From positions 2,356,001 to 2,420,000 of the forward strand of contig NZ_CP100762.1 of assembly GCF_024296665.1 (NCBI RefSeq): a stretch of DNA of 64,000 nucleotides, given 5' to 3'. The DNA is from Salinilacihabitans rarus. Lineage in GTDB: Archaea > Halobacteriota > Halobacteria > Halobacteriales > Natrialbaceae. How positions within the stretch are numbered: the stretch's first letter is position 1; each line of letters begins with the position of its first letter. This document shows, piece after piece, positions 1-64,000 of the stretch. The notes under the pieces were generated by a model. It had not been told where the DNA came from. It ran no database searches and saw only the letters and a program-made list of their open reading frames with translations. The translations under genes and the position numbers were made by a program.

Positions 1-1659
1 GGCGGCGTAGACGGCGGCTTCGAGAGAGCGCGGGGCCCCGGGGGCGGCGGTCCCGAGGACGACCCGGATCGCGTCCGCGAGTCCGACCCCGTAGGTCGCG
101 TACGCGGCGACCTGTGCGAGGGACAGGCCGCCGATCGTTCCCACCAGCGGCCCGCGCGTGCGCCGGTCGTAGGCCGCGATCAGCGCGACGAGCGCGACCA
201 CGGAGACGATGGTGTACCAGCCCGCGCGGTTGATCGACAGGCGCAGCCAGACGAGAAAGTACAGCAACAACGCGAGCGGGAGCAGGTAGAACCAGCCCTG
301 ACGGAAGTGACTGCCCAGATCGGGCAACTCCGACCGCGGGAGGCCGCCGATGCCGCCGCGGACCGCCTCGAAGTGGACCATCACCCACATCCCGAAGAAG
401 AACGCGATGGCCGGCAGCGTCGCCGCGATGATCACCTCCGCGTACGGCGTGCCCGTGAACTCGACGATGAGAAACGCCGCCGCGCCCATCACCGGCGGGA
501 GGATCTGCCCGCCGGAGGAAGCCGAGGACTCGACGGCGCCGGCGAACTCGGGCGAGTAGCCCGACCGCTTCATCAGCGGGATGGTGAACGCGCCCGTCGT
601 CACCGTGTTCGCGATCGACGACCCCGACAGCATCCCCATGAAGCCGCTCGAAACGGTACTCGCCTTCGCCGGACCGCCCTTGCGGGTACCCGTAAGCGAG
701 TACGCGAGGTCGATGAACCACTTGCCGGCGCCGCTCATCTCGAGGAACGCCCCGAAGAGGATGAAGATGTAGATAAAGCGGACGCTAACGGTCACCGGCG
801 TGCTGAACACCCCCGCCTCGACCGTGTACCAGAGGTTGTAGACGAGGTCCCGCCACGTCGTCGGCGTGATAGACAGCGCGCCGACGGCGGAGTCGCGCGG
901 GATGGTGTGCCCCCAGCGCGCGTAGACGACGAACAGCGAGACCAGCGACGTCAACAGCAGACCGAGCGCGCGCCGGGTCGCCTCGAGCACGAGCAGGATG
1001 CCGACCACGCCGAGCAGGAAGGCGTAGGACACCTCGTCGACCGGGATTCCGACCGCGGCGACGGCCGTCACGAGCGGTTCGACCGTCGGGTGGACCTCCT
1101 GGACCGGCCGGCCGTCCTGAAGGCCGAAGACGGCGATGTTGCGGATCTCGTCGAACTCCGTGACGATGTACGAGACCGGCAGGAGCGCGACGAGAAACAG
1201 GAACGCGTCCAGCGGCGTGACACGCTCCATCCGCGAGTCGACGGCCAGCCAGCGGACGGCCGCCCGGAGGCGTGCCGCGACGGCCGCGAGCGGGTGGTCG
1301 TCGCCGAACCGACGACGAACGGCGGGTTCGACCCGGGCCAGCCGCCGGGAGAGGGGGCCGTCGCCGCGGGTCGGGGGGAAAAGCAGGAACGTGAGCAACA
1401 GCGCGAACGTCACGTGGATCGCGTTGATCTGTAACTGCTGGAGCGAGCCGAGTCGGACCTCGCCGACCAGCGGCAGGGTCGCGCCGAACGTGAAGCCGCG
1501 GGCGGCGATCCAGACCTGAAAGGCGGAGAACGTGACGCCGAGAAACGCCACGAGGACCGCCGCCGCGCCGCGAAGCGACCGACGGTGCTCGACCTCGCGG
1601 AGGATCTCCTCGGTTCCCTCCTCGCCGAGCGCGTCCGAACCGCCGGCGTCGACGCTCAC
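1..1659 (-). CDS. TRAP transporter fused permease (DctQM-type, TAXI-associated), partial
   Basis: Membrane component of a TRAP secondary transporter that imports organic acids using an ion gradient and works with the TAXI binding protein encoded upstream. Reading the minus strand from a GTG at 1659 gives one open frame to the left edge with no stop (553 codons). It opens with a short acidic stretch, then many hydrophobic helices. The DctM-like core is clear: a helix ending in LEMSGAGKWF, then SSGFMGMLSGSSIANT and ASSGGQILPPVMGAAAF, which are typical of the fused 4TM/12TM family. The start is chosen because a GGGGGTGA ribosome-binding sequence sits 8 nt upstream; a GTG 10 nt earlier opens another frame. 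It is the last gene of a three-gene operon and its C-terminus lies outside the window. Confidence 0.93.
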   Translation of the reverse strand, partial: MSVDAGGSDALGEEGTEEILREVEHRRSLRGAAAVLVAFLGVTFSAFQVWIAARGFTFGATLPLVGEVRLGSLQQLQINAIHVTFALLLTFLLFPPTRGDGPLSRRLARVEPAVRRRFGDDHPLAAVAARLRAAVRWLAVDSRMERVTPLDAFLFLVALLPVSYIVTEFDEIRNIAVFGLQDGRPVQEVHPTVEPLVTAVAAVGIPVDEVSYAFLLGVVGILLVLEATRRALGLLLTSLVSLFVVYARWGHTIPRDSAVGALSITPTTWRDLVYNLWYTVEAGVFSTPVTVSVRFIYIFILFGAFLEMSGAGKWFIDLAYSLTGTRKGGPAKASTVSSGFMGMLSGSSIANTVTTGAFTIPLMKRSGYSPEFAGAVESSASSGGQILPPVMGAAAFLIVEFTGTPYAEVIIAATLPAIAFFFGMWVMVHFEAVRGGIGGLPRSELPDLGSHFRQGWFYLLPLALLLYFLVWLRLSINRAGWYTIVSVVALVALIAAYDRRTRGPLVGTIGGLSLAQVAAYATYGVGLADAIRVVLGTAAPGAPRSLEAAVYAA

Positions 1660-1723
1660 GACGGCTCACCCCCGCGTGCGGTCGCCGCCAGCCGCCGACG
1701 CCCGCCGGCCGTCCCGGGGGCGC

Positions 1724-2299
1724 TCACGGACACGCACCGCCCGCCCGCGATCGGTCGTCGGGGTGGGTCACGTCCGCCCGCTCCTCGACGGAGAGGGTGA
1801 CGGTCGAGGCGTTCGAGCGCTCGACGAGGTCGTAGCGCCGGTCGCCGACGACCAGTTCGTGGCCCGCGATCCGCCCCGTCGAGACGTAGACGCGCTCGTA
1901 CGTGCGGTCGACGGAGACGACGAAGCCGTCCTCGGTCAGCGTCGCGTCGGCTTCCGACGGCAGGCCCGCGCCGAAGGACGCGAACACCGTGCGGTCCATG
2001 CGCAGGTCGGTCCCCTCGACGACGTAGACGTCCTCGACCGTGGACTTCTCGACGCTGTGGGTGTACGAGAGGACGACCTCGTCGCCGTCGCGGACCGGGA
2101 CCGCGAACAGCCGCGTCTCGGACTCGGCGTCGGCGACGACGAGCGTCCGGTTCTCGGACTCCGGCCCGGACTCGGACGCCCCGCTGGCCCCGCTGGCCCC
2201 GTCGACGGCCGCGACGCCGCACGCGACGGTCGCGACGACACACAGGGCGAGCAACGCGGCGAGCCGTCGCCGCGACCGGAGCGATGGTGGGTTCGACAC
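1724..2299 (-). CDS. DUF1850 family secreted protein
   Basis: A 191-residue protein of the DUF1850 family, which is repeatedly found between the binding protein and fused permease of TAXI-type TRAP transporters. Its molecular role is not established. The N-terminus has RSRRRLAALLALCVVATVACGV, a basic-hydrophobic signal sequence, so it is exported or membrane anchored. The mature part contains VVLSYTHSVEKSTVEDVYVVEG, the family's hallmark around Tyr-Thr-His-Ser-Val-Glu. It lies 51 bp after the binding-protein gene and 64 bp before the permease, in the same direction, which supports co-transcription and an accessory role in the transporter. Confidence 0.85.
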   Translation of the reverse strand: MSNPPSLRSRRRLAALLALCVVATVACGVAAVDGASGASGASESGPESENRTLVVADAESETRLFAVPVRDGDEVVLSYTHSVEKSTVEDVYVVEGTDLRMDRTVFASFGAGLPSEADATLTEDGFVVSVDRTYERVYVSTGRIAGHELVVGDRRYDLVERSNASTVTLSVEERADVTHPDDRSRAGGACP

Positions 2300-2350
2300 G
2301 CGTACGGGTTCGGGATCGAACGCGGGCGTCTGGAGGGCTCGGTGGCCCGC

Positions 2351-3367
2351 TCAACTCTCGTCGCCGAGTTCCTCGTCGAGGTCGACCTCGTCCCGTTCCC
2401 CGAAGTAGGCCTCCGCGCCCGGGTGCAGCGGGATCGACATCCCGTCGAGGGCGCTCTCGACGTCGATGAACTCCGCCTTGATCGTGAGTTCGTCGGCGTT
2501 GTCGAAGATGGCGGCCGTGACCTCCTCGACGATGGTCTCGTCGACGGCCTCGTGGGTCGTGATCATCGCCTGCACCGAGACGGTCTGGACGGCCTCCTCG
2601 ACGCCGTCGTAGGTGCCGCCGGGAATCTCGTCCTCGGCGAAGAACTCGATCTCATCGAGGAGTTGTTCGAGGAGGTCGTCACCGATCGCGAGGATGTCGA
2701 CGTCGGCGGTCGTCGCGAGTTCCTCGACCGCGCCGACGGGCCAGCCGCCGACGATGAACGCCGCGTCGATGTCGCCGTCCCGGAGCTGGTCGGCCGCCGT
2801 GGCGAAGTCGGCGTTTTGCTCGTCGAACTCCTCGACGCCCGCCGTCTCGAGGATCTGCAGGGCGTTGACCTGCGTGCCGCTGCCGAGGTCGCCCGTGTTG
2901 ATCGTCGCGCCCGCGAGGTCCGCGACCGACTCGTACCCCGCGCCGGCGGCGACGAGGACGTGGATCGTCTCGGGGTACAGCGACGCGACCCCCCGGAGGT
3001 TCTCGATCGGCCGGCCCTCGAACTCCTCGAGACCGGTGCCGTTGTACGCGAAGAAGTTGATGTCGTTCTGGATCAGCGCGAAGTCGGAGTCCTCGCGGGC
3101 GAGGCTGCCGACGTTCTCGACGCTCGCGCCGGTCGACTGTACCTGCAACCCGTGGGGCGTGGCCGCCTCGACGATCGTCTTGAACTCGCCCGAGAGCGGG
3201 TAGTACGTCCCGCCGGTGCCGCCGGCGTCCCAGACGAGTACCTCGCCCCCCTCTTCGGGTTCGGGGTCCTCCTCGGCCTCATCCTCCTGGAGGAAGCCGG
3301 CGGTCGCGACGAGTCCGGCCCCGCCGACCGCCCGAACGAACTGCCGTCGATCGATAGCACGCGACAT
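2351..3367 (-). CDS. TAXI family TRAP transporter substrate-binding protein
   Basis: Extracytoplasmic solute receptor (338 aa) of the TAXI subfamily, delivering substrate to the fused permease in the same operon. The family signature WDAGGTGGTYYPLSGEF is just after the leader, and GASVENVGSL, DFALIQNDI and GDLGSGTQVNA follow. The leader IDRRQFVRAVGGAGLVATAG is a twin-arginine signal, so the protein is exported folded. Unusually, the position where haloarchaeal relatives carry the lipobox cysteine (AGC) reads AGF and there is no other cysteine, so it should not be lipid anchored. An in-frame ATG nine codons upstream exists; I prefer 3367 because a TATA-like element lies 26-31 bp upstream of it. 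Confidence 0.92.
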   Translation of the reverse strand: MSRAIDRRQFVRAVGGAGLVATAGFLQEDEAEEDPEPEEGGEVLVWDAGGTGGTYYPLSGEFKTIVEAATPHGLQVQSTGASVENVGSLAREDSDFALIQNDINFFAYNGTGLEEFEGRPIENLRGVASLYPETIHVLVAAGAGYESVADLAGATINTGDLGSGTQVNALQILETAGVEEFDEQNADFATAADQLRDGDIDAAFIVGGWPVGAVEELATTADVDILAIGDDLLEQLLDEIEFFAEDEIPGGTYDGVEEAVQTVSVQAMITTHEAVDETIVEEVTAAIFDNADELTIKAEFIDVESALDGMSIPLHPGAEAYFGERDEVDLDEELGDES

Positions 3368-3392
3368 ACCTTCGTATTTGAAGACGAGACAC

Positions 3393-3398
3393 ATATAA
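3393..3398 (-). promoter_or_regulatory. TATA box for the TRAP operon
   Basis: On the minus strand the sequence reads TATATG inside an AT-rich patch, 26-31 bp ahead of the binding-protein start. This is the usual haloarchaeal spacing for a nearly leaderless message. Confidence 0.5.
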
Positions 3399-3719
3399 CT
3401 GTCAGTAAAAATATACGAATGTACGTCGAGGCTACCTGTTCGTCCGCCGGACGTACGGATCGACTACCGCGCCGACCGGCCCCCTGCCGTCGCCAGAAGG
3501 CGGCCGTCGGGCCGTCTCCCGACCGTTCGATGTCGGCCCGTCGTGACGGTCGGTCCGGCCGGAACTCCAGCGGCGCCGACACCACGGTCCCGCTTCGGTT
3601 ACTGTCCTCGTACGCGAACGGTCTCCGGCGTGGCCCGGTTCGCGGACTCGCGTAGCCGGGAGCTACGCTCGGTACGGCACACCTACGGCCCGGGTCGCCG
3701 GCGGCCCGCGAATCAGAAT

Positions 3720-3727
3720 CTATAATC
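3720..3727 (+). promoter_or_regulatory. TATA box for the S9 peptidase gene
   Basis: CTATAATC lies 23-30 bp ahead of the ATG at 3750, predicting a leaderless transcript. Confidence 0.55.
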
Positions 3728-3749
3728 GGGGACGGACGGATCGGTACCC

Positions 3750-5849
3750 ATGCGCACGGTCGACGCCGCCGACTACCACGACATCGTTCAGGTCGAAGAC
3801 CCGCGGCTCTCGCCGGACGGCGAGCGGGTCGCGTTCGTCCGAAAGGTACCGAAAGACGACGAGTCGTACGAGGCGACCGTCTACGTCGTCCCCGTCGAGG
3901 GCGGGGCGCCGACGCAGTTCACCGTCAGCGAGGGCGTCGACGCCGAACCCCGGTGGAGCCCGGACGGCGACCGCCTCGCGTTCGTCAGCACCCGCGGCGC
4001 CGACGACGACCGCCCGCAACTGTGGCTCCTGCCGACCGACGGCGGCGAGGCCCGCCGGGTCACGGGGCTCGTCGGCGGCGTCTCCGGAATCGAGTGGAGT
4101 CCCGACGGCTCCCGGATCGTCTTCACACAGCGGTCGACGCCCGCCGACCGCGAGGCCGGCCGCGACCTCGCGGTCGACCCCGACTACGAACCGGAGGAAC
4201 CGGACCCGCGGGTGATCGACCGGCTGATCTACCGCGCCAACGAGCGCTACTTCGACGGGGCGCGCAGCCACGTCTACGTCCTCGACGTCGAGGCGGCGCT
4301 GTCGGGCGACCCCGACGACCCCGACGACGCCGCGGCGGCGCTCGACCGGCTGACCGACGGCGACGCCGACTACGCCGCGCCGACGTGGGGCGACGACGAG
4401 ACCGTCTACTACGCGACCAAGGCCGTCGAGGGCGACGAACACCCCGACGACTCGATCCACCACGACCTGTACGAACACGACCTCGACTCGGGCGAGCGCG
4501 AGGCGTTCGCGCGGACGACCGGCTGGATGACGAGCCTCGACGCGACCGCGGACGGCCGGGTGGCCTACGCGTACACGCCCGAGGAGCGCGTGACGATGCG
4601 CCAGACGGAACTCCGGGTCCACGACCGCGCGAGCGGCGAGACGGTCACGCCCACGGACCCCCTCGACCGCACCGTCGCGGTCGACGTCGGCTTCGAGTGG
4701 GGCCCCGACGAGGCGTCGCTGTTCTTCGCGACGCCCGACGAGGGCTCGGTCGTCGTCCGGTCGGTCCCCGGGGACGCGAGCGCGGCCCCGGAGACGGTCT
4801 ACGGCGACGCCGACCACAGCGTCACCGTCGAGGGGTTCTCCGTCGGCGCGGACGCCGTCGCGTCCGTGCAAAGCGAGTGGGACCACCCGGGCGACGTCTT
4901 CGTCTCGACCAGCGACGGCGAGAGCCGCCGGCTGACGCGCGTCAACGCCGACTACCTCGAAGAGCGCACGGTCGCCGAACCCGAGGAACTGTGGTTCGAG
5001 AGCGACGGGGCCGAGGTGCACGGCTGGCTGCTGACGCCGCCGGAGTTCGAGAGCGAGGGGACGTACCCCCTCGCCGTCGAGATTCACGGCGGCCCTCACG
5101 CCCAGTGGACGACCGCGGGGACGATGTGGCACGAGTTCCAGACGCTCGCGGCGCGAGGCTACGTCGTCTTCTGGTCCAACCCGCGGGGGTCGACCGGCTA
5201 CGGCGAGGACCACGCGACGGCCATCGAGCGCGACTGGGGCGAGGTCACCCTGACGGACGTGCTCGCGGGCGTCGACGAGGTCTGCGAGCGCCCGTACGTC
5301 GACGAGGAGAACCAGTTCGTCACCGGGGGGAGCTTCGGCGGCTTCATGACCGCCTGGACGGTCGGCCACACCGACCGGTTCCGCGCCGCCGTCTCCCAGC
5401 GCGGCGTCTACGACTTCACCGGCTTCTACGGTTCGACGGACGCGTTCAAACTCGTCGAGGGCGACTACGGCGCCACCCCGTGGGAGGACCCCGAGTACCT
5501 CTGGGAGCACTCGCCGGTCGCGCACGTCCCCGAGGTCGACGCCCCGACGCTCGTCGTCCACTCCGAGCGGGACTACCGCACGCCCGCCAACACCGCCGAA
5601 CTGTTCTACCTCGGGTTGCAGAAACACGGCGTCGAGACCCGGCTGGTCAGGTACCCCCGCGAGGGCCACGAACTCTCGCGGTCGGGCGAACCGGGACACG
5701 TCGTCGACCGCGTCGAGCGCATCGTCCGCTGGTTCGACGGCTACTCCGACCACCACGACGCGCCGCCCGCGCTCGAACGCGGGGAGAACGAGGGGCTGTC
5801 GGCGGGCGAGGACGAGGACGAGGACGACGAGGACGAGAGCGCGGCGTGA
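3750..5849 (+). CDS. S9 family peptidase (acylaminoacyl-peptidase/prolyl oligopeptidase type)
   Basis: Cytosolic serine peptidase, 699 aa, expected to cleave short or N-acylated peptides. The N-terminal half is a beta-propeller built of TolB/WD40-like blades (repeated patterns such as DPRLSPDGERVAFVRK, EPRWSPDGDRLAFVS and GIEWSPDGSRIVFTQ). The C-terminal half is an alpha/beta hydrolase. The catalytic triad is visible as Ser528 in GGSFGGF, Asp608 in SERDYRTP and His640 in EGHELSRSG. There is no signal peptide. The tail after residue 670 is a run of Glu/Asp typical of halophilic proteins. It is a single-gene transcript by position; the physiological substrate cannot be told from sequence. Confidence 0.94.
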   Translation: MRTVDAADYHDIVQVEDPRLSPDGERVAFVRKVPKDDESYEATVYVVPVEGGAPTQFTVSEGVDAEPRWSPDGDRLAFVSTRGADDDRPQLWLLPTDGGEARRVTGLVGGVSGIEWSPDGSRIVFTQRSTPADREAGRDLAVDPDYEPEEPDPRVIDRLIYRANERYFDGARSHVYVLDVEAALSGDPDDPDDAAAALDRLTDGDADYAAPTWGDDETVYYATKAVEGDEHPDDSIHHDLYEHDLDSGEREAFARTTGWMTSLDATADGRVAYAYTPEERVTMRQTELRVHDRASGETVTPTDPLDRTVAVDVGFEWGPDEASLFFATPDEGSVVVRSVPGDASAAPETVYGDADHSVTVEGFSVGADAVASVQSEWDHPGDVFVSTSDGESRRLTRVNADYLEERTVAEPEELWFESDGAEVHGWLLTPPEFESEGTYPLAVEIHGGPHAQWTTAGTMWHEFQTLAARGYVVFWSNPRGSTGYGEDHATAIERDWGEVTLTDVLAGVDEVCERPYVDEENQFVTGGSFGGFMTAWTVGHTDRFRAAVSQRGVYDFTGFYGSTDAFKLVEGDYGATPWEDPEYLWEHSPVAHVPEVDAPTLVVHSERDYRTPANTAELFYLGLQKHGVETRLVRYPREGHELSRSGEPGHVVDRVERIVRWFDGYSDHHDAPPALERGENEGLSAGEDEDEDDEDESAA

Positions 5850-5979
5850 CGCCCCCGCGAGAACCGGTCGCGAACGTACGCCTCCGGAGCCGCCGGGGGT
5901 CGGCTTCGGGTGCGGATTCCGGGCCTCGACCGACGAGCCCGCGGGCGGTTTCGAGGGGAAACCGGCGGGTTCGATCTCG

Positions 5980-6198
5980 TCAGCGGACGACCGCGAGCGT
6001 CAGGACGAAGAGGGCGAGCGCGGCGAGCGCGACGGTCGACAGCGAGTAGTCGACGACGTTTGCGACGCCGAGTCCCCAGACGATCAGCCACGCGAACGCG
6101 GTCGACAGAATCGCGTTCAGCGCCAGCAGGACCCGAAGGTCGCCGCCCGAGGATTCGAGCCCCTCGCGGAACCCCTTCCGGTCGTCTCGACCGTTCAT
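5980..6198 (-). CDS. Small two-helix membrane protein
   Basis: A 72-residue protein with a charged N-terminus (MNGRDDRKGFREGLESSG) followed by two hydrophobic segments, roughly residues 23-45 and 49-70, and almost no loop. It ends AVVR. I do not recognise a named family, although short two-helix proteins of this layout are common in haloarchaea. A GTG three codons upstream (6207) is an alternative start. It is convergent with the peptidase gene and divergent from the SRPBCC gene. Confidence 0.6.
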   Translation of the reverse strand: MNGRDDRKGFREGLESSGGDLRVLLALNAILSTAFAWLIVWGLGVANVVDYSLSTVALAALALFVLTLAVVR

Positions 6199-6247
6199 GG
6201 CGACCACTCGCTCGCGTCGGCCCTTAGCTATTGTCCCGCGGGCGGAA

Positions 6248-6254
6248 GTTTAAG
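6248..6254 (+). promoter_or_regulatory. TATA box for the SRPBCC gene
   Basis: GTTTAAG sits 25-31 bp before the GTG at 6279. This spacing is the main reason for choosing that GTG rather than the longer frame from 6231, which would begin upstream of the promoter. Confidence 0.5.
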
Positions 6255-6278
6255 TCACGGGCCTCCGATCGACGGACC

Positions 6279-6686
6279 GTGCGAGAGGTGACCGTCTCCC
6301 GGTTCGTGCGCGCGACACCGGCGGAACTCGAGCGGTGGCTGGAGCCCGCGCGGATCGTCGAGGCCGAGGGCAGTTTCGACGCCGCCGGGGTCACAGAGGA
6401 GGGCGACGCGACCGTCGTCACCGCCAGCGGCCCCGGTCTCGCCTTCGACCTCCGGTTCGAGGAGCGCGAGCGCGGCCTCTACTACGAGGGGGCGGGCGAA
6501 GGCGGCCCGTTCTCGCGGATGGAGACGCACCTCGAGTTCGAGCGGGAGAACGAGGGCTCGCGGGTGACGATGCGGTCGGCGGTCGAACTCGCGGCACCGA
6601 TCCCGTTCGGCGACCGGATCGCCGCCTGGAAGCGCCGGGGCGAACTGGAGCGGGCGGTAGACGAGATCGAAGCGCGGTTCGGGTGA
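6279..6686 (+). CDS. SRPBCC (START/Bet v1-like) family protein
   Basis: A 135-residue single-domain protein starting VREVTVSRFVRATPAELERWL, the usual opening strand and helix of the SRPBCC fold, and ending in a long helix (IAAWKRRGELERAVDEIEARFG). The middle has the alternating strands TVVTASGPGLAFDLRF and METHLEFERENEGSRVTMRSAVEL. Such proteins bind hydrophobic ligands in a deep cavity; the ligand here is unknown. It converges on the CobW-type gene 27 bp downstream. Confidence 0.75.
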   Translation: MREVTVSRFVRATPAELERWLEPARIVEAEGSFDAAGVTEEGDATVVTASGPGLAFDLRFEERERGLYYEGAGEGGPFSRMETHLEFERENEGSRVTMRSAVELAAPIPFGDRIAAWKRRGELERAVDEIEARFG

Positions 6687-6713
6687 GGGTGGCGCGAGGG
6701 CGACGTCCCCGGA

Positions 6714-7916
6714 TCAGGGCTCGCGGAGCACGACCTCCTCGCCCGGGTCGCGCGGGAACGGGTTCTCGAACGAGTCGGCCTGCGACCACTCGTCGTCGGC
6801 GACCAGACAGTCCCGGAGCGCCGCCCGCAGGGACGGCTCGTCCACCTCGGTGCCGATGAAGACCAGTTCCGTCTCCCGGTCGCCGTGCTCGTCGTGCCAC
6901 TCCAGATTCGGCCGGTTGCTCCGGTAGAGGTCCCGGTCGACTTCGGGGAGGCTGGCGATCCACGGCCCCCTGACGGTCGCGCGCACCGAGGGGCCGGCCT
7001 GCGCGATTCCGACCTTGCCGTCCCGGCCGGCGATCCACGCGGTCCCCTTCGAGCGGACGACGCCCGCGGGCAGGTCCCGGAGGAACGACGCGAACCGCCC
7101 GGGGTGGAACGGACGGCGCTCGCGGAAGACGAACGAGGTGACGCCGTAGACCTCGTCGGGGTGGCGGTGGTCGTGGCCGTGGCCGTGCTCGTGGTCGCGG
7201 TCGTCGTCCGCGAGCGCGCGCTTCCAGCCCGCCCGCTCGCCCAGCCGGTCGGGGTCGAACCGCCCGATCCCGAGCAGGCGGTCGGGGTCGACGGCGGAGA
7301 ACTCCGTCCGGATCGTCTCGGCGTCCGGCCGGAGCGCCCGGACGAGGTCCTCGGCCCGGTCGAGTTCGGCCGCGGTACAGAGGTCGGCCTTGTTGAGCAG
7401 GACGACGTCCGCGACCTCGACCTGCTCGATCAGCAGGTCCGAGAGTGGACGGTCGGCCTCGTCGCCGCGCCGTTCCGGAATCGCGTCGCCGGCGAAGGAA
7501 TCGAGGAACAGCCGCGTGTCGAGGACGGTGACCAGCGCGTCCACCTCGTAGCGGGCCGCGACGCGGGAGGCGGTGGTGAACAGCCGCGCGACGGGCGCAG
7601 GTTCGGAGATGCCCGAGGCCTCGACGAGCAGGTGGTTGAACTCGCGCTCGCGCGCGAGGCGGACGACCGCCGTCTCGAGGTCGTCCTGCAGTTCACAGCA
7701 GATACAGCCGTTCGAGAGTTCGGCGACGCCACCCTCCACTTCGAGGTCCGAGCCCCCGGCGACGAGTTCGGCGTCGACGTTCACCTCGCCCACGTCGTTG
7801 ACCAGCACCGCGAGGTCGCGCTCGCCGGCGCCGCCCAGCAGCCGGTTGAGCAGGGTCGTCTTCCCCGCGCCGAGGCTCCCCGAGAGGACGGTGACGGGGA
7901 TCGGATCGGATCGCAT
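6714..7916 (-). CDS. CobW/COG0523 family metal-chaperone GTPase
   Basis: G3E-family GTPase of 400 aa, expected to insert or traffic a metal such as zinc or cobalt. Walker A is at residues 12-21 (SGSLGAGKTT), and the hallmark CICC metal-binding motif is at 71-74. The G4-type motif LLNKADL and the C-terminal CobW_C domain (LVFIGTEVDEPSLRAAL) are present. A histidine-rich loop (HEHGHGHDHRH) before the C-terminal domain is a typical metal-binding tract. The start is set at ATG 7916 because the long upstream extension of this frame has no family similarity and overlaps the promoter of the divergent gene at 8004. Confidence 0.94.
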   Translation of the reverse strand: MRSDPIPVTVLSGSLGAGKTTLLNRLLGGAGERDLAVLVNDVGEVNVDAELVAGGSDLEVEGGVAELSNGCICCELQDDLETAVVRLAREREFNHLLVEASGISEPAPVARLFTTASRVAARYEVDALVTVLDTRLFLDSFAGDAIPERRGDEADRPLSDLLIEQVEVADVVLLNKADLCTAAELDRAEDLVRALRPDAETIRTEFSAVDPDRLLGIGRFDPDRLGERAGWKRALADDDRDHEHGHGHDHRHPDEVYGVTSFVFRERRPFHPGRFASFLRDLPAGVVRSKGTAWIAGRDGKVGIAQAGPSVRATVRGPWIASLPEVDRDLYRSNRPNLEWHDEHGDRETELVFIGTEVDEPSLRAALRDCLVADDEWSQADSFENPFPRDPGEEVVLREP

Positions 7917-8003
7917 GGCCCGCGGTTGGCGCCGGAGGTTCAAGAAGGTCCGTCCGGGCACGACGCGAGGCTTTTGTGCCTCCGCCGACGAGTGTGGGCC
8001 ACG

Positions 8004-8300
8004 ATGACACTCGCCGACCGGATCGCCGCCTACCGGGCCGCCCTCGAAGAGTGGCTCCGGGGGCTCTACCACGGAATGATCTCGCACCCGGCCTACGAGA
8101 AGATCGAGAACGAAGCCGAGGACCTGGAAGACGAGTTCATGCTGGCGTGTTTCCCCGACGCGTTCGGCGTCCCCTCGCCCGTCTCCTACTACACCGCGGA
8201 GTTGCTTCCGTACCTCGAAGACGAGTTCGAGGCGTGGGAACGGCGCCTCTGGGACCGAGGGTCGCTCGTCGAACGGAAGGGCCAGCAGTACCACTTCTGA
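8004..8300 (+). CDS. Small acidic hypothetical protein coupled to ArsA-like ATPase
   Basis: 98 residues, mostly helical and rich in Glu and Tyr (ending RKGQQYHF). It has single cysteine and histidine residues but no metal-binding motif. I do not recognise a named domain. Its stop codon overlaps the start of the ArsA-like gene (TGATG), so translation is coupled and the two products probably act together. A T-rich stretch at about 7974, roughly 28 bp upstream, may be its TATA element. Confidence 0.8.
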   Translation: MTLADRIAAYRAALEEWLRGLYHGMISHPAYEKIENEAEDLEDEFMLACFPDAFGVPSPVSYYTAELLPYLEDEFEAWERRLWDRGSLVERKGQQYHF

Positions 8301-9262
8301 TGGAGCCGTTCGTCTTCTTCGGCGGGAAAGGCGGCGTCGGCAAGACGACCGTCTCCGCGGCGTACGCCCACCGCTGTGCCCGCGAGGGGCTCGAGACGCT
8401 CGTCGTCTCGACGGACCCCGCCCACTCAGTCGGCGACCTCTTCGACCAGCCGTTCGGGGACGCTCCCGAACCGGTCGCCGGCGTCGAGGGCCTCCACGCC
8501 ATGGAGATCGACCCCGAGGAGGAGGTCTCCCGGCACCTCGCGGACGTCAAGCGGACGCTCTCCGAGCAGGTGTCGGCGGCGATGGTCAACGCGGTCGACC
8601 GCCAGATCGAGATGGCCCACGGCACCCCCGGCGCCTACGAGGCCGCGCTGTTCGACCGGTTCGTCGACGTGATGCGCGAGTCCGACCCCTACGACCGGGT
8701 CGTCTTCGACACCGCGCCGACCGGCGGAACGCTCCGGTTGCTCTCGCTGCCCGAGTATCTGGAGGGGTGGATCGAACGGCTGCTGGCCAAGCGCCGCCGG
8801 AGCATCGACCGCTACGAGAAGGCGGCCATCGGCGGCCGCGAGCCCCGCCGGGTGCTGGAGGGGGACCCCGTCGTCGCCCACCTGGAGGAGCGAAAGGAGT
8901 TCTTCGAGTACGCCGGCGAGACGCTGCGCGAGGAGGCCGCCTTCTTCCTCGTGTTCAACCCCGACTCGCTGTCGCTGCGCGAGACCGAGCGGGCGATCGA
9001 GGTCTTCGCCGAGCGGGACGTCGCCGTCCGGGGACTCGTGGCCAACCGGCTCACGCCCGCGCCCGACCCCGACGAGGACGGCCGCGGCGCGCGCTACCTC
9101 CGCGCGCGCGTCGAGACCGAGCGCGAGCGCCTCGAAGCCGCCCGCCGGGACCTCGCGCCGCCGGTCGTCGCCGAGATCGAGACCCGCGTCGAGGAGGTCC
9201 GGGGGGACCGCCTCGCCGACGTCGCCGACGAACTGGCGATCGAGACCGTCGCCGCCGAGTAG
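8300..9262 (+). CDS. ArsA family (GET3-like) ATPase
   Basis: Soluble P-loop ATPase of 320 aa in the ArsA/GET3 family. The deviant Walker A GGKGGVGKTT covers residues 8-17, the switch motif STDPAHSVGDLF follows, and DTAPTGGTLRLLSLPEYL is the conserved Switch II/A-loop segment. There is one ATPase domain rather than the two fused domains of bacterial ArsA, as in GET3-like archaeal proteins. There are no arsenite-binding cysteines in the expected position, so tail-anchored protein or other client targeting is more likely than arsenic export. It is translationally coupled to the 98-aa protein upstream. Confidence 0.92.
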   Translation: MEPFVFFGGKGGVGKTTVSAAYAHRCAREGLETLVVSTDPAHSVGDLFDQPFGDAPEPVAGVEGLHAMEIDPEEEVSRHLADVKRTLSEQVSAAMVNAVDRQIEMAHGTPGAYEAALFDRFVDVMRESDPYDRVVFDTAPTGGTLRLLSLPEYLEGWIERLLAKRRRSIDRYEKAAIGGREPRRVLEGDPVVAHLEERKEFFEYAGETLREEAAFFLVFNPDSLSLRETERAIEVFAERDVAVRGLVANRLTPAPDPDEDGRGARYLRARVETERERLEAARRDLAPPVVAEIETRVEEVRGDRLADVADELAIETVAAE

Positions 9263-9371
9263 CCGGCGACGCCCGCGCAAGCGGAGCTTACCGGACGTCC
9301 GGCGGGATAAATCCTTCGCGGAATCCCAATGATTTATGTTCACATACTGTATGGGGGAGGAATGAGATACC

Positions 9372-11234
9372 ATGACAGGGGTGATATGGATCGTCGTCAC
9401 GGTACTCGCACTGTTCACCGTCGGGTACGTCGGATACGGGCGGTACCTCGCACGGTTCGTCGAACTCGACGAGACGCGGGAGACGCCCGCACACAGGTAC
9501 GAAGACGGACAGGAGTACGTCCCGGCGAAGAAACCGGTACTGCTGGGACACCACTTCTCCAGCGTCGCGGGCGGGGCACCGATCGCCGGCCCGATCACCG
9601 CGGCGCTCGTCTGGGGCTGGGTGCCCGCAGTGTTGTGGGTCGCGATCGGCAACCCGCTGATGGGCGCCGTCCACGACTTCATGGCGCTGTCGTCGAGCGT
9701 CCGCCACGAGGGGAAGTCGGTCGGTTACATCATCGGGGAGTACCTCGGCGAGCGGGGGAAGAACATGTTCCTCTGGTTCGCCTTCCTCGTGATCATCCTC
9801 GTGGTGGCCGTGTTCGCGCTGCTGGTGGCGGTCGTCGTGAACGCCTACCCGCAGGCGGCGACCGCGAGCCTGATCTACATCGGGCTGGCCCTCGCCTTCG
9901 GCGTCTGGCTCTACCAGTTCGACCTCCCGTTCCTCCCGGGTACCGCGATCTTCGTCGCGGGCGTGTTCGCGAGCGTCTGGGTCGGCCTGCAGTACCCGAT
10001 CGCGATCTTCGAGCCGGCGGGGTTCGCCGACGAGACGATCGTCCTGCTCTCGGGCGACGGGATGTGGGTGCCGGGCGCGCAGGCGCTGGCGGCCAGCGAC
10101 ACCCCGGCGCCGGGTAACGTCGCAGCGTGGATCATCGTCGCGCTCTTCTACGCGTTCGTCGCGGCCACCCTCCCGGTGTGGACGCTGCTACAGCCCCGGG
10201 ACTACCTCTCGTCGTTCCTGCTGTACACCGGGGTCGGCGGGACGTTGCTCGCGGTCGTCGTCGGGACGATCCTCGGCACGTCGGCACAGCCGCTGGAGAT
10301 CCAGCTGCCGGCCTACGAGGGCTTCTTCGGCGGCCCGCTGGTCGACAACGCGTGGCCGCTGTTCCCGCTGCTTTTCATCACGATCGCCTGCGGGACGATC
10401 AGCGGCTTCCACTCGCTGGTCTCCTCGGGGACGACCGCCAAACAGCTCAACCGCGAGACCGACGCCCGCCTGATCGGTTACGGCGGGATGCTCGCGGAGG
10501 GGCTGCTCGCGGCGACGGCGCTCGCGGCCGTCTCGGTGATCGCGGTCACCGACGCGGGCGTCTCCGGGGTCGCCGCGGCGCTGCCGAACTTCGCCGAGGG
10601 CGGCGGGCTGATCCTCACCAGCTTCGGCCTGCCGTCCGGGGTCGGCGCCGTGTTCATGGCGCTCGTGTTCGTCAGTTTCCTGCTGACGAGCCTCGACACC
10701 GGCCTCCGGCTCGGCCGGTACATGCTCGAGGAACTGGTCGGCACCCCCGAGACGAGCGTCGAGGAACTGGCCGCCAACCGGTACGCCAACACCGGCATCG
10801 CCACGTTCGCCGCGTTCCTGCTCGTCTCCAGCGGGCAGTGGACGGCGCTGTGGCCGCTGTTTGGCGGCGCGAACCAGCTGCTCGCGGCGCTCGCGCTGCT
10901 CGCGGCCACCGTCTGGCTCGCCAACTGGCGCGACACGAAGCAGCTGCTGACGACCGGCGTCCCGGTCGCGATCATGGCCACGATCACCGTCTGCGGGCTG
11001 CTCTGGCTCGCGTTCGTCGAGCGCATGCAGCGCGAACTGCTCAACGGCGAGTGGATGGCGGGCGCGACCACGCTCGAACAGGTCGCGAGCGCGCTGCAGG
11101 TCGCCATCGCGCTCGTGCTCGTCTACCTCGCGGTCTCGATCATCCGGATGGGCTACGCGAACATCCAGTCGGCCCGCGAGGAACTCCTCACGACCAGTCC
11201 GGGCACCGAAGAGCCCGGCGGCGCCGACGACTAG
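9372..11234 (+). CDS. cstA: Carbon starvation protein CstA family transporter
   Basis: Integral membrane carrier of 620 aa. Family members import peptides or pyruvate. The CstA signature is clear near the N-terminus: FVPAKKP-like YVPAKKPVLLGHHFSSVAGGAPIAGP, then IGNPLMGAVHDFMALSSSVRHEGKS. I count about 15 hydrophobic helices, with SGFHSLVSSGTTAKQLNRETDAR in the central loop and GANQLLAALALL near the end, both well conserved in the family. A GGGGGAGG sequence about 10 nt upstream of the ATG supplies the ribosome-binding site. Its last 4 bp overlap the end of the convergent gene on the other strand. Confidence 0.94.
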   Translation: MTGVIWIVVTVLALFTVGYVGYGRYLARFVELDETRETPAHRYEDGQEYVPAKKPVLLGHHFSSVAGGAPIAGPITAALVWGWVPAVLWVAIGNPLMGAVHDFMALSSSVRHEGKSVGYIIGEYLGERGKNMFLWFAFLVIILVVAVFALLVAVVVNAYPQAATASLIYIGLALAFGVWLYQFDLPFLPGTAIFVAGVFASVWVGLQYPIAIFEPAGFADETIVLLSGDGMWVPGAQALAASDTPAPGNVAAWIIVALFYAFVAATLPVWTLLQPRDYLSSFLLYTGVGGTLLAVVVGTILGTSAQPLEIQLPAYEGFFGGPLVDNAWPLFPLLFITIACGTISGFHSLVSSGTTAKQLNRETDARLIGYGGMLAEGLLAATALAAVSVIAVTDAGVSGVAAALPNFAEGGGLILTSFGLPSGVGAVFMALVFVSFLLTSLDTGLRLGRYMLEELVGTPETSVEELAANRYANTGIATFAAFLLVSSGQWTALWPLFGGANQLLAALALLAATVWLANWRDTKQLLTTGVPVAIMATITVCGLLWLAFVERMQRELLNGEWMAGATTLEQVASALQVAIALVLVYLAVSIIRMGYANIQSAREELLTTSPGTEEPGGADD

Positions 11235-11854
11235 CGGGACAGCGAGTCGAGTACCCGCCCGAGCAGTCCCCGTTCTTCCTCGATCGGCTCCCAGAGCGCG
11301 AACGCCGCGTCGACCTCCGTCCGCCGACTGGAGACACACGCCTCGCGCTCCGGCGCGACGACACAGAGGTGGATCTCGTAGTGGCCGTGGAAGCCGTAGC
11401 GCAGCAGCGTCCGCTCTTTGAACCCCTCGACGAACGACCGCACCGCCTCGGGGATCGACGGCGCGACGACGACGAACGTAAACTCCGTCGCCTTGTGCTC
11501 CTCGCTCGGCTCGACGCGCTCGTCGGCGAGGTCGTGGCCGAGGTCGACGAGCCGTTCGAGGTCGGCGACCGACACCCGGTCGCGCCGGTCGGCGTAGAGG
11601 TACTCGCGCATGTGGTGGTTCGCGTAGGTGACCGACGGGTGGAACAGGTGTTTGCTGCTCTCGACCCGGAGTTCGCCCGCGAGGTCGAATCGCTCGCCGC
11701 GGACGCGGACGTCCGTTTCGAGGTCGTAGCTGTGGACGAGCCGGCCGCTCACGCGGTCGAGGTACTCGTCGTCTAACTCCGGGATCGCCGCGGCGAGTTC
11801 GGGCGGCAGTCGGCCGTCGGCGTCGTCGCCCGGGTCGTCCCGTCGCTCAGCCAT
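11231..11854 (-). CDS. Haloarchaeal conserved hypothetical protein
   Basis: A 207-residue soluble acidic protein that I do not recognise. It has no signal sequence or membrane segment. Notable segments are SSKHLFHPSVTYANHHMREYLYADRR, rich in His and Tyr, and FTFVVVAPSIPEAVRSFVEGFKERTLLRYGFHGHYEIHLCVVAPE, a strand-helix-strand pattern. It overlaps the cstA stop by 4 bp tail to tail and is preceded by an overlapping 35-codon frame on the same strand. Pairing with cstA suggests, but does not prove, a link to that transporter. Confidence 0.75.
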   Translation of the reverse strand: MAERRDDPGDDADGRLPPELAAAIPELDDEYLDRVSGRLVHSYDLETDVRVRGERFDLAGELRVESSKHLFHPSVTYANHHMREYLYADRRDRVSVADLERLVDLGHDLADERVEPSEEHKATEFTFVVVAPSIPEAVRSFVEGFKERTLLRYGFHGHYEIHLCVVAPEREACVSSRRTEVDAAFALWEPIEEERGLLGRVLDSLSR

Positions 11855-11954
11855 CGGTTCTCCCCTCCCGGTCGGAGCGGCGGCCGTCGGTGACCGAAGA
11901 CGTGCCGATCGCGACGGCCGCGGTGGGGTCGAGGTCGCCCGCGCGGTAGTCCAT
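11847..11954 (-). CDS. Possible 35-aa leader or small protein
   Basis: Minus-strand frame starting ATG at 11954 and encoding MDYRAGDLDPTAAVAIGTSS followed by a charged tail. Its stop overlaps the first 8 bp of the 207-aa gene, an arrangement typical of translational coupling. No family is recognised. It may be a real small protein, a leader peptide or chance. Confidence 0.35.
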   Translation of the reverse strand: MDYRAGDLDPTAAVAIGTSSVTDGRRSDREGRTDG

Positions 11955-12012
11955 GCGGGGAGATACCACGGGTCGAGTAAAAGTCCGTCGCCCGCGCAGG
12001 TCGCGCCAGCGC

Positions 12013-12017
12013 TTAAG
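12013..12017 (+). promoter_or_regulatory. TATA box for the 75-aa CxxC protein gene
   Basis: TTAAG within GCTTAAGGGG, 27-31 bp ahead of the ATG at 12044. Confidence 0.45.
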
Positions 12018-12043
12018 GGGTGTGGGAGCGTACTCCCGACGGG

Positions 12044-12271
12044 ATGAAAGACCGAGAGGCCTGCGGGCGCTGCTCGCTGTCGACGGCCGTCGACGTCGCC
12101 GAGGCCGACCGCGACGGGAGCGGCGACGAGGGGGCCACACGCGACCCCTACGGCGAGGCGCGCATCGAGGTCGACGAGCGCGAACTGCGCCTCGTCTCGC
12201 CCGGCGCCTGGCTCTCGCGGCTCGTCGAACGAGTCGACGAGACCGGGCGTCGGCTCACGTGGGGGCGCTGA
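12044..12271 (+). CDS. Small haloarchaeal protein with CxxC motif
   Basis: 75 residues beginning MKDREACGRCSLST. The single Cys-x2-Cys pair could be half a zinc site (so dimerisation would be needed) or a redox pair. The rest is acidic with a helical C-terminus (GAWLSRLVERVDETGRRL). No named family recognised. The start is chosen at 12044 over a frame from 12020 because of the TATA box at 12013. Its stop codon directly abuts the stop of upp on the opposite strand. Confidence 0.65.
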   Translation: MKDREACGRCSLSTAVDVAEADRDGSGDEGATRDPYGEARIEVDERELRLVSPGAWLSRLVERVDETGRRLTWGR

Positions 12272-12949
12272 TCAGGTCGTCCGGAACGCGCGGTCGCCGG
12301 CGTCGCCGAGCCCCGGGACGATGAAGCCGTCCTCGTCGAGGTGGTCGTCGATGGCGACCGTCAGCAGGTCCGCCTGCGGGAACTCCTCGCCGACGCGGAG
12401 CAGTCCCTCGGGCGCGGACACCGCCGAGAGGACGATCAGGTTCTCCGGTTCGATCGAGTTCGCGACGACGTGATCGAGTACCCCACAGAGCGTGCTCCCG
12501 GTCGCGAGCATCGGGTCGGCGACGATGACGGTGTCGTCCTCGGTGATCTCGGGCAGTTTCACGTAGTCGATCGTGATCGGGAACCGGCCGTCCTCGTCGC
12601 GGCCGGCCTCCTCGTCGCGGCTGGCGCTGATGACGCCCTGTCGGGCCCGCGGGAACGCCTTCAGCAGCCCCTCGACGAACGGCGTCGCCGCGCGCAAGAC
12701 GTTGATGATGACGACGTCGTCGAGGCCCTTCACGCGCTCGCCCATCGTCGTCTCCAGTGGCGTCTCGATCTCGACGTACTCGGTCTCCATGCGGCCGTCG
12801 ATGATCTCGTAGCCGCAGATGCGCCCGAGTTTGACGAGCCCCTTGCGGAAGCCCACCTGTTCGGTCTCGACGTCTCGGAGCCGCGAGAGGGTGTCCTTCG
12901 CCAGTGCGTGGGTGACGAGGTAGGCGTCGTCCCGGTCTTCGATCGGCAT
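12272..12949 (-). CDS. upp: Uracil phosphoribosyltransferase
   Basis: Pyrimidine salvage enzyme converting uracil and PRPP to UMP; 225 aa, a normal family length. The PRPP-binding loop [13 protein letters not shown] is at residues 141-153, and the uracil-binding segment near the C-terminus is recognisable as [15 protein letters not shown]. The N-terminal [16 protein letters not shown] and the flexible-loop arginine in NVLRAATPF match archaeal Upp. The gene is monocistronic by position, abutting the 75-aa gene tail to tail. Confidence 0.96.
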
Positions 12950-13250
12950 ACCCGTACGCGGACGCGCCGGACAGTTTACGCTATCGGTACGCGTCCGCCG
13001 GAGCGGTGGCGTTCGGCCGCATCGACCGGCTATAGCGGCGTCTCGGTCGATCGGCCCCCGCCGAGGGACGCGTCGGGAAAGGGACGGTTACGCGGGGGCC
13101 GGTCCGCGGTCGGCGCGACGGGCGGCGGTCGGTCGCCGCGCGGGCGGCCGAAAGGCCGGATTGGCGCGCGAAACCGTCGCAACGGTGTCGTCGCTTTAAT
13201 CGACGCATCGGCGTAGCCCCCGGCGCCCCGAGAGGGCAGGAGGACGTTCA
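12950..13250. other. Intergenic region upp / four-helix protein
   Basis: 301 bp of GC-rich divergent spacer. Its right end carries the TATA element at 13194 and a Shine-Dalgarno sequence at 13239 for the next gene. Short open frames across the middle show no protein-like composition, and I see no RNA gene. Confidence 0.55.
13194..13200 (+). promoter_or_regulatory. TATA box for four-helix Cys-rich protein gene
   Basis: CTTTAAT located about 50 bp before the ATG, implying a leader of about 25 nt. Consistently, a Shine-Dalgarno GGAGG occurs at 13239-13243, 7 nt from the ATG. Confidence 0.45.
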
Positions 13251-13787
13251 ATGAGCCACGAGCACCAGCGACAGCCGCCACAGGGGTACGAGCAGTACGA
13301 GCGCCAGCACCAGCAGATGGAGGGCCAGCGAGGACAGCCGACGTCACGGCCCGCCCGGTCGTTCGAGGACCACCTCACGAACGAACTCCGCATCGCGCTC
13401 GAGGATTTCACCGAAGTGAGCCACGTCGCGGCGTGGTGTGCCAAGGAGTGTGCACAGGAAGGGCCGCAACTGGCGGAGTGTGCCCGCATCTGTACCGACA
13501 TCGCGGATATGGCCGAGTTCAACGAGCGGTTGATCGCCCGCGACTCGATGTTCGGGCCGGAGGTCGCGGACCTGTTCGTCCGGGTGGCGACCGAGGCGCT
13601 GCCGGAACTCGAAGCGTTCCAGCACCACTCCCACGTCGACGAGACGATCGGGGTGATAGACCGGACGATCGACTCCTGTCGGACCGTCCTCGAGATGGTC
13701 GATCAGGGCGGCCAGCAGGCGGGACCGGGCGCCAAAGCGGGACGCGGCGGGGCCGGCGGCCGCCCGCCGAGCGGCGGCACCTACTGA
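13251..13787 (+). CDS. Four-helix-bundle protein with CsP/DUF326-like cysteine pattern
   Basis: 178 aa. A Gln-rich N-terminal tail of about 35 residues is followed by a helical domain. Its central part WCAKECAQEGPQLAECARICTDIADMAEF resembles the cysteine-spaced helices of the DUF326 four-helix bundle, best known from copper storage proteins (Csp). It has four cysteines here plus one in DSCRTVLEMV, far fewer than a copper-loading Csp, and there is a His-rich HHSHVDE turn. The C-terminus is Gly/Ala/Gln-rich and disordered. A metal-binding role is plausible but inferred. The start follows a good Shine-Dalgarno sequence. Confidence 0.65.
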   Translation: MSHEHQRQPPQGYEQYERQHQQMEGQRGQPTSRPARSFEDHLTNELRIALEDFTEVSHVAAWCAKECAQEGPQLAECARICTDIADMAEFNERLIARDSMFGPEVADLFVRVATEALPELEAFQHHSHVDETIGVIDRTIDSCRTVLEMVDQGGQQAGPGAKAGRGGAGGRPPSGGTY

Positions 13788-13827
13788 GCCGCGACCCGTC
13801 GGGCAGGTTTCCGACGCAGCGGAGAGG

Positions 13828-13833
13828 TTTATA
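13828..13833 (+). promoter_or_regulatory. TATA box for DUF5828 gene
   Basis: TTTATA 32-37 bp before the ATG at 13865. Confidence 0.5.
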
Positions 13834-13864
13834 CGGGCCGAGGTCATACCCCCGGTTCAGCCGA

Positions 13865-14587
13865 ATGGAAGAGAGCATCTCGGGATTCAAGGTTCGCGGC
13901 GACTGGGGCGACGTCGTCGAGCACGGCGAACGAATCACGCGCGCCCTTCGGGACGCGGGCGTTCACGCTCCCGACGCCGACTACGGCGCCCGGTTCACCC
14001 GCGCCTTCGAGGAGTGGGAGGAGTGGCGACCGAAGGCCCACGAGACCCTCGACGCCGACGTCAGCGAGAAGACCGCCGATCAGGCCAGCGTCGAGGAGGG
14101 CGCGGGCGAGAGAGCCGGCAAGGGTGCCAACGACGACATCCAGACCGCCGGCGAGAAACTCTCGGAGTCGTACGAGGCGCTCGAAGAGGACGACGCCGAG
14201 AGCGCGGTCGGCAACTGGCGGGAGTCGATCGACTACGTCGCGCGCGCGGCCGACACCGCCGGCCGGAAGGCGCTGCGGCGCGTCGAGGACACCGTCTACC
14301 AGCGCGTGATGACCCAACTCGCGCCGTACTACTTCGACAACGAACTCGTCAGCGCCAACATCCAGCAGTCCGGCCGCGGCGAGGGCGAGGAGTTCATCTT
14401 CGAGGTGAACGTCAACGACGACGCCCTGAAAGAGAAGGTCTCGGCGTCGCTCGCCGAGTACGAGGACGAGATCGACCGCTGGCACGTCCAGATCGAGAAG
14501 GACACCGACGCCGCCGAGGCGATCGAGGGCGCCGAGCCCCCGCCGGAGCCGGAGCCCGAGGACGCCTCGCGGTCGACGACCAACTGA
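13865..14587 (+). CDS. DUF5828-type haloarchaeal protein
   Basis: A 240-residue soluble protein whose opening MEESISGFKVRGDWGDVVEH and general layout match what I recall as the Halobacteria-restricted DUF5828 family, of unknown function. It is mostly helical with an acidic middle (EALEEDDAESAVGNWRESIDYVARAAD). A more globular region follows (TVYQRVMTQLAPYYFDNELVSANIQ, then FIFEVNVNDDALKEKVSASL), and the tail is Pro/Glu-rich. The family name is from memory and should be confirmed by profile search. It converges on the amino-acid ABC operon. Confidence 0.8.
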   Translation: MEESISGFKVRGDWGDVVEHGERITRALRDAGVHAPDADYGARFTRAFEEWEEWRPKAHETLDADVSEKTADQASVEEGAGERAGKGANDDIQTAGEKLSESYEALEEDDAESAVGNWRESIDYVARAADTAGRKALRRVEDTVYQRVMTQLAPYYFDNELVSANIQQSGRGEGEEFIFEVNVNDDALKEKVSASLAEYEDEIDRWHVQIEKDTDAAEAIEGAEPPPEPEPEDASRSTTN

Positions 14588-14592
14588 GGGCG

Positions 14593-15588
14593 CTACTTGT
14601 CGCCCTGCTTGCGGCCCTCGGCGGCCCCCAGCCCGGGGATCGCGACCCGGCGTTCGATCCGGCCCATGATCGCCGTCCCCGTCAGGACCAGACCGAGGTA
14701 GACGACCGCGAGCAACACGAAGATCGGAGTGTACTCGAGCGTCGACGACGCGATCCGGCTGGCCCGGAAGTAGAGTTCGGGCACCGTGATGAACGCCGCC
14801 AGCGAGGAGTACTTGATCAGGTAGACCAGTTCGTTCGTCCACGCCGGGATGGCGTAGCGCAGCGTCTGCGGGAGCACGACGTGGCGGATCCCCTGGAACT
14901 TCGTGAGGCCGATCGCGCGCGCGGCGGTAAGCTGGCCCTCGTCGACGCTCTCTAGGGCGCCGCGGATGTACTCGGCCTGGTAGGCCGAGCCGTTGATCGT
15001 GAAGCCGAGGATGGCGATCCAGAACGCCTGCTCGGGGACGAACCCCCGACCGACGAGGTCGGCGTCGTTGAGCCAGACCGCAAGCGGCAGCCCGTAGTAG
15101 AGGACGAACAGCTGGGCCAGAAGCGGCGTCCCCCGGATCAGTTCCGTGTACGAGAGCGCGACCCACCGGGCGGGCCCGCCGTAGACGCGGATCACGGCCA
15201 CCGGGACGGCGATGCAGAAGCCGAGGACGACGCTGGCCACCGTCAGGACGATGGTGTACCACGCGCCAGTCGCCAGCGCCGGCGCGATGTCGATCGCCAG
15301 CGCGACGCCGTCGGCGCCGCTCGCGAGCCAGCCGACCGGCGCGCCGAAGGTGTCCAGCGAGGCGGCCGTCGACTCGAGCGAGGTCGCCGCCGCCTCGAAC
15401 GGCGCGGGCGAGAAGTAGTTCTCGCCGGCGCCCGGGCCGATCCCGAGGCGGGCGAGCAGCCAGTCGTTCAGCCAGCGCGTCAGCAGCCAGCCCCAGAAGG
15501 CGACGGCGGCGAGGACGGCCAGTAGCTGGCCGCTGCGGTCGATCGAGGCGCGGATGCGCTCGACGCCGACGGCTGGCGTTTCGGCCAT
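14593..15588 (-). CDS. Polar amino-acid ABC transporter permease (HisM/GlnP type)
   Basis: 331-aa inner permease of a polar amino-acid importer. The EAA loop that docks the ATPase reads LTAARAIGLTKFQGIRHVVLPQTLRYAIPAW, and the family motif SYTELIRGTPLLAQLFVLYYGLP is present. It has an unusually long N-terminal region (about 110 residues, one extra hydrophobic segment) before the first core helix. It is the fourth gene of the operon. Start choice: ATG 15588; a GTG two codons earlier (15594) is only 4 nt after a GGAGGG sequence and is a real alternative. Confidence 0.92.
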   Translation of the reverse strand: MAETPAVGVERIRASIDRSGQLLAVLAAVAFWGWLLTRWLNDWLLARLGIGPGAGENYFSPAPFEAAATSLESTAASLDTFGAPVGWLASGADGVALAIDIAPALATGAWYTIVLTVASVVLGFCIAVPVAVIRVYGGPARWVALSYTELIRGTPLLAQLFVLYYGLPLAVWLNDADLVGRGFVPEQAFWIAILGFTINGSAYQAEYIRGALESVDEGQLTAARAIGLTKFQGIRHVVLPQTLRYAIPAWTNELVYLIKYSSLAAFITVPELYFRASRIASSTLEYTPIFVLLAVVYLGLVLTGTAIMGRIERRVAIPGLGAAEGRKQGDK

Positions 15589-15606
15589 CGTCACGGGTCC
15601 CTCCGG

Positions 15607-16413
15607 TCAGTCATGGCGGATGCTCTCGAAGAACTGTGCGGTTCGCTCGCGCTCGGGGTCGTCGATCAACTGTTCGGGCGGGCCACGCTCGACGACCTGA
15701 CCCCCGTCGAGAAACGAGATGTTCGTCGCCGCGCCGCGGGCGAAGCGCATCTCGTGGGTGACGACGACCATCGTCATGCCCTCGTCGACGAGTTCCCGCA
15801 TCACTTCGAGCACCTCGGTGCTGAGTTCGGGGTCGAGCGCGCTCGTTGGCTCGTCGAACAACAGCAGTTGCGGGTCCATCGCCAGCGCGCGGGCGATGCC
15901 GACGCGCTGTTTCTGCCCGCCCGACAGCTGTGCCGGGTAGGAGTCGGCCTGATCGGCGAGGCCGACGCGGGCGAGTTCGGCGTCGGCGCGCTCGCGGGCC
16001 GCCGCCTCGCTCATCCCTCGCACCTTCTCGAGGCCGAGCGTGACGTTCCCGCGTGCGGTGAGGTGGGCGAACAGGTTGATGTCCTGAAACACCATCCCGA
16101 CGAGCTGACGGATCTCGTTCGGGTCGGTGTCCGCGGCGGTCACCTCCACGTCGTCGAGGTAGATGCGGCCGGCGTCGATCCCGGTCAGCCGGTTGATACA
16201 CCGCAGCAGCGTCGACTTGCCGCTCCCGCTGGGGCCGACCAGCACCTCGACGTCGCCGGCGTCGACCGCGAGGTCGACGCCCCGCAACACCTCCTCGTCG
16301 CCGTAGGACTTGTAGAGGTCCTCGACGCGCAACAGCGGCTCCGTCGCCGTCGTGTCCGCCCGCGTTCGTTCTCTGGCCCGTCCGCCCGCGCCGTCGGTTC
16401 GATGTTCGGTCAC
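15607..16413 (-). CDS. Amino-acid ABC transporter ATP-binding protein
   Basis: 268-aa ATPase of the HisP/GlnQ class that powers the importer. Walker A GPSGSGKST is at 60-68, signature LSGGQ at 163-167, Walker B LLLFDEP at 183-189 and the switch His at 220. The first 25 residues are a charged Thr/Arg-rich extension absent from most relatives. The GTG start overlaps the stop of the upstream permease by 4 bp (GTGA), so translation is coupled. Confidence 0.96.
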   Translation of the reverse strand: MTEHRTDGAGGRARERTRADTTATEPLLRVEDLYKSYGDEEVLRGVDLAVDAGDVEVLVGPSGSGKSTLLRCINRLTGIDAGRIYLDDVEVTAADTDPNEIRQLVGMVFQDINLFAHLTARGNVTLGLEKVRGMSEAAARERADAELARVGLADQADSYPAQLSGGQKQRVGIARALAMDPQLLLFDEPTSALDPELSTEVLEVMRELVDEGMTMVVVTHEMRFARGAATNISFLDGGQVVERGPPEQLIDDPERERTAQFFESIRHD

Positions 16414-17270
16414 GTCGACTCACCGGGGATTGCGAAGTAGTTGTTCACGAAGTCGAGGGTGCGATTGGTTCCGAAGGTCAACACGAAGTAGACGAGGCTG
16501 GCGAAGAGGAACACCTCTAGCACCGCCGTCGTCTGCTGGTGGAAGAGGTCTTCGCTGTTCTTGAGCAGTTCGCCGAGGCCGATCGCGAACGCGATCGAGG
16601 TGTCCTTCAGGACGATGGTGAACTCGTTTTGGAATCCGGGGACGCTGCGGCGCATCGCCTGCGGGACGATCACGTACCGGATCGCCTCCAGCCGGGTCAT
16701 GCCGATCGAACGCGCGGCCTCCATCTGCCCCTCGTCGACGCTGCCGAGCGCGCCGCGGAAGATCTGTGACTGGTAGGCCGCGCTGCGAAAGCCAAGCGCG
16801 ACGGTCGCCGCGACGAACGCCGCGCTGACCGTCGGCAGGACGACCGCCGTCGAGCCGAACGGCGCGCTGAGCGCCCGGAGAACGGCGTTCAACAGCCCGA
16901 CCAGACCGTTGATCGGGCCGGCGAGGGCGCCGATCGGCAGGACGAAGAACGCGAAGATGATGATGACGAGGATCGGCGTCCCGCGCAGCAGTACGCCCGC
17001 CTTGCGGACGACCGCCCGCGGGTAGCCGCCGCCGTAGACTTCGATCGCGCCCGCGGGGAAACCCGCGAGAAAGCCCAGCAGGATGCTGGTGATCGTCAGC
17101 ACGACGGTGACGACCGCGCCCCGAAGGAGGTACCCCGCGTTGCGGTAGACGAACGCCCAGTCCTCCCCGAGGTACTGCGACACCAGCCCCTCGGAGACGA
17201 CCAGCGGATCGACGCCCGCGAGGAGCGTCTCGGGGGGCGGCGCCGCCGCCGGCAGTTGTGCGAGGTCCAT
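16410..17270 (-). CDS. Amino-acid ABC transporter permease
   Basis: 286-aa second permease of the importer, forming a heterodimer with the product of the last gene in the operon. The EAA loop is MEAARSIGMTRLEAIRYVIVPQAMRRSVPGF and the preceding motif is VLLRGTPILVIIIFAFFVLP. Compared with the usual family length of about 220 residues, both permeases here are long. This one has an insertion of about 50 residues between core helices (VGLLNAVLRALSAPFGSTAV). It sits 11 bp after the binding-protein gene. Confidence 0.93.
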   Translation of the reverse strand: MDLAQLPAAAPPPETLLAGVDPLVVSEGLVSQYLGEDWAFVYRNAGYLLRGAVVTVVLTITSILLGFLAGFPAGAIEVYGGGYPRAVVRKAGVLLRGTPILVIIIFAFFVLPIGALAGPINGLVGLLNAVLRALSAPFGSTAVVLPTVSAAFVAATVALGFRSAAYQSQIFRGALGSVDEGQMEAARSIGMTRLEAIRYVIVPQAMRRSVPGFQNEFTIVLKDTSIAFAIGLGELLKNSEDLFHQQTTAVLEVFLFASLVYFVLTFGTNRTLDFVNNYFAIPGEST

Positions 17271-17281
17271 GCGGAGTCAGG

Positions 17282-18241
17282 TCACTCGTCCGAGGCGAAC
17301 CACTTCTCGGTGATCTCGTCGTACTCGCCGGACTCCTCGACGGCCGCGATCCCTTCGCTGAGCGCCGACTGGAGGTCCCCGTCGTCCTGACGGACGCCGA
17401 AGCCGTACTCCTCGCCGGTCTCGAAGGTAAACGCCACCTCGACGTCGCGGTTCGACTCGAACGTCTGGCCGACCGGCTGGTCGAGGATCACCGCGTCGAT
17501 CAGCCCGCGTTCGAGGTCCTCGACGGCGAGGACGTAGTTGTCGTAGGAGGTGTAGTCGCCCTCCCCGATCACGCCCTCGTCGATCAGGTCGTTCTGGACG
17601 ACCTCCTCGCCGGTCGTCCCCGACTGGGCGCCGACCGTCCGCCCGTCGAGGTCCTCGAGGCTCCCGGGCTGGAAGTCCCCGCCCTCCGCGACGAGCACCG
17701 ACTGGTCGGCGCTGTAGTACGGGTCTGAGAAGGCGATCTGCTCCTGGCGCTCCTCGGTGATCGTCATCGCCGCGGCGATGACGTCGATGTTGCCGCTCTG
17801 GAGCGCCTGAATCAGCGTGTCGAAGTCGAACTCCTGCCACTCGGTCAGTTCGTAGTCGGTCTCCTCGACGACGGCCTCGAGCAGGTCGACGTCGAAGCCG
17901 ACCAGGTCGCCGTCCTCGGTCATCTCGAACGGCGGGAAGCCGGGGGCCGTCCCCGCGACGATCTGCATGTCGTCGCCGCCGTCGCCGCCGTCTTCGCCGT
18001 CGGTCTCGTTGCCGTCGGTCTCGTTGCCGTCGGTCTCGTTGCCGTCTTCGCTGTCGGTCTCGTTGCCGTCGGTCTCGTTGCCGTCTTCGCTGTCGGTCTC
18101 GTTGCCGTCGCCGCCGTCTTCGCCGTCGCCGCCGTCGCCGGTGTCCTCGAGACAGCCGGCGAGGCCGATCGCGGTGACGCCAGTCACACCGGTCAGTTGC
18201 AGGTACCGACGCCGATCGAGCGTCCGGTTATCGTTGGCCAT
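17282..18241 (-). CDS. Amino-acid ABC transporter substrate-binding lipoprotein
   Basis: 319-aa periplasmic-type binding protein (SBP family 3). The leader has a twin-arginine motif (DRRRYLQL) and a lipobox LAGC with Cys30, so it is exported by Tat and lipid anchored. The ligand-binding domain begins at about residue 92 (IVAGTAPGFPPFEM) and includes GFDVDLLEAV, IDVIAAAMTITEERQEQIAFSDPYY and DAVILDQPV, all typical. Between anchor and domain is a 60-residue Gly/Asp/Glu linker containing six Asn-Glu-Thr triplets, each a potential N-glycosylation sequon. First gene of a four-gene importer operon. Confidence 0.95.
   Translation of the reverse strand: MANDNRTLDRRRYLQLTGVTGVTAIGLAGCLEDTGDGGDGEDGGDGNETDSEDGNETDGNETDSEDGNETDGNETDGNETDGEDGGDGGDDMQIVAGTAPGFPPFEMTEDGDLVGFDVDLLEAVVEETDYELTEWQEFDFDTLIQALQSGNIDVIAAAMTITEERQEQIAFSDPYYSADQSVLVAEGGDFQPGSLEDLDGRTVGAQSGTTGEEVVQNDLIDEGVIGEGDYTSYDNYVLAVEDLERGLIDAVILDQPVGQTFESNRDVEVAFTFETGEEYGFGVRQDDGDLQSALSEGIAAVEESGEYDEITEKWFASDE
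17996..18110. repeat. 15-bp minisatellite in the lipoprotein linker
   Basis: Tandem, partly interrupted copies of a 15-bp unit (GTCTCGTTGCCGTCG read on the plus strand) encode the Asn-Glu-Thr-Asp-Gly repeats of the substrate-binding protein. Copy number probably varies by slippage. Confidence 0.8.
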
Positions 18242-18377
18242 AGTAGCTATTCGGACGAATACTCTTCGACCTTAATATCCTTTCGTCGGAGTCCGCCGTC
18301 CAAGCGCAATATTGGCCTCTACCGGGGCGACGTCGAGGTCGGCACACACTTGTACCCCCACCAGTAAGCAGGGGTCG

Positions 18378-19565
18378 ATGGTCGAGATCGCGACGGTCGC
18401 GACGTTCGGCGTTGCCGCGGTCGCAAGCCTCTTTATGGCGTGGTCGATCGGTGCCGGATCGAGCGGGTCGACGCCGTTCGCTCCCGCCGTCGGTGCGAAC
18501 GCGATCTCGGTGATGCGAGCGGGCTTTTTCGTCGGGTTGCTCGGGTTCTCCGGGGCGGTGTTGCAGGGGGCGAACGTCTCCGAGGCGGTCGGCCGCGAAC
18601 TGGTCCGGAACGTGAGCCTCTCGCCGGTGGCCGCGACGATCGCGCTGACGATCGCCGCCGTACTCGTCGCGACCGGCGTCTTCGCGGGCTACCCGATCGC
18701 GACGGCGTTCACCGTGACCGGCGCGGTCATCGGCGTCGGCTTCGCCATGGGGGGCGACCCGGCGTGGGCGAAGTATCAGGAGATCGCCGCCCTCTGGATC
18801 GCGACGCCGTTCGTCGGCGGCGGCATCGCCTACCTCATCGCCCGCGGCCTGCGCGACGAACCGGTCCCCGAGTCGTACGTCGTCGTCCTCCTCGCGGCCC
18901 TCGTCGGGGTGTTGTTCGCCAACATCGAGTTCGCCGCCCTCGGGCCGGCCGGCGAGGGAGCCTCGATCGCGGTCGCCGCGACCGACTACCTCCCGCTCTC
19001 GCGGGCGGCCGCCGTCGCGCTCGCGACCGCCGCCGTCGCGCTGGCGTGGGCGATCCCCGTCGGGATCGCGATGCGGAACGATCCCGAGCGCGCCCAGCGG
19101 CGGTTCCTGCTGGCGATGGGCGCGCTGGTCGCGTTCTCCGCCGGCGGCAGTCAGGTCGGCCTCGCGATCGGCCCCCTGCTGCCGCTGTCGGACGACGTCG
19201 GCCTCCCGCTGGTCGCCCTGCTGGTCGGCGGCGGCGTCGGCCTCCTGCTGGGGTCGTGGACCGGTGCCCCGCGGATGATCAAGGCCGTCTCGCAGGACTA
19301 CTCCTCGCTCGGCCCCCGGCGGTCGATCGCCGCGCTCATCCCCTCGTTCGCCATCGCCCAGATGGCCGTCCTCTTTGGCATCCCCGTCTCGTTCAACGAG
19401 ATCATCGTCAGCGCGATCATCGGCAGCGGCTACGCCGCGACGGGCGCCGGCGGCGGCGTCAGCGGCCGAAAGATGGGTTACACCGTGCTGGCGTGGGTGC
19501 TCTCGCTGGCGGGGTCGGTCGTCGTCTCCTACCTCGGCTACGTGGCCGTCACGTGGCTGCTGTGA
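18378..19565 (+). CDS. PiT family inorganic phosphate transporter
   Basis: 395-aa membrane carrier importing phosphate (or metal phosphate) with a cation. The two inverted-repeat family motifs are visible: APAVGANAISVMRAGFFVGL near the N-terminus and VSAIIGSGYAATGAGGGVSGRKMG near the C-terminus, with about ten hydrophobic helices between. The start at 18378 is preferred to a frame from 18312, whose extra 22 residues are polar and non-conserved. It shares its direction with the following membrane-protein gene 41 bp downstream. Confidence 0.92.
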   Translation: MVEIATVATFGVAAVASLFMAWSIGAGSSGSTPFAPAVGANAISVMRAGFFVGLLGFSGAVLQGANVSEAVGRELVRNVSLSPVAATIALTIAAVLVATGVFAGYPIATAFTVTGAVIGVGFAMGGDPAWAKYQEIAALWIATPFVGGGIAYLIARGLRDEPVPESYVVVLLAALVGVLFANIEFAALGPAGEGASIAVAATDYLPLSRAAAVALATAAVALAWAIPVGIAMRNDPERAQRRFLLAMGALVAFSAGGSQVGLAIGPLLPLSDDVGLPLVALLVGGGVGLLLGSWTGAPRMIKAVSQDYSSLGPRRSIAALIPSFAIAQMAVLFGIPVSFNEIIVSAIIGSGYAATGAGGGVSGRKMGYTVLAWVLSLAGSVVVSYLGYVAVTWLL

Positions 19566-19578
19566 GAGACCGAACGCG

Positions 19579-19584
19579 CTTTAC
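19579..19584 (+). promoter_or_regulatory. TATA-like element for the 229-aa membrane protein gene
   Basis: CTTTAC about 23-28 bp before the ATG at 19607. Confidence 0.35.
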
Positions 19585-19606
19585 CGCGGCGGCGGCGAAC
19601 ACGACC

Positions 19607-20296
19607 ATGGACGCCATGGACGAGCGAACGGTACAGTGGCGACGGGACGCCTCCACCTCGACGACCGTCCGATTCCTGTGGGCGTTCGGCGTCGGGACGT
19701 TCCTCGCCACCCTCGCGATCATCGTCTTCTGGCGACTCTACGACCTGACCGGCCAGATCGGCGGCCAGTCGATCGTCGTCGCCGCCTTCGCCGCGCTCGC
19801 GGCGACGGTCCTCGGCGCCGCCGTCGCCGACCGGACCGGACGCGGTTTCCCGATCCCGCTCCCGGGCGACTCGGGGCCGGGCGCCGAGCGCGCGATCGAC
19901 GCCGCCCTCGCGGCCGTCGCGGTGGCCGCGACCATGGGGGTGCTGATGGGCGTCGGCCGGATCGTCTCGCAGCGCGAACTGCTCGAAGTCGGCGCCGGCC
20001 CGTTCACCCTGCTGGTCGCGCTCATGATCCCGCTCGCGCTGCTCGCGCTGCTGCTCGCGTCGTTCCTGCGGTCGGTCGGCACCCTCGACCGCGAGGAGGG
20101 GGTGCTCCACCTCCACGACCCCGACGAGAGCGTTCCCCTGGAGCACGTCGAGGACGTCTCGGTGAACCCGGTCGGCGACCTCGCGCTCGTACACCTCGAG
20201 TACGCCACGCCCGGCGGCCAGTACGTCCCGGGGCCGCGGTGGCTCGCGCTCCCGCCGGCGGTCGCCGGCGAGGTGCGCGCGGTCGTCGAGGGCTGA
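19607..20296 (+). CDS. Four-helix membrane protein with C-terminal PH-like domain
   Basis: 229 aa. Hydrophobic helices are at roughly residues 22-46, 50-75, 93-113 and 128-152, followed by a soluble C-terminal domain (EEGVLHLHDPDESVPLEHVEDVSVNPVGDLALVHLEY) of short strands that resembles bacterial PH-like membrane domains. Function is unknown. A second ATG three codons in (19616) is possible. Its stop codon abuts the stop of the convergent CNNM gene. Confidence 0.75.
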   Translation: MDAMDERTVQWRRDASTSTTVRFLWAFGVGTFLATLAIIVFWRLYDLTGQIGGQSIVVAAFAALAATVLGAAVADRTGRGFPIPLPGDSGPGAERAIDAALAAVAVAATMGVLMGVGRIVSQRELLEVGAGPFTLLVALMIPLALLALLLASFLRSVGTLDREEGVLHLHDPDESVPLEHVEDVSVNPVGDLALVHLEYATPGGQYVPGPRWLALPPAVAGEVRAVVEG

Positions 20297-21667
20297 CTAC
20301 TCCTCGCCGACGTCCTCGCCGTTCTCGACGTCGAGTTCGGCCTCCTGAAGTTTCGTCAAGCGCGCGCGCATGATCCGGGTGTTCTCGACCTCCTCGACGG
20401 TGATGCGGACGCCGTCGTAGGTGATCTCCTCGCCCTCCTCGACGAGGCGGCCCGCGCGGTTGAAGATGAAGCCGGCGATGGTCTCGAACTCCTCGCCCTC
20501 CGGGAGGTCGATCTCCAGGGCCTCGTTGACGTCCTCGATGTTGACCTCGCCGCGGACGAGGACGGTGCGCTCGTCGATCTCCTCGACCGGCTGTTCCTCC
20601 CCGCCTTCGAGGATCTCGCCGACGATCTCCTCGACCATGTCCTCCATCGTCACCAGCCCCTCGGTGGTGCCGAACTCGTCGATGACGATCGCCATGTGCA
20701 TCCGGTTTTCCCGCATCTCCGAGAGCAGTTCGTCGACGTTCTTCGACTCGGGGACGTGCAGCGTCGGGTGGATGAGGTCGTCGAGTTCGAGTTCCTCGGT
20801 CTCGCCGTAGTTGAGGTCGCGCACGAGGTCGCGGATGTGGACGACCCCGAGGACGTTGTCGAGGCTGCCCTCGTAGACGGGGATGCGGGCGTGGCCGCTC
20901 TGGATGCAGGTCTCGATGGCCTCGTCGATGTTCGCGTTCTTCGGGACGGCGGTCATGTCCAGCCGCGGCGTCATCACCTCCTTGACGATCGTGTTGTTAA
21001 AGCGGAAGATGCGCTGGAGCATCTCGTGTTCCTCTTCCTCCAGGACCCCCTCGCGCTCGCCCGATTCGATCATCTCCTGGATCTCGTCGCGGGTGACGTA
21101 CGGCGACTCGATGGCCCCGGTCGATCCCGTGAGTCTGTTGACCTGCCGGGTGAGGTAGTCGAAGAGGATGATCAGCGGGAACAGCAGGTACTCCGTCGCC
21201 TTCAGCGGCCTGGAGATCCGGATCGCCCACGCCTCGGTGTTCTCGACCGCGTACGATTTGGGGACGCTCTCCCCGAACAGCAACACGAGCGCGGTGATCC
21301 CGAACGTCGCCAGCAGGACGCCGACCAGACCGCCGAAGTGGATCGAGAGGATCGCCGTCGCGATCGAGGACATCGCGATGTTGACGATGTTGTTTCCGAC
21401 GAGGATCGTCACGAGCAGCCGGTGTGGGTCGTCCTTGAGATCCCTGACCAGCGACGCACCCTCGATCCCGTCCTCGACCATCCCCTCGAGGCGGTGTTTC
21501 GGGAGGTTGAACATCGCGATCTCCGACGAGGAGAAGAACCCGGAGAGCCCGATGAGGATCGCCACCGCGACCACGCCGATCGTTGTCACCGTCGAGTCGG
21601 CGAGTTCGGTCCCCACGAGGGGGATCTTGTAGGCCGGCACGACCTCGAAGAGCGGAGACGTCGCCAT
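20297..21667 (-). CDS. CNNM/HlyC-CorC family protein with CBS pair
   Basis: 456-aa membrane protein of the hemolysin-C/CNNM family, linked to magnesium or cobalt transport in studied members. The DUF21 membrane domain (about residues 20-190) has SGFFSSSEIAMFNLPKHRL and LLVTILVGNNIVNIAMSSIAT. A CBS pair follows (VMTPRLDMTAVPKNANIDEAIE and HMAIVIDEFGTTEGLVTMEDMVEEIVGEI), and the CorC/HlyC C-terminal domain is FETIAGFIFNRAGRLVEEGE. Start ATG 21667 is preferred over the longer frame to 21772, which has no hydrophobic or conserved residues. Confidence 0.93.
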   Translation of the reverse strand: MATSPLFEVVPAYKIPLVGTELADSTVTTIGVVAVAILIGLSGFFSSSEIAMFNLPKHRLEGMVEDGIEGASLVRDLKDDPHRLLVTILVGNNIVNIAMSSIATAILSIHFGGLVGVLLATFGITALVLLFGESVPKSYAVENTEAWAIRISRPLKATEYLLFPLIILFDYLTRQVNRLTGSTGAIESPYVTRDEIQEMIESGEREGVLEEEEHEMLQRIFRFNNTIVKEVMTPRLDMTAVPKNANIDEAIETCIQSGHARIPVYEGSLDNVLGVVHIRDLVRDLNYGETEELELDDLIHPTLHVPESKNVDELLSEMRENRMHMAIVIDEFGTTEGLVTMEDMVEEIVGEILEGGEEQPVEEIDERTVLVRGEVNIEDVNEALEIDLPEGEEFETIAGFIFNRAGRLVEEGEEITYDGVRITVEEVENTRIMRARLTKLQEAELDVENGEDVGEE

Positions 21668-21783
21668 TGACTGCCTGAGGTTTGTACGCTGACCGATTAA
21701 CTGTTGTGAACGCCGACCGTCGACCGGCCCCCGCGCTGCCGACAACAATACCCTTTCGGGGGACGCCCCCATAGGCGCCGTAC

Positions 21784-22053
21784 ATGGGAGAGACGGACCC
21801 CCAGATCACGTTCTACCGGTTGCAGGCGTGCCCGTTCTGCGAGCGCGTCGCGCGCCGCCTCCGGGAGTACGACCTCGCGTACCGCTCGCGGTTCGTCGAA
21901 CCGCACCACTCGCGCCGGGACGTCGTCAAGCGCGTCGCCGGCGTCCGCACGGTGCCCGTCATCGTCGACGAGCGAACCGGCGTCACGATGGCCGAGAGCG
22001 CGAACATCGTCGACTACCTCGACGCGACCTACGGCGACGGAGGTGTGGCCTGA
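21784..22053 (+). CDS. Glutaredoxin-like / GST N-terminal domain protein
   Basis: 89-aa thioredoxin-fold protein with a CPFC redox site at residues 16-19 and the cis-proline loop VRTVPVIVDERTGVTMAESANIVDYL. It should reduce disulfides; haloarchaea use gamma-glutamylcysteine rather than glutathione, so that is the likely partner thiol. Its stop overlaps the start of the next gene (TGATG), coupling it to the redoxin-fold protein. Confidence 0.93.
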   Translation: MGETDPQITFYRLQACPFCERVARRLREYDLAYRSRFVEPHHSRRDVVKRVAGVRTVPVIVDERTGVTMAESANIVDYLDATYGDGGVA

Positions 22054-22562
22054 TGCCCGAGTTCGACGTCGTCGACCTCGGCCCGGCCGACGCCCCCGAA
22101 CCGGGCGCGGAGGCCCCCGACTTCACCCGGCCGCTCGTGACCGACGAGTTCTGGGAGGACCGCTCGCTCGCGGCCCTGACCGACGACGGCCGGACGATCC
22201 TCGTCTTCACCCCGATGATCGGGTCGTTCGTCGGCAAGTACGTCTGGGACGAACTCGTCGAGCGCGGCTGGGACGACCGCGACGCGACCGTCGTCGGCGT
22301 CACCGCCTCGACGCCGTACGCCGTCTCGCAGTTCCTCGACGAGAACGAGTACCCCGTGGCCATCTTCGCCGACCCCGCAAACGGCGTCGCCGACGCCTAC
22401 GGCATCGCCCACGACCTCGACGGGATGGCCGGCGTCGCAGAACCCCGCCTCGCGTTCGTCGCCGTCGACGAGGAGCGCACCGTCGAGGACGTCTGGGTCG
22501 CCACCGAGTGGCCCGAGTTCCCCGACTACGACGACATGGAGGAGCGTCTCGGACTCGCGTAA
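22053..22562 (+). CDS. Redoxin (peroxiredoxin-fold) protein lacking cysteine
   Basis: 169 aa with the AhpC/TSA fold order: GAEAPDFTRPLV, then the strand TILVFTPMIGSFVGKYVWDEL, VVGVTASTPYAVSQFLDENEYPVAIFADPANGVADAYGI and a C-terminal strand. In active peroxiredoxins the second segment carries the peroxidatic Cys in a Thr-Pro-x-Cys context; here it reads TPMIGSFVG. The whole protein has no cysteine, so it cannot act as a classical thiol peroxidase. Coupling to the CPFC glutaredoxin suggests that the pair works as a unit, perhaps as chaperone or sensor. Confidence 0.85.
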   Translation: MPEFDVVDLGPADAPEPGAEAPDFTRPLVTDEFWEDRSLAALTDDGRTILVFTPMIGSFVGKYVWDELVERGWDDRDATVVGVTASTPYAVSQFLDENEYPVAIFADPANGVADAYGIAHDLDGMAGVAEPRLAFVAVDEERTVEDVWVATEWPEFPDYDDMEERLGLA

Positions 22563-22579
22563 CCGGCGGAGACGGTACG

Positions 22580-22584
22580 TTTTT
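22580..22584 (+). terminator. T-run after the redoxin gene
   Basis: Five T residues 18 bp after the stop codon, a plausible archaeal oligo-T terminator. Confidence 0.3.
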
Positions 22585-22610
22585 GCCCGCGACACGCCCA
22601 TACGCGAGAC

Positions 22611-23198
22611 ATGAGCGACCTCGAACGCGCGGCCGCGGCGATCCGCGAGGGGGCACTGGTCGTCTACCCGACCGAGACCGTCTACGGCCTCGGCGCGGAC
22701 GCGCTCGATCCCGACGCCGTCGAGCGGGTCTTCGAGGCGAAGGGGCGGGACCGGTCGAACCCGGTCTCGCTCGCCGCCCCCTCGGTACCGGCGGCGCTCG
22801 AGCACGTCCGCGCGAGCGACCGCGAGCGGCGGTTCATGGCGACGTTCCTCCCCGGGCCCGTCACCGTCCTCTGTCGTCGGCGCGAGGACGTCCCCGACGT
22901 CCTCACGGCGGGCCGGGACCGCGTCGGCGTCCGCGTCCCCGACCACGAGGCGGCGCTGGCGCTCTGCGAGCGGGCCGACCGGCCGATCACGGCGACCAGC
23001 GCGAACGTCAGCGGCAGGCCGAGCGTCCGACGCCCCGACGACCTCGACCCCGAGGTCCGCGAGGCCAGCGCGGTCGTCCTCGACGGGGGCGAGACCGCGG
23101 GCACCGAGAGCACCGTCGTCGACGTCTCCGAGGGGACGATCCACCGCCGGGGCGCACAGGCCGGCGAGATCGAACGCTGGCTCGAACGCGAGGGGTGA
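22611..23198 (+). CDS. L-threonylcarbamoyladenylate synthase (Sua5/YrdC/YwlC)
   Basis: Makes threonylcarbamoyl-AMP for the universal t6A37 modification of ANN-decoding tRNAs. 195 aa, consisting of the YrdC domain only (no Sua5 C-terminal domain). Motifs: VVYPTETVYGLGADA at 18-32, KGRDRSNPVSL (ATP/threonine site), FLPGPVTVLCRR, and the ITATSANVSGRPS loop. It is convergent with the Cas4-like gene, with a 2-bp gap. Confidence 0.95.
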   Translation: MSDLERAAAAIREGALVVYPTETVYGLGADALDPDAVERVFEAKGRDRSNPVSLAAPSVPAALEHVRASDRERRFMATFLPGPVTVLCRRREDVPDVLTAGRDRVGVRVPDHEAALALCERADRPITATSANVSGRPSVRRPDDLDPEVREASAVVLDGGETAGTESTVVDVSEGTIHRRGAQAGEIERWLEREG

Positions 23199-23200
23199 GG

Positions 23201-23875
23201 TCAGTCGAACCCGAGCAGCGAGCGCAGCGTCCGGGTGCGGACGCCACACTCGGTGGCGTACTCGCAGGCCTCGCACTTCGAGCGGTTCGTCGTCCGCGGG
23301 GGCGGGCCGTCGAGTTCCCGGACGGTCCGCAGCGCGCGGCGGTACCGCGCCTTGCGCCGGGTCGTCAGGTCGACCCGTCGGATCGCGCCGTAGGCCGGGT
23401 ACTCGACCCACGCGCCCTCGACCGGCGTCTCGCGCTCCCACGCGAGGGCCTTCGCCGCCGCGACGGCGACGACGGACTGGGGCTCCCAGACGCCGCGCTC
23501 CGGGGGCCGACCGGCGGAGACGACCGACGGTTCGAGCGGGTCGGCGAGCACCTTGTGGACGATGCCGCGGCAGTGACGGCCGGTCGCGAGGACGCCGCTG
23601 GCGGCCGGATCGCGGATGGCGTCCCAGCGGCCGGCACGCCGGAGGCGCTCGCGGGTGCGCGCGAGGGCCGCGCGGTAGGCGGCGGGGTCGAGCGCGACCG
23701 GTTCGGCGGCGAGGGCGTCGTCGTCGGCCGCGAGGAGGTCCTCGTACCGGTCCGCGAGCGCGCGCGTTCGCTCCACGGCGGGCGGGGGCTCCCGGTCGTC
23801 GTCGCGGCGGACGTAGTAGCACTTCCGCGGGCAGTAGGCGGCCGTCCGGAGGTCGCTGAAGCGAACGCGAGACAC
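23201..23875 (-). CDS. Orphan Cas4/Dna2-like iron-sulfur nuclease
   Basis: 224-aa PD-(D/E)XK-type protein resembling Cas4/DUF83. One cysteine-containing motif is near the N-terminus (TAAYCPRKCYY, Cys15 and Cys19), and a C-terminal Cys-x2-Cys-x5-Cys (CEACEYATEC) completes a 4Fe-4S site as in Cas4. Between them lie RGIVHKVLADP, GVWEPQSVVAVAAAKALAWE and GAWVEYPAYGAIRRVD, in the positions of nuclease motifs. No cas1, cas2 or repeat array is in the window, so it is probably a stand-alone repair exonuclease. GTG start at 23875 with an AT-rich TATA-like TTTTTATTC about 25-30 bp upstream. Confidence 0.8.
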   Translation of the reverse strand: MSRVRFSDLRTAAYCPRKCYYVRRDDDREPPPAVERTRALADRYEDLLAADDDALAAEPVALDPAAYRAALARTRERLRRAGRWDAIRDPAASGVLATGRHCRGIVHKVLADPLEPSVVSAGRPPERGVWEPQSVVAVAAAKALAWERETPVEGAWVEYPAYGAIRRVDLTTRRKARYRRALRTVRELDGPPPRTTNRSKCEACEYATECGVRTRTLRSLLGFD

Positions 23876-23907
23876 GGCCCCTCTGGCCGCGGCTTCGAAT
23901 AAAAAGG

Positions 23908-24498
23908 TTAGAACGAGACGTCGGTCTCCATCCCCTCGGTGGCGTCCTCCAGCCCGTCCTCGCGGACGTCGGTCGCCATCCGCGAGGCGAGTTCGGAGTC
24001 GCCGAGGATGCTGTCGAACTCGTCGCGGTAGCGGTCGTTGGCCGCCCGCGACTCGTCTTTCGCCGCGGCGACCCGCCGGTAGCGCCGGATCTGCGCCTCG
24101 GAGACGTCGTACTCCGCCGCGAGCGTCGCGTCGTCCTCGTCGCGGGCGCGGATGGCGACGAGGTCGACCTCGTCGGCGTCGGCCTCGCTCACGAGGTGCA
24201 GCGCCATCCGCGCCTCGAAGACGTCCGCCTCGTCGACGCCGAGGTCGGCGGCCAGTTCCGCGTCGGTGCGGTCGTCGTAGAACCCCTTCGCGACGGCGAT
24301 CAACTCCCCGTCCGACAGCGGCGTCTCGAAGCCGTATCGCTCGCGCATCCGCGCGACCACGCGTTCGAGACGTTCCTCGACGGTCCGCTCGTCCTTCTCG
24401 AGGGAACCGCGCGTGTCCTCCTGTGATTCGGTGACCGTCTCCTCTCCGTCGGTCACGCTGGTGAAGATGTCGCGAAGCTCCTGCGTTTTTTCGTCCAT
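23908..24498 (-). CDS. Cmi4-type protein (annotated elsewhere as conditioned medium-induced protein 4)
   Basis: 196-aa acidic soluble protein. The N-terminus MDEKTQELRDIFTSVTDGEETVTESQEDTRGSL and the repeated helix-turn-helix-like segments match the haloarchaeal family named after induction by conditioned medium. Those segments are LSDGELIAVAKGFYDDRTDAELAADLGV and DDATLAAEYDVSEAQIRRYRRV. Two tandem HTH-like units suggest DNA binding or a density-dependent regulator, but that is inference. A TATA element on the minus strand at 24523-24529 gives a leaderless message; an A-run at 23901 (T-run on the coding strand) may terminate it. Confidence 0.85.
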   Translation of the reverse strand: MDEKTQELRDIFTSVTDGEETVTESQEDTRGSLEKDERTVEERLERVVARMRERYGFETPLSDGELIAVAKGFYDDRTDAELAADLGVDEADVFEARMALHLVSEADADEVDLVAIRARDEDDATLAAEYDVSEAQIRRYRRVAAAKDESRAANDRYRDEFDSILGDSELASRMATDVREDGLEDATEGMETDVSF

Positions 24499-24522
24499 GG
24501 ATGGACACTGGCGATGGGCGAC

Positions 24523-24529
24523 TATTTAA
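24523..24529 (-). promoter_or_regulatory. TATA box for the Cmi4-type gene
   Basis: TTAAATA on the minus strand, 25-31 bp before the ATG at 24498. Confidence 0.5.
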
Positions 24530-24645
24530 CCCTGTTGCCAGATAGCGTCGGGTGGAACCGGGCGGAATCGGCGCGCGTAAACTCACAACCGAACGAAGAT
24601 TCTCGAAAGACGGCACCGGGATCGGTCTGGCGGAGCGTGACAAGA

Positions 24646-24651
24646 GTTAAG
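24646..24651 (+). promoter_or_regulatory. TATA-like element for the HdrD/EtfD-like gene
   Basis: GTTAAG 25-30 bp before the ATG at 24676. Confidence 0.45.
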
Positions 24652-24675
24652 TGACCCGTCGACCGGTGATAGAAC

Positions 24676-26844
24676 ATGAACGTCCTGGTGCAAGCGGGGG
24701 ACCAACCGTCGCGAGATACGTTCTGGGGGATCAGCAGCGAGGGCGAGGTGCTCTTTTACTACCTCGCCGCCGTCGCCATCGTCGTCTTCCTCTACGGCCT
24801 CTACGCCCGGTTTTCCCGGTACGCCGAGGGCGACGAGGACCCCTTCGACCGCCTCGACGACCTCGGGGACCGGATCGTCGACGCGGCGAAGATCGTCCTC
24901 TCGAACGAGAAGCAGTTCAACCGCGACCTCTACGGCGGGTTGATGCACTCCTTTATCCTCTGGGGCTTTCTGACCCTGTTCATCGCGACGAGCATCCTCG
25001 CGTTCGACATGGACGTCTGGACGAAGGCGCTGGGCCGCGACTCGTTCTGGGTCGGTGACTTCTACGTCGCCTACCAGTTCGTCGTCGACGCGATGGGGCT
25101 GCTGTTCGTCGTCGGCCTCGGGATGGCGATCTACCGCCGCTACTGGGTCCGCAACCACCGCCTGTGGGGCCGGCACACCTCCTTCGAGGACGACCTGTTC
25201 GTCTGGACGCTGTTCGCCCTCGGCGTCGGGGGCTTCCTGCTCGAAGGGGTCCGCATCCTCGGAAACGGCTACCCCGAGTGGGAGATCGTCAGCTTCGTCG
25301 GCTGGGGCATCGCGATGACCCTGGAGGCGGCGGGCGTCGAGCAGTCGCTCGCGGCCTCGCTACACTGGTGGGGCTGGTGGTCTCACTCGCTGCTCGCGCT
25401 CTTCTTCGTCGCGTGGATCCCCTACGCCAAGCCGTTCCACATGCTCTCGTCGTTCGCGAACGTCGTCACCCGCGACGAGAAGGCCGGCCGGCGGCTCCCG
25501 GGCGTCCCCGCCGACCTCGACGCGACCAACGCCGAGTCCATCGACGACTTCACCTGGAAGGAACTGCTCGACCAGGACGCCTGCACCAAGTGCGGCCGGT
25601 GTTCGGCCGTCTGCCCCGCGAAGGCCTCCGACCGACCGCTCGACCCCCGCAACGTCATCCTCGACCTCAAGCGCTACCGCGAGGACCGCGACGCCGACGG
25701 GAGCGAGCCCCAGCCGATCGTCGCCGACGGCGGCACCTCGGTGATCGACGCCGGGACGATGGAATCCTGCATGGCCTGTATGGCCTGCATGGACGCCTGC
25801 CCGGTCGAGATCGAACACCTCAACTCCTTCACGCGGATGAACCGCCAGCTGGTCGACCAGGGCGACGTCCAGTCGAGCATGCAGGAGGTCTTCCAGAACG
25901 TCATGCAGAACGGCAACACCTTCGGCGACCCCGCGCGCAACCGGGGCGACTGGACCGACGAACTCGGGTTCGACGTCCCCGACGCCCGCGAGGAGGAAGT
26001 CGAGTACCTCTGGTACGTCGGCGACTTCCCGAGCTACGACGAGCGCAACAAGAAGGTCGCCCGCTCGCTGGCGGCCATTCTGAAGGAGGCCGACGTCAGC
26101 TTCGGCATCCTCTTCGAGGACGAGAAGTACGACGGCAACGACATCCGCCGGGTCGGCGAGGAGTTCCTCTACCTCGAACTGGCGGGCCACCACGTCGAGT
26201 CCTTCGAGGCCTGCGAGTTCGAGAAGATCGTCTGTACCGACCCCCACTCGTACAACACGTTCGAGAACGAGTACCCGGAGGTCGACTTCGAGGAGTTCGC
26301 CGACGACCCGATGATGCCCTTCGAGTACGACGAGCACTGGAACGAAGACGGCGAGGTCGACGTGCTCCACTGGACGCAGGCCGTCGAGGAACTCGTCACC
26401 GAGGGGAAACTCGACCTGAACGGCGACGAACTCGACTACACCGTCACCTACCACGACCCCTGTCACCTCGGCCGGTACAACGACGAGTACGAGGCCCCGC
26501 GCGAGTTGATCCGGGCGACCGGCTGTGAACTCTCGGAGATGCCGCGCAACCGCGCCGACTCGTTTTGCTGTGGCGGCGGCGGGGGCGGCCTCTGGATGGA
26601 CTTCGAGGAAGAGCCAAAGCCCAGCGAGGAGCGCCTGCGCGAGGCTCTGGAGGACACCGACGCCGGCGCCGCGGTCGAGAAGTTCGTCGTCGCCTGCCCG
26701 ATGTGCATGACGATGTACGAGGACGGCCGCAAGACCGGCGGCTTCGAGGAGGAGATCGAGGTCGTCGACGTCGCAGAACTGATCGTCGAGGCGATCGACG
26801 CGACGGAGGAAGCCGGACTCGCGGAAGAGACGGCGACGGTCTAG
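24676..26844 (+). CDS. Membrane HdrD/EtfD-like iron-sulfur oxidoreductase
   Basis: 722-aa membrane electron-transfer protein. The N-terminal third is a cytochrome-b-like/NarI-type membrane domain of about five helices with histidines (LMHSFILWGF, WWGWWSHSLLALFFVAW). It is followed by two ferredoxin-type clusters at about Cys303 (CTKCGRCSAVCP) and Cys365 (CMACMACMDACP). The C-terminal half has two CCG (heterodisulfide-reductase) domains; the second has CHLGRYN at 596 and CCGGGGGG at 631, with a later CPMC. This architecture links acyl-CoA dehydrogenase/ETF oxidation to menaquinone (EtfD role) or acts as a disulfide reductase; the first is more likely in an aerobic haloarchaeon. Confidence 0.9.
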   Translation: MNVLVQAGDQPSRDTFWGISSEGEVLFYYLAAVAIVVFLYGLYARFSRYAEGDEDPFDRLDDLGDRIVDAAKIVLSNEKQFNRDLYGGLMHSFILWGFLTLFIATSILAFDMDVWTKALGRDSFWVGDFYVAYQFVVDAMGLLFVVGLGMAIYRRYWVRNHRLWGRHTSFEDDLFVWTLFALGVGGFLLEGVRILGNGYPEWEIVSFVGWGIAMTLEAAGVEQSLAASLHWWGWWSHSLLALFFVAWIPYAKPFHMLSSFANVVTRDEKAGRRLPGVPADLDATNAESIDDFTWKELLDQDACTKCGRCSAVCPAKASDRPLDPRNVILDLKRYREDRDADGSEPQPIVADGGTSVIDAGTMESCMACMACMDACPVEIEHLNSFTRMNRQLVDQGDVQSSMQEVFQNVMQNGNTFGDPARNRGDWTDELGFDVPDAREEEVEYLWYVGDFPSYDERNKKVARSLAAILKEADVSFGILFEDEKYDGNDIRRVGEEFLYLELAGHHVESFEACEFEKIVCTDPHSYNTFENEYPEVDFEEFADDPMMPFEYDEHWNEDGEVDVLHWTQAVEELVTEGKLDLNGDELDYTVTYHDPCHLGRYNDEYEAPRELIRATGCELSEMPRNRADSFCCGGGGGGLWMDFEEEPKPSEERLREALEDTDAGAAVEKFVVACPMCMTMYEDGRKTGGFEEEIEVVDVAELIVEAIDATEEAGLAEETATV

Positions 26845-26978
26845 AGCGTCTCGGGATCGATCCGGTCGACGATCCCGTCGAAGTCGTCGTCGAAGCTGAG
26901 CACGGCGTCGATCCCGTAGCCTTCGACGAGCGCGATCGTACTCGCGTCGGTGAAACTGAGAGGCCGGTCGTCGTACGT
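26841..26978 (-). pseudogene. C-terminal remnant of a PIN-domain (VapC-like) toxin
   Basis: The minus strand reads 45 codons to a TAG at 26841-26843. They include DRPLSFTDASTIALVEGYG and then AVLSFDDDFDGIVDRIDPE, which match the last third of haloarchaeal PIN-domain proteins, with the conserved acidic residues in SFTDA and SFDDDFD. Directly upstream in the same frame is a TAG (26979-26981), and no start codon or N-terminal PIN half exists before the amidotransferase gene. The stop codon overlaps the end of the HdrD/EtfD-like gene. I read it as a decayed toxin gene; no antitoxin partner is left nearby. Confidence 0.75.
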
Positions 26979-27019
26979 CTACTCGGAAAATAGTTCCGCT
27001 GGAACGGGAACCGAGTCGA

Positions 27020-27742
27020 TCACGTCGCCGCGTCCCCGCCCGCCGCCGTCGTGCCGTCCCCCTCCTCGCGTACCTCGCGGACGTACGCCACGAAGTTGTC
27101 GAAGACGAGTTTCGCCTCGCAGGCCGCCGCGTAGTTCTCGTCGGTGATCTCCGCGAGGACGGACTCGCGGCGCTCGTCGGACAGTTCCTTCTCGTGGACG
27201 AGGTCGCGGGCGGTCTTCGGGTCGTACTCGGGGTGAAACTGGACGCCGAAGACCCGGTCCTTGCGGAAGCCGTGGTTCGAGTACTCGTTCTCGGCCAGCG
27301 GTTCTGCGCCCGGCGGCAGGGCCGAGACCGCGTCGGAGTGGCTCGTGAAGGCGGTGAACTCGCGGTCGATCCCCGCGAACAGCCGCGACTCGCCCGTGTG
27401 CTCGATCGCGCTGTAACCGACCTCGTAGGCGCCCATGTCCTCGACGGTGCCACCGAGGACGTCCGCGAGTAGCTGGTGGCCCCAGCAGATCCCGAGGAAG
27501 GGGAGCCCGCGGTCGACGGCCTCGGCGACCCACGCCTTCGTCCGCGGGATCCACGGCTCGTCCCAGTAGACCGACGAGCGCGAACCCGTGACGACCGCGG
27601 CGTCGAACGCGAAGCCGTCGGGGAGGTGGCCGCTCGTGACGTCGAACTCCGCGAGGGAGGCGTCGAGTTCGCGCCGGAAGTTCCGCGTCGTGTTCGCGTC
27701 CCGGTGTGAGGCGTTCAGGACGGCGATGCGCAGCCGATCCAT
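27020..27742 (-). CDS. Class I glutamine amidotransferase (GMP synthase subunit A-like)
   Basis: 240-aa stand-alone GATase. The triad is Cys86 in GICWGHQ, then His170 and Glu172 in FGVQFHPEYD. The N-terminus AVLNASHRDANTTRNF and VTGSRSSVYWDEPWI fit the GuaA-like amidotransferase family whose members often act on unknown acceptors, rather than true GuaAa. The C-terminal 30 residues are an acidic helix plus a Gly/Ala tail. ATG 27742 is chosen; the longer upstream frame is Arg-rich and non-conserved. Confidence 0.9.
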   Translation of the reverse strand: MDRLRIAVLNASHRDANTTRNFRRELDASLAEFDVTSGHLPDGFAFDAAVVTGSRSSVYWDEPWIPRTKAWVAEAVDRGLPFLGICWGHQLLADVLGGTVEDMGAYEVGYSAIEHTGESRLFAGIDREFTAFTSHSDAVSALPPGAEPLAENEYSNHGFRKDRVFGVQFHPEYDPKTARDLVHEKELSDERRESVLAEITDENYAAACEAKLVFDNFVAYVREVREEGDGTTAAGGDAAT

Positions 27743-27846
27743 TGGCGAATGGTGTCCGCTCGAAGCCGATAGGCTTTGCGACCGACGCGGGCCCCGCCCT
27801 CGCCCGCGCCGCGGTCCGGGAGCCGCGGCTTCGACGCGACGACGCG

Positions 27847-29097
27847 TCACGCCCGGCGGTACTCACCCCGTTCGTCCCGCCGGAACCGCTCGCCGGTGTC
27901 GAACCGGCCGTCGACGAACGCGCCCGCGGGTCGCTCACCCGCCGACGCCGCCGCCACGTCGCCGGCCGTCCGTCCTTCCGCCACCTCGGCCGTCTCGACT
28001 CGCTCGTCGGCCGCGTCTCCGCCTTCGACGTAGCCGTCCGCGAGCACCGGCCCGGACAGTTCGAGCGTCCCCTCCGCGGCGCCCTCGCGGAGTTCGCCGT
28101 CGTCGACCAGTCGCGCCTCGCAGTCGAGGATCGGCCGGCCGACGCCCTCGCGGTCGCAGGCGGCCCGCGACTGGCAGCACGCGGTCGGGCACTCGACCCG
28201 GCCGTACGCGCGGACGAGCGGGACCCCCCGTTCGAGGTACGGGTTGCGAACCGCCTCGGGCAGCGGCGCCTCGCAGACGCCCCACGCGACGCTCCCGAGG
28301 TCGTCGCCGGGACCCTCGGCCGCGAGGTCGCGAAACGCGGCGGCCCGGCCGACGAGGACGGTCGCGCCCTCGCGGCCGACGGCCGTCAGCGCGTCGCCGG
28401 GGTCGAACGCGCGGTCGAGCAGGACGGTGCCGCCGACGTACAGCGTCGGCAGCGCCGCCCGCAGGAGGCCGTCCGGGGTCGACAGCGGGACGAACGGCAT
28501 CGCGACGTCGTCGGGGCCGAACCCCCACGTCGCGACGGCGGCGACGCAGTTTCGCTCGACCGCCTCGGCCGAGAACGCGACGACGGGCGTCCCGGGTTCG
28601 CCGTGGAGCGCCAGCAGCGGCCCCGAGTCGGCGGGCGACGGCGAGTCGACCGATTCCGGGTCGACGTCGTCGAGGTCGCCGAACCCGGACGTCCGCGCGG
28701 GCGGCAGGTCGCGCACGAGGTCGCGCTGGGCCGGTTCGTAGACGACGAGGTCGGGGTCGAGTGCGTCGAGTGGCCGGGAGACGGTGGCGGGGGTCAGCCG
28801 GTGGGAGACCGGGGCGAACGTGGCGCCGAGGCGGCGGCAGGCGAACAGCGTCGCGAGCGCCGCGACGCGGTCGCGCGTGCAGACGCAGACCGTGTCGCCC
28901 GCGTCGATCCCGCGGCCCGCGAGTCGCGCCGCGACGCCCGCGGCGGCCGTCGAGAGGTCGTCGTAGGAGACGCGGTCGGCGTCGATCGTCTCCGCGGGCG
29001 CGCAGAGCCGCCCCTCCGAGACGTCGACGACCGCCGTCCGGTCGCCCCAGCGGGCCGCCCGGCGTTCGAGCGAGAGGGTCACGCCGGGGGCTACCAC
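27847..29097 (-). CDS. Truncated, degenerate AMP-binding (ANL) family protein
   Basis: 416 aa versus about 500-550 for functional acyl-CoA ligases. The large N-terminal domain is recognisable (VSYDDLSTAAAGVAARLAGRGIDAGDTVCV, ALPTLYVGGTVLLDRAFDP, VRAYGRVECPTAC). But the phosphate-binding loop, normally Thr-Ser-Gly-Thr-Thr-Gly-x-Pro-Lys, reads LHGEPGTPVV and lacks the lysine. The protein ends just after a weak form of the ATP-binding Asp motif (DTGERF), so the C-terminal domain with the catalytic Lys is missing. It is probably not an active ligase. It lies 36 bp after an alpha/beta hydrolase gene in the same direction. A later in-frame GTG (29082) is an alternative start. Confidence 0.8.
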   Translation of the reverse strand: MVAPGVTLSLERRAARWGDRTAVVDVSEGRLCAPAETIDADRVSYDDLSTAAAGVAARLAGRGIDAGDTVCVCTRDRVAALATLFACRRLGATFAPVSHRLTPATVSRPLDALDPDLVVYEPAQRDLVRDLPPARTSGFGDLDDVDPESVDSPSPADSGPLLALHGEPGTPVVAFSAEAVERNCVAAVATWGFGPDDVAMPFVPLSTPDGLLRAALPTLYVGGTVLLDRAFDPGDALTAVGREGATVLVGRAAAFRDLAAEGPGDDLGSVAWGVCEAPLPEAVRNPYLERGVPLVRAYGRVECPTACCQSRAACDREGVGRPILDCEARLVDDGELREGAAEGTLELSGPVLADGYVEGGDAADERVETAEVAEGRTAGDVAAASAGERPAGAFVDGRFDTGERFRRDERGEYRRA

Positions 29098-29133
29098 GGA
29101 GGGGAAGGTAGTTTCCGGGGTCCGTCGGGTCGG

Positions 29134-29916
29134 TCAGTCGTCGTCGGCGTGGGCCTCGAGAAAGCCCAGCAGGCGGTCGTTGACGGGCCGGGAGCGCTCG
29201 ACGAACGCGAGGTGGCCGGCGCCCGCCAGCGGTTCGAACTCGCCGCGTGGCAGGCCGCCGGCGAGGTCGCGGCCGGCGTCGACGGGGACGACCGCGTCGG
29301 CGGTGCCGTGGAAGACGAGCGTCGGCCGGGTCACCGCGACGAGGTCGCGAGTCGCGTCGTAGCCGTCGAGGGCGGCGACCTGCGCTTCCCACCCCTCGCG
29401 GTCGGCGTCGCCGTCGGCGCGCCAGTCGACGATTCCCTCGCAGACGTCGGGCTGTTCGGCCCGGAACGCCGGGGAGAGGCCGGCCGCGAGCGAGTCGGCG
29501 AGCGCGTCGGGGTCGTCCGGCGGGGCGAACAGCGGGTCGAGGTCGAAGGCGTCGCCGCGGGCGGCGGTCCCGAACAGCGCCAGGGTCTCGACGCGGTTCG
29601 TCCGCCGGGCGGCCTCCAGGGCGAGGACCCCGCCGAGGCCGGCGCCGACGACGTGGGCGGTCCGTGCCCCGCAGTCGGCGAGAACGGCCTCGAAGTCGGC
29701 GACGAGCATCCCGAGGTCGTACGGCCCCGTCGGGGCGTCCGAGCGGCCGGTCCCCCGGAGGTCCCAGACGACCGTCTCGAACGGGCCGGTCAGCGCGGCG
29801 TGTTGCCAGCCCCACGACCAGCCGCCGAGGCCGGCCTCGGGGACGAAGACGACGGTGTCGCCCGAGCCCGCACGCTCGTAGTGCAGCGAGACGGAGCCGT
29901 TCGTCGCAGTGGGCAT
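29134..29916 (-). CDS. Alpha/beta hydrolase-fold protein without nucleophile serine
   Basis: 260-aa protein with the fold's standard landmarks: oxyanion-loop region VVFVPEAGLGGWSWGW, strand DLRGTGRSDAP, nucleophile elbow, acid loop TLVFHGTADAVVPVD and a final GAGHLAF histidine. The elbow that should be Gly-x-Ser-x-Gly reads GAGLG (residues 91-95), with glycine in place of the catalytic serine. The candidate acid and base remain. Either it is a non-enzymatic binding protein or it uses other chemistry. First gene of a probable operon with the degenerate ANL protein. Confidence 0.85.
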   Translation of the reverse strand: MPTATNGSVSLHYERAGSGDTVVFVPEAGLGGWSWGWQHAALTGPFETVVWDLRGTGRSDAPTGPYDLGMLVADFEAVLADCGARTAHVVGAGLGGVLALEAARRTNRVETLALFGTAARGDAFDLDPLFAPPDDPDALADSLAAGLSPAFRAEQPDVCEGIVDWRADGDADREGWEAQVAALDGYDATRDLVAVTRPTLVFHGTADAVVPVDAGRDLAGGLPRGEFEPLAGAGHLAFVERSRPVNDRLLGFLEAHADDD

Positions 29917-29956
29917 ACGCGAGCCAACGGGCCGGCGGAAGGCGACGGTTTCGGTT

Positions 29957-31486
29957 TCAGGCGACGCGCTCCCTGAGGGTGCGCGCGCCGGCGTCGAGGT
30001 CCCGGCGCAGCGTCCGGGCCGCCCGGAGGAGGGAGGCGACGCCGACCCCCTGTCGGCTCTTGTAGAGGACGCAGGCGCCGAGCGTGAGCAGGAGGCCGTA
30101 CAGCTGCATCGTCCCGACGGCGTACAGCGGTTCGAGCAGCGTCGCCAGCGGTTCGGGGTAGGACGCCGCCCGCGACAGCAGCGAGTCGGGGGAGGTGGTG
30201 ACGCTCGCGACGAGGCCGCCGAGGACGAACGTCGGCCCGACGGGGTCGCCGTACCAGGCGTAGAGGCCGACGAAGAACGCGCCGGCGAAGCCGACGACGA
30301 GGACCGGGTGCGACCAGACGGCCGCCGGGTTCCAGAGGTAGGCGCCCGCCAGCACCCCGAGGCCGGCGAGGATCGCGCCGCCGCGTTTCGGCGAGTCGGG
30401 TTCGTCGTGCCAGACGTACAGCAGGGCGACCCACGTGACGACGGCGAAGACGAGGTACCACCGCAGCGCCGGCTTGAAGACGATCGTCGCGACGAGCGTC
30501 GCGTGGGCGGCCACGAGGCGGTCGACCCAGTCGTCGACGTCGAGGTAGCAGTAGCCGACGACCGGCGCGAGGACGGCGAGGGCGGCGACCGGCAGCAGGG
30601 TCGCCGGCGCGTCGGGGGAGAGCGTCCAGATCACGTGCGAGAGCGGGCGCTGGATCGTCACGTAGTAGGTGTCGTCGGGCGCGTAGCCGCCGACGAAGGC
30701 CGCGGTCTCGCCCCGCGGGAGCAGGACGTCGACGAAGAACCGGCGGAGGGTGTCGGGGCCGAAGACGACGACGCTCGCGAGCAGGCCGCCGCCGCCGACG
30801 CCGACCGCGCCCGCGACCCCTCGCCACGAGCGGATCCGCAGCAGGTAGAAGCCCAGCAGCGTCGGGAACACCTTCACCAGCGCGACGACGCCGAACAGGG
30901 CACCGCCGAGGGTCTCGCGGCCGCGTTCGAGCGCGACGAAGCCGCCGAGGATCGCCGCGGCGAGCAACAGGTTGACGTTCCCGAAGTGGATCGTCCCGGT
31001 CGAGTGGGTGCCGGCGACGATAAAGAGGAAGACGGCGCCGACGTCGATCCAGCCGAGGGCCACGTCGTGGCCGTCGAGGTAGCGCACGAGGACGGCCGTC
31101 GCGACGGCGCAGGCGACGAGCGTGAGCGCGGTGTGGACGAGGTAGCCGTGGAACGGTTCGAGGGCGGTAAACGGGACGTAGCCGAGGACGGTGATCGGCG
31201 GGTAGAGGAAGGTGTAGAAGTCGGTCTCGCCGGGCGGCGGCGCGTTGTAGAAGTCCTCGCCGGCGAGGGCGGCCTCGGCGGCGTAGTGGTAGACGTAGTA
31301 GTTCACCCCGAGGCGGTCGTCGGGGGCGCTGCGGACGACGGAGAGCCACTCCCACGGGGGGCCGGCGAGCGACAGGGAGGGGTCGACCCCGAAGAAGTAC
31401 CGGTAGGTCCGCTGGCCGACGGCGACCGTCCAGAGGAGGACGACCCACGCGCCGACGTAGGGGCGGGAGACGAGCGGGCGACGCAT
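29957..31486 (-). CDS. GT87/DUF2029 family membrane glycosyltransferase
   Basis: 509-aa polytopic protein with about 12 hydrophobic helices. The first extracytoplasmic loop carries the family-type region YVYHYAAEAALAGEDFYNAPPP and DFYTFLYPPITVLGY. Later segments HFGNVNLLLAAAILGGFVALERGRE and VALVKVFPTLLGFYLL are diagnostic of DUF2029/GT87, the polyprenyl-phosphate-mannose-dependent mannosyltransferase family (GT-C fold). It probably adds a mannose to a lipid or surface glycan outside the membrane. It lies 40 bp upstream of, and co-directional with, the alpha/beta hydrolase gene. Confidence 0.9.
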   Translation of the reverse strand: MRRPLVSRPYVGAWVVLLWTVAVGQRTYRYFFGVDPSLSLAGPPWEWLSVVRSAPDDRLGVNYYVYHYAAEAALAGEDFYNAPPPGETDFYTFLYPPITVLGYVPFTALEPFHGYLVHTALTLVACAVATAVLVRYLDGHDVALGWIDVGAVFLFIVAGTHSTGTIHFGNVNLLLAAAILGGFVALERGRETLGGALFGVVALVKVFPTLLGFYLLRIRSWRGVAGAVGVGGGGLLASVVVFGPDTLRRFFVDVLLPRGETAAFVGGYAPDDTYYVTIQRPLSHVIWTLSPDAPATLLPVAALAVLAPVVGYCYLDVDDWVDRLVAAHATLVATIVFKPALRWYLVFAVVTWVALLYVWHDEPDSPKRGGAILAGLGVLAGAYLWNPAAVWSHPVLVVGFAGAFFVGLYAWYGDPVGPTFVLGGLVASVTTSPDSLLSRAASYPEPLATLLEPLYAVGTMQLYGLLLTLGACVLYKSRQGVGVASLLRAARTLRRDLDAGARTLRERVA

Positions 31487-31574
31487 ACCCTCGGCATTCT
31501 GTCACTCGTATACGGCTCTTGTGGTTCCCGACCCCGACCGCATCGACTTTGGCCCGGGCGCAGAGAGTGGGGGT

Positions 31575-32732
31575 ATGCGAGCGATCAAGGACGCCGTCCA
31601 CGGCTACGTCGAGGTCGACGGCGTCGCCCGCGACCTCCTCGACACCGCGGCGGTCCAGCGGCTCCGCCACGTCAAACAGCTCTCGACGGTCCGACTCGTC
31701 TACCCCTCGGCGAACCACACCCGCTTCGAGCACAGCCTCGGCGTCTACCACCTCGCCCGGCGGGTCCTCGACGGCCTCGGGGTCGACGGCGCGCGCGCGG
31801 ACGCCGTCGGCGCGGCCGCCCTGTTGCACGACGTCGGCCACGGCCCGTACGGCCACCAGACCGAGGGCGTCATCGAGCGCCGCCTCGGCCGCCACCACGA
31901 CGACGTCGACCACCTGCTCGCCGACGGCGAACTCGCGGCCGTCCTCGAATCCCACGGCGTCGACGCGGGGGCCGTCGCCGACCTGATCGCCGGCGAGGGC
32001 CGGTTCGGCCAGCTGGTCTCGGGCGACCTCGACGTCGACCGCACCGACTACCTCGTCCGCGACGCCCACCACACGGGGGTGCCGTACGGCACCGTCGACC
32101 CCGGGCGGCTGGTCCGTGCGCTCCGGTTCGTCGACGACGACCTCGTGCTGGGAGAGGGCAACGTCGCCACCGCCGAGAGCCTGCTGGTCGCGCGGGCGCT
32201 GATGAACGCCACCGTCTACCGCCACCACGTCTCCCGGATCGCCGGCTCGATGCTCGAACGCGCCGCCGAGGCCCTGCTCGACGCGACCGGCCTCGACGCC
32301 GAGCGCTTCGCCCGGATGACCGACGCCGAGTTGCTGGCGGCGCTGCGAGAGTGCGAGGCGACCGCCGACGTCGCGGCGCGACTCGCCGAGCGTCGGCTGT
32401 ACAAGCGCGCGGTCTGGGCCGAACTCGACGCCGTCCCCGCGTGGCTGCTCGACGCCGACCACGAGGAGGTCCGCGCCCTCGAACGCGAGGTCGCCGCGGA
32501 GGCGGGCGTCGACGGGCGCGCGGTGGTGATCGACTGCCCCGGCCGCCCGAGCATGCCCGAGACGGAGACGCGAGTCGTCGTCGGCGGCGAGGTGCGTCGC
32601 CTCCGCGAGCAGTCGCCGCTGGTCGAGGGGTTGCAGGCGGCCCAGCGCGCCCAGTGGCGGTTCGGCGTCTACGCGCCGGCCGACGCCGCGGACGCCGTCG
32701 GCGACGCGGCGAGCGCACTGCTCGACGCGTGA
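31575..32732 (+). CDS. HD domain phosphohydrolase (dGTPase/SAMHD1-like)
   Basis: 385-aa metal-dependent phosphohydrolase. The metal ligands are His53 in TRFEHSLGVYHLARR, His85-Asp86 in LLHDVGHGPYGH, and an Asp in DVDRTDYLVRDAHHTG. This arrangement is shared with archaeal HD proteins related to dNTP triphosphohydrolases and SAMHD1. The N-terminus AIKDAVHGYVEVDGVARDLLDTAAVQRLRHVKQLS is the usual lead-in. It probably lowers dNTP pools or cleaves a related nucleotide. The C-terminal 150 residues are helical with no further domain. It is divergent from the GT87 gene. Confidence 0.9.
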   Translation: MRAIKDAVHGYVEVDGVARDLLDTAAVQRLRHVKQLSTVRLVYPSANHTRFEHSLGVYHLARRVLDGLGVDGARADAVGAAALLHDVGHGPYGHQTEGVIERRLGRHHDDVDHLLADGELAAVLESHGVDAGAVADLIAGEGRFGQLVSGDLDVDRTDYLVRDAHHTGVPYGTVDPGRLVRALRFVDDDLVLGEGNVATAESLLVARALMNATVYRHHVSRIAGSMLERAAEALLDATGLDAERFARMTDAELLAALRECEATADVAARLAERRLYKRAVWAELDAVPAWLLDADHEEVRALEREVAAEAGVDGRAVVIDCPGRPSMPETETRVVVGGEVRRLREQSPLVEGLQAAQRAQWRFGVYAPADAADAVGDAASALLDA

Positions 32733-32903
32733 AAATCGACGCGCGCCCGGACGGACCCGCTCTACGTACCGGGCGCGGCCGCGAAGTCGGCCCGTCTCGG
32801 GTACCCCTACCCAGTGACAGGCAATCGTGCGACTTGTTGCCAAGATACATAGGACTGTCGGCCCGTCTCACGCGCCGAGAACGAACGCGCCCGCCGCGGG
32901 CGC

Positions 32904-33377
32904 TCACTCCTCGCCGTCCGACCCCGCGAGGCGGCGACGGATCGCCGCCGCGTCGTCGAGGTAGCGCCACTCGACGGCGGCCCACGCGCAGACGGCGAGG
33001 CCGACCCCCGCGGTCAGGTACGCGCCGACGGCGGGGACGAACGTCGACCCCCACCGGGTCGACAGCGCGAGGCCGTGCGACGCCGCCACGAGCGCGAGAA
33101 GGAGGCCACACAGCGCCGTGACCGCCGCCAGCACGTGCGGGGCCGCGCGGCCGACGACCGCGACGAGCGCCGGCGCGAGCAGGAGGACCAGGAGGACGGG
33201 GAGCGCGAACGCCCCGACCGTCTCGACGCCCGCGCCCATCCCCGCGAGGTAGACGTCGGGGACGACCTCGGCCTCCGGGTTCACCCGCGTCCACGGGAGC
33301 GCGAGGCCGGCGAGCGCCGCGACCGTCGCGAGCGCCCGGGGGACGAACACGCACAGCAGGTGGCGACGGAGCGACAT
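32904..33377 (-). CDS. Four-helix membrane protein
   Basis: 157 aa with hydrophobic segments near residues 8-26, 57-78, 82-102 and 115-138, then a soluble tail (AAVEWRYLDDAAAIRRRLAGSDGEE). I recognise no named family. It lies 47 bp upstream of alaS in the same direction as alaS... its stop at 32904 faces the HD gene, so it follows alaS in the transcription direction and could be co-transcribed with it. Confidence 0.7.
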   Translation of the reverse strand: MSLRRHLLCVFVPRALATVAALAGLALPWTRVNPEAEVVPDVYLAGMGAGVETVGAFALPVLLVLLLAPALVAVVGRAAPHVLAAVTALCGLLLALVAASHGLALSTRWGSTFVPAVGAYLTAGVGLAVCAWAAVEWRYLDDAAAIRRRLAGSDGEE

Positions 33378-33424
33378 CTACTCGACGGTGCGGCGAGCGT
33401 CGGATAAACGTTCTGAAGCGCCGA

Positions 33425-36199
33425 TCAGGCGTCGAGCACCTGCCGGAGCACGTCCGGGGCGTCGTCGAGCGCGTCGTCGAGGGCGTCCGCGTCGGGGCCC
33501 CCGCCCTGAGCGAAGTCCGGGGGGCCGCCCCCGCCGCCGCCGACCTTCGCGGCGAGTTCGCCGACGACCTCGCCGGCGTTGACGCCCGCGCCGTCGGGGA
33601 CGGCGACGACGAACTGCGCGCCGTCGGCGCCGCTTCCGAGGACGGCGATCTTGCCGTCCTCGACGAGGGCGTTGGCGGTCGCGCGGAGTTCGTCCATGTC
33701 GGCGTCGATGCGCTGGACGACCGCGGTCGCGTCGCCGACGTCGACCTCCTCGCCGCCAGCGCCGCCGCCCGCGCGGGCCGCGGCGAGTTGCTCTTTGAGG
33801 TCCTCGATCTCCTTGCCGCGGGCCTTCCACTCCTCGAAGAAGCGCTCGGCGGTGTCGGGGACCTCCTCGGGGGAGACGTCGAGGGTCTCCGCGGCCTCGT
33901 AGAGGGCGTCCTCCGTGCGCTGGGTGGCGTCGATCGCGGCCTCGCCGGCGGCGAACGTGATGCGCTCGACGCCGTCCTGGACGCGCTCGGTCGAGCGGAC
34001 CTTGATCGCGCCGATGTCGCCGGTGCGCGCGACGTGGGTGCCCCCGCAGGCCTGCACGTCCTCGGCGACGTGGATCAGCCGGATGTTGGTCCCCGGCGGG
34101 ATACCCCCCTGGTAGAGGTCGAAGCCGTGCTCGGCCTCGGCCTCGTGGCGGTGGGGCCACTCCTGGGTGACCGTCGTGTTCTCCATCACGATGCCGTTTG
34201 CGACGCGCTCGATCTCCTTGACCTGCTCGCGGGAGATGCGCTCGTAGTGGCGCAGGTCGATCCGCGAACTGTCGACGCCCTTCTGGGCGCCGGCCTGCCG
34301 GACGTGCTCGCCGAGCACCTGCCGGGCGGAGTGGATGACGACGTGGGTCGCCGTGTGGTGGCGCATCAACTGACGCCGACGGCCGGCGTCGATCTTCCCC
34401 CTGACGAACTCGCCTTTCCCGGGGTTCTCGTCGGTCCGGTGGAGGATGACGTCGTCCTCGATCTGGACGTCGCGTACCTCGACGGTCGTCTCGTCGGTCG
34501 CGAGCGTCCCCCGGTCGGCCGGCTGACCGCCGCCCTCGGGGTAGAACATCGTCTGGTCCAAGACGACGTCGTAGCCGTCTTCGCGCTCGAAGACGTCGAG
34601 GACGACCGCCTCGAACTCCGTGCGCTGCTGGTCGTCGTAGTAGAGTTTCTCCGTCTCGGGGAGGTCGTCGAAGCGCTCGTCCTCGTCCTCCGTGGCGGTT
34701 TCGAGCGCCTCGTCGGCGTCGTGGCGCTCGGCGACGAGGCTGTAGAAGTCGTCCGGCACCTCGACGTCGGCGCCGTGTTCGGCGGCGATCTCCTCGACCA
34801 TGTCCGGCTGGATGCCGTGGCTGTCGTAGAGTTCGATCAGTTCCGCCGTCGGGATCGGCTCCTCGCGCTCGGCGTACTCCTCGGCGAGGGCCTCGACGCG
34901 GCGGCCGCCGCGTTCGAGCGTCTCGCGGTACTTCTCGACCTCCGTGCGGACGACGTCGCGGATCGTGTCGCGGTTCTCGTAGTCGAGGCGCTCTGCCTGC
35001 ATGTCGACGAGTTCGTCCAGCGGCGCGTCGACGCCGACCGTGTCACAGAGCCGCTTCGTCCGCCGGAGCACCATCCGCGCGAGGTAGCCCGTCCCGACGT
35101 TCGAGGGGACGATGCCGTCGCCGAGCATGTACGCGAGGGTGCGACAGTGGTCGGCGATGGCGTAGATCGACTCGAGGGGCACCATCAGCGTCTCGAGTTC
35201 CCCGCGGTCGACGTCGAGTTCCGCGGCGATGTCGCCGCGGGCGGTCTCCATGTCCTCGGCCTCGTCGATGTCCATGTACCCCGCGAGTTTCGCCGCGCGG
35301 TGGACGAGTTCGGCCTCCTCCGCGGAGTGTTCGAGCCCCGCGTTCTCCTTGAGGAAGGCGATCATGTCGGGGTAGACCGCCTCGTACACGGTCGGGGTCC
35401 CCTGGGACACCCACGTCCACCGTTCGAGGCCGTAGCCGGTGTCGACGATGTAGGTGTCCATGTACGAGTAGCGGTTCCCGTCTTTCATCTCGAACTCGCC
35501 GTCGGGGTCTTGCTCCATGGACATGAAGACCAGCGTGGCGAGTTCGACCCCGCGGAAGATGACCTCGATGGCGGGCCCGGCGTTACCGCCGCCGACCCAC
35601 GGGTCCTCGATGTAGATCACTTCATCGAGGTCGACGCCCAGCGAGGCGAAGAACTCGTCGCAGTAGCGGACGGTCTCGTCCTTCCAGTAGACCTCGCCCT
35701 CGTAGGCGTACTCCTCGTCGGCGTCCTCGCGCGTGTTGAACGCGTGGTGGGCCATCATCTCGAAGGCCATCGTGTGCCGACCCGTCTTGCCGACGTTGTC
35801 GATGTCCTGCATCCGGATGCAGGGCTGGCTGATACACAGCGGGTTCGCCGGCGGCGGCGTCCGGCCCGACGTCACCAGCGGCTGGAAGTCGTAGATCGAC
35901 GCCTGGGTCAACAGGACGTCGTCGCGCCAGCGGTTCGCGGCGACGGGGTAGGGCTCGATGCGCTCGTGGTCGTTCGCCTCGAAAAAGGAGAGGAACGCCT
36001 CGCGCATCTCCTCTAAGGTGTACTCCTCGTCGAAGCCCGGATTGTCGATGAACTCGTAGTCGTCGCAGGGGGGTTCCCCGCAGGTTTCCCGGTCGTGGTC
36101 GCGCGTCCAGAAGTGCGCGCCACAGGAGGGACACTCCTTGCGGACGAACCCCTCCTCCTCGAAATAGTCGAGGCGGTACTCCTCCTCCAGTTCGCTCAT
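33425..36199 (-). CDS. alaS: Alanyl-tRNA synthetase (archaeal type)
   Basis: 924-aa class II synthetase charging tRNA-Ala. It has the archaeal N-terminal zinc-type extension ([25 protein letters not shown]), then the catalytic core ([58 protein letters not shown]). The editing domain carries [17 protein letters not shown] and the Cys-x3-His zinc motif [11 protein letters not shown]. The C-terminal C-Ala domain is Gly-rich ([17 protein letters not shown]), as in all AlaRS. Length and order are normal. Confidence 0.98.
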
Positions 36200-36371
36200 T
36201 GTTACGTGGTGTTGGCCGTGCAGCGGGTAAAACAGTTCCGGGATTCGGACTCCCGGGCGGGCGTTTCGCCTGCCGAGCGGCCGATCCGGCCTCGTCGCGG
36301 GCGAGCGGACGTGACGCGACCGGTCCGCTGTAGGCGATACGAATTACCGTCCTCGTGACCAACGGGGGAGT

Positions 36372-36881
36372 ATGGAATCCTCGACGCAGACGAACGAACC
36401 GACGGGGCGCCTCCCGGACGCCCTCACGGCCCTCGCGTTCGTCGTCGCCGTCAACGTCGTCGGCGCCGTGCCGGCGCTGATCGGCGGCCCCGACACGGCG
36501 TGGTTTCGCGCGCTCGAAAAACCCGCGTTCTACCCGCCCGGGTGGCTGTTCGGCGTCGTCTGGACGGTCCTGTTCAGCCTGATGGGGCTCGCACTCTACC
36601 TCGTCGTCCGGCGCGGCCTCGACCGCGGCCCCGTCCGCCTCGCGGTCGGCCTGTTCGTCCTGCAGATGGCGTTCAACGTCGCGTGGACGCCAGCCTTCTT
36701 CGCCTTGCAGGCGCCGCTGGCGGCGCTCGGGGTGATCGCCGTCCTGTTCGTGCTGGTCGCGGCGACGGTCGCGGCCTTCGCCCGCGTCGACCGCCGGGCG
36801 GGCGCGCTGCTGGTCCCCTACCTCGCGTGGGTCGGCTTCGCGACCGTCCTGAACTACGCCATCTGGTCGCTGAACGCGTGA
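36372..36881 (+). CDS. tspO: TspO/MBR family tryptophan-rich sensory protein
   Basis: 169-aa membrane protein with five helices and the family's Trp/Pro-rich signature: TAWFRALEKPAFYPPGWLFGVVWTVLFSLMGLALYL, FNVAWTPAFFALQAP and PYLAWVGFATVLNYAIWSLN. TspO proteins bind porphyrins and respond to light or oxygen. It is a single gene located upstream of a histidine kinase in the same direction (103 bp gap). Confidence 0.95.
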   Translation: MESSTQTNEPTGRLPDALTALAFVVAVNVVGAVPALIGGPDTAWFRALEKPAFYPPGWLFGVVWTVLFSLMGLALYLVVRRGLDRGPVRLAVGLFVLQMAFNVAWTPAFFALQAPLAALGVIAVLFVLVAATVAAFARVDRRAGALLVPYLAWVGFATVLNYAIWSLNA

Positions 36882-36984
36882 CCGCCGCACGCGGTCGCGC
36901 CAGCGGCAAATTCTTATAACGGATGGCTGGATATTGGATACGGTACCGCGGGGCCCGACCGTCGCGGTCGGGCCTCGACAGCAC

Positions 36985-39405
36985 ATGACCGGAACGCGAA
37001 CCGTTCTCTACGTCGCCGCAGTCGCCCCGGACGCAGCGACGGGAGCGGCCGCTCTCGAACGGGTCGCGCCCGAGTTCGCGGTCGACGCCGCGGCCGACCT
37101 CGCGGCGATCCGTGCGCGGGCGCCGGCGGTCGACTGCGTCGTCTTCGCCGAGACGCCGACGTCGACGGCCGGCGTGGGGTTGCTCGAAGTGGTCGACGCC
37201 TGCGAGGGGACGCCGCTGGTGCTCTACGCGGACTCGTCGTACGGCCCCGGAGCGGCCCGGGCGACCGACGGCGTCGACGGCTACGTCCGGCGCGACGCCG
37301 CCGGCGCGGTCGAACACCTCGCCGACGAGGTCGAGTGGGTCTGCCGGGACGCCGCCGCGAGCGCGCCGGCGGCCGGGCGGGACAGTCCCTCGAAGGTCAC
37401 CCGGCTCCACGAGATGGCGACCCGGATCGTCGCCTGCCGGGACGAGGACCACCTGTTCGACCTCGCGATCGAGGCCGCCGACGCCGTCCTCGCGTTCGAC
37501 TCCTCGTCGATCGCGACCGTCGAGGAGCGCGGCGACGGCGAGTGGCTCGTCCCCCGGGCGGTCTCCGCGAGCGGGGCGATCGACGAGACAGCACGCGAAC
37601 TGCCGACCGACGAGGGGATCGCCGGCGAGACGTTCCGGACCGGGGAGTCGCTCCTCGTCGACGACGTCCGCGCCGACGAGCGCGCGACCCCCGTCGACGA
37701 GCGATTGCGCTCGTGTCTGAGCGTCCCGATCGGGGAGTACGGCGTCTTTCAGGCGATCTCGGCCGCGCCGGCCGCCTACGACGTGCGCGACCTCGAACTC
37801 GCGGAGATTCTGGCCGCACACGTCGAGGAGACCCTCGGGCGGATCCGCCTCGAAGAGCGCCTCCGCGAGCGCCGGCGGACGGTCGCGACACTCCACAAGG
37901 GGGCCGTCGCGCTCGCGGGGGCCGACTCGGAGTCGGAGGTGTTCGACCTGACCGTCGACGTCGCCGAGGAGATCCTCGAACTGGACGTCTGCTACCTCGG
38001 CCTCGTCGAGGACGGCCGGTTCGTCCCGCGCGGTCGGTCGACGTGGCCGGTCCGGGAGACCGAGGAACCGCTGTCGCTCGACTACGGCCTCATGGGCGAG
38101 AGCTACCGCACCGGCGACTCCTTCCTCGTCGGCGACGCCGAGACCGACCCCTGGACCCACGACCGCCGCGCCGGGTACCGCTCGTGTCTGACCGTCCCGA
38201 TCGGGGAGTACGGCGTCTTTCAGGCGATCTCGACGGAGGTCGACGCCTTCGACGAGAGCGACCTCGAACTCGCCGAGTTGCTCTGTTCGCACGTCACGGA
38301 GGCGCTCGCGCGCTCGCGGGCCGAGGCCGAACTCGTCTCCGAGCGCGACCGCCTCTCGGCGCTGTTCGAGAACGTCCCCGAGCCGACCGTCCGGTACGAG
38401 TTCGTCGACGGCGAACCGATCGTCCGCGACGTCAACGACACCTTCGAGGCGGTGTTCGGCTACGACCGCGAGACGGTCGTCGGCGAGAACATCGACGAGT
38501 ACGTCGTCCCGGCGGGCGCCGACGAGGAGGCAAAGAGGCTCAACGAGACTCTGCAGGCGGGCGAACCCCTCCAGACGGTGGGCCGGCGGATGACCGCCGA
38601 CGGCGACCGGGACTTCCTGATCAACGTCGTCCCGGTCGCCGTCGGCGAGCGCAGCGTCGAGGGGTTCTCCATCTACGCCGACATCACCGACCAGAAGCGC
38701 CGCGAGCGCGAACTCGCCGCGCAAAACGAGCGTCTCGACGAGTTCGCGAGCATCGTCAGTCACGACCTGCGCAACCCGCTGAACGTCGCCCGCGGCTACC
38801 TCGAACTCGCCCGCGAGACCGGCGACGACGACCACCTCGATGAGGTCGACCGCGCCCACGAGCGGATGGGCGAACTGATCGACGCCCTGCTGTCGCTCGC
38901 GCGCCGCGGCGACGCGACCGCCGCGGCCGAACCCGTCTCGCTGCGCGACGCCGCCGAGCGGGCGTGGTGTACCGTCGAGGCCGACGGCGCGGACCTCCGC
39001 CTCGCCCCCGACGCCGACGTCGTCTTCGAGACCGACGAGACGCGGCTGGTCGACGTTCTCGAAACCTTGCTCGGGAACGCGGTCGAACACGGCGGCGAGG
39101 GCGTCACGGTGACCGTCGGCGCGACCGGCGACGGCTTCTACGTCGCCGACGACGGCCCGGGCGTCCCCGCGGGCGAGCGCGAGTCCATCTTCGAGTTCGG
39201 CTACACGACCGCGAGCGACGGCACCGGCTACGGGCTGACCGTCGTCTCGCGCATCGCCGACGCCCACGGCTGGGAGGTGCGCGTCGCGGAGAGCGAGGGC
39301 GGCGGCGCCCGCTTCGAGGTCTCCGGGGTGACCGTCGCGGACGAGGCGGATGCGGGTGAGAACGGGGATCGAGAGGGGGATCGGGAGTCGCGGACCGACC
39401 GCTGA
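36985..39405 (+). CDS. Hybrid-sensor histidine kinase: pseudo-receiver, two GAF, PAS, HisKA, HATPase
   Basis: 806-aa soluble signal-transducing histidine kinase with no membrane segment. Residues 1-125 look like a receiver fold (LYVAAVAPDAATGAAALE, then GTPLVLYADSS) but lack the phospho-acceptor Asp (FAETP in that place). Two GAF domains follow (about 150-295 and 310-450), then PAS (about 455-570, LFENVPEPTVRYEFVDGEP). The H-box is at His593 (IVSHDLRNPLNVARGYL), and the HATPase has N-box LLGNAVEHG, DDGPGVP and GTGYGLTVVSRIA. Both GAF domains share a nearly identical 54-bp stretch. Its partner regulator is not in the window. Start at ATG 36985 is preferred because the longer frame lacks receiver-like sequence. 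Confidence 0.92.
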   Translation: MTGTRTVLYVAAVAPDAATGAAALERVAPEFAVDAAADLAAIRARAPAVDCVVFAETPTSTAGVGLLEVVDACEGTPLVLYADSSYGPGAARATDGVDGYVRRDAAGAVEHLADEVEWVCRDAAASAPAAGRDSPSKVTRLHEMATRIVACRDEDHLFDLAIEAADAVLAFDSSSIATVEERGDGEWLVPRAVSASGAIDETARELPTDEGIAGETFRTGESLLVDDVRADERATPVDERLRSCLSVPIGEYGVFQAISAAPAAYDVRDLELAEILAAHVEETLGRIRLEERLRERRRTVATLHKGAVALAGADSESEVFDLTVDVAEEILELDVCYLGLVEDGRFVPRGRSTWPVRETEEPLSLDYGLMGESYRTGDSFLVGDAETDPWTHDRRAGYRSCLTVPIGEYGVFQAISTEVDAFDESDLELAELLCSHVTEALARSRAEAELVSERDRLSALFENVPEPTVRYEFVDGEPIVRDVNDTFEAVFGYDRETVVGENIDEYVVPAGADEEAKRLNETLQAGEPLQTVGRRMTADGDRDFLINVVPVAVGERSVEGFSIYADITDQKRRERELAAQNERLDEFASIVSHDLRNPLNVARGYLELARETGDDDHLDEVDRAHERMGELIDALLSLARRGDATAAAEPVSLRDAAERAWCTVEADGADLRLAPDADVVFETDETRLVDVLETLLGNAVEHGGEGVTVTVGATGDGFYVADDGPGVPAGERESIFEFGYTTASDGTGYGLTVVSRIADAHGWEVRVAESEGGGARFEVSGVTVADEADAGENGDREGDRESRTDR
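37708..38232 (+). repeat. Direct 54-bp repeat inside the kinase gene (two GAF domains)
   Basis: Positions 37708-37761 and 38179-38232 differ at a single base and encode RSCLSVPIGEYGVFQAIS and RSCLTVPIGEYGVFQAIS. The surrounding GAF sequences are much less alike, so local gene conversion or strong constraint is indicated. Confidence 0.9.
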
Positions 39406-39406
39406 C

Positions 39407-40396
39407 TCACTCGTTTTCGAGCGCCAGCGCCGCCAGCATCGCCTCCAGTTGGAGGCGCTCGTTCGCGCCCTCGGTGATCCGGTAGTCGACCTCGCCGAGG
39501 CGTTCGAGCAGGCGGACCGTCGCCGTGTCGTCGAGGTCGAACTCCCAGGCCGAGCGGTGAAGCTGGTCGATGACGTCGCCGCCGGCGAGGCCGCGGTCGG
39601 ACAGCAACGTCTCGAGGGTGGCGCGGGCGGCCGTGAAGTCGCCGTCGATGGCGCGCTCGACCATCTCCTCGACCTCCTCGGGGCGGGCGGTCGAGGTGAT
39701 CGAGAAGACGGCCTCCTCGTCGACGACCTCGCCCATGACGGCGGCGGCCTGCAGCCCGTTGATCGCCTTGCGCATGTCGCCGGCGGCGGCGTAGACGAGC
39801 GCGTCGACGCCGTCGTCGGTCAGTTCGATCCCCTCCTCGGCGGCGATTTCGCGCACCTGCGCTTCGACGGCCTCGTCGGACAGTTGCGTGAATCGAAAGA
39901 CGGCACACCGCGACTGGATGGGGTCGATGATCTGGCTGGAGTAGTTACACGAGAGGATAAAGCGGGTGTTGTGCGAGAACTGCTCCATCGTCCGGCGCAG
40001 GGCCGACTGGGCGTCGCTCGTCAGCGCGTCGGCCTCGTCTAGGAAGATGATCCGGTAGTCGTAGCCGCCGAACGACGAGCGCGCGAAGTTCTTGATCCGG
40101 TCGCGGACGACGTCGATGCCGCGCTGGTCGGAGGCGTTGAGTTCGAGGAAGTTCTCCCGCCAGTCGTCGCCGTAGATTTCGCGGGCGACGGCGACGGCCG
40201 ACGCGGTCTTCCCGACGCCGGCCGGACCCGCGAACATGAGGTGGGGCAACTCGTCGCGCTCGACGTACCGCTTCAGCCGCGGGACGATGTTCTCGTGGCC
40301 CTTGACGTCGTCGAGCCGCTCCGGTCGGTACTTCTCGATCCAGACCTCGGTGCGACCCGATGTCGGCTCCGGCGCCTCGGCGTCGGCCTCGCTCAT
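39407..40396 (-). CDS. rfcS: Replication factor C small subunit
   Basis: 329-aa clamp-loader ATPase that loads PCNA at primer-template junctions. Walker A GPAGVGKT is at residues 57-64, Walker B IIFLDEAD at 116-122, sensor 1 [10 protein letters not shown], and the trans-acting SRC motif in [10 protein letters not shown]. No intein is present, although archaeal RFC genes often carry one. Start ATG 40396 ([30 protein letters not shown]); the longer frame is Arg/Pro-rich and passes through a palindromic spacer. Confidence 0.97.
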
Positions 40397-40453
40397 ACGC
40401 GTCGAAACGGCCGGACGCAAGATAAAACGACCGAAGGACGATTCCAATCGGTC

Positions 40454-40478
40454 CGCGGACTGCGGTCCGCAGTCCGCG
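40454..40478. promoter_or_regulatory. 25-bp palindrome between rfcS and tenA
   Basis: Two 12-base arms (CGCGGACTGCGG and its reverse complement) separated by one T form a perfect inverted repeat in the spacer of divergent genes. It could be an operator or form a stable hairpin. Confidence 0.6.
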
Positions 40479-40574
40479 AGGCGACTCGCCGGCGGTCGTG
40501 TACGACGACACGGTGCGGGCCTCGTTTCGCGGTCCCGTTTCGCGCCGCTGGCACAACCCGGTAATACCACTAAC

Positions 40575-40580
40575 GTATAT
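40575..40580 (+). promoter_or_regulatory. TATA box for the tenA operon
   Basis: GTATAT in TAACGTATATCACC, 28-33 bp before the ATG at 40608. Confidence 0.5.
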
Positions 40581-40607
40581 CACCCGCCCCGCCGTACGAT
40601 CGACCGC

Positions 40608-41267
40608 ATGAGTTTCAGCGACGAACTCCTCGCCGAGGGAAGCGACATCTGGGAGGCGCAGTACGACCACCCGTTCGTCACCGAATTAGCGGACGGGACG
40701 CTCGACCCGGAAGCGTTCCGCCACTGGGTCGAACAGGACTACCGGTACCTGCTCGACTACGCTCGTACGTTCGCGATCGCGGGAACGAAGGCCCGCGACG
40801 AGGAGACGATGGCCGGCCTGCTGAACGTGGCCCACACGGTCCTCGATTACGAGATGGACCTCCACCGGGAGTTCGCGGCCGACTACGGCATCTCGCGGGA
40901 GGAACTGGAATCCACCGAGAAGGCGCCGACCTGCGTCGCCTACACGAACTTCCTCGTGCGGACCGCCCACGAGGGCACGTTACCGGAGATCGCCGCTGCG
41001 ATCTATCCCTGCGGGCAGGGGTACCTCGACGTCGCCGAGCACATGGCCGAGCGAGCGACGGAGGAGCACCGCTACACGCCGTTCGTCGAGAAGTACACCA
41101 GCGAGGAGTTCCACGAGGCCGTCGACTGGATGCGCGACCTCGTCGACGACTGCGCCGGGCGAAACCCCGGCGAACGCGAGGCGATGCGCGAGGCGTTCCT
41201 GACGAGCGCGCGGCTCGAACACGCGTTCTGGGAGATGTGCTACACGCGGGAGGGGTGGGACGCGTGA
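40608..41267 (+). CDS. tenA: TenA family thiaminase II / aminopyrimidine aminohydrolase
   Basis: 219-aa helical protein that salvages thiamine breakdown products by hydrolysing aminopyrimidines. Catalytic Cys135 is in AAIYPCGQGYLDVAEHM, a substrate Asp at 44 in VEQDYRYLLDYAR, and the C-terminal Glu in SARLEHAFWEM. All hallmark residues of active TenA are present. Its stop overlaps the GTG of a shorter TenA-like gene by 4 bp (GTGA). Confidence 0.95.
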   Translation: MSFSDELLAEGSDIWEAQYDHPFVTELADGTLDPEAFRHWVEQDYRYLLDYARTFAIAGTKARDEETMAGLLNVAHTVLDYEMDLHREFAADYGISREELESTEKAPTCVAYTNFLVRTAHEGTLPEIAAAIYPCGQGYLDVAEHMAERATEEHRYTPFVEKYTSEEFHEAVDWMRDLVDDCAGRNPGEREAMREAFLTSARLEHAFWEMCYTREGWDA

Positions 41268-41719
41268 GCGACGCGACGATCCACGACCGGTCCGCGTACG
41301 ACCCCGATCGAGACGGTCCGTTTAGCGAGTGGCTCCGCGACCGGTCGGCCTGGACCGACGCGACCCGCCACCGGTTCGTCGAGGAGTACCGGTCCGGAAC
41401 GCTCGACGACGATACGTTCGCGCGCTACCTCGTCCAGGATTACCAGTTCCTCGAAGTCGGCGCCCGCGTGACGGCCCTGGCCGCGAGCCAGGCCCACACG
41501 ATGGACGAGATGGGACGGCTGTCGGACTCGCTGGCCGTGCTCACCGGCGGCGACCACGTCGTGGACGCGTTCGAGGAGTACACGGGGTGGCTGTGCGACC
41601 AGCTCGACGCGTACGGGCCGCGACTCGCGCCCGAGCGCCAGGCGCGGGTCGCCGCCATCTTCGACCGGACGGTCGACCTGGAGGCCGCGTTCTTCGACGC
41701 GGCGTACGACGGGGACTGA
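41264..41719 (+). CDS. Shortened TenA-like paralogue without the catalytic core
   Basis: 151-aa protein with the N-terminal helices of TenA (EEYRSGTLDDDTFARYLVQDYQFLEVGARVTALAASQA) and the C-terminal helix (RVAAIFDRTVDLEAAFFDAAYDGD). It lacks the roughly 65-residue middle that in the neighbour carries Cys135. Its GTG start overlaps the tenA stop, so both are made together. It may form a mixed oligomer with TenA or bind pyrimidine without hydrolysing it. Domain loss after a tandem duplication is the simplest history; the frame is intact, so it is not an obvious pseudogene. Confidence 0.8.
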   Translation: MSDATIHDRSAYDPDRDGPFSEWLRDRSAWTDATRHRFVEEYRSGTLDDDTFARYLVQDYQFLEVGARVTALAASQAHTMDEMGRLSDSLAVLTGGDHVVDAFEEYTGWLCDQLDAYGPRLAPERQARVAAIFDRTVDLEAAFFDAAYDGD

Positions 41720-41784
41720 CACGCCGTCGACGCCGCGTCGGAACGGTACGCGTGACCGTCACCGATGCGAGGGGGCTGCCACGG

Positions 41785-41794
41785 TATAGTATAT
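41785..41794 (+). promoter_or_regulatory. TATA box for the bactofilin-like gene
   Basis: TATAGTATAT 26-35 bp before the ATG at 41820. Confidence 0.5.
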
Positions 41795-41819
41795 CAGCGT
41801 CGTCGACGTGGAAGGGGAC

Positions 41820-42923
41820 ATGCGTTCCGCGAACGATCGTTCGAACCCGATCGACGTGTCCCGACGCCGACTCCTCGTGGTCGTTCTGACGGCGGTCGTC
41901 GTCCTCGGAAGCCTTCCAGGGGCGGCCCTCGCCCAGTCGGAATCCGGCGTCGGCGGGACCGTCGTCGTCGCGGAGGGAGAGACGGTCGACGAGGTCAGCG
42001 TCGTCGCCGGGACGGTGATCGTCGACGGCACCGTCACCGGCGACGTCTCCGCCCTGGCGGGCAACGTCTACGTTCGCGGGGACGTCGGCGGCGACGTCTC
42101 CGTCGCGACGGGGAACCTCGAAATCACCGGGACCGTCGAGGGCGGCGTGAGCGCCGGAGCGGGCAACGTCCTGATCGGCGAGGACGCCGTCGTCGGCGGG
42201 GCGTTCGAGGTCGGCGCCGGACAGGTAACGATCGAGGGGGAACTCGCGGGCGACGCGACGATCGGCGCCGAGACGATCACCCTCGGCGAGTCGGCGTCGG
42301 TCGGCGGCGACCTCCGGTACGGCGGCGACCTCCGGGGGAACACCGACGCGGTCGCCGGCGGGATCACCGAGGACTCGACGCTGGGCATGGAGATCGCACC
42401 GACGCTCCAGCCGTTCGCCGGGTGGGTCGTCGCCGTCTACGCGTTCGTGCTGAACCTGTTGCTCGGCGCGGCGCTGCTCGCGGTGTTCCCGCGGTTCTCC
42501 GCCGGCGTGGCGGACCGCGTCGCGACGGAGCCGCTGCGGACGGGGCTGGCCGGCCTCGGCGTGCTCGTGGGCGTCCCGCTCCTGATCGCGGCGCTCGCGA
42601 TCACCATCGTCGGCATCCCCGTCGCCCTCGCCGTCGCGCTCGCGTTCGGCTTCCTCGTCTGGGTCGGGATCGTCTACGGCCGGTTCGCCGTCGCCGCGTG
42701 GCTGCTCTCGTACGCCGACGTCGACAACCGCTGGCTCGCGCTCGTCGTCGGCCTCGCCGGGGCCGCGCTGCTCGTGCGGATCCCGTTCCTCGGCGACCTC
42801 CTGAACTTCCTGATCTTCCTGCTCGGCCTCGGCGCGCTCTCGGTCGGGCTGTACGTCCGCGCCCGCGGGGGCCGCGAGCCCACCACCACCGGGCCGGAGC
42901 CCGGCGAGGGGCCGGCGATCTGA
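41820..42923 (+). CDS. Secreted bactofilin-like repeat protein with C-terminal membrane domain
   Basis: 367 aa. A signal peptide (RRRLLVVVLTAVVVLGSLPGAALAQ) leads into a beta-helix of short repeats (GTVIVDGTVTGDVSALAGNVYVRGDVGGDVSVATGNLEITGTVEGGVSAGAGNV) like polymer-forming bactofilins. The second half has about five hydrophobic helices. The repeat domain should lie outside the membrane, unlike cytoplasmic bactofilins. An envelope or surface-scaffold role is inferred. ATG 41820 follows GGAAGGGG; a GTG four codons earlier is less likely. Confidence 0.85.
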   Translation: MRSANDRSNPIDVSRRRLLVVVLTAVVVLGSLPGAALAQSESGVGGTVVVAEGETVDEVSVVAGTVIVDGTVTGDVSALAGNVYVRGDVGGDVSVATGNLEITGTVEGGVSAGAGNVLIGEDAVVGGAFEVGAGQVTIEGELAGDATIGAETITLGESASVGGDLRYGGDLRGNTDAVAGGITEDSTLGMEIAPTLQPFAGWVVAVYAFVLNLLLGAALLAVFPRFSAGVADRVATEPLRTGLAGLGVLVGVPLLIAALAITIVGIPVALAVALAFGFLVWVGIVYGRFAVAAWLLSYADVDNRWLALVVGLAGAALLVRIPFLGDLLNFLIFLLGLGALSVGLYVRARGGREPTTTGPEPGEGPAI

Positions 42924-42978
42924 CCGGCCGGGCGCGACGGGGCGACGCCCTCAAGTCGCGCCGGCCGAAACCCCGACC

Positions 42979-43209
42979 ATGACCGCGCGCGTCACCGTCG
43001 ACGTCAAGGGAGGAGGGGTCCACGAGGTCGACCTCGACGCGGTCGCTGCCGCGCGGGGCCGCGAGGAGGCGACCTACGCCGACCTGCTCGCGGAAGTCGA
43101 CCTGAGCCCCCACGAGGTGAGCGTCCTCGTCGACGGCCGGCCCGTCCCGGAAGACCAGCCCGTCGAGACCGACCGCGTGACCGTCCTGCGGCTGATCAAG
43201 GGCGGGTGA
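42979..43209 (+). CDS. samp2: Ubiquitin-like small archaeal modifier protein SAMP2
   Basis: 76-aa beta-grasp protein ending in Gly-Gly. The segment VDLSPHEVSVLVDGRPVPEDQPVETDRVTVLRLIKGG is nearly that of SAMP2 of Haloferax, which is conjugated to lysines by the E1-like UbaA and also carries sulfur for tRNA wobble-uridine thiolation. The first 30 residues carry a small insertion (GGGVHEVDLDAVAAARGREE). UbaA is not in the window. It is followed by a small zinc-type protein and a GNAT gene. Confidence 0.95.
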   Translation: MTARVTVDVKGGGVHEVDLDAVAAARGREEATYADLLAEVDLSPHEVSVLVDGRPVPEDQPVETDRVTVLRLIKGG

Positions 43210-43278
43210 CGGCCCCTCGGCGCGGATCCGGCCCACCGACAGCGACTTGTCCCCGAGACGAGTACGGACGCTAGAACC

Positions 43279-43458
43279 GTGTGCGACCATTCCGGGGAGT
43301 GCTCGAACGGGGCGACGTGCCAACTCGTGCTCAGGAACGACCGAACCGGCCTCGAGACGGTCGAGTACTACTGCGCGGCCCACCTCCTGTTGCGGGTGTG
43401 GGAGGTCGAGCAGGACGAGGCCCTCGAAGCGGTGGGGGCCACCCGACTCCACGGGTGA
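43279..43458 (+). CDS. 59-aa Cys/His-rich putative zinc protein
   Basis: GTG-initiated frame encoding Cys2, His4, Cys8, Cys14, then Cys32 and His35 (EYYCAAHLLLRVW), the right number and grouping for one or two zinc sites. The C-terminus is an acidic helix (WEVEQDEALEAVGATRLHG). No family recognised. It ends 1 bp before the ATG of the GNAT gene, so the pair is co-translated. The absence of any ATG and the short length hide it from simple ORF searches. Confidence 0.65.
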   Translation: MCDHSGECSNGATCQLVLRNDRTGLETVEYYCAAHLLLRVWEVEQDEALEAVGATRLHG

Positions 43459-43459
43459 G

Positions 43460-43843
43460 ATGCGGGTCCGCGACGCCACGTCCGGGGAGGCCCTCGACGT
43501 CCGCCGGATCCTCGACGCCGCGATGCTCGAACCGGGCGACGTCGAGGCGCGGATCGCCGCCGGCGACGTCCTCGTGGCGGTCGTCGGCGACCGCCACCTC
43601 GGGGCGCTGGTGCTCGACCCCCGCGAGCGGGACCGGGGCGCCCACGTCGCGGCGGTCGCCGTCCGGCGGCGGCGTCGAAATCGGGGGGTGGGGACCGCGC
43701 TGGTCGAGCGGGCCCTCGAACGCGAGCGGCGGCTCACGGCCCGCTTCGACGAGGACGTCCGGCCGTTCTACGAGTCGCTCGGGTTCTCGATCGAACCGAT
43801 CGACGACCGGCGGTACCGGGGCGTTCGACGGCTCGACGGCTGA
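43460..43843 (+). CDS. GNAT family N-acetyltransferase
   Basis: 127-aa acetyl-CoA-dependent acyltransferase. Acetyl-CoA binding motif A is VAAVAVRRRRRNRGVGTALVERAL, with the usual Arg/Gln-x-x-Gly-x-Gly/Ala pattern, and the C-terminal strand-helix RPFYESLGFSIEPIDDRRY is typical. Substrate unknown. Its start follows directly on the zinc-type gene. Confidence 0.9.
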   Translation: MRVRDATSGEALDVRRILDAAMLEPGDVEARIAAGDVLVAVVGDRHLGALVLDPRERDRGAHVAAVAVRRRRRNRGVGTALVERALERERRLTARFDEDVRPFYESLGFSIEPIDDRRYRGVRRLDG

Positions 43844-43908
43844 CCGAACCGCGGCGGGTCGCGGGCGAGCGACGACGGCCGGTTTCAGGTGAGGACGCGC
43901 GGTAGCAG

Positions 43909-43914
43909 TTTTAT
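43909..43914 (+). promoter_or_regulatory. TATA box for the 118-aa gene
   Basis: TTTTAT 29-34 bp before the ATG at 43943. Confidence 0.45.
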
Positions 43915-43942
43915 CAGGCGGGTCGTGGTACGTGGGTGCGCA

Positions 43943-44299
43943 ATGGCCCTACGACGGATGCTCAGCGGCGATCCCGCCAGGAGTTCGAAGATCTACCTGG
44001 CGATCGGCGCCCTCTCGCTGGTGAAAGCGATCGCGGTCCGCGACGACCGGGAGCGGTTCCGACGGGAACTGCTCGACGCCGGCCTGTTCCTCGGGGTCGG
44101 CCTGGCGCTGCGGCGGTACAGCAAGCTCAAAGAAGAGAAACGACAGGAGTTGACCGAGGGACTGCCCGACTGGCTGGCCGGCGACGCCGAGACGGGAGCG
44201 GAGGGGCTGGCCGCCGCCGCCAGACGGCAGTTCGAGAGCGAGCCCGAACCGGAGTCGACGCTGGCCGAGCGCGCGAAGTCGGTCGTCGGCGCCCGGTAA
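43943..44299 (+). CDS. Haloarchaeal hypothetical with one hydrophobic segment
   Basis: 118 aa. Residues 15-60 include two mildly hydrophobic stretches (SSKIYLAIGALSLVKAIAV and LLDAGLFLGVGLALRRY) that may peripherally contact the membrane, followed by an acidic tail. No named family recognised. The ATG at 43943 fits the TATA box; the frame extends 18 codons upstream without support. Convergent with tryptophanase. Confidence 0.6.
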   Translation: MALRRMLSGDPARSSKIYLAIGALSLVKAIAVRDDRERFRRELLDAGLFLGVGLALRRYSKLKEEKRQELTEGLPDWLAGDAETGAEGLAAAARRQFESEPEPESTLAERAKSVVGAR

Positions 44300-44306
44300 C
44301 CCGGCG

Positions 44307-45650
44307 TCAGCCGACGGGTTCGAGTTCGGCGGTGAAGTGGCGCAACTCGGGCATCGCCGGCTCCGTCGCGACCCGCAGTCCCGTCGCCGTCTCGGCGTTC
44401 TCGACGGCGGCGACCGCCGTCTCGACGACGTGTTCGAGGTGCTCGCGGTGGTAGGTCCGCCGCGGGAGCGCGAGGCGGACGAGTTCCGGCCGGTCGGTCC
44501 CCGGGAACGCGAAACTCCCGAGTTCGACCCCGCGGACCCCGCCCTCGCGGTAGAGGTCACAGACCAGCACCTGCCCCGGGAACTCCGCGGCCGGCAGGTG
44601 CGGGTAGATCGCCTCGGCGTCGAGGTAGACCGCGTGGCCGCCCGCCGGGGTGTAGACGGGGACGTCCGCCTCGTCGAGCATCGCGGCGAGGTCCCGGACC
44701 TGCTCGACGCGGTCCTCGACGTAGGCCTCCTCGGTGGCCTCCCGGAGGCCGACCGCCATCGCCTCCAGGTCGCGGCCGGCCATCCCGCCGTAGGTGGGAA
44801 AGCCCTCGTAGAGGATGGCCCGGCCCTTGCACCGCTCGTAGAGGTCGGCGTCGTCGGTCGCGACGAAGCCGCCGGCGTTCGCGAGGCCGTCTTTCTTGCC
44901 GCTCATCACCAGCGCGTCGGCGTAGCCGAGTTGCTCGCGGGCGATCTCGGCGACCTGCGCGTCGGCGAACTCGGCTTCGCGCTCGGCGACGAAGTAGGCG
45001 TTCTCGGCGAACCGGCAGGCGTCGATCACGAACGTCGCGTCGATCTCGTCGGCGAACTCCCGTACCCGTCGCGTGTTCTCGACGGAAACCGGCTGGCCCG
45101 CCGCCGAGTTGTTCGTGATCGTCTGGATCACGACCGGGACGGCCTCAGCGCCGACCTCGTCGACGACCTCGCGGGCGCGCTCGACCGAGAAGTTCCCCTT
45201 GAACGGGCCCTCGGCGTCGGGGTCGCGGGCGTCCGCGACCGGGCAGTCGACCGGGTCGGCGCCCTGGTTCGCGACGTGCGCGCGGGTGGTGTCGAAGTGG
45301 GTGTTGTTGAGCGCGACGTCACCGTCCGAGAGCAAGGTTCCGTAGAGGACGTTCTCGGCCCCCCGCCCCTGGTGGGCGGGGACGACGTGGGGAAAGCCCA
45401 TCACGTCCGCGACGGCCGATTCGAGCCGGTGGAAGCTCTTCGACCCGGCGTAAGACTCGTCCCCGCGCAACAACGCGGCCCACTGGGCGTCGCTCATCGC
45501 GCCCGTGCCGCTGTCCGTGAGCAGGTCGACGAAGACGTCGTCGGCGTCGAGGTTGAAGACGTTGTAGCCGGCGCCCTCGAGGGCGCGCTCGCGTTCCTCC
45601 CGCGACGGCAAGCGGATGCGCTCGACCGTCTTCGACTTGTACGCGACCAT
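44307..45650 (-). CDS. tnaA: Tryptophanase / beta-eliminating lyase
   Basis: 447-aa PLP enzyme splitting tryptophan to indole, pyruvate and ammonia (or tyrosine to phenol). PLP lysine is Lys253 in VMSGKKDGLANAGG. Other family features are LTDSGTGAMSDAQWAALLRGDESYAGSKSF, PAHQGRGAENVLY, TITNNSAAGQPVS and DACRFAENAYF. The Phe/Tyr determinants separating TnaA from tyrosine phenol-lyase cannot be settled by eye, though most haloarchaeal members are annotated as tryptophanase. Confidence 0.92.
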   Translation of the reverse strand: MVAYKSKTVERIRLPSREERERALEGAGYNVFNLDADDVFVDLLTDSGTGAMSDAQWAALLRGDESYAGSKSFHRLESAVADVMGFPHVVPAHQGRGAENVLYGTLLSDGDVALNNTHFDTTRAHVANQGADPVDCPVADARDPDAEGPFKGNFSVERAREVVDEVGAEAVPVVIQTITNNSAAGQPVSVENTRRVREFADEIDATFVIDACRFAENAYFVAEREAEFADAQVAEIAREQLGYADALVMSGKKDGLANAGGFVATDDADLYERCKGRAILYEGFPTYGGMAGRDLEAMAVGLREATEEAYVEDRVEQVRDLAAMLDEADVPVYTPAGGHAVYLDAEAIYPHLPAAEFPGQVLVCDLYREGGVRGVELGSFAFPGTDRPELVRLALPRRTYHREHLEHVVETAVAAVENAETATGLRVATEPAMPELRHFTAELEPVG

Positions 45651-45801
45651 ACGCTACCCACGACGTCGGCCCGTTTCAATCGAATTGAGAGTTCGTGGGG
45701 GGCGACGGACCGATCCGTCCATCGCCGTCCCGAGACGTCCGTCGCTGGACGGAGTCGGGACGGCCGAGGCAGGGTCGGCCCCGGCGGGGCCGCGTGGCGG
45801 C

Positions 45802-46281
45802 TCAGGGCGAGCGTTCGCGGTCGGCCAGCCAGTCGAACCCGTCGGTCGACTCGCTCGACGCGCCGAACGCGTCGTCCGGGACGCGGACCGGCGTCGGGTC
45901 GGGGCCGACCAGCGTCGGTTCGTCCCCGGACCGGGACCCGCGGTCGGGGTCCCGGTCCGCGACCGCCTCGTCGACGCTCGCGCCGCCCTCGTCGACGACC
46001 ACCGTGGGGTCGGAGACGACGACCCGGTCGACGGCCGGGTCGGCCGTCGACGCCTCGCTCTCGTCTTCCTCGGGGTCCGGTGCCGGCGGCTCCGCGAGGT
46101 CGGCGAACAGTTCGTCCGCGAGGGCGTCGTCGACGTCGATCTCGTCGTCCGTCGTCGGGTCGTGGTCGCCGCCCGCTTCGATCAGGTCCGCCGGGGAGTC
46201 CGCGTCGAACGCGTCGAGGACCGCGTCGGGGTCGGCCTCGACCTCCTCGAGGACCTCCCGCGCCGTCGAGTCGGTGCTCAT
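45802..46281 (-). CDS. Highly acidic haloarchaeal hypothetical protein
   Basis: 159-aa protein beginning MSTDSTAREVLEEVEADPDAVLDAFDADSP and ending GFDWLADRERSP, with very high Asp/Glu and only one clear structured segment at each end. No domain recognised. It resembles disordered acidic haloarchaeal proteins with short binding motifs at the termini. The start is set at 46281 because the longer frame crosses the promoter of the divergent ligase gene. Confidence 0.55.
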   Translation of the reverse strand: MSTDSTAREVLEEVEADPDAVLDAFDADSPADLIEAGGDHDPTTDDEIDVDDALADELFADLAEPPAPDPEEDESEASTADPAVDRVVVSDPTVVVDEGGASVDEAVADRDPDRGSRSGDEPTLVGPDPTPVRVPDDAFGASSESTDGFDWLADRERSP

Positions 46282-46390
46282 GGGAGCCGGAGCCACGGGA
46301 TCCCCCTTCGTTACGGGGTCGTTACCCGCCGCTCGCGGGGCGGCTCCGGCGGACGGCACTATTATGATAATTGATTCCAAACCACGCAGT

Positions 46391-48013
46391 ATGGGAGGGT
46401 ACGACCAAACCCTACGACCGTTCCTCTGGCGTGCGGAGCGACTGTACCCCGACCGGGAACTCGTCTCCCGGACCCACGAGGGGATCGAACGCTACACGTA
46501 CGCCGAGTACGCCGACCGGACCCGGCAGTTGGCGAGCGCCCTCGAAGCCGAGGGAATCGGCGAGGGCGACCGCGTCGCCACGTTCTGCTGGAACCACCAC
46601 CGGCACGCCGAGGTCTACTTCGGCGCGCCCGGCGTCGGCGGACAACTGCACACGATCAACCCGCTGCTCCCGCCGAAACACGTCCAGTACATCGTCGAGA
46701 ACGCCGAAGACCGACTCGTGTTCACCGACCCGTCGCTGCTGGAGGCGCTCGAAGCCGCCTACGACCCGGACGCGTTCGAGAGCGTCGAGCGGTTCGTCGT
46801 GATGGGCTCCGAGGTCCCGGAGACGGACCTCGAACCCGTCGTCGACTACGAGTCGTTCGTCGGCGAGGGCGACGCAGACTACGAGTGGCCCGACCTCGAC
46901 GAGGAGACCCCCGCCGGGATGTGCTACACCTCGGGGACCACGGGCAAGCCGAAGGGCGTCGAGTACACCCAGCAGATGCTCTGGAGCCACACGATGGCGA
47001 CGCTGACCCCCCACGGACTGGGGATCGACGACTCGGACGTCGTGATGCCGGTCGTCCCGATGTTCCACGTCAACGCGTGGGGGCTGCCGTTCTCGACGAC
47101 CGCCGCCGGCGCGAAACACGTCTACCCCGGCCCCTCGCCGGACCCGGCGGACCTCGCGTCCCTCATCGAGGAGGAGGGCGTCACGATCACCGCGGGCGTG
47201 CCGACCGTCTGGCTCGGCCTGCTGGAGCACCTCGAGGACAACGACGTCGACCTCTCCTCGCTCGAACGGATCGTCATCGGCGGCGCCGCCGCGCCCGAGA
47301 GCGTCATCCGCCGGTTCGACGACCTCGGCGTCGAGGTCGTCCACGCGTGGGGGATGACCGAGACGGCACCGATCGGCACCGTCGCGCACCTGAAACACGA
47401 CCTCGCGGACCTCCCCGAGGGGGAGCGCGACGCGAAGCGGGCGAAACAGGGGCTGCTCGTCCCCGGCCTCGAGATGAAGGTCGTCGGCGACGACGGCGAG
47501 GAGGTGCCCTGGGACGGGGAGGCGTTCGGCGAACTGTACGTCCGCGGGCCGTGGGTGACGGACTCGTACTTCAAACGCCCCGAGGCCAACGAGTCCGACT
47601 TCGAGGGCTCGTGGCTCAAGACCGGCGACATCGTCACCGTCGACCCCGACGGCTACGTCAAGATCGTCGACCGGGCGAAAGACGTCATCAAGAGCGGCGG
47701 CGAGTGGATCTCCTCGCAGGAACTGGAGAACGCGATCATGGCCCACGACGCCGTCGCCGAGGCGTCCGTGATCGGCGTCCCCCACGAGAAGTGGCAGGAG
47801 CGCCCGGCCGCGTTCGTCGTCCGGGCCGGGGACGCAGACCCCGACGAACTGGAGGCCGACCTCGAGTCGATGATCGGTTCGGAGTACCCCGACTGGTGGT
47901 CGCCCGACGCGTTCGTCTTCGTCGACGAGATTCCCAAGACCGCGACGGGCAAGTTCGACAAGAAGACCCTGCGCGAGGAGTACGCCGACGAGTCGCTGCT
48001 GGAGGCGGAGTGA
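46391..48013 (+). CDS. Medium/long-chain fatty-acid--CoA ligase (ANL family)
   Basis: 540-aa AMP-forming acyl-CoA synthetase. Motifs: CYTSGTTGKPKGVEYTQ (phosphate loop with Lys), HAWGMTETAP, LKTGDIVTVDPDGYVKIVDRAKDVIKSGGEWIS, and the C-terminal catalytic lysine in KTATGKFDKKTLREEY. This is a complete enzyme, unlike the truncated relative at 27847. It likely activates fatty acids for beta-oxidation, linking functionally with the EtfD-like protein at 24676. An AT-rich element (ATTATGATAA, 46361-46370) precedes it. Confidence 0.94.
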   Translation: MGGYDQTLRPFLWRAERLYPDRELVSRTHEGIERYTYAEYADRTRQLASALEAEGIGEGDRVATFCWNHHRHAEVYFGAPGVGGQLHTINPLLPPKHVQYIVENAEDRLVFTDPSLLEALEAAYDPDAFESVERFVVMGSEVPETDLEPVVDYESFVGEGDADYEWPDLDEETPAGMCYTSGTTGKPKGVEYTQQMLWSHTMATLTPHGLGIDDSDVVMPVVPMFHVNAWGLPFSTTAAGAKHVYPGPSPDPADLASLIEEEGVTITAGVPTVWLGLLEHLEDNDVDLSSLERIVIGGAAAPESVIRRFDDLGVEVVHAWGMTETAPIGTVAHLKHDLADLPEGERDAKRAKQGLLVPGLEMKVVGDDGEEVPWDGEAFGELYVRGPWVTDSYFKRPEANESDFEGSWLKTGDIVTVDPDGYVKIVDRAKDVIKSGGEWISSQELENAIMAHDAVAEASVIGVPHEKWQERPAAFVVRAGDADPDELEADLESMIGSEYPDWWSPDAFVFVDEIPKTATGKFDKKTLREEYADESLLEAE

Positions 48014-48116
48014 TCGGCCGACCGCCGATCGACGAGCGGACGGCGCGAAACGCGACGCTCCCCGAGCGCGGCCCTCGCGCCCGGTCTGTACGCGACCCCG
48101 AGGCGGAAAACGGTCG

Positions 48117-49295
48117 TTAGAAGAGGTCCTGGGTGAGTTCGAGCGTCTCCTCGCGGTCGTCCCAGTCGACGAACAGGGCGACGCTGGTCGCGCTCGTGAT
48201 GATGTCGTGGAGGTTGATGCGGGCCTCGGTGACCGGTTCGACGATCTCGCTTATGACCCCCGGCTGGTTGGGGAGTTCCCCGCCGGTGACGCGGATGACC
48301 GCCAGCGGCGAGTCGACGGTGACGCTGGAGAGTTCCTCGGCGGCGATGACCTCGCGGTGGAGGATGTTCTCGGCGCGCTCGGCCTCGTCCTCGTCGACGT
48401 AGAAGGTGACGCTGTCCATCCCGCTGGCGACGGCGTCGATGTTGATGTCGCTCTCGCCGAGGGCCGCCGACAGCGACTGGAAGACGCCGGGGCGGTTGCG
48501 GATCGCGCGCCCGGCGACGGTGAGGCAGGCGAGGGGCCGCTCGCGCATGTCGACGAGGTTCTCGAACTCGCCTTCGACGCTCGTCCCGCCCGAGAGCAGG
48601 TCGCCGTGCTGGTAGTGGACGACGCGGACGCCCAGTCCCCCGTCCTTGTACGACAGCGCGGAGGGGGCGACGACCTCGGCGCCGCGAAACGAGAGGTTCC
48701 GGAGTTCGTCGACGGAGATTTCCCCGACGTTGCGGGCGCCCTCGACGACGCGGGGGTCGCCGGTCATGACGCCCTCGACGTCGGTGACGATGACGACCTC
48801 GTCGGCGTCCATGTACTTGCCGAGCATGACGGCCGTCGTGTCGCTGCCGCCGCGGCCGAGCGTCGTGACCGAGCCGTCCGGCCCCTCCGCGAGGAAACCC
48901 GTGACGACGGGGACGACCGCGTCGAGGCTCTCGGCGACCTCGCGGGCGCGCCGGCGGGTCTCCGCGACGTCGACCTCGCCGTACTCGTCGGTGACGACGG
49001 GCCAGTCGGGGTGGCCGGGTTCGAGGAAGGTGGCGTCGACGTCGCGGGCCGAGAGGGCGGCCTTGAGCATCCTGACGGAGGTGCGTTCGCCCATGCTGAC
49101 GATCTGGGCGCGGTCGGCCTCGTCGGCGTCGAACGTGATCTCCTCGAGGAGGTCGTCGGTGGTCGAACCCATCGCGCTGGCGACGACGGCGATCTCGTGG
49201 CCGTCCTCGACGGCGGCCGCGATCGAGTCGGCGGCGCGCTCGATTCGGTCGCCGCTGCCGAGGCTCGTCCCGCCGAACTTCGCTACGACGCGCAT
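48117..49295 (-). CDS. lysC: Aspartate kinase
   Basis: 392-aa enzyme phosphorylating aspartate as the first step to threonine, methionine and diaminopimelate-derived amino acids. Opening VAKFGGTSLGSGDRIERAA and LGRGGSDTTAVMLGKYMDADEVVIVTDVEGVMTGDPR are the kinase motifs. Two ACT domains follow (CLTVAGRAIRNRPGVFQSLSAALGESDINIDAVA and VIRVTGGELPNQPGVISEIVEPVTEARINLHDI), which bind the feedback inhibitor. A short upstream frame overlaps the start. Confidence 0.96.
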   Translation of the reverse strand: MRVVAKFGGTSLGSGDRIERAADSIAAAVEDGHEIAVVASAMGSTTDDLLEEITFDADEADRAQIVSMGERTSVRMLKAALSARDVDATFLEPGHPDWPVVTDEYGEVDVAETRRRAREVAESLDAVVPVVTGFLAEGPDGSVTTLGRGGSDTTAVMLGKYMDADEVVIVTDVEGVMTGDPRVVEGARNVGEISVDELRNLSFRGAEVVAPSALSYKDGGLGVRVVHYQHGDLLSGGTSVEGEFENLVDMRERPLACLTVAGRAIRNRPGVFQSLSAALGESDINIDAVASGMDSVTFYVDEDEAERAENILHREVIAAEELSSVTVDSPLAVIRVTGGELPNQPGVISEIVEPVTEARINLHDIITSATSVALFVDWDDREETLELTQDLF

Positions 49296-49339
49296 ACGAA
49301 CACCTCGCGGGCGGGTCGCGTGGCGGTGGCTTCGCTCAT
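49283..49339 (-). CDS. Possible 18-codon leader frame overlapping the lysC start
   Basis: ATG at 49339 opens MSEATATRPAREVFVCAS and stops 13 bp inside lysC in another frame. Such an arrangement could couple lysC translation to upstream ribosome passage; it contains two Thr but no Lys codons. It may be chance. Confidence 0.25.
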   Translation of the reverse strand: MSEATATRPAREVFVCAS

Positions 49340-49475
49340 GTGCAGGTTCGTTACCAGAGCGGGCAGATAACTGTGTCCCTCCGCCGGATTTTTACCCGCT
49401 CCGGGCGGTTCGAGGGGTCGACGAGGCGGGATCGGGGACCGCGGGCCGACCCACGAGTCGGGACCGGCGGGCTGG

Positions 49476-49483
49476 TTTTATAG
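49476..49483 (+). promoter_or_regulatory. TATA box for the GNAT-like gene
   Basis: TTTTATAG 26-33 bp before the ATG at 49509. Confidence 0.5.
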
Positions 49484-49508
49484 CTGTGGGTACCATTATC
49501 ACACGCCG

Positions 49509-49958
49509 ATGAACGTACGGGACGCCCTCGAGGCCGACGCCGACGCGCTCGCGGCGATCGCCGGCTCCCCGACCGACGTGATGCGCAACCTCGTCCACGA
49601 CCGGACGGTGCGCGTCGCCGAAGACGTCGCGCGCGACGACGACGCGGCGGTGTCGGCGTCGAACTCGCAGTACGGGGAGTCGAACCCGGAGGACCTGCTC
49701 GGGTTCGTGAGCTTCGACGCGAGGGAGGACACCGTCCACGTCACCCAGATCGACGGCACCGGCGAGGCCTGCGAGCGGTTGCTCGCCGAGCCGGTGCGGT
49801 TCGCCGAGCGGGAGGGGATGGCCGTCGAGGTGCTGGTCCCGCCGGGTGACGAGAAGGTGACCGCGGCCGTCGAGGAACTGGGCTTCGAGGAACGGGGTCT
49901 CGGCCCGCGGTTCGACGGCGCGCGGACGGTCCGGTTTCGGCTGGAGCCGGGCCGCTGA
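49509..49958 (+). CDS. GNAT-like domain protein
   Basis: 149 aa with an N-terminal RDALEADADALAAIAGSPTDVMRNLVHDRTVRVAED, a central strand pair LLGFVSFDAREDTVHVTQIDGTGEACERLLAEPVRFAEREG and VEVLVPPGDEKVTAAVEELGFEERGLGPRF. This is the secondary-structure order of a GNAT acetyltransferase, but a clear Gly-rich acetyl-CoA loop is missing (QIDGTGEACERLL is the nearest). Probably a divergent, Halobacteria-specific relative. Its stop abuts the stop of the PolD small-subunit gene on the other strand. Confidence 0.7.
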   Translation: MNVRDALEADADALAAIAGSPTDVMRNLVHDRTVRVAEDVARDDDAAVSASNSQYGESNPEDLLGFVSFDAREDTVHVTQIDGTGEACERLLAEPVRFAEREGMAVEVLVPPGDEKVTAAVEELGFEERGLGPRFDGARTVRFRLEPGR

Positions 49959-51572
49959 TCAACTGAACTTCTGGACCGTCACGTCGAGCGTGTCGAGGTC
50001 GACGATCGGGGCGTAGCCGGCGTCGGGATCGATGTTGACGCTCCTCTGGAAGTCCGTCTGGGCCTGCCAGCACCCCGAGTTGATCGCGAGCACGTTGTGG
50101 TACTTCCCGAAGCCGAGTTTGTGGACGTGGCCGGTGTGGAAGACGTCGGGCACCTCGTCGATGACGAGGTAATCTTTCTCCTCGGGGGCGAGGCGAGTGT
50201 GGCCGCCGAACTGCGGGGCGACGTGGCGTTTCTTGAGCAGGTGGTACATCGCCTCGTGGGGCTCGTCGTAGCTGGCTTTCTCCGCGGGGAGTTCGGCGAT
50301 CACCTCGTCGAGCGAGACCCCGTGGTACATCAGGACGGAGACGCCCTCGACGGTGACGGTCGAGGGGTTGCTCACGATCCGGGCGTCGTGGGCGGACATG
50401 ATCTCGCGCAGTTCCTCGTCGAAGCCGGGCTGGGGCTCCGCGAGTCGCACGGCGTCGTGGTTGCCCGGGATCATCACGATCTCGAGGTCGCCGGGCACCT
50501 GCTTGAGGTACTCGTTGAACGCCCGGTACTGGTCGTAGATGTCGACGATGTCGAGTTCCTCGTCCTGGTTCGGGTAGACGCCGACCCCCTCGACCATGTC
50601 GCCCGCGATCAGGAGGTACTCGACGTGCTGGGCCTGCTCCGTGTGGAGCCAGTCGGCAAACCGGTTCCAGGCGTCGTGCATGAACTCCTCGCTGCCGACG
50701 TGAACGTCGCTGATCAGCGCCGCCTGCACGTGGCGGTCGGCCGTCGACGGCTCGTGGGTCCGGGGGACGTCCGGGAAGTACATCGAGTCGACGAACGCGA
50801 TCCCGGAGTCGTCCGAGAGGGTCCCCTCCATCGCGAGGGCCTCGTCGCAGAGCAACTCGTCGACGAGGTCGACGTACTCGCGGTCTTTCATCACCAGCCA
50901 CGGGAACGTCCCGGTGGCGTCCTCGAGTTCGATCAGCCAGTGGCCGCTGGCGGTCGAGCGGACGTCGTTGACCAGCCCGACCATCGCGACCTCGCTGCCG
51001 CCGGGCATCGACTCGATCGACGTCGCCGGCCGGTGGTTGACCCGGCCCCGGAGCTTCGAGCCGAGACGTTCGAGGCGGTCCCGGAAGACGGAGACGAAGT
51101 CCTCGTACTCGCCCGTCCCGGTGCTCTCGCCGGTCATGTCGTTCGCGATTTCGAGCGACCGCCGGGACGGATCGCCCGACCGCTCGAACGACTCCGGACC
51201 GCCGGCGGCCGCCGCCGCGGCCGCTCCCGCCGTCGAAGACCCCCTCGTTTCAACTGGAGATTCGTTCCCGTTTTCGGGAGACGGTGTGGCGTCGGTTCCA
51301 GTCGAAACGGGGGGGTCGGCGGGCGCATCGGAGGGGGACCGTTCCGCGGGCGATGCGGCCGCGGCGGCCGCCCCGGCGTCGGCGCCGTCGAGCACCGAGC
51401 GGACGTGGTCGGTCGTGACGACGAGGCCGTCCTCGGGGGCGGCGTCGACGACGCGATCGAGGGTCCGGCCGGGGTCGTCCGCCGCGGCGATGAGCGTCAC
51501 CGCCTCGCGCTCGGCGTTGTAGCCGCGGCTCGTGAGTTCCCTGACGATCCGGGCAGACCCCTCCAGTGGCAC
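49959..51572 (-). CDS. polB: DNA polymerase D small subunit (DP1, 3'-5' exonuclease)
   Basis: 537-aa proofreading subunit of the archaeal replicative polymerase D. The C-terminal calcineurin-like phosphodiesterase motifs are all visible: DVHVG, GDMVEG, GNHDAVR, YHG and GHVHKLG, preceded by an OB-like domain (EVAMVGLVNDVRSTASGHWLIELEDATGTFPWLV). Residues 63-150 are a low-complexity Ala/Ser/Pro linker containing SPVETRG (105-111) and PPVSTGT (87-93), which are the translations of two ORB-like DNA motifs. Start GTG 51572 gives MPLEGSARIVRELTSRGYNAE, the usual family N-terminus; an in-frame GTG five codons upstream is possible. Confidence 0.94.
   Translation of the reverse strand: MPLEGSARIVRELTSRGYNAEREAVTLIAAADDPGRTLDRVVDAAPEDGLVVTTDHVRSVLDGADAGAAAAAASPAERSPSDAPADPPVSTGTDATPSPENGNESPVETRGSSTAGAAAAAAAGGPESFERSGDPSRRSLEIANDMTGESTGTGEYEDFVSVFRDRLERLGSKLRGRVNHRPATSIESMPGGSEVAMVGLVNDVRSTASGHWLIELEDATGTFPWLVMKDREYVDLVDELLCDEALAMEGTLSDDSGIAFVDSMYFPDVPRTHEPSTADRHVQAALISDVHVGSEEFMHDAWNRFADWLHTEQAQHVEYLLIAGDMVEGVGVYPNQDEELDIVDIYDQYRAFNEYLKQVPGDLEIVMIPGNHDAVRLAEPQPGFDEELREIMSAHDARIVSNPSTVTVEGVSVLMYHGVSLDEVIAELPAEKASYDEPHEAMYHLLKKRHVAPQFGGHTRLAPEEKDYLVIDEVPDVFHTGHVHKLGFGKYHNVLAINSGCWQAQTDFQRSVNIDPDAGYAPIVDLDTLDVTVQKFS
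51241..51260 (+). other. ORB-like motif inside polB (C-string left)
   Basis: CCCCTCGTTTCAACTGGAGA matches the core of the two origin boxes (TTTCAACTGGAGA) with the C-string on the left. It lies in the coding sequence of the PolD small subunit and faces the inverted motif at 51294. Confidence 0.7.
51294..51315 (-). other. ORB-like motif inside polB (G-string right)
   Basis: GTTCCAGTCGAAACGGGGGG is an ORB-like dyad plus G-string on the plus strand, inverted relative to the motif at 51241 and 33 bp away. A four-base stem with TTTT loop lies between them. Confidence 0.65.
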
Positions 51573-51664
51573 GGTATTCGCATTCACGAGCGGCGAGAAA
51601 AGGGTGGCGAATGCCGGTGGGACGAACAGAAGGTTGATTGTCGGCCCCGGCAAAGCGGGTGGCA

Positions 51665-52621
51665 ATGAGCGGTCACGACGCCGACGGTCCCTCCGACTCG
51701 GACGACCGGACGGACCGTCGGACGGGCGACGCGGAGTCGACGGACGAACCCGGGGAGTCGCGGTCGGCCGACGCCCGATCCAACGGGGGGCTCGACCGCG
51801 GGGACTCCCGGCCGAAACCGGCGCCCTCCGCGTCCGCGCGAGACGACCCCGTCTCGATCGAGGAGGACGGCTACGTCCGCTGGTTCCTCCGGACCGACGA
51901 CGGGACGGTCGTCGCGATTCGCGACGTGCTGAGCAGCGTCGCCATCGTCGCCATCATCGGCCTCGTGCTGTTCGGCGTCAGCGGCATCTGGCCGCCGCTC
52001 GTCGCCGTCGAGAGCGGGAGCATGGAGCCGCACATGTCGCGGGGGGACCTGATCTTCGTCGTCGACGAGGGTCGGTTCGTCGGCGACGGCGCCGTCGACG
52101 GCACCGGCATCGTCACCCTCGAAGACGCCGAGGACGACGGCTACGACAAGTTCGACGAACCGGGCGACGTCATCATCTTCGTTCCGAACGGGAACGAGGC
52201 AGAGACGCCGGTGATCCACCGGGCGCACTTCTGGGTGGAGGAGGGCGACAACTGGGTCGACGGGAAGGCCGAACCCGCGTTCGTCAACGGGGCGAGTTGC
52301 GACGACGTGCTGGCCTGTCCTGCCCCGCACGACGGGTTCGTCACGAAAGGCGACGCGAACCCCGGCTACGACCAGTACGCCGGCGGGGGCGGCGCACAGA
52401 CCACCGTCGTCAAGCCCGAGTGGGTCACCGGCAAGGCGATGTTCCGCATCCCGTGGCTCGGGCACATCCGGCTGACGTTCGAAGATGCGGTGAACCGTCT
52501 CGAACTCACGACCGGCACCGCGGGAAGCCCGCTGGAGGAGCCGGCGACGCTCGAAGTCGGCCTCGTCGGGGCGGCAAGCGCCGTCGCGCTGATCGGCGGT
52601 CGGCGGCCCGGCCACCGGTGA
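51665..52621 (+). CDS. Sec11-type signal peptidase I
   Basis: 318-aa membrane peptidase removing Sec signal peptides. A charged disordered N-terminus of about 65 residues precedes the membrane helix (VAIVAIIGLVLFGVSGIWPPLVAVE). The catalytic Ser119 sits in ESGSMEPHM, the His in TPVIHRAHFW (archaeal Sec11 uses Ser-His-Asp rather than Ser-Lys), and the Asp in VTKGDANPGYDQY. A second hydrophobic segment near the C-terminus is visible. It is divergent from polB and convergent with orc1; this trio near the origin is conserved in several haloarchaea as far as I recall. Confidence 0.94.
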   Translation: MSGHDADGPSDSDDRTDRRTGDAESTDEPGESRSADARSNGGLDRGDSRPKPAPSASARDDPVSIEEDGYVRWFLRTDDGTVVAIRDVLSSVAIVAIIGLVLFGVSGIWPPLVAVESGSMEPHMSRGDLIFVVDEGRFVGDGAVDGTGIVTLEDAEDDGYDKFDEPGDVIIFVPNGNEAETPVIHRAHFWVEEGDNWVDGKAEPAFVNGASCDDVLACPAPHDGFVTKGDANPGYDQYAGGGGAQTTVVKPEWVTGKAMFRIPWLGHIRLTFEDAVNRLELTTGTAGSPLEEPATLEVGLVGAASAVALIGGRRPGHR

Positions 52622-52669
52622 CCGGGCGGCGGCCGACCGGGCGGACGGGAACGGTACGCTGACGCGTCG

Positions 52670-54319
52670 TCAGTTCTCGAAGCGGGCCTGCACGAACGGC
52701 TGGACGTCGTCGATGTCCGACAGCCGCGAGTCCGAGACGAGGACGGCCTCCGTTTCTTCGAGCGGGACCGAGAGGCTGATCTCCTTGGTGCGGCCGTAGC
52801 GGCCCTTCGAGACGACGACGGCGTTGACGATGCCGAGCATGTCGAGTTCGCTGATGAGGTCCGTCACGCGTCGCTGCGTGAGGACGTCGGCGTCGATCTC
52901 CTCGCAGAGGCGCTTGTAGATGTTGTAGACCTCGCCGGTGTTGATGTTGTGGACGCCGTTCTTTTCGAGCAGAATCGTAGCGAACAGGACGATCTTCGAC
53001 TGCGTCGGGAGGGTGCGGACGACCTCGACGACGCGGTCGAGTTCGATCTTGTCCTGGGCCTGCCGGACGTGCTCCTCGTCGACCGTCTCCGCCTGGGCGC
53101 GCTCGGCGAGTTCGCCCGCCGTCCGCAGGAGGTCGAGCGCCCGGCGGGCGTCGCCGTGCTCCTGGGCGGCAAACGCCGCACACAGCGGGATCACGTCCGG
53201 CGAGAGCGCGCCCTCCTTGAACGCGACCTCCGAGCGGTGCTGGAGGATGTCGCGCAACTGGTTTGCGTCGTACGGCGGGAAGACGATCTCCTCCTCGCCC
53301 AGCGAGGACTTTACCCGGGGGTCGAGGAAGTCGGTGAACTTGAGGTCGTTCGAGATGCCGATGATCGACACCCGCGAGTTCTCGAGTTCGGAGTTCATCC
53401 GCGAGAGGTTGTAGAGGGTGTCGTCGCCGCTCTTCTCGACCAGTTTGTCGATCTCGTCGAGCATGATGACGACCACGCGCTCGGAGTAGTCGACCGCGTC
53501 GAAGAAGACGTTGTAGACCCGGTCGGTCGGCCACCCGGTCATCGGCACCTCCTCGAAGGAGTCGCGGTCGGCCTCCAGCGACTCGATCCGCTCGTCGATC
53601 TCCTCGGTCGACGAGAACGGCGTGTCGGCGAGGGGGTGGGCCGGCCCCTCCGGCGAGACGCCGTCGCTGTCGCCGCCGTCAGACCCCTCCGTTTCAACTG
53701 GAGAATCGCCCGACAGCAGGTCGACGGATCGACTATCCGGTCCGGAACTCGGGTACAAATCCTCGTCGATCGTCGGCGGCGACCCCGGGGCGTCCTCGAA
53801 CGCTTCGACCGCCTCGGCGAGCGATTCGAGCGAGGCGACGCGGTCGTCGATCACGCGCTCGTTCTCCTCGATGAACTTGTTCGCAAGCTGGGCGAGTACC
53901 CGGTACTGCGTGTCGGTGACCTCGCAGTTGATGTACTCGACGTCGCAGGGGACGCTGTACTTCTTCGAGGTGCTCTCGAGTTCCTTGCTGACGAACTTCG
54001 CGCTCGCCGTCTTTCCCGTCCCGGTCTTGCCGTAGATCAGGATGTTCGAGGGCGTCTCCCCGCGGAGCGCGGCGACGAGGATCGTCGCCATCTTGTTGAT
54101 CTGATCGTTCCGGTGGGGAAGTTCGTGGGGCGTGTACGAGGGACGCAGGACTTCCTTGTTCTCGAAGATCGGTTCGCCGCTGAGCAGGTCGTCGAACAGC
54201 CCCTGGTTGGACTCCTCGCCGCCGACGTCGGCCCCCTCGACGCTCGCCGCGAACCCGGGAGAGTCACCGAGGTCGACGTCTCGACCTGAATCCGTCGTGT
54301 GTGGTTCCTCGTCGGACAT
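52670..54319 (-). CDS. orc1: Orc1/Cdc6 replication initiator
   Basis: 549-aa AAA+ initiator that binds ORB sequences and recruits MCM. Walker A GKTGTGKT is at 97-104, Walker B VVIMLDEID at 283-291, and the sensor 2 region is present. A C-terminal winged-helix domain (ILLEKNGVHNINTGEVYNIYKRLCEEI, then VTDLISELDMLGIVNAVVVSKGRYGRTKEISL) makes the DNA contact. Between the two ATPase motifs is an acidic low-complexity insertion of about 90 residues (about 175-260), giving a longer protein than the usual 400 or so. Within it SPVETEG (206-212) is the translation of an ORB-like motif. The gene lies immediately left of the origin and is transcribed away from it. Confidence 0.97.
   Translation of the reverse strand: MSDEEPHTTDSGRDVDLGDSPGFAASVEGADVGGEESNQGLFDDLLSGEPIFENKEVLRPSYTPHELPHRNDQINKMATILVAALRGETPSNILIYGKTGTGKTASAKFVSKELESTSKKYSVPCDVEYINCEVTDTQYRVLAQLANKFIEENERVIDDRVASLESLAEAVEAFEDAPGSPPTIDEDLYPSSGPDSRSVDLLSGDSPVETEGSDGGDSDGVSPEGPAHPLADTPFSSTEEIDERIESLEADRDSFEEVPMTGWPTDRVYNVFFDAVDYSERVVVIMLDEIDKLVEKSGDDTLYNLSRMNSELENSRVSIIGISNDLKFTDFLDPRVKSSLGEEEIVFPPYDANQLRDILQHRSEVAFKEGALSPDVIPLCAAFAAQEHGDARRALDLLRTAGELAERAQAETVDEEHVRQAQDKIELDRVVEVVRTLPTQSKIVLFATILLEKNGVHNINTGEVYNIYKRLCEEIDADVLTQRRVTDLISELDMLGIVNAVVVSKGRYGRTKEISLSVPLEETEAVLVSDSRLSDIDDVQPFVQARFEN
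53684..53704 (+). other. ORB-like motif inside the orc1 coding sequence
   Basis: CCCCTCCGTTTCAACTGGAG matches the origin boxes in core and C-string. A weak inverted partner (TCCGGTCCGGAACTCGGG) begins about 32 bp to the right at 53737. Confidence 0.65.
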
Positions 54320-54333
54320 GCGTCGTACGCGTA

Positions 54334-54354
54334 CCCCCTCGTTTCGTGTGGAAA
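54334..54354 (+). other. ORB1-like, orc1-proximal degenerate box
   Basis: CCCCCTCGTTTCGTGTGGAA keeps the C-string and dyad outline but differs in the centre. It lies 15 bp ahead of the orc1 start, inside its untranslated leader, suggesting autoregulation. A looser candidate (CCAGTTGATGCAAACGAACC) lies at 54434. Confidence 0.6.
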
Positions 54355-54861
54355 TCCGAACCCGAAAGACGACACATCGTGCGTATCAGGCCTCGAAGAA
54401 GCCATGTCGGGAAAGCACGTCTTCCCTCCGGGTCCAGTTGATGCAAACGAACCAGAGGAAGACCTAGGCAATAAAGGCTTCCCTTCAACGCGGGTGAAGG
54501 TGTCGGTCGCGAGCGTCCCGATCCGAACGGGACGGTGAGCGAAACGAGACGGGAGGCAGAGTGGATGCGCCGGAACCTCCGGACGGAAGAGCAGTCGGAC
54601 GGTGCCGGTCGGGACTCGTCGATTGCACACGCGGGACGCAGGACGTCGCGGAAACCGTGGAACCCCACAGAAGCGTCGGATTCGAGGAGTCCCGTGGTTT
54701 TCGTGGCTCTCGCGAAGCGCGCCCGTAACCGTGCGAGCCCCGTCGCGGAGACGACGGCGGCGACCCGGGAGCGTCGCGAGGACGGGTGGGACGTCAGCAG
54801 AAGTCTTGGAGGAGACGAACCGGGACGCCGCGTGGGTCGTGGTACCGACGGCCGCTCTAGC

Positions 54862-54888
54862 CCCCCACCCCTTCGTTTCAACTGGAGA
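54862..54888 (+). other. ORB2, origin recognition box
   Basis: 27-bp box with a C-string followed by TTCGTTTCAACTGGAGA. It is identical, in inverted orientation, to the box at 55182. C-string points away from, dyad end towards, the AT-rich element. Confidence 0.88.
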
Positions 54889-54895
54889 GCCACGA

Positions 54896-54917
54896 GGGAG
54901 GGGGTGGGGGGGAGGGG
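54896..54917 (+). other. G-quadruplex-type G-run tract
   Basis: Runs of 3, 5, 7 and 4 G separated by single A, T and A residues lie directly between ORB2 and the AT-rich element. This satisfies the standard four-run, short-loop quadruplex pattern. Confidence 0.7.
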
Positions 54918-55060
54918 CGTTCTAGTATGGAAGGTTTTATATCACCGTAGTAGAAACAAGATCCGCACTCCTAGCAAGATAGAACTTTTACTAGAGAGGT
55001 TGGATTTAGTTACTAGAGCGTACTAGAAACCGTTCGCTCAGCCGGTCGAGTTACTAGACC
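54918..55060. other. AT-rich duplex unwinding element
   Basis: About 140 bp far richer in A and T than any neighbouring stretch (GGTTTTATATCACC, AGATAGAACTTTTACTAG, TTGGATTTAGTTACTAG), flanked by inverted ORBs. It is the probable site of initial strand opening. Confidence 0.8.
54921..55058. repeat. Repeated TACTAGA heptamers in the unwinding element
   Basis: TACTAGA occurs at 54989, 55011, 55021 and 55052, and its reverse complement TCTAGTA at 54921. CTAG is generally rare in such genomes, so five copies in 140 bp stand out. Confidence 0.75.
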
Positions 55061-55181
55061 TCCGTCTGCCGCCGATATCTCCGTCGAGACGCTCCAGCAC
55101 GGTCGTTCGACCCGAAATCGCGGCGGTCCCGTTACCGGCGTCGTGTCGAACCACCACTCTCACCCGTCGGGCCCTCGTCCG

Positions 55182-55208
55182 TCTCCAGTTGAAACGAAGG
55201 GGTGGGGG
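55182..55208 (-). other. ORB3, origin recognition box
   Basis: Reverse complement of ORB2 over 27 bp (TCTCCAGTTGAAACGAAGGG followed by GTGGGGG). Together with ORB2 it brackets the AT-rich element, about 290 bp apart. Confidence 0.88.
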
Positions 55209-55263
55209 TGTTCCGGCCGGGACGTCTCACGGTGGCACGCCACAGACGCCACGGACAGGGCAT

Positions 55264-55338
55264 CGACCCGAATCCGCCTGCTGTCCCCCGGCCTGAATCC
55301 GCACGTCGTCCCCCGACCTGAATCCGCCCGTTGTCCCG
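55264..55338. repeat. Three 25-bp tandem repeats beside ORB3
   Basis: Units start at 55264, 55289 and 55314; all share TGAATCCGC or CGAATCCGC followed by a C-run. The 13-mer CGACCTGAATCCG of the third unit also occurs at 54282-54294 in the 5' end of orc1. Confidence 0.8.
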
Positions 55339-55482
55339 TCTCACTCCCTGCAGCGACGCGAATCGCTCGCCTCCCGGCTCTCGTCCGGCCCGTTCGACGG
55401 CACACACCGGCCGGCCGGCTCCCGTCGTCACCCTCTCCGTGACTGTCGTTCGTGTTGAATTGTTAAAACGTCTGACGTAGGC

Positions 55483-55487
55483 TTAAG
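55483..55487 (+). promoter_or_regulatory. TATA element for the oap operon
   Basis: TTAAG in GGCTTAAGTG about 55 bp ahead of oapA, so the transcript has a leader of about 30 nt. A Shine-Dalgarno GGAGG at 55529-55533 is 8 nt from the ATG, which fixes the start at 55542 rather than the GTG at 55524. Confidence 0.5.
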
Positions 55488-55541
55488 TGAACTCGGCTCA
55501 GTAGTACGTTCAGACGCACTCTCGTGCCGGAGGACCCAAGG

Positions 55542-56180
55542 ATGGGACTGTTCACAGAACTCAAAGATAGTATCTCTCGCGTTACGGACCGCCTGTTCTC
55601 CGCGGAGGAGCCGAAACGGATCGGTATCTACGGGCCGCCGAACGCGGGGAAGACGACACTCGCCAACCGTATCGCCCGCGACTGGACCGGCGACGTGGTC
55701 GGCGCCGAGAGCCGCATTCCACACGAAACGCGACGTGCCCGCCGCAAGGAGAACGTCGAGATCGAACGCGACGGGAAGACGGTGACCATCGACATCGTCG
55801 ACACGCCCGGGGTGACCACCAAGGTCGACTACGAGGAGTTCACCGACGAGATGGACAAGGAGGACGCGATCCGTCGGTCGAGGGAAGCGACCGAGGGGGT
55901 CGCCGAGGCGATGCACTGGCTGCGCGAGGACGTCGACGGCGTCGTCTACGTCCTCGACAGCGCCGAGGACCCCATCACGCAGGTCAACACGATGCTGATC
56001 GGGATCATCGAGTCCCGCGACCTCCCGGTGCTCATCTTCGCGAACAAGATCGACCTCGAGGAGTCGAGCGTCAAGCGCATCGAGGACGCCTTCCCGCAAC
56101 ACCGGACCGTCCCCCTGTCGGCGAAAGAAGGTGACAACATGGACGAAGTGTACGACAGCATCGCGGAGTACTTCGGGTGA
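55542..56180 (+). CDS. oapA: Era-like GTPase, origin-associated protein OapA
   Basis: 212-aa GTP-binding protein next to the origin in haloarchaea and named for that position in Haloferax volcanii. G1 GPPNAGKTT is at residues 31-39, G3 DTPG at 87-90, and G4 NKID at 168-171. It has no KH domain after the GTPase, unlike bacterial Era. Its function in replication is untested beyond linkage; a ribosome or RNA role is equally open. First gene of the oapABC operon. Confidence 0.93.
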   Translation: MGLFTELKDSISRVTDRLFSAEEPKRIGIYGPPNAGKTTLANRIARDWTGDVVGAESRIPHETRRARRKENVEIERDGKTVTIDIVDTPGVTTKVDYEEFTDEMDKEDAIRRSREATEGVAEAMHWLREDVDGVVYVLDSAEDPITQVNTMLIGIIESRDLPVLIFANKIDLEESSVKRIEDAFPQHRTVPLSAKEGDNMDEVYDSIAEYFG

Positions 56181-56186
56181 GCCCAG

Positions 56187-56588
56187 ATGCCTGAAGCAAC
56201 GGAAGCGGACGACCTCGACCCCGGTGACGGCGTCAGGATCGATCTGATCAGTTCGGAGCGGATGGAGGGGTTGGCGACCATGGAGAAGATCCGGATGATC
56301 CTCGACGGAGTCCACGAGGGCAACATCGTCATCCTCGAGGAGGGGCTGACGCCGGACGAGGAGAGCAGATTGATCGAGGCGACGATGGCCGAGATCACTC
56401 CCGACGAGTTCAACGGGATCGAGATCGAGACGTACCCCAAAGCCGGCTCGCGCGAGTCTTCGCTGATCGGACGTCTCATGGGCGGCGACGGCGGGGCGAA
56501 CAAACTCACCGTGATCGGCCCGGCGAACCAGATCCAGACGCTCCACAAGGACGAAACGCTCATCAGCGCGCTCGTCTCCCGACAATAA
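56187..56588 (+). CDS. oapB: DUF2073 family, origin-associated protein OapB
   Basis: 133-aa protein of the widely conserved archaeal DUF2073 family, with KIRMILDGVHEGNIVILEEGLTPDEESRLIEATMAEI and GIEIETYPKAG, and a C-terminal strand NKLTVIGPANQIQTLHKDETLISALV. It starts 6 bp after oapA and its TAA overlaps the ATG of oapC by 1 bp, so all three are translated in sequence. Confidence 0.92.
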   Translation: MPEATEADDLDPGDGVRIDLISSERMEGLATMEKIRMILDGVHEGNIVILEEGLTPDEESRLIEATMAEITPDEFNGIEIETYPKAGSRESSLIGRLMGGDGGANKLTVIGPANQIQTLHKDETLISALVSRQ

Positions 56589-57457
56589 TGCCCCACCAGT
56601 GTACGAACTGCGGCCGTCGATTCCCCGACGGCTCGAAGGAGATGCTCGCGGGGTGTCCCGACTGCGGCGGCAACAAGTTCCAGTTTACCCCCAAGCGGTC
56701 GGATCGGGCGGAGCAGTCGAAGCGGTCGGGGGACGCCGCGACCGACCCCGACCGCCAGTCGCGCTCGCCCGACTCCGGCCCGTCGCCGTCGAACGAGTCG
56801 TCGGCCGGGGCCTCGACCGAGGCCGACCGGGGCGGCCCGGGCGGACGCGCCCGATTCGCGGACGACGGCGACCGCTCCCGGCCGTCGACGGACGGCGCGG
56901 ACGCCCGGCGCTCTCGCACCTCGCCGGGGGAGTTCTCGGAGTGGCCCGAGACCGCCCGTCGGCCGGAGGATCGCGAGGGGTCGACGTCGCAGCGCGCCGC
57001 CGACCGCTCCGCCTCCGCTCGCCGCGATCCGGATCGGTCCCCGTCGCGCGGCCGCGACGCGGACCGCCGACCGCCGACGTCGGGCACGGAACGATCGCCC
57101 GCGGGCGAACCCGAGTCGGAGAACGACGCTCAGGCTGACGCCCGGAGCGAGGTCGTCTCGTCCGACGAACTGCCCTCGCGGTCGGAGCGGTCCGGCGGAC
57201 CGGACGTGGCGGGCGGCCCCGGCGTGGCGCCCGAGCGCGGCCGGGTCGTCAGCGAACCCTCGTCCGACGAACGCCCGTCGATCGACCAGCTACGCGAGGA
57301 ACTCAACGACCAGTTCGAGAGCATCAAGATCGTCCGCCCCGGCGAGTACGAACTCAACCTGATGGAACTGTACGACCGCGAGGAGTACATCGTCTCACTG
57401 CAGGAGGACGGCCGGTACGTCATCGACGTCCCCGAGTCCTGGCGCGGCGGCGAGTAA
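56588..57457 (+). CDS. oapC: Zinc-finger origin-associated protein OapC
   Basis: 289-aa Halobacteria-restricted protein. An N-terminal zinc ribbon uses Cys5, Cys8, Cys23 and Cys26 (CTNCGRRFPDG, GCPDCGGNKF). About 190 residues of Arg/Ser/Asp/Pro-rich disorder follow, and a conserved C-terminal domain is visible: QFESIKIVRPGEYELNLMELYDREEYIVSLQEDGRYVIDVPESW. This layout suits a DNA- or RNA-tethering adaptor. Third gene of the oap operon. Confidence 0.92.
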   Translation: MPHQCTNCGRRFPDGSKEMLAGCPDCGGNKFQFTPKRSDRAEQSKRSGDAATDPDRQSRSPDSGPSPSNESSAGASTEADRGGPGGRARFADDGDRSRPSTDGADARRSRTSPGEFSEWPETARRPEDREGSTSQRAADRSASARRDPDRSPSRGRDADRRPPTSGTERSPAGEPESENDAQADARSEVVSSDELPSRSERSGGPDVAGGPGVAPERGRVVSEPSSDERPSIDQLREELNDQFESIKIVRPGEYELNLMELYDREEYIVSLQEDGRYVIDVPESWRGGE

Positions 57458-57527
57458 TCCCCGGCCGTCGATCCTCCGGCGTGACCTCGACTCCGGTGGG
57501 ACACCGACTGCCAGCGCGACACCTCAC

Positions 57528-57550
57528 ACCCCCTCAGTTCCGGTGGAACT
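57528..57550 (+). other. ORB-like motif downstream of oapC (C-string left)
   Basis: ACCCCCTCAGTTCCGGTGGA, the classical dyad form of an ORB, with C-string on the left, in the spacer after oapC. Confidence 0.6.
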
Positions 57551-57592
57551 CTGACGATTCTTTACGTTCGTTCGACACAGACGCTTCTCCGC

Positions 57593-57611
57593 GTTCCAGT
57601 CGAAACGATGG
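57593..57611 (-). other. ORB-like motif downstream of oapC (inverted)
   Basis: GTTCCAGTCGAAACGATGG is an inverted partner of the motif at 57528, 42 bp away, with a weak G-string. Confidence 0.5.
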
Positions 57612-57724
57612 TTGGTTCCGGGCGCCGGCCGAACCGCACGCCCGCCGGGGACCGTCGCCCCGGCCGCGTCGAGTGCGACGCCGCCGGGATCGGACGACCC
57701 GCCGCGGCGAGGAGAGAGATGGAT

Positions 57725-57730
57725 TTAAGC
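57725..57730 (+). promoter_or_regulatory. TATA box for the 29-aa membrane peptide gene
   Basis: TTTAAG in GGATTTAAGC, 24-29 bp ahead of the ATG at 57754. Confidence 0.5.
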
Positions 57731-57753
57731 GAACCGACCGAGACCCTCCGAGT

Positions 57754-57843
57754 ATGAGCACTGCCACCAAGATCGTCCTGGCGACCGTCGGCGTCTCGGC
57801 ACTGCTGTCGATCCTGCTCGTCTTCCAGACCGTCGTCGCCTGA
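57754..57843 (+). CDS. 29-aa single-helix membrane microprotein
   Basis: Encodes MSTATKIVLATVGVSALLSI then LLVFQTVVA, one transmembrane helix with almost no soluble part. A TATA box at the proper distance and a TGATG overlap with the following gene argue that it is translated. Function unknown. Confidence 0.65.
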   Translation: MSTATKIVLATVGVSALLSILLVFQTVVA

Positions 57844-58634
57844 TGTTCGAGCCCCGGGAGCTATCGGGCGCGGTCGAGCGCGTTCGCGAGGAGCGCGCCC
57901 CCGAGGCCCTCGTCTTCGACTGCGCGCGGGACTTCGAGACGCTCCCGCCGGCACAGGCCGAGGACCTCGGACTGTTCGTCGACTCGCTCGAACCCACAGG
58001 CTACCCGGCCGAGTGGCTCCCGCCGGACGCGCCCACGCTGCTCGCGCGCTACGCGAGCGACGACTTCACGATCGGGATGCCCGGCGACGGCAGCGTCGTC
58101 TGGACCCGCCAGACCGACCCGCCGGTCCTCCTCGTCAAACCCCGGGTGCAGGGGTCGCCGACGTCCTTCGTCGACTTCCTGCTCGCCGAGGCGCTCGTCG
58201 AGGTCGACCTCGGTGTCCCCGAGCACTTCCTCGGCTTCTTCGAGGACGGCTACCGCGACCTCGACGCGGCGGTCCCGCTCGATCCGAACGCGACCTACCA
58301 GGTCGCCGCGGCGTTGTACGACGGCTGGACGGGGCTGGCGACGCGCGAGGTCTTCACCGACTGGCACGAGGACAACCCCGCCCTCGCCGACGCCTGGCAG
58401 GACGCGGGGACGCGCCTCGAAGGGCGCGTCGCGGGCCTCCCCGGCGCCGTCGCTCGCGGGGAGACCGACGTCGCCGACGCGACGGAACTGGCCTGCGCGG
58501 CGATCAAGCACGCGATCGAACTCCCGGCGCCGTTCGCCGCGCTCGACACCGACGCCTACCGCGAGCACGGCCCGGCGTACGCGGTCCGCTGGGCCGAGAA
58601 GACCTTCGACGCGCTCGCGGAGTCGGAGGGGTAG
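57843..58634 (+). CDS. Haloarchaeal hypothetical protein (DUF7089-like)
   Basis: 263-aa acidic soluble protein with no signal sequence. Segments such as FTIGMPGDGSVVWTRQTDPPVLLVKPRVQGSPTSFVDFLLAEALVEVDLGVPEHFLGFF and YQVAAALYDGWTGLATREVF look like a compact alpha/beta fold, but I recognise no catalytic motif. The family name is a recollection and should be checked. It is translationally coupled to the 29-aa membrane peptide. Confidence 0.8.
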   Translation: MFEPRELSGAVERVREERAPEALVFDCARDFETLPPAQAEDLGLFVDSLEPTGYPAEWLPPDAPTLLARYASDDFTIGMPGDGSVVWTRQTDPPVLLVKPRVQGSPTSFVDFLLAEALVEVDLGVPEHFLGFFEDGYRDLDAAVPLDPNATYQVAAALYDGWTGLATREVFTDWHEDNPALADAWQDAGTRLEGRVAGLPGAVARGETDVADATELACAAIKHAIELPAPFAALDTDAYREHGPAYAVRWAEKTFDALAESEG

Positions 58635-58761
58635 CCCGTGACCGAGACGGGGATCGACGTTCGGCGAGCGGCCGCCATCGGGCGCCGTGACGGCCCGCTT
58701 CGGTCCGCCCGGTGCCGTTCCGGACCGAACGCTGGTATTGCCGCGGGTCGTACGATCTCCC

Positions 58762-59391
58762 ATGCCGAAAGCAGCGCCGTTCGAGGAGCACACCGACCGG
58801 TACGAGCGGTGGTTCGAGGAGCACGACGACGCGTATCGGTCCGAACTGGCGGCTCTGCGTCGCATCTTGCCGACGACTGGCTACGGACTCGAAATCGGCG
58901 TCGGAAGCGGGCGGTTCGCCGCCCCACTCGGGATGCGGGTCGGGATCGATCCGGCCGAGGGGATGCTCGAACGCGCCCGCGAGCGGGGGATCGACGTGGT
59001 CCGGGGCGTCGCCGAACACCTCCCGTTCGAAGACGACGCGTTCGACGCCGCGCTGATCGTGACGACCATCTGTTTCGTCGACGACGTCGCCCGGACGCTG
59101 GCCGAAGCCGACCGCGTCCTCGACCCGTCCGGGAGCCTCGTGATCGGATACGTCGACGAGGACAGCCCCGTCGGACGGATCTATCAGGAGCACAAAGCGC
59201 AGAACCCGTTCTACAGGGACGCGACGTTCGTCTCGACGGCCGACCTCGTCGCGGCCCTCGAAGCGGCCGGATTCACCGAGTTCGAGTTCGTCCAGACCAT
59301 CTACGACCCGCCCGACGAGGTCGACGGCCTCGAACCGATCGAGGAGGGGTACGGCGACGGCTCGTTCGTCGGTATCGAGGCGAGTCGCTGA
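58762..59391 (+). CDS. Class I SAM-dependent methyltransferase
   Basis: 209-aa enzyme. SAM-binding motif I is GLEIGVGSGRFAAPLG, motif II GIDPAEGMLERARERGIDVVRGVAEHLPFEDDAFDAALIVTTICFVDD, and the post-motif region is ADRVLDPSGSLVIGYVDEDS. This is the UbiE/arsenite-methyltransferase-like subgroup with small-molecule substrates; substrate unknown. It stands alone between two unrelated genes. Confidence 0.92.
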   Translation: MPKAAPFEEHTDRYERWFEEHDDAYRSELAALRRILPTTGYGLEIGVGSGRFAAPLGMRVGIDPAEGMLERARERGIDVVRGVAEHLPFEDDAFDAALIVTTICFVDDVARTLAEADRVLDPSGSLVIGYVDEDSPVGRIYQEHKAQNPFYRDATFVSTADLVAALEAAGFTEFEFVQTIYDPPDEVDGLEPIEEGYGDGSFVGIEASR

Positions 59392-59455
59392 GCGGGACCG
59401 GAACGTGCGAAACTGCGACCTCGGACGGTACTCCGCCCGGGGTCGTAGAACCCGA

Positions 59456-59779
59456 TCACTCGCCGTCGGCGCCTTCGACGCGTTCGAGCACGATCCCTTC
59501 CCCGAATCCGCCCCGTTCGGCTCGCTTCTCCCGACGTAACTCCTCGACCCGCTCGATCGACCGCCCCTCGTGGTCGAGGATCGCGCGGACGACCGCCAGG
59601 ACGTCGGCCAACTCCTCGACGTCGCGCGACTCGTCGAACTCGACGGCCTCCTCGACGAGTTTGGCCGCCAGCCGGTCGGCGTACTCGTCGCCCTCGGCGA
59701 CGCTCGTGACGGGGCGCTCGCCGTCCTCGCGGACGATCTCGGGGATCCGGTCGCGGACGAGTTTGCCGTACTCGGTCAT
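59456..59779 (-). CDS. MazG-like all-alpha NTP pyrophosphohydrolase
   Basis: 107-aa protein opening MTEYGKLVRDRIPEIVREDGERP and carrying the EExxE...D metal motif in AAKLVEEAVEFDESRDVEELADVLAVVRAIL, the all-alpha NTP-PPase signature. It should hydrolyse a (deoxy)nucleoside triphosphate to the monophosphate. Its ATG overlaps the stop of the upstream RAD55-like gene by 4 bp (ATGA), so the two are co-translated. Confidence 0.9.
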   Translation of the reverse strand: MTEYGKLVRDRIPEIVREDGERPVTSVAEGDEYADRLAAKLVEEAVEFDESRDVEELADVLAVVRAILDHEGRSIERVEELRREKRAERGGFGEGIVLERVEGADGE

Positions 59780-60357
59780 CGAAACGCCGCGTCGACGCTC
59801 CCGTCCTCGTCGAGGTCGATCACGCCGTCGAACAGCGCGCGGAACTCGTCGACGACCGCGGCGTCGTGGACCTCGTCGGAGAGGTGAAAGAGCCCGACGG
59901 CGTCGTGTTCGTCGAGCAGTTCGAGGATGCGCTCGACGGTCTCGAGGGCGGCCTCCTCGCCGGCGTAGTAGGCGAGTTCGGTGACCGAGTCGAAACTGAT
60001 CCGCAACTTGCCCTCGTGAGCGTCGAGGAACCGGTCGACCTGGTGGACGATGCCGTCGACGTCGTCGGGGGCCGCGACGTAGTGGACGTTGTCGCTCGAC
60101 CGCCGGGAGTAGCCGCGCTCGATGCTGAGCGTGTCGAGGATGACCGCCCGGGACTCGTCGACGTCGTAGTACTCGAGTTTCTGTCTCACCTCGCGTGCGG
60201 TGGTCCGGGTGGAGACGACGAGAAAGGAGTCGGTGTCGGTCTTCAGGAAGTCGGTGTCGAAGCGGTCGGTCTCGCCCGTGCTCGGGTGGAGCAGGAGGAT
60301 GCTGGTCCCTCCTGGCACCGTCTCTGGCGTCCCCTCGATCTCGAGCGCGTACTCCAT
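59776..60357 (-). CDS. RAD55/KaiC-like protein with degenerate Walker A
   Basis: 193-aa RecA-fold protein. The start PGGTSILLLHPSTGETDRF stands where RAD55-like ATPases have a P-loop (Gly-Pro-x-Gly-x-Gly-Lys-Thr), but the Lys is absent. Later strands are intact (SFLVVSTRTTAREVRQKLEYYDVDESRAVILDTLS; LRISFDSVTELAYYAG; DAVGLFHLSDEVHD). Such Halobacteria-specific members are common and may act as regulators rather than ATPases. It is coupled to the MazG-like gene. Confidence 0.8.
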   Translation of the reverse strand: MEYALEIEGTPETVPGGTSILLLHPSTGETDRFDTDFLKTDTDSFLVVSTRTTAREVRQKLEYYDVDESRAVILDTLSIERGYSRRSSDNVHYVAAPDDVDGIVHQVDRFLDAHEGKLRISFDSVTELAYYAGEEAALETVERILELLDEHDAVGLFHLSDEVHDAAVVDEFRALFDGVIDLDEDGSVDAAFR

Positions 60358-60384
60358 GTTAGCGTGTATAACCTTCGGAACCGA

Positions 60385-60390
60385 CTTAAG
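60385..60390 (-). promoter_or_regulatory. TATA box for the RAD55-like/MazG operon
   Basis: CTTAAG, 28-33 bp before the ATG at 60357 on the minus strand. Confidence 0.5.
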
Positions 60391-60622
60391 ATTGCGGATG
60401 TGCCGCGTCGTTCCGGCCCGTCGGTCGCCGTGCGGCCGCGTCGGCGGATTCGCGACCGTCGCCGCCGCTCGGGAGCGTGGTCGGAACCGAATCGACGGAC
60501 GAACCGGCCGCCGGCGCGACCGATCCGCGAAGAGGAGAGCGGGGGCGGCGTGACGGCGGCGCCTGGGTCTCGAAATCGCGATGCCCACGGATTTCGGACG
60601 ACCCGCGCCCCTCGACGTCACG

Positions 60623-60642
60623 TTTTTAGGCAAGCCTAAAAA
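60623..60642. promoter_or_regulatory. DtxR/SirR-type palindromic operator
   Basis: TTTTTAGGC and its reverse complement GCCTAAAAA separated by AA. The TTAGGC...GCCTAA core matches the operators of DtxR-family iron or manganese regulators, known in haloarchaea as Idr/SirR. It is 73 bp before the methyltransferase start and in line with its promoter. Confidence 0.7.
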
Positions 60643-60714
60643 GTGTGTCGGTGCCGGCGCGTCTCGCGGGCGCGAACCCGAACTCGTTTTGACCCGGGGA
60701 CCGTCGCCTCGGAC

Positions 60715-61395
60715 ATGACCGTCCGCGAGGAGTTCGACGCCTGGGCCACAGACGGCCGCGACAGGGGCATGGAGGAGCGCCACTGGCACACCGCGAAACG
60801 CGCGCTCGCGCGGATGCCGGTCGAAGCCGGCGACGTCGTCCTCGACCTCGGCTGTGGCAGCGGCTACGCCGGTCGCGCCCTGCGCGAGGCGGCGGACGCC
60901 GGCGCCGTCTACGGCCTCGACGGGTCGCCCGAGATGGCCCGCAACGCCGCCTCCTACACGGACGATCCGCGGGTGGGCTACGTCGTCGGCGACTTCGGCC
61001 ACCTCCCGTTCGCCGACGACTCGATCGACCACGTCTGGTCGATGGAAGCGTTCTACTACGCCGCGGACCCCCACGAGACCCTCGAAGAGATCGCCCGCGT
61101 CCTCCGTCCGGGCGGTACCTTCTACTGTGCCGTCAACTACTACGAGGAGAACGTCCACTCCCACGAGTGGCAGGACCGAATTTCGGTCGAGATGACCCGC
61201 TGGAGCGCCCCCGAGTACCGCGAGGCGTTCCGGGCGGCCGGCCTACACGTCGCCGAACAGGACAACCTTCCGGACCGCGAGGTCGACATCCCGGACGCGT
61301 CCGCGTTCCCGACCGACGACTGGGAGAGCCGCGAGGCGATGGTCGAACGCTACCGCGAGTTCGGCACGCTGCTCACCGTCGGCGTCGCGCCGTAA
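60715..61395 (+). CDS. Class I SAM-dependent methyltransferase
   Basis: 226-aa methyltransferase. Motif I VLDLGCGSGYAGRALRE, motif II YGLDGSPEMARNA, acidic loop GDFGHLPFADDSIDHVWSMEAFYYAADP and post-motif VLRPGGTFYCAVNYYEEN are standard. The N-terminal REEFDAWATDGRDRGMEERHWHTAKRALARM matches a haloarchaeal UbiE-like group. The upstream DtxR-type palindrome implies control by iron or manganese. Confidence 0.93.
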   Translation: MTVREEFDAWATDGRDRGMEERHWHTAKRALARMPVEAGDVVLDLGCGSGYAGRALREAADAGAVYGLDGSPEMARNAASYTDDPRVGYVVGDFGHLPFADDSIDHVWSMEAFYYAADPHETLEEIARVLRPGGTFYCAVNYYEENVHSHEWQDRISVEMTRWSAPEYREAFRAAGLHVAEQDNLPDREVDIPDASAFPTDDWESREAMVERYREFGTLLTVGVAP

Positions 61396-61556
61396 CCCGG
61401 TAGCGCCGCTGGAATCGTCGATCGTTGCAGCTACGATTCCGTTGTTCGGTCCGTGGCGTGACTTTGTCGTGCTCCGGGACCCACCGCGACGGGCTTCGAG
61501 ACGTATTCTGCCCCACCGTCCTGTCGAATCGATTACGAAAACGACTTCTTGAACGA

Positions 61557-62024
61557 ATGACAGTACGAAACGTGGACATGACAGACACGGAACCTTCGTC
61601 GGACAACGGAACCCACTCGGGAGAGCCGGAACGCTTCGATGTACTTCGATACAGTGACGAGATCTACCGTGATCCCTACCGAGTCGTCCCGGAGGGGTAC
61701 GGCCACCAGGTCGTCGAAACTCGCGAGTTACAGGCCCGGCAGCACCGACTGCTGGAGTCGCTTACGGTCGCTATCTTGCCGCCGATTGCGAGCGTGATCG
61801 CCGTCTTCGGGTACTCGTATCCTCTCTGGCCCCTCGCCGGTGGCGGACTCGTAACCGGGGGTATCGCCGGCGTGATTCGCTATCTGTATCGAGATCATCG
61901 ACATCGAGTTCCGGAGGTCGTCGTATCGGGGGCGTCGACGCGGGTCGTCCGCGGCTACGTCGACGACTTCGATCCCGGCGACGTCTCTCCTCCGCTCGTG
62001 GGAGAGGCGTACACCGCGCGTTGA
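61557..62024 (+). CDS. Membrane hypothetical protein of atypical composition
   Basis: 155-aa protein (148 if started at ATG 61578). Two hydrophobic stretches lie in the centre (LTVAILPPIASVIAVFGYSYPLWPLAGGGLVTGGIAGVIRYLY), flanked by a polar N-terminus and a soluble C-terminus. No family recognised. The stretch 61400-62040 has more A and T and less biased third positions than neighbouring genes, hinting at acquisition by transfer. Confidence 0.55.
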   Translation: MTVRNVDMTDTEPSSDNGTHSGEPERFDVLRYSDEIYRDPYRVVPEGYGHQVVETRELQARQHRLLESLTVAILPPIASVIAVFGYSYPLWPLAGGGLVTGGIAGVIRYLYRDHRHRVPEVVVSGASTRVVRGYVDDFDPGDVSPPLVGEAYTAR

Positions 62025-62120
62025 GCAACCCCACCTGAACGAATTACTGGTCGGAGACTGGACGACGAAACCGCGCTACCACTATACTCCTGCGTGCCCC
62101 GTACGGACACGGTGACTGTA

Positions 62121-62195
62121 ATGGACGCTGGCACCTACCGGACGGTCGGCGACGCCGTGCTCGTCGCCGAAACGGCGCGGCCGCCCGCCGCCTGA
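62121..62195 (+). CDS. Possible 24-aa microprotein
   Basis: ATG frame encoding MDAGTYRTVGDAVLVAETAR and four further residues, ending 1 bp before the convergent DUF1684 stop. A TATA-like ACTATACT at 62081 is 33-40 bp upstream. Without homologues to compare, this may be chance or a remnant. Confidence 0.25.
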   Translation: MDAGTYRTVGDAVLVAETARPPAA

Positions 62196-62196
62196 G

Positions 62197-62958
62197 TCAC
62201 TCGACTTTCTCGCCCGCCGGAATCGCCACGTCGAGCCAGTTCTCCTCGGGCGGCAGCGGGCAGTCGAACGTCTCGCTGTAGGCGCAAAACGGCGAGTACG
62301 CGAGGTTGAAGTCGAGGACGATCTCGTCGCCGTCCTCGAGGTCGCGCTCGGGGGCCAGTTCCATGTACCGCCCGCCCTCGTAGGTCTGCTGGCCCGTCGT
62401 CTTGTCCCGGAACGGGACGAAGAGCGGTTCGTCGCTGCCGGGTCGCTGCTGGTAGGCGTGGAGGTCGAACGTCCCGTCGGTCAGGTCGTCGTCCTCGCGC
62501 TCCAGTTCGAACGAGAACGTCGCGACCCGCAGGTAGCGGACCACGCGGCCCGCCGTGGTGTCCATCGTCACCGGGTCCGCCTCGGTGTCGTCCTCGCGGT
62601 CACCTTCGGTTCGCGCTGCGGTGTCGTCCTCGCGGTCACCTTCGGTTCGCGCTGCGGTGTCGTCCTCGCGGTCACCTTCGGTTCGCGCTGCGGTGTCGTC
62701 CTCGCGGTCACCTTCGGTTCGCGCTGCGGTGTCGTCCTCGCGGTCACCTCCGGTTCGGGCTGCGGCGTCGTCCGGGAGTGAAACGGTCGCGGTCACGCGG
62801 TAGTCGGGGTCCGGCGGGAAGTACGCGAGGCCGTCGAAGTCGTCGCGCTCCTCGGGCGGGATCGGCGACTGAGGGTGGCTCGCGAAGAACTCGTCTTTCT
62901 CGGCGCGCTTCTCCTCGAGTTCCTCGTGCCAGCGGTCGACGTCGACGTCGTCGGTCAT
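62197..62958 (-). CDS. DUF1684 family protein with internal minisatellite
   Basis: 253-aa cytosolic protein of DUF1684, a beta-barrel family of unknown function, recognised by EEKRAEKDEFFASHPQSPIPPEERDDFDGLAYFPPDPDYRV, LFVPFRDKTTGQQTYEGGRYMEL and VLDFNLAYSPFCAYSETFDCPLPPEENWLDVAIPAGEK. Between residues about 65 and 125, a run of five 12-residue repeats (Thr-Ala-Ala-Arg-Thr-Glu-Gly-Asp-Arg-Glu-Asp-Asp) expands a loop where relatives are short. Confidence 0.9.
   Translation of the reverse strand: MTDDVDVDRWHEELEEKRAEKDEFFASHPQSPIPPEERDDFDGLAYFPPDPDYRVTATVSLPDDAAARTGGDREDDTAARTEGDREDDTAARTEGDREDDTAARTEGDREDDTAARTEGDREDDTEADPVTMDTTAGRVVRYLRVATFSFELEREDDDLTDGTFDLHAYQQRPGSDEPLFVPFRDKTTGQQTYEGGRYMELAPERDLEDGDEIVLDFNLAYSPFCAYSETFDCPLPPEENWLDVAIPAGEKVE
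62585..62764. repeat. Five tandem 36-bp repeats in the DUF1684 gene
   Basis: Units begin at 62585, 62621, 62657, 62693 and 62729. Units are essentially identical except the last, which differs at two bases. In frame, so copy-number change preserves the protein. Confidence 0.92.
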
Positions 62959-63085
62959 GGCCGGACGTGGGCGGGCCAGCCGGGAAGGCGTTGCGTTCCG
63001 CGGACGCGTACCGTGGTTTAGGTACGATGGCGCGGCCAGAGGAGTCCGACACCCCTATGGACGACCGACGCGGAGTACGGGGAAC

Positions 63086-64000
63086 ATGACGAACTGGCGG
63101 ACGGTGTTCGGCCACGACGAGCCCTACGACGAGCAGGTCGACGGGATCGAGACGGTCGTCGAGACCGCGGCGGAGGGTGGCTACGCCGTCGTCGAGGGCG
63201 CCTGCGGGACGGGCAAGACCATGATCGCCCTCACCGCCGGGATCGACCTCGTGCGCGACCCCGACACCGACTTCGAGCGCGTGTTCGTGCTCACGAGCGT
63301 CAAACAGCAACTGCGCCAGTTCGAGGAGGACCTGGAGACGATCAACGCCGACCTGCCCGACGACTGGCACCCCGTCTCGGGGCTCACCCTCGTCGGGAAG
63401 GCGGACGTCTGCCCGTACAACCGCGAGGGGGCCGGCGGCATCGACGACGGCAACGTCTACGACCGCTGTGAGACCCTCCGCGAGCGGACCCGCGACCTCG
63501 TCGGCGAGGGCGGGTCGACGACCGCCGACGACCTCGCCGCGCGGGCGCGCGGCCAGCAGATCGGGCTGGCCGACAGCGGCGCCCGCGGCGGCGGCGCCCG
63601 GTACCTCGAAACCGCGGGCGAACCGTCGCCGTACCCGCCGGCGATCCCCGAGTACGACGACGGCGGCCCCGCCGGGAGCGAGGTCGAGTACTGCCCGTTC
63701 TACGCGCGCTACCTCGCGGATCTGCCCGACGAGGGGACCGACGGCGACGCCGCCGAGGCGGTGCCGTTCGATTTCACCGAGACCGGCCTGCTCACCCCCG
63801 AGGACCTCGTCGCGCGCGCGGTCCGTCACGGCACCTGCCCGCACTCGATCATGGGCGCGGCCCTCGGCCACGTCGAGGTCGTGATCGGCAACTACTACCA
63901 CGCGTTCGACCCGACGACGACCGCGGCGTTCACCGGCGCCTTGCTCGACGAGTCGACGTTCGTCGTCTGCGACGAGGCCCACATGCTCGAACCCCGCGTG
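63086..64000 (+). CDS. XPD/Rad3 family ATP-dependent DNA helicase, partial
   Basis: First 305 codons of a superfamily 2 helicase, open at the right edge. Walker A is in VEGACGTGKTMIAL, motif Ia FVLTSVKQQLRQFEEDL, and the DEAH box is in FVVCDEAHMLEPR. Four separated cysteines (VCPYN, RCETL, YCPFYARY, TCPHSIM) fit the 4Fe-4S cluster domain of XPD/FancJ/DinG-type helicases. Between the second and third is an acidic Gly-rich insertion of about 85 residues. Likely roles are nucleotide excision repair or replication fork restart. Confidence 0.93.
   Translation, partial: MTNWRTVFGHDEPYDEQVDGIETVVETAAEGGYAVVEGACGTGKTMIALTAGIDLVRDPDTDFERVFVLTSVKQQLRQFEEDLETINADLPDDWHPVSGLTLVGKADVCPYNREGAGGIDDGNVYDRCETLRERTRDLVGEGGSTTADDLAARARGQQIGLADSGARGGGARYLETAGEPSPYPPAIPEYDDGGPAGSEVEYCPFYARYLADLPDEGTDGDAAEAVPFDFTETGLLTPEDLVARAVRHGTCPHSIMGAALGHVEVVIGNYYHAFDPTTTAAFTGALLDESTFVVCDEAHMLEPRV

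Follow-up and report, generated by a model that had tools for sequence, protein, structure and literature searches.

Predicted Orc1 boxes around a haloarchaeal oriC1, including a conserved divergent pair inside the polD1 coding sequence

In bacteria, dnaA autoregulation and datA place initiator boxes at the promoter of the initiator gene and at a separate high-affinity locus. How initiation at oriC1 is limited or timed in archaea is little understood, the known examples being an enhancer repeat and one titration region. Origins of the oriC1 type have already been described for haloarchaea (PMC3936714, PMC3528665), and those of H. hispanica (oriC1-cdc6A), H. volcanii and Halobacterium (orc7) have the same inverted ORBs with G-strings, AT-rich element and adjoining orc1 as the locus described here. 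Boxes lying outside an origin proper, and maybe affecting initiator availability, are known from H. hispanica oriC2D, in which 11 boxes for Cdc6E are clustered within 722 bp of intergenic DNA (PMC3936714). The comparative survey of haloarchaeal origins covered only the intergenic regions beside orc genes (PMC3528665).

We analysed a 64,000-nt stretch of the Salinilacihabitans rarus chromosome (the window), one segment of which an earlier note had read as a complete chromosomal origin, with two identical 27-bp boxes in inverted orientation at 54862 and 55182 that flank a G-run and AT-rich DNA next to orc1 and oapABC. That reading is borne out: the inverted ORBs with their G-strings, the AT-rich element, orc1 and the oap genes are all present, a GTPase gene occupying the oapA position. 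The count of two boxes holds for the origin ORBs but is too low for the locus, which has four more strong boxes, three of them intragenic. The features of the locus, with the boxes as predicted, are as follows.

49959–51665, minus strand: polD1, encoding DP1, the smaller subunit of replicative DNA polymerase D (NF003116, PF04042)
51239–51260, minus strand: intragenic ORB of polD1, sense-strand arm, encoding SPVETRG (32.2 bits)
51295–51316, plus strand: intragenic ORB of polD1, antisense arm, where the gene reads PVSTGT (29.7 bits; offset of 56 bp from its partner)
51638–52621, plus strand: signal-peptidase-like gene between polD1 and orc1 (weak match to TIGR02228, 48.7 bits against a cutoff of 51.85)
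52670–54319, minus strand: orc1, initiator gene of the oriC1 type (PF09079, PF22703, NF001625)
53683–53704, minus strand: ORB within the orc1 coding sequence, in a disordered insertion, encoding SPVETEG (32.4 bits)
54333–54354, minus strand: ORB upstream of orc1, on its sense strand, at −35 relative to the start codon (33.4 bits)
54862–54888, minus strand: origin ORB, left copy with G-string (36.6 bits)
54894–54917, no strand: G-run just inside the left ORB, at the left edge of the AT-rich element (sequence; PMC3936714)
54919–55057, no strand: unwinding element, AT-rich (57.6% AT) and carrying six CTAG repeats (AT rank; CTAG enrichment)
55182–55208, plus strand: origin ORB, right copy with G-string, exact inverse of 54862–54888 (36.6 bits)
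55542–56180, plus strand: small GTPase in the OapA position, before oapB and oapC (PF01926)
56187–56588, plus strand: oapB (PF09846)
56588–57457, plus strand: oapC (PF09845)

The two origin ORBs are perfect reverse complements of each other over 27 bp (TCTCCAGTTGAAACGAAGGGGTGGGGG). Their 19-nt core, TCCAGTTGAAACGAAGGGG, occurs five times in the window with at most 3 mismatches, compared with 0.00 times in 100 dinucleotide shuffles; because the shuffles never give the core, its recurrence is not due to chance. The first 13 bases of the core, TCCAGTTGAAACG, are found exactly four times in the entire 3.62-Mb genome, all inside 4 kb. Unlike the haloarchaeal oriC1s named above, this one shows half of the internal G-rich inverted repeat (the enhancer), with the left half alone visible at 54894–54917; half versions have been reported for some haloarchaea (PMC3936714). 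In AT content, the unwinding element ranks second among the 63,861 windows of 139 bp, and the one window ahead of it, at 54920, covers this same element. An inflection in GC skew, which the earlier note had proposed as a check, is found as well: cumulative skew over 464 kb has its maximum at window position 55018, between the two origin ORBs, by a narrow margin on a broad plateau, with the G−C excess per kb going from +6.9 in the 200 kb on the left to −1.6 in the 200 kb on the right. This maximum supports the origin and is no proof by itself.

The genes around the origin fit the same picture. The best solved relatives of the orc1 product are 2qby_A (E 8e-109) and 2v1u_A (E 3e-102), and, judged from its sequence, the initiator encoded beside oriC1 is of the Orc1/Cdc6-1 type. 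Downstream of the origin lie oapB and oapC, as in haloarchaeal oriC1 systems, and an OapB match is present in 145 of 145 genomes of the class. For polD1, the probable start is a GTG at 51572. An oriC1-like layout at orc1 was recovered across the class Halobacteria, and the segment is well supported as an ordinary haloarchaeal oriC1; the origin itself is textbook rather than new.

Within the unwinding element, CTAG occurs at 54922, 54971, 54991, 55013, 55023 and 55054, and half of all CTAG in the window (7 of 14) lie within 200 bp at this element. The richest 120 bp of the unwinding elements from 104 genomes together hold 282 CTAG against 39.9 expected; the density is 22.6 per kb in the element compared with 0.38 in the surrounding DNA (83 of 104 genomes). 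The repeats have a consensus near TCTAGTAA, and in the window's family they are separated by gaps of about 10, 20–22, 31 and 49 bp. The Sulfolobus ucm/UBP system likewise has a short conserved motif in the unwinding region between two ORBs (PMC12141716), whereas the haloarchaeal element has CTAG repeats instead; by analogy, these repeats are possibly the haloarchaeal counterpart of ucm. Beside them, at about 54927–54970, a further conserved stretch resembling GTGCGGATnTTGTTT and ATAAAACCttCC was seen by eye in several families, towards the ORB away from the right-hand side of orc1.

The boxes beyond the origin were scored with a 22-bp model trained on 378 distinct sites upstream of haloarchaeal orc1 genes, with no deep-intragenic sites used. 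In the window, the model gives six strong matches, at 36.6, 36.6, 33.4, 32.4, 32.2 and 29.7 bits, followed by a seventh at 15.5 bits, whereas 30 Markov sequences of 64 kb reach 8.0 bits at most. Under this origin-only model, the two arms within polD1 compare with a mean of 35.8 bits for origin sites. The seventh match is a weak ORB-like site at 57528–57549, just 3′ of oapC. Outside the window, the genome holds a few further matches, one of them strong and 35 kb away.

Two of the extra boxes belong to orc1. The upstream box (sense strand, 15–160 bp before the start) is present at 103 of 137 orc1 loci, with 90 of the placements between −40 and −21. Many haloarchaeal genes are transcribed without a leader; if orc1 is one of them, the box would cover its core promoter, which suggests orc1 autorepression. 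The box inside the gene is mainly a trait of the window's family, in which 22 of 32 orc1 genes have a match above 15 bits, versus 3 of 80 elsewhere.

The pair within polD1 is distributed more widely. Our sample comprised 156 distinct, related haloarchaeal genomes of nine families, 67 of them from the window's own family. At a threshold of 15 bits, both arms are present in 85 of the 156, one arm in 52 and neither in 19, so that 137 genomes have at least one. Four families (f2, f4, f6 and f8) often have one strong arm or none, and the pair is therefore not indispensable. The arms diverge, with their G-ends outward and 34 bp between them. Of 109 recognisable pairs, 97 have an offset of 56 bp from one arm to the other; the rest are offset by 53, 68 or 74 bp, all in frame, and this variation speaks against a strict helical phase. 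The pair sits in a fast-evolving disordered linker, where its distances to the conserved parts of the protein on each side take 20 and 18 distinct values (s.d. of about 10 residues). As these flanking distances vary and the offset hardly does, the linker appears to accept insertions everywhere except between the arms. Among 20 DP1 genes of other Halobacteriota, no such pair was found, and single matches above 8 bits in four loci included no in-register pair; we therefore rejected an ancient element common to non-haloarchaea.

Across the sampled genomes, polD1 is usually found at a distance of a few kb from oriC1, with origin positions taken from OapB. The pair is nevertheless kept where the gene is 1.77 Mb (G118; 38.3 and 28.8 bits) or 1.06 Mb (G213; 23.4 and 28.8 bits) from the origin, and also at 144–195 kb (G060, G061, G111, G112, G113 and G115). 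The exceptions among genomes with unlinked polD1 have one arm (G021) or one arm or weak arms (G126, G160 and G205). A strict need for proximity to the origin was rejected, given this retention at distances of 0.1–1.8 Mb.

Codon usage shows the level at which the pair is selected. In 154 of 156 genes, the first 900 bp of polD1 outscore every one of 100 shuffles among synonymous codons on at least one strand; for the last 900 bp, taken as a control, this is so for 10 genes on the forward strand and 1 on the reverse, and none of the sites there exceeds 15 bits. Both arms carry about 1.6 bits of information at codon positions 1, 2 and 3 alike, against 0.34 in the spacer and flanks. Within the boxes, proline is encoded by CCA in 125 of 125 cases (gene-wide share 0.11), glutamate by GAA in 130 of 130 (0.29), valine by GTT in 86 of 86 (0.10), threonine by ACT in 74 of 74 (0.09) and glycine by GGA in 84 of 84 (0.13). 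These codon counts and information values come from sites chosen by score and thus carry some selection bias, of which the shuffle test and the C-terminal control are free. The first codon of the box changes among Ser, Ala, Thr, Val, Pro and Phe (TCT, GCT, ACT, GTT, CCT and TTT) and keeps T as its third base. Read in its two directions, the one DNA motif gives SPVET one way and VSTG the other, which are unrelated peptides. Position by position, the conservation of the two arms tracks the profile of the origin ORBs (r = 0.91 and 0.75). The pair is under selection as DNA, not as protein or RNA, and clearly illustrates how selection at the DNA level shapes disordered protein linkers; the best reading of the extra boxes is as predicted Orc1-binding sites under such selection inside genes.

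These results bear directly on what else the pair might be. Functional linker motifs of DP1, with the DNA match as a by-product, would agree with the recurrence of the SPVET and VSTG peptides in frame in DP1 and with the occurrence of SPVETEG in orc1 as well, but are almost certainly not the explanation: third codon positions are conserved like the first and second, rare codons are kept almost invariably while the amino acids of the first codon change, and unrelated peptides arise from a single DNA motif in two orientations that synonymous shuffles lose. Protein-level selection was rejected as contradicted by the codon-position and synonymous-shuffle tests. Alternatively, the complementary arms, 34 nt apart, could form a long stem in polD1 mRNA, the inverted repeat working as a hairpin in translation or termination rather than as a protein-binding site in DNA. 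Arms from the same genome differ by 4.58 mismatches, however, compared with 4.70 ± 0.11 between genomes, a value that 15% of shuffles match or undercut; moreover, 52 genomes hold one good arm only, orc1 has a single copy of the box, and the conservation profile is that of the origin ORBs. With no covariation between the polD1 arms, the hairpin was rejected, and we regard it as highly improbable. If the pair were a small or dormant second origin, or served as an accessory site of MCM loading, this would account for the divergent orientation with G-ends outward that it shares with the origin ORBs, but AT makes up 0.32 of the spacer and 0.31 of the flanks, no unwinding element is present, and the arms stand just 34 bp apart. 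This possibility, which we consider quite improbable, was rejected for want of an AT-rich spacer between the arms.

A stronger contender, though still somewhat unlikely in our view, is that the extra boxes, the polD1 pair included, titrate Orc1 in the manner of datA or oriC2D, curbing initiation whatever gene hosts them. There is precedent in H. hispanica oriC2D, which restrains oriC2, probably through titration of Cdc6E, and does so more strongly with more boxes (PMC3936714). The extra boxes in the window all lie within 4 kb of oriC1 and would therefore be duplicated just after initiation, and a further strong ORB recurs 20–60 kb from oriC1 in many members of the family. On the other side, polD1 has two boxes compared with the eleven of oriC2D, and the pair has a near-fixed offset and stays in polD1 at 1–1.8 Mb from the origin, where early doubling is lost. 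Titration may also act alongside control of the genes. We prefer control of genes by the level of Orc1, because the boxes lie at orc1 and polD1 and are kept in polD1 after its relocation. The location within polD1 fits control of that gene and is no proof of it, since a box in a coding sequence moves along with its gene anyway.

We consider it probable that the segment is oriC1 and that the extra Orc1 boxes beyond it form a local circuit. Orc1 from the adjacent gene would bind the inverted ORBs of oriC1, the AT-rich element between them would open, and MCM would be loaded. The local circuit would consist of the boxes in the orc1 promoter or leader and inside orc1, together with the divergent pair in the polD1 coding sequence. 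We infer that Orc1 binds these extra boxes because they carry the full origin-ORB consensus and because the initiator belongs to the Orc1/Cdc6-1 type; other Orc paralogues could also be the binder. Bound Orc1 may then lower or time the transcription of orc1 through the box over its likely promoter, and that of polD1 through a bound pair standing in the way of RNA polymerase. Such control, through which the initiator level would feed back on both the initiator itself and the replicative polymerase, is put forward tentatively. Similarly, it is plausible, if short of probable, that an Orc1 operator in the polD1 coding sequence and boxes in the orc1 promoter, accompanied in one family by the box inside orc1, are a class-wide arrangement. 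If this is true, disordered protein linkers carry, as a second code, a control circuit that runs from initiator to polymerase.

This arrangement differs from the described systems in several ways. As in dnaA autoregulation and datA, predicted initiator boxes occur at the likely promoter of the initiator gene and at a second locus, but the initiator and the domain of life are different, and the second site here is part of the sequence that encodes a subunit of the replicative polymerase. In contrast to oriC2D, we find a pair of oriC1-type boxes in an essential coding gene, with fixed spacing and class-wide occurrence. The papers on known oriC1s (PMC3936714, PMC3528665) make no mention of boxes in polD1, within orc1 or in its leader, and the polD1 pair would be missed by the comparative survey because of its restriction to intergenic regions (PMC3528665); more generally, intergenic-only surveys of origin boxes overlook conserved sites. 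The open-access literature on ORBs in polymerase or other coding genes, on haloarchaeal Orc1 ChIP and on Orc1 autoregulation does not describe the polD1 pair, and the extra boxes are new relative to that literature, an earlier mention elsewhere being possible. The pair offers a precise target, as synonymous recoding removes it and leaves the protein unchanged, and both Haloferax and Haloarcula are tractable.

Finally, further ORB-like sites were observed away from the locus. A lone, very strong ORB recurs tens of kb from oriC1 in many members of the family, at L286 2562 (genome position 2446461) and at L289–L291 and L293–L303; it is intergenic, near purO-like and old-yellow-enzyme-like genes, and has a degenerate inverted partner about 45 bp off. 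Three ORB-like sites in other parts of the genome, at L284 2506, L285 2548 and L288 2557, lie directly upstream of copies of a small gene whose product starts (M/V)AKYSIPDGH, two of them being identical. At L287, two strong and one weak ORB-like sites (2543, 2599 and 2837) occur in direct orientation between NMD3-like and HtpX-like genes, about 108 kb from oriC1.
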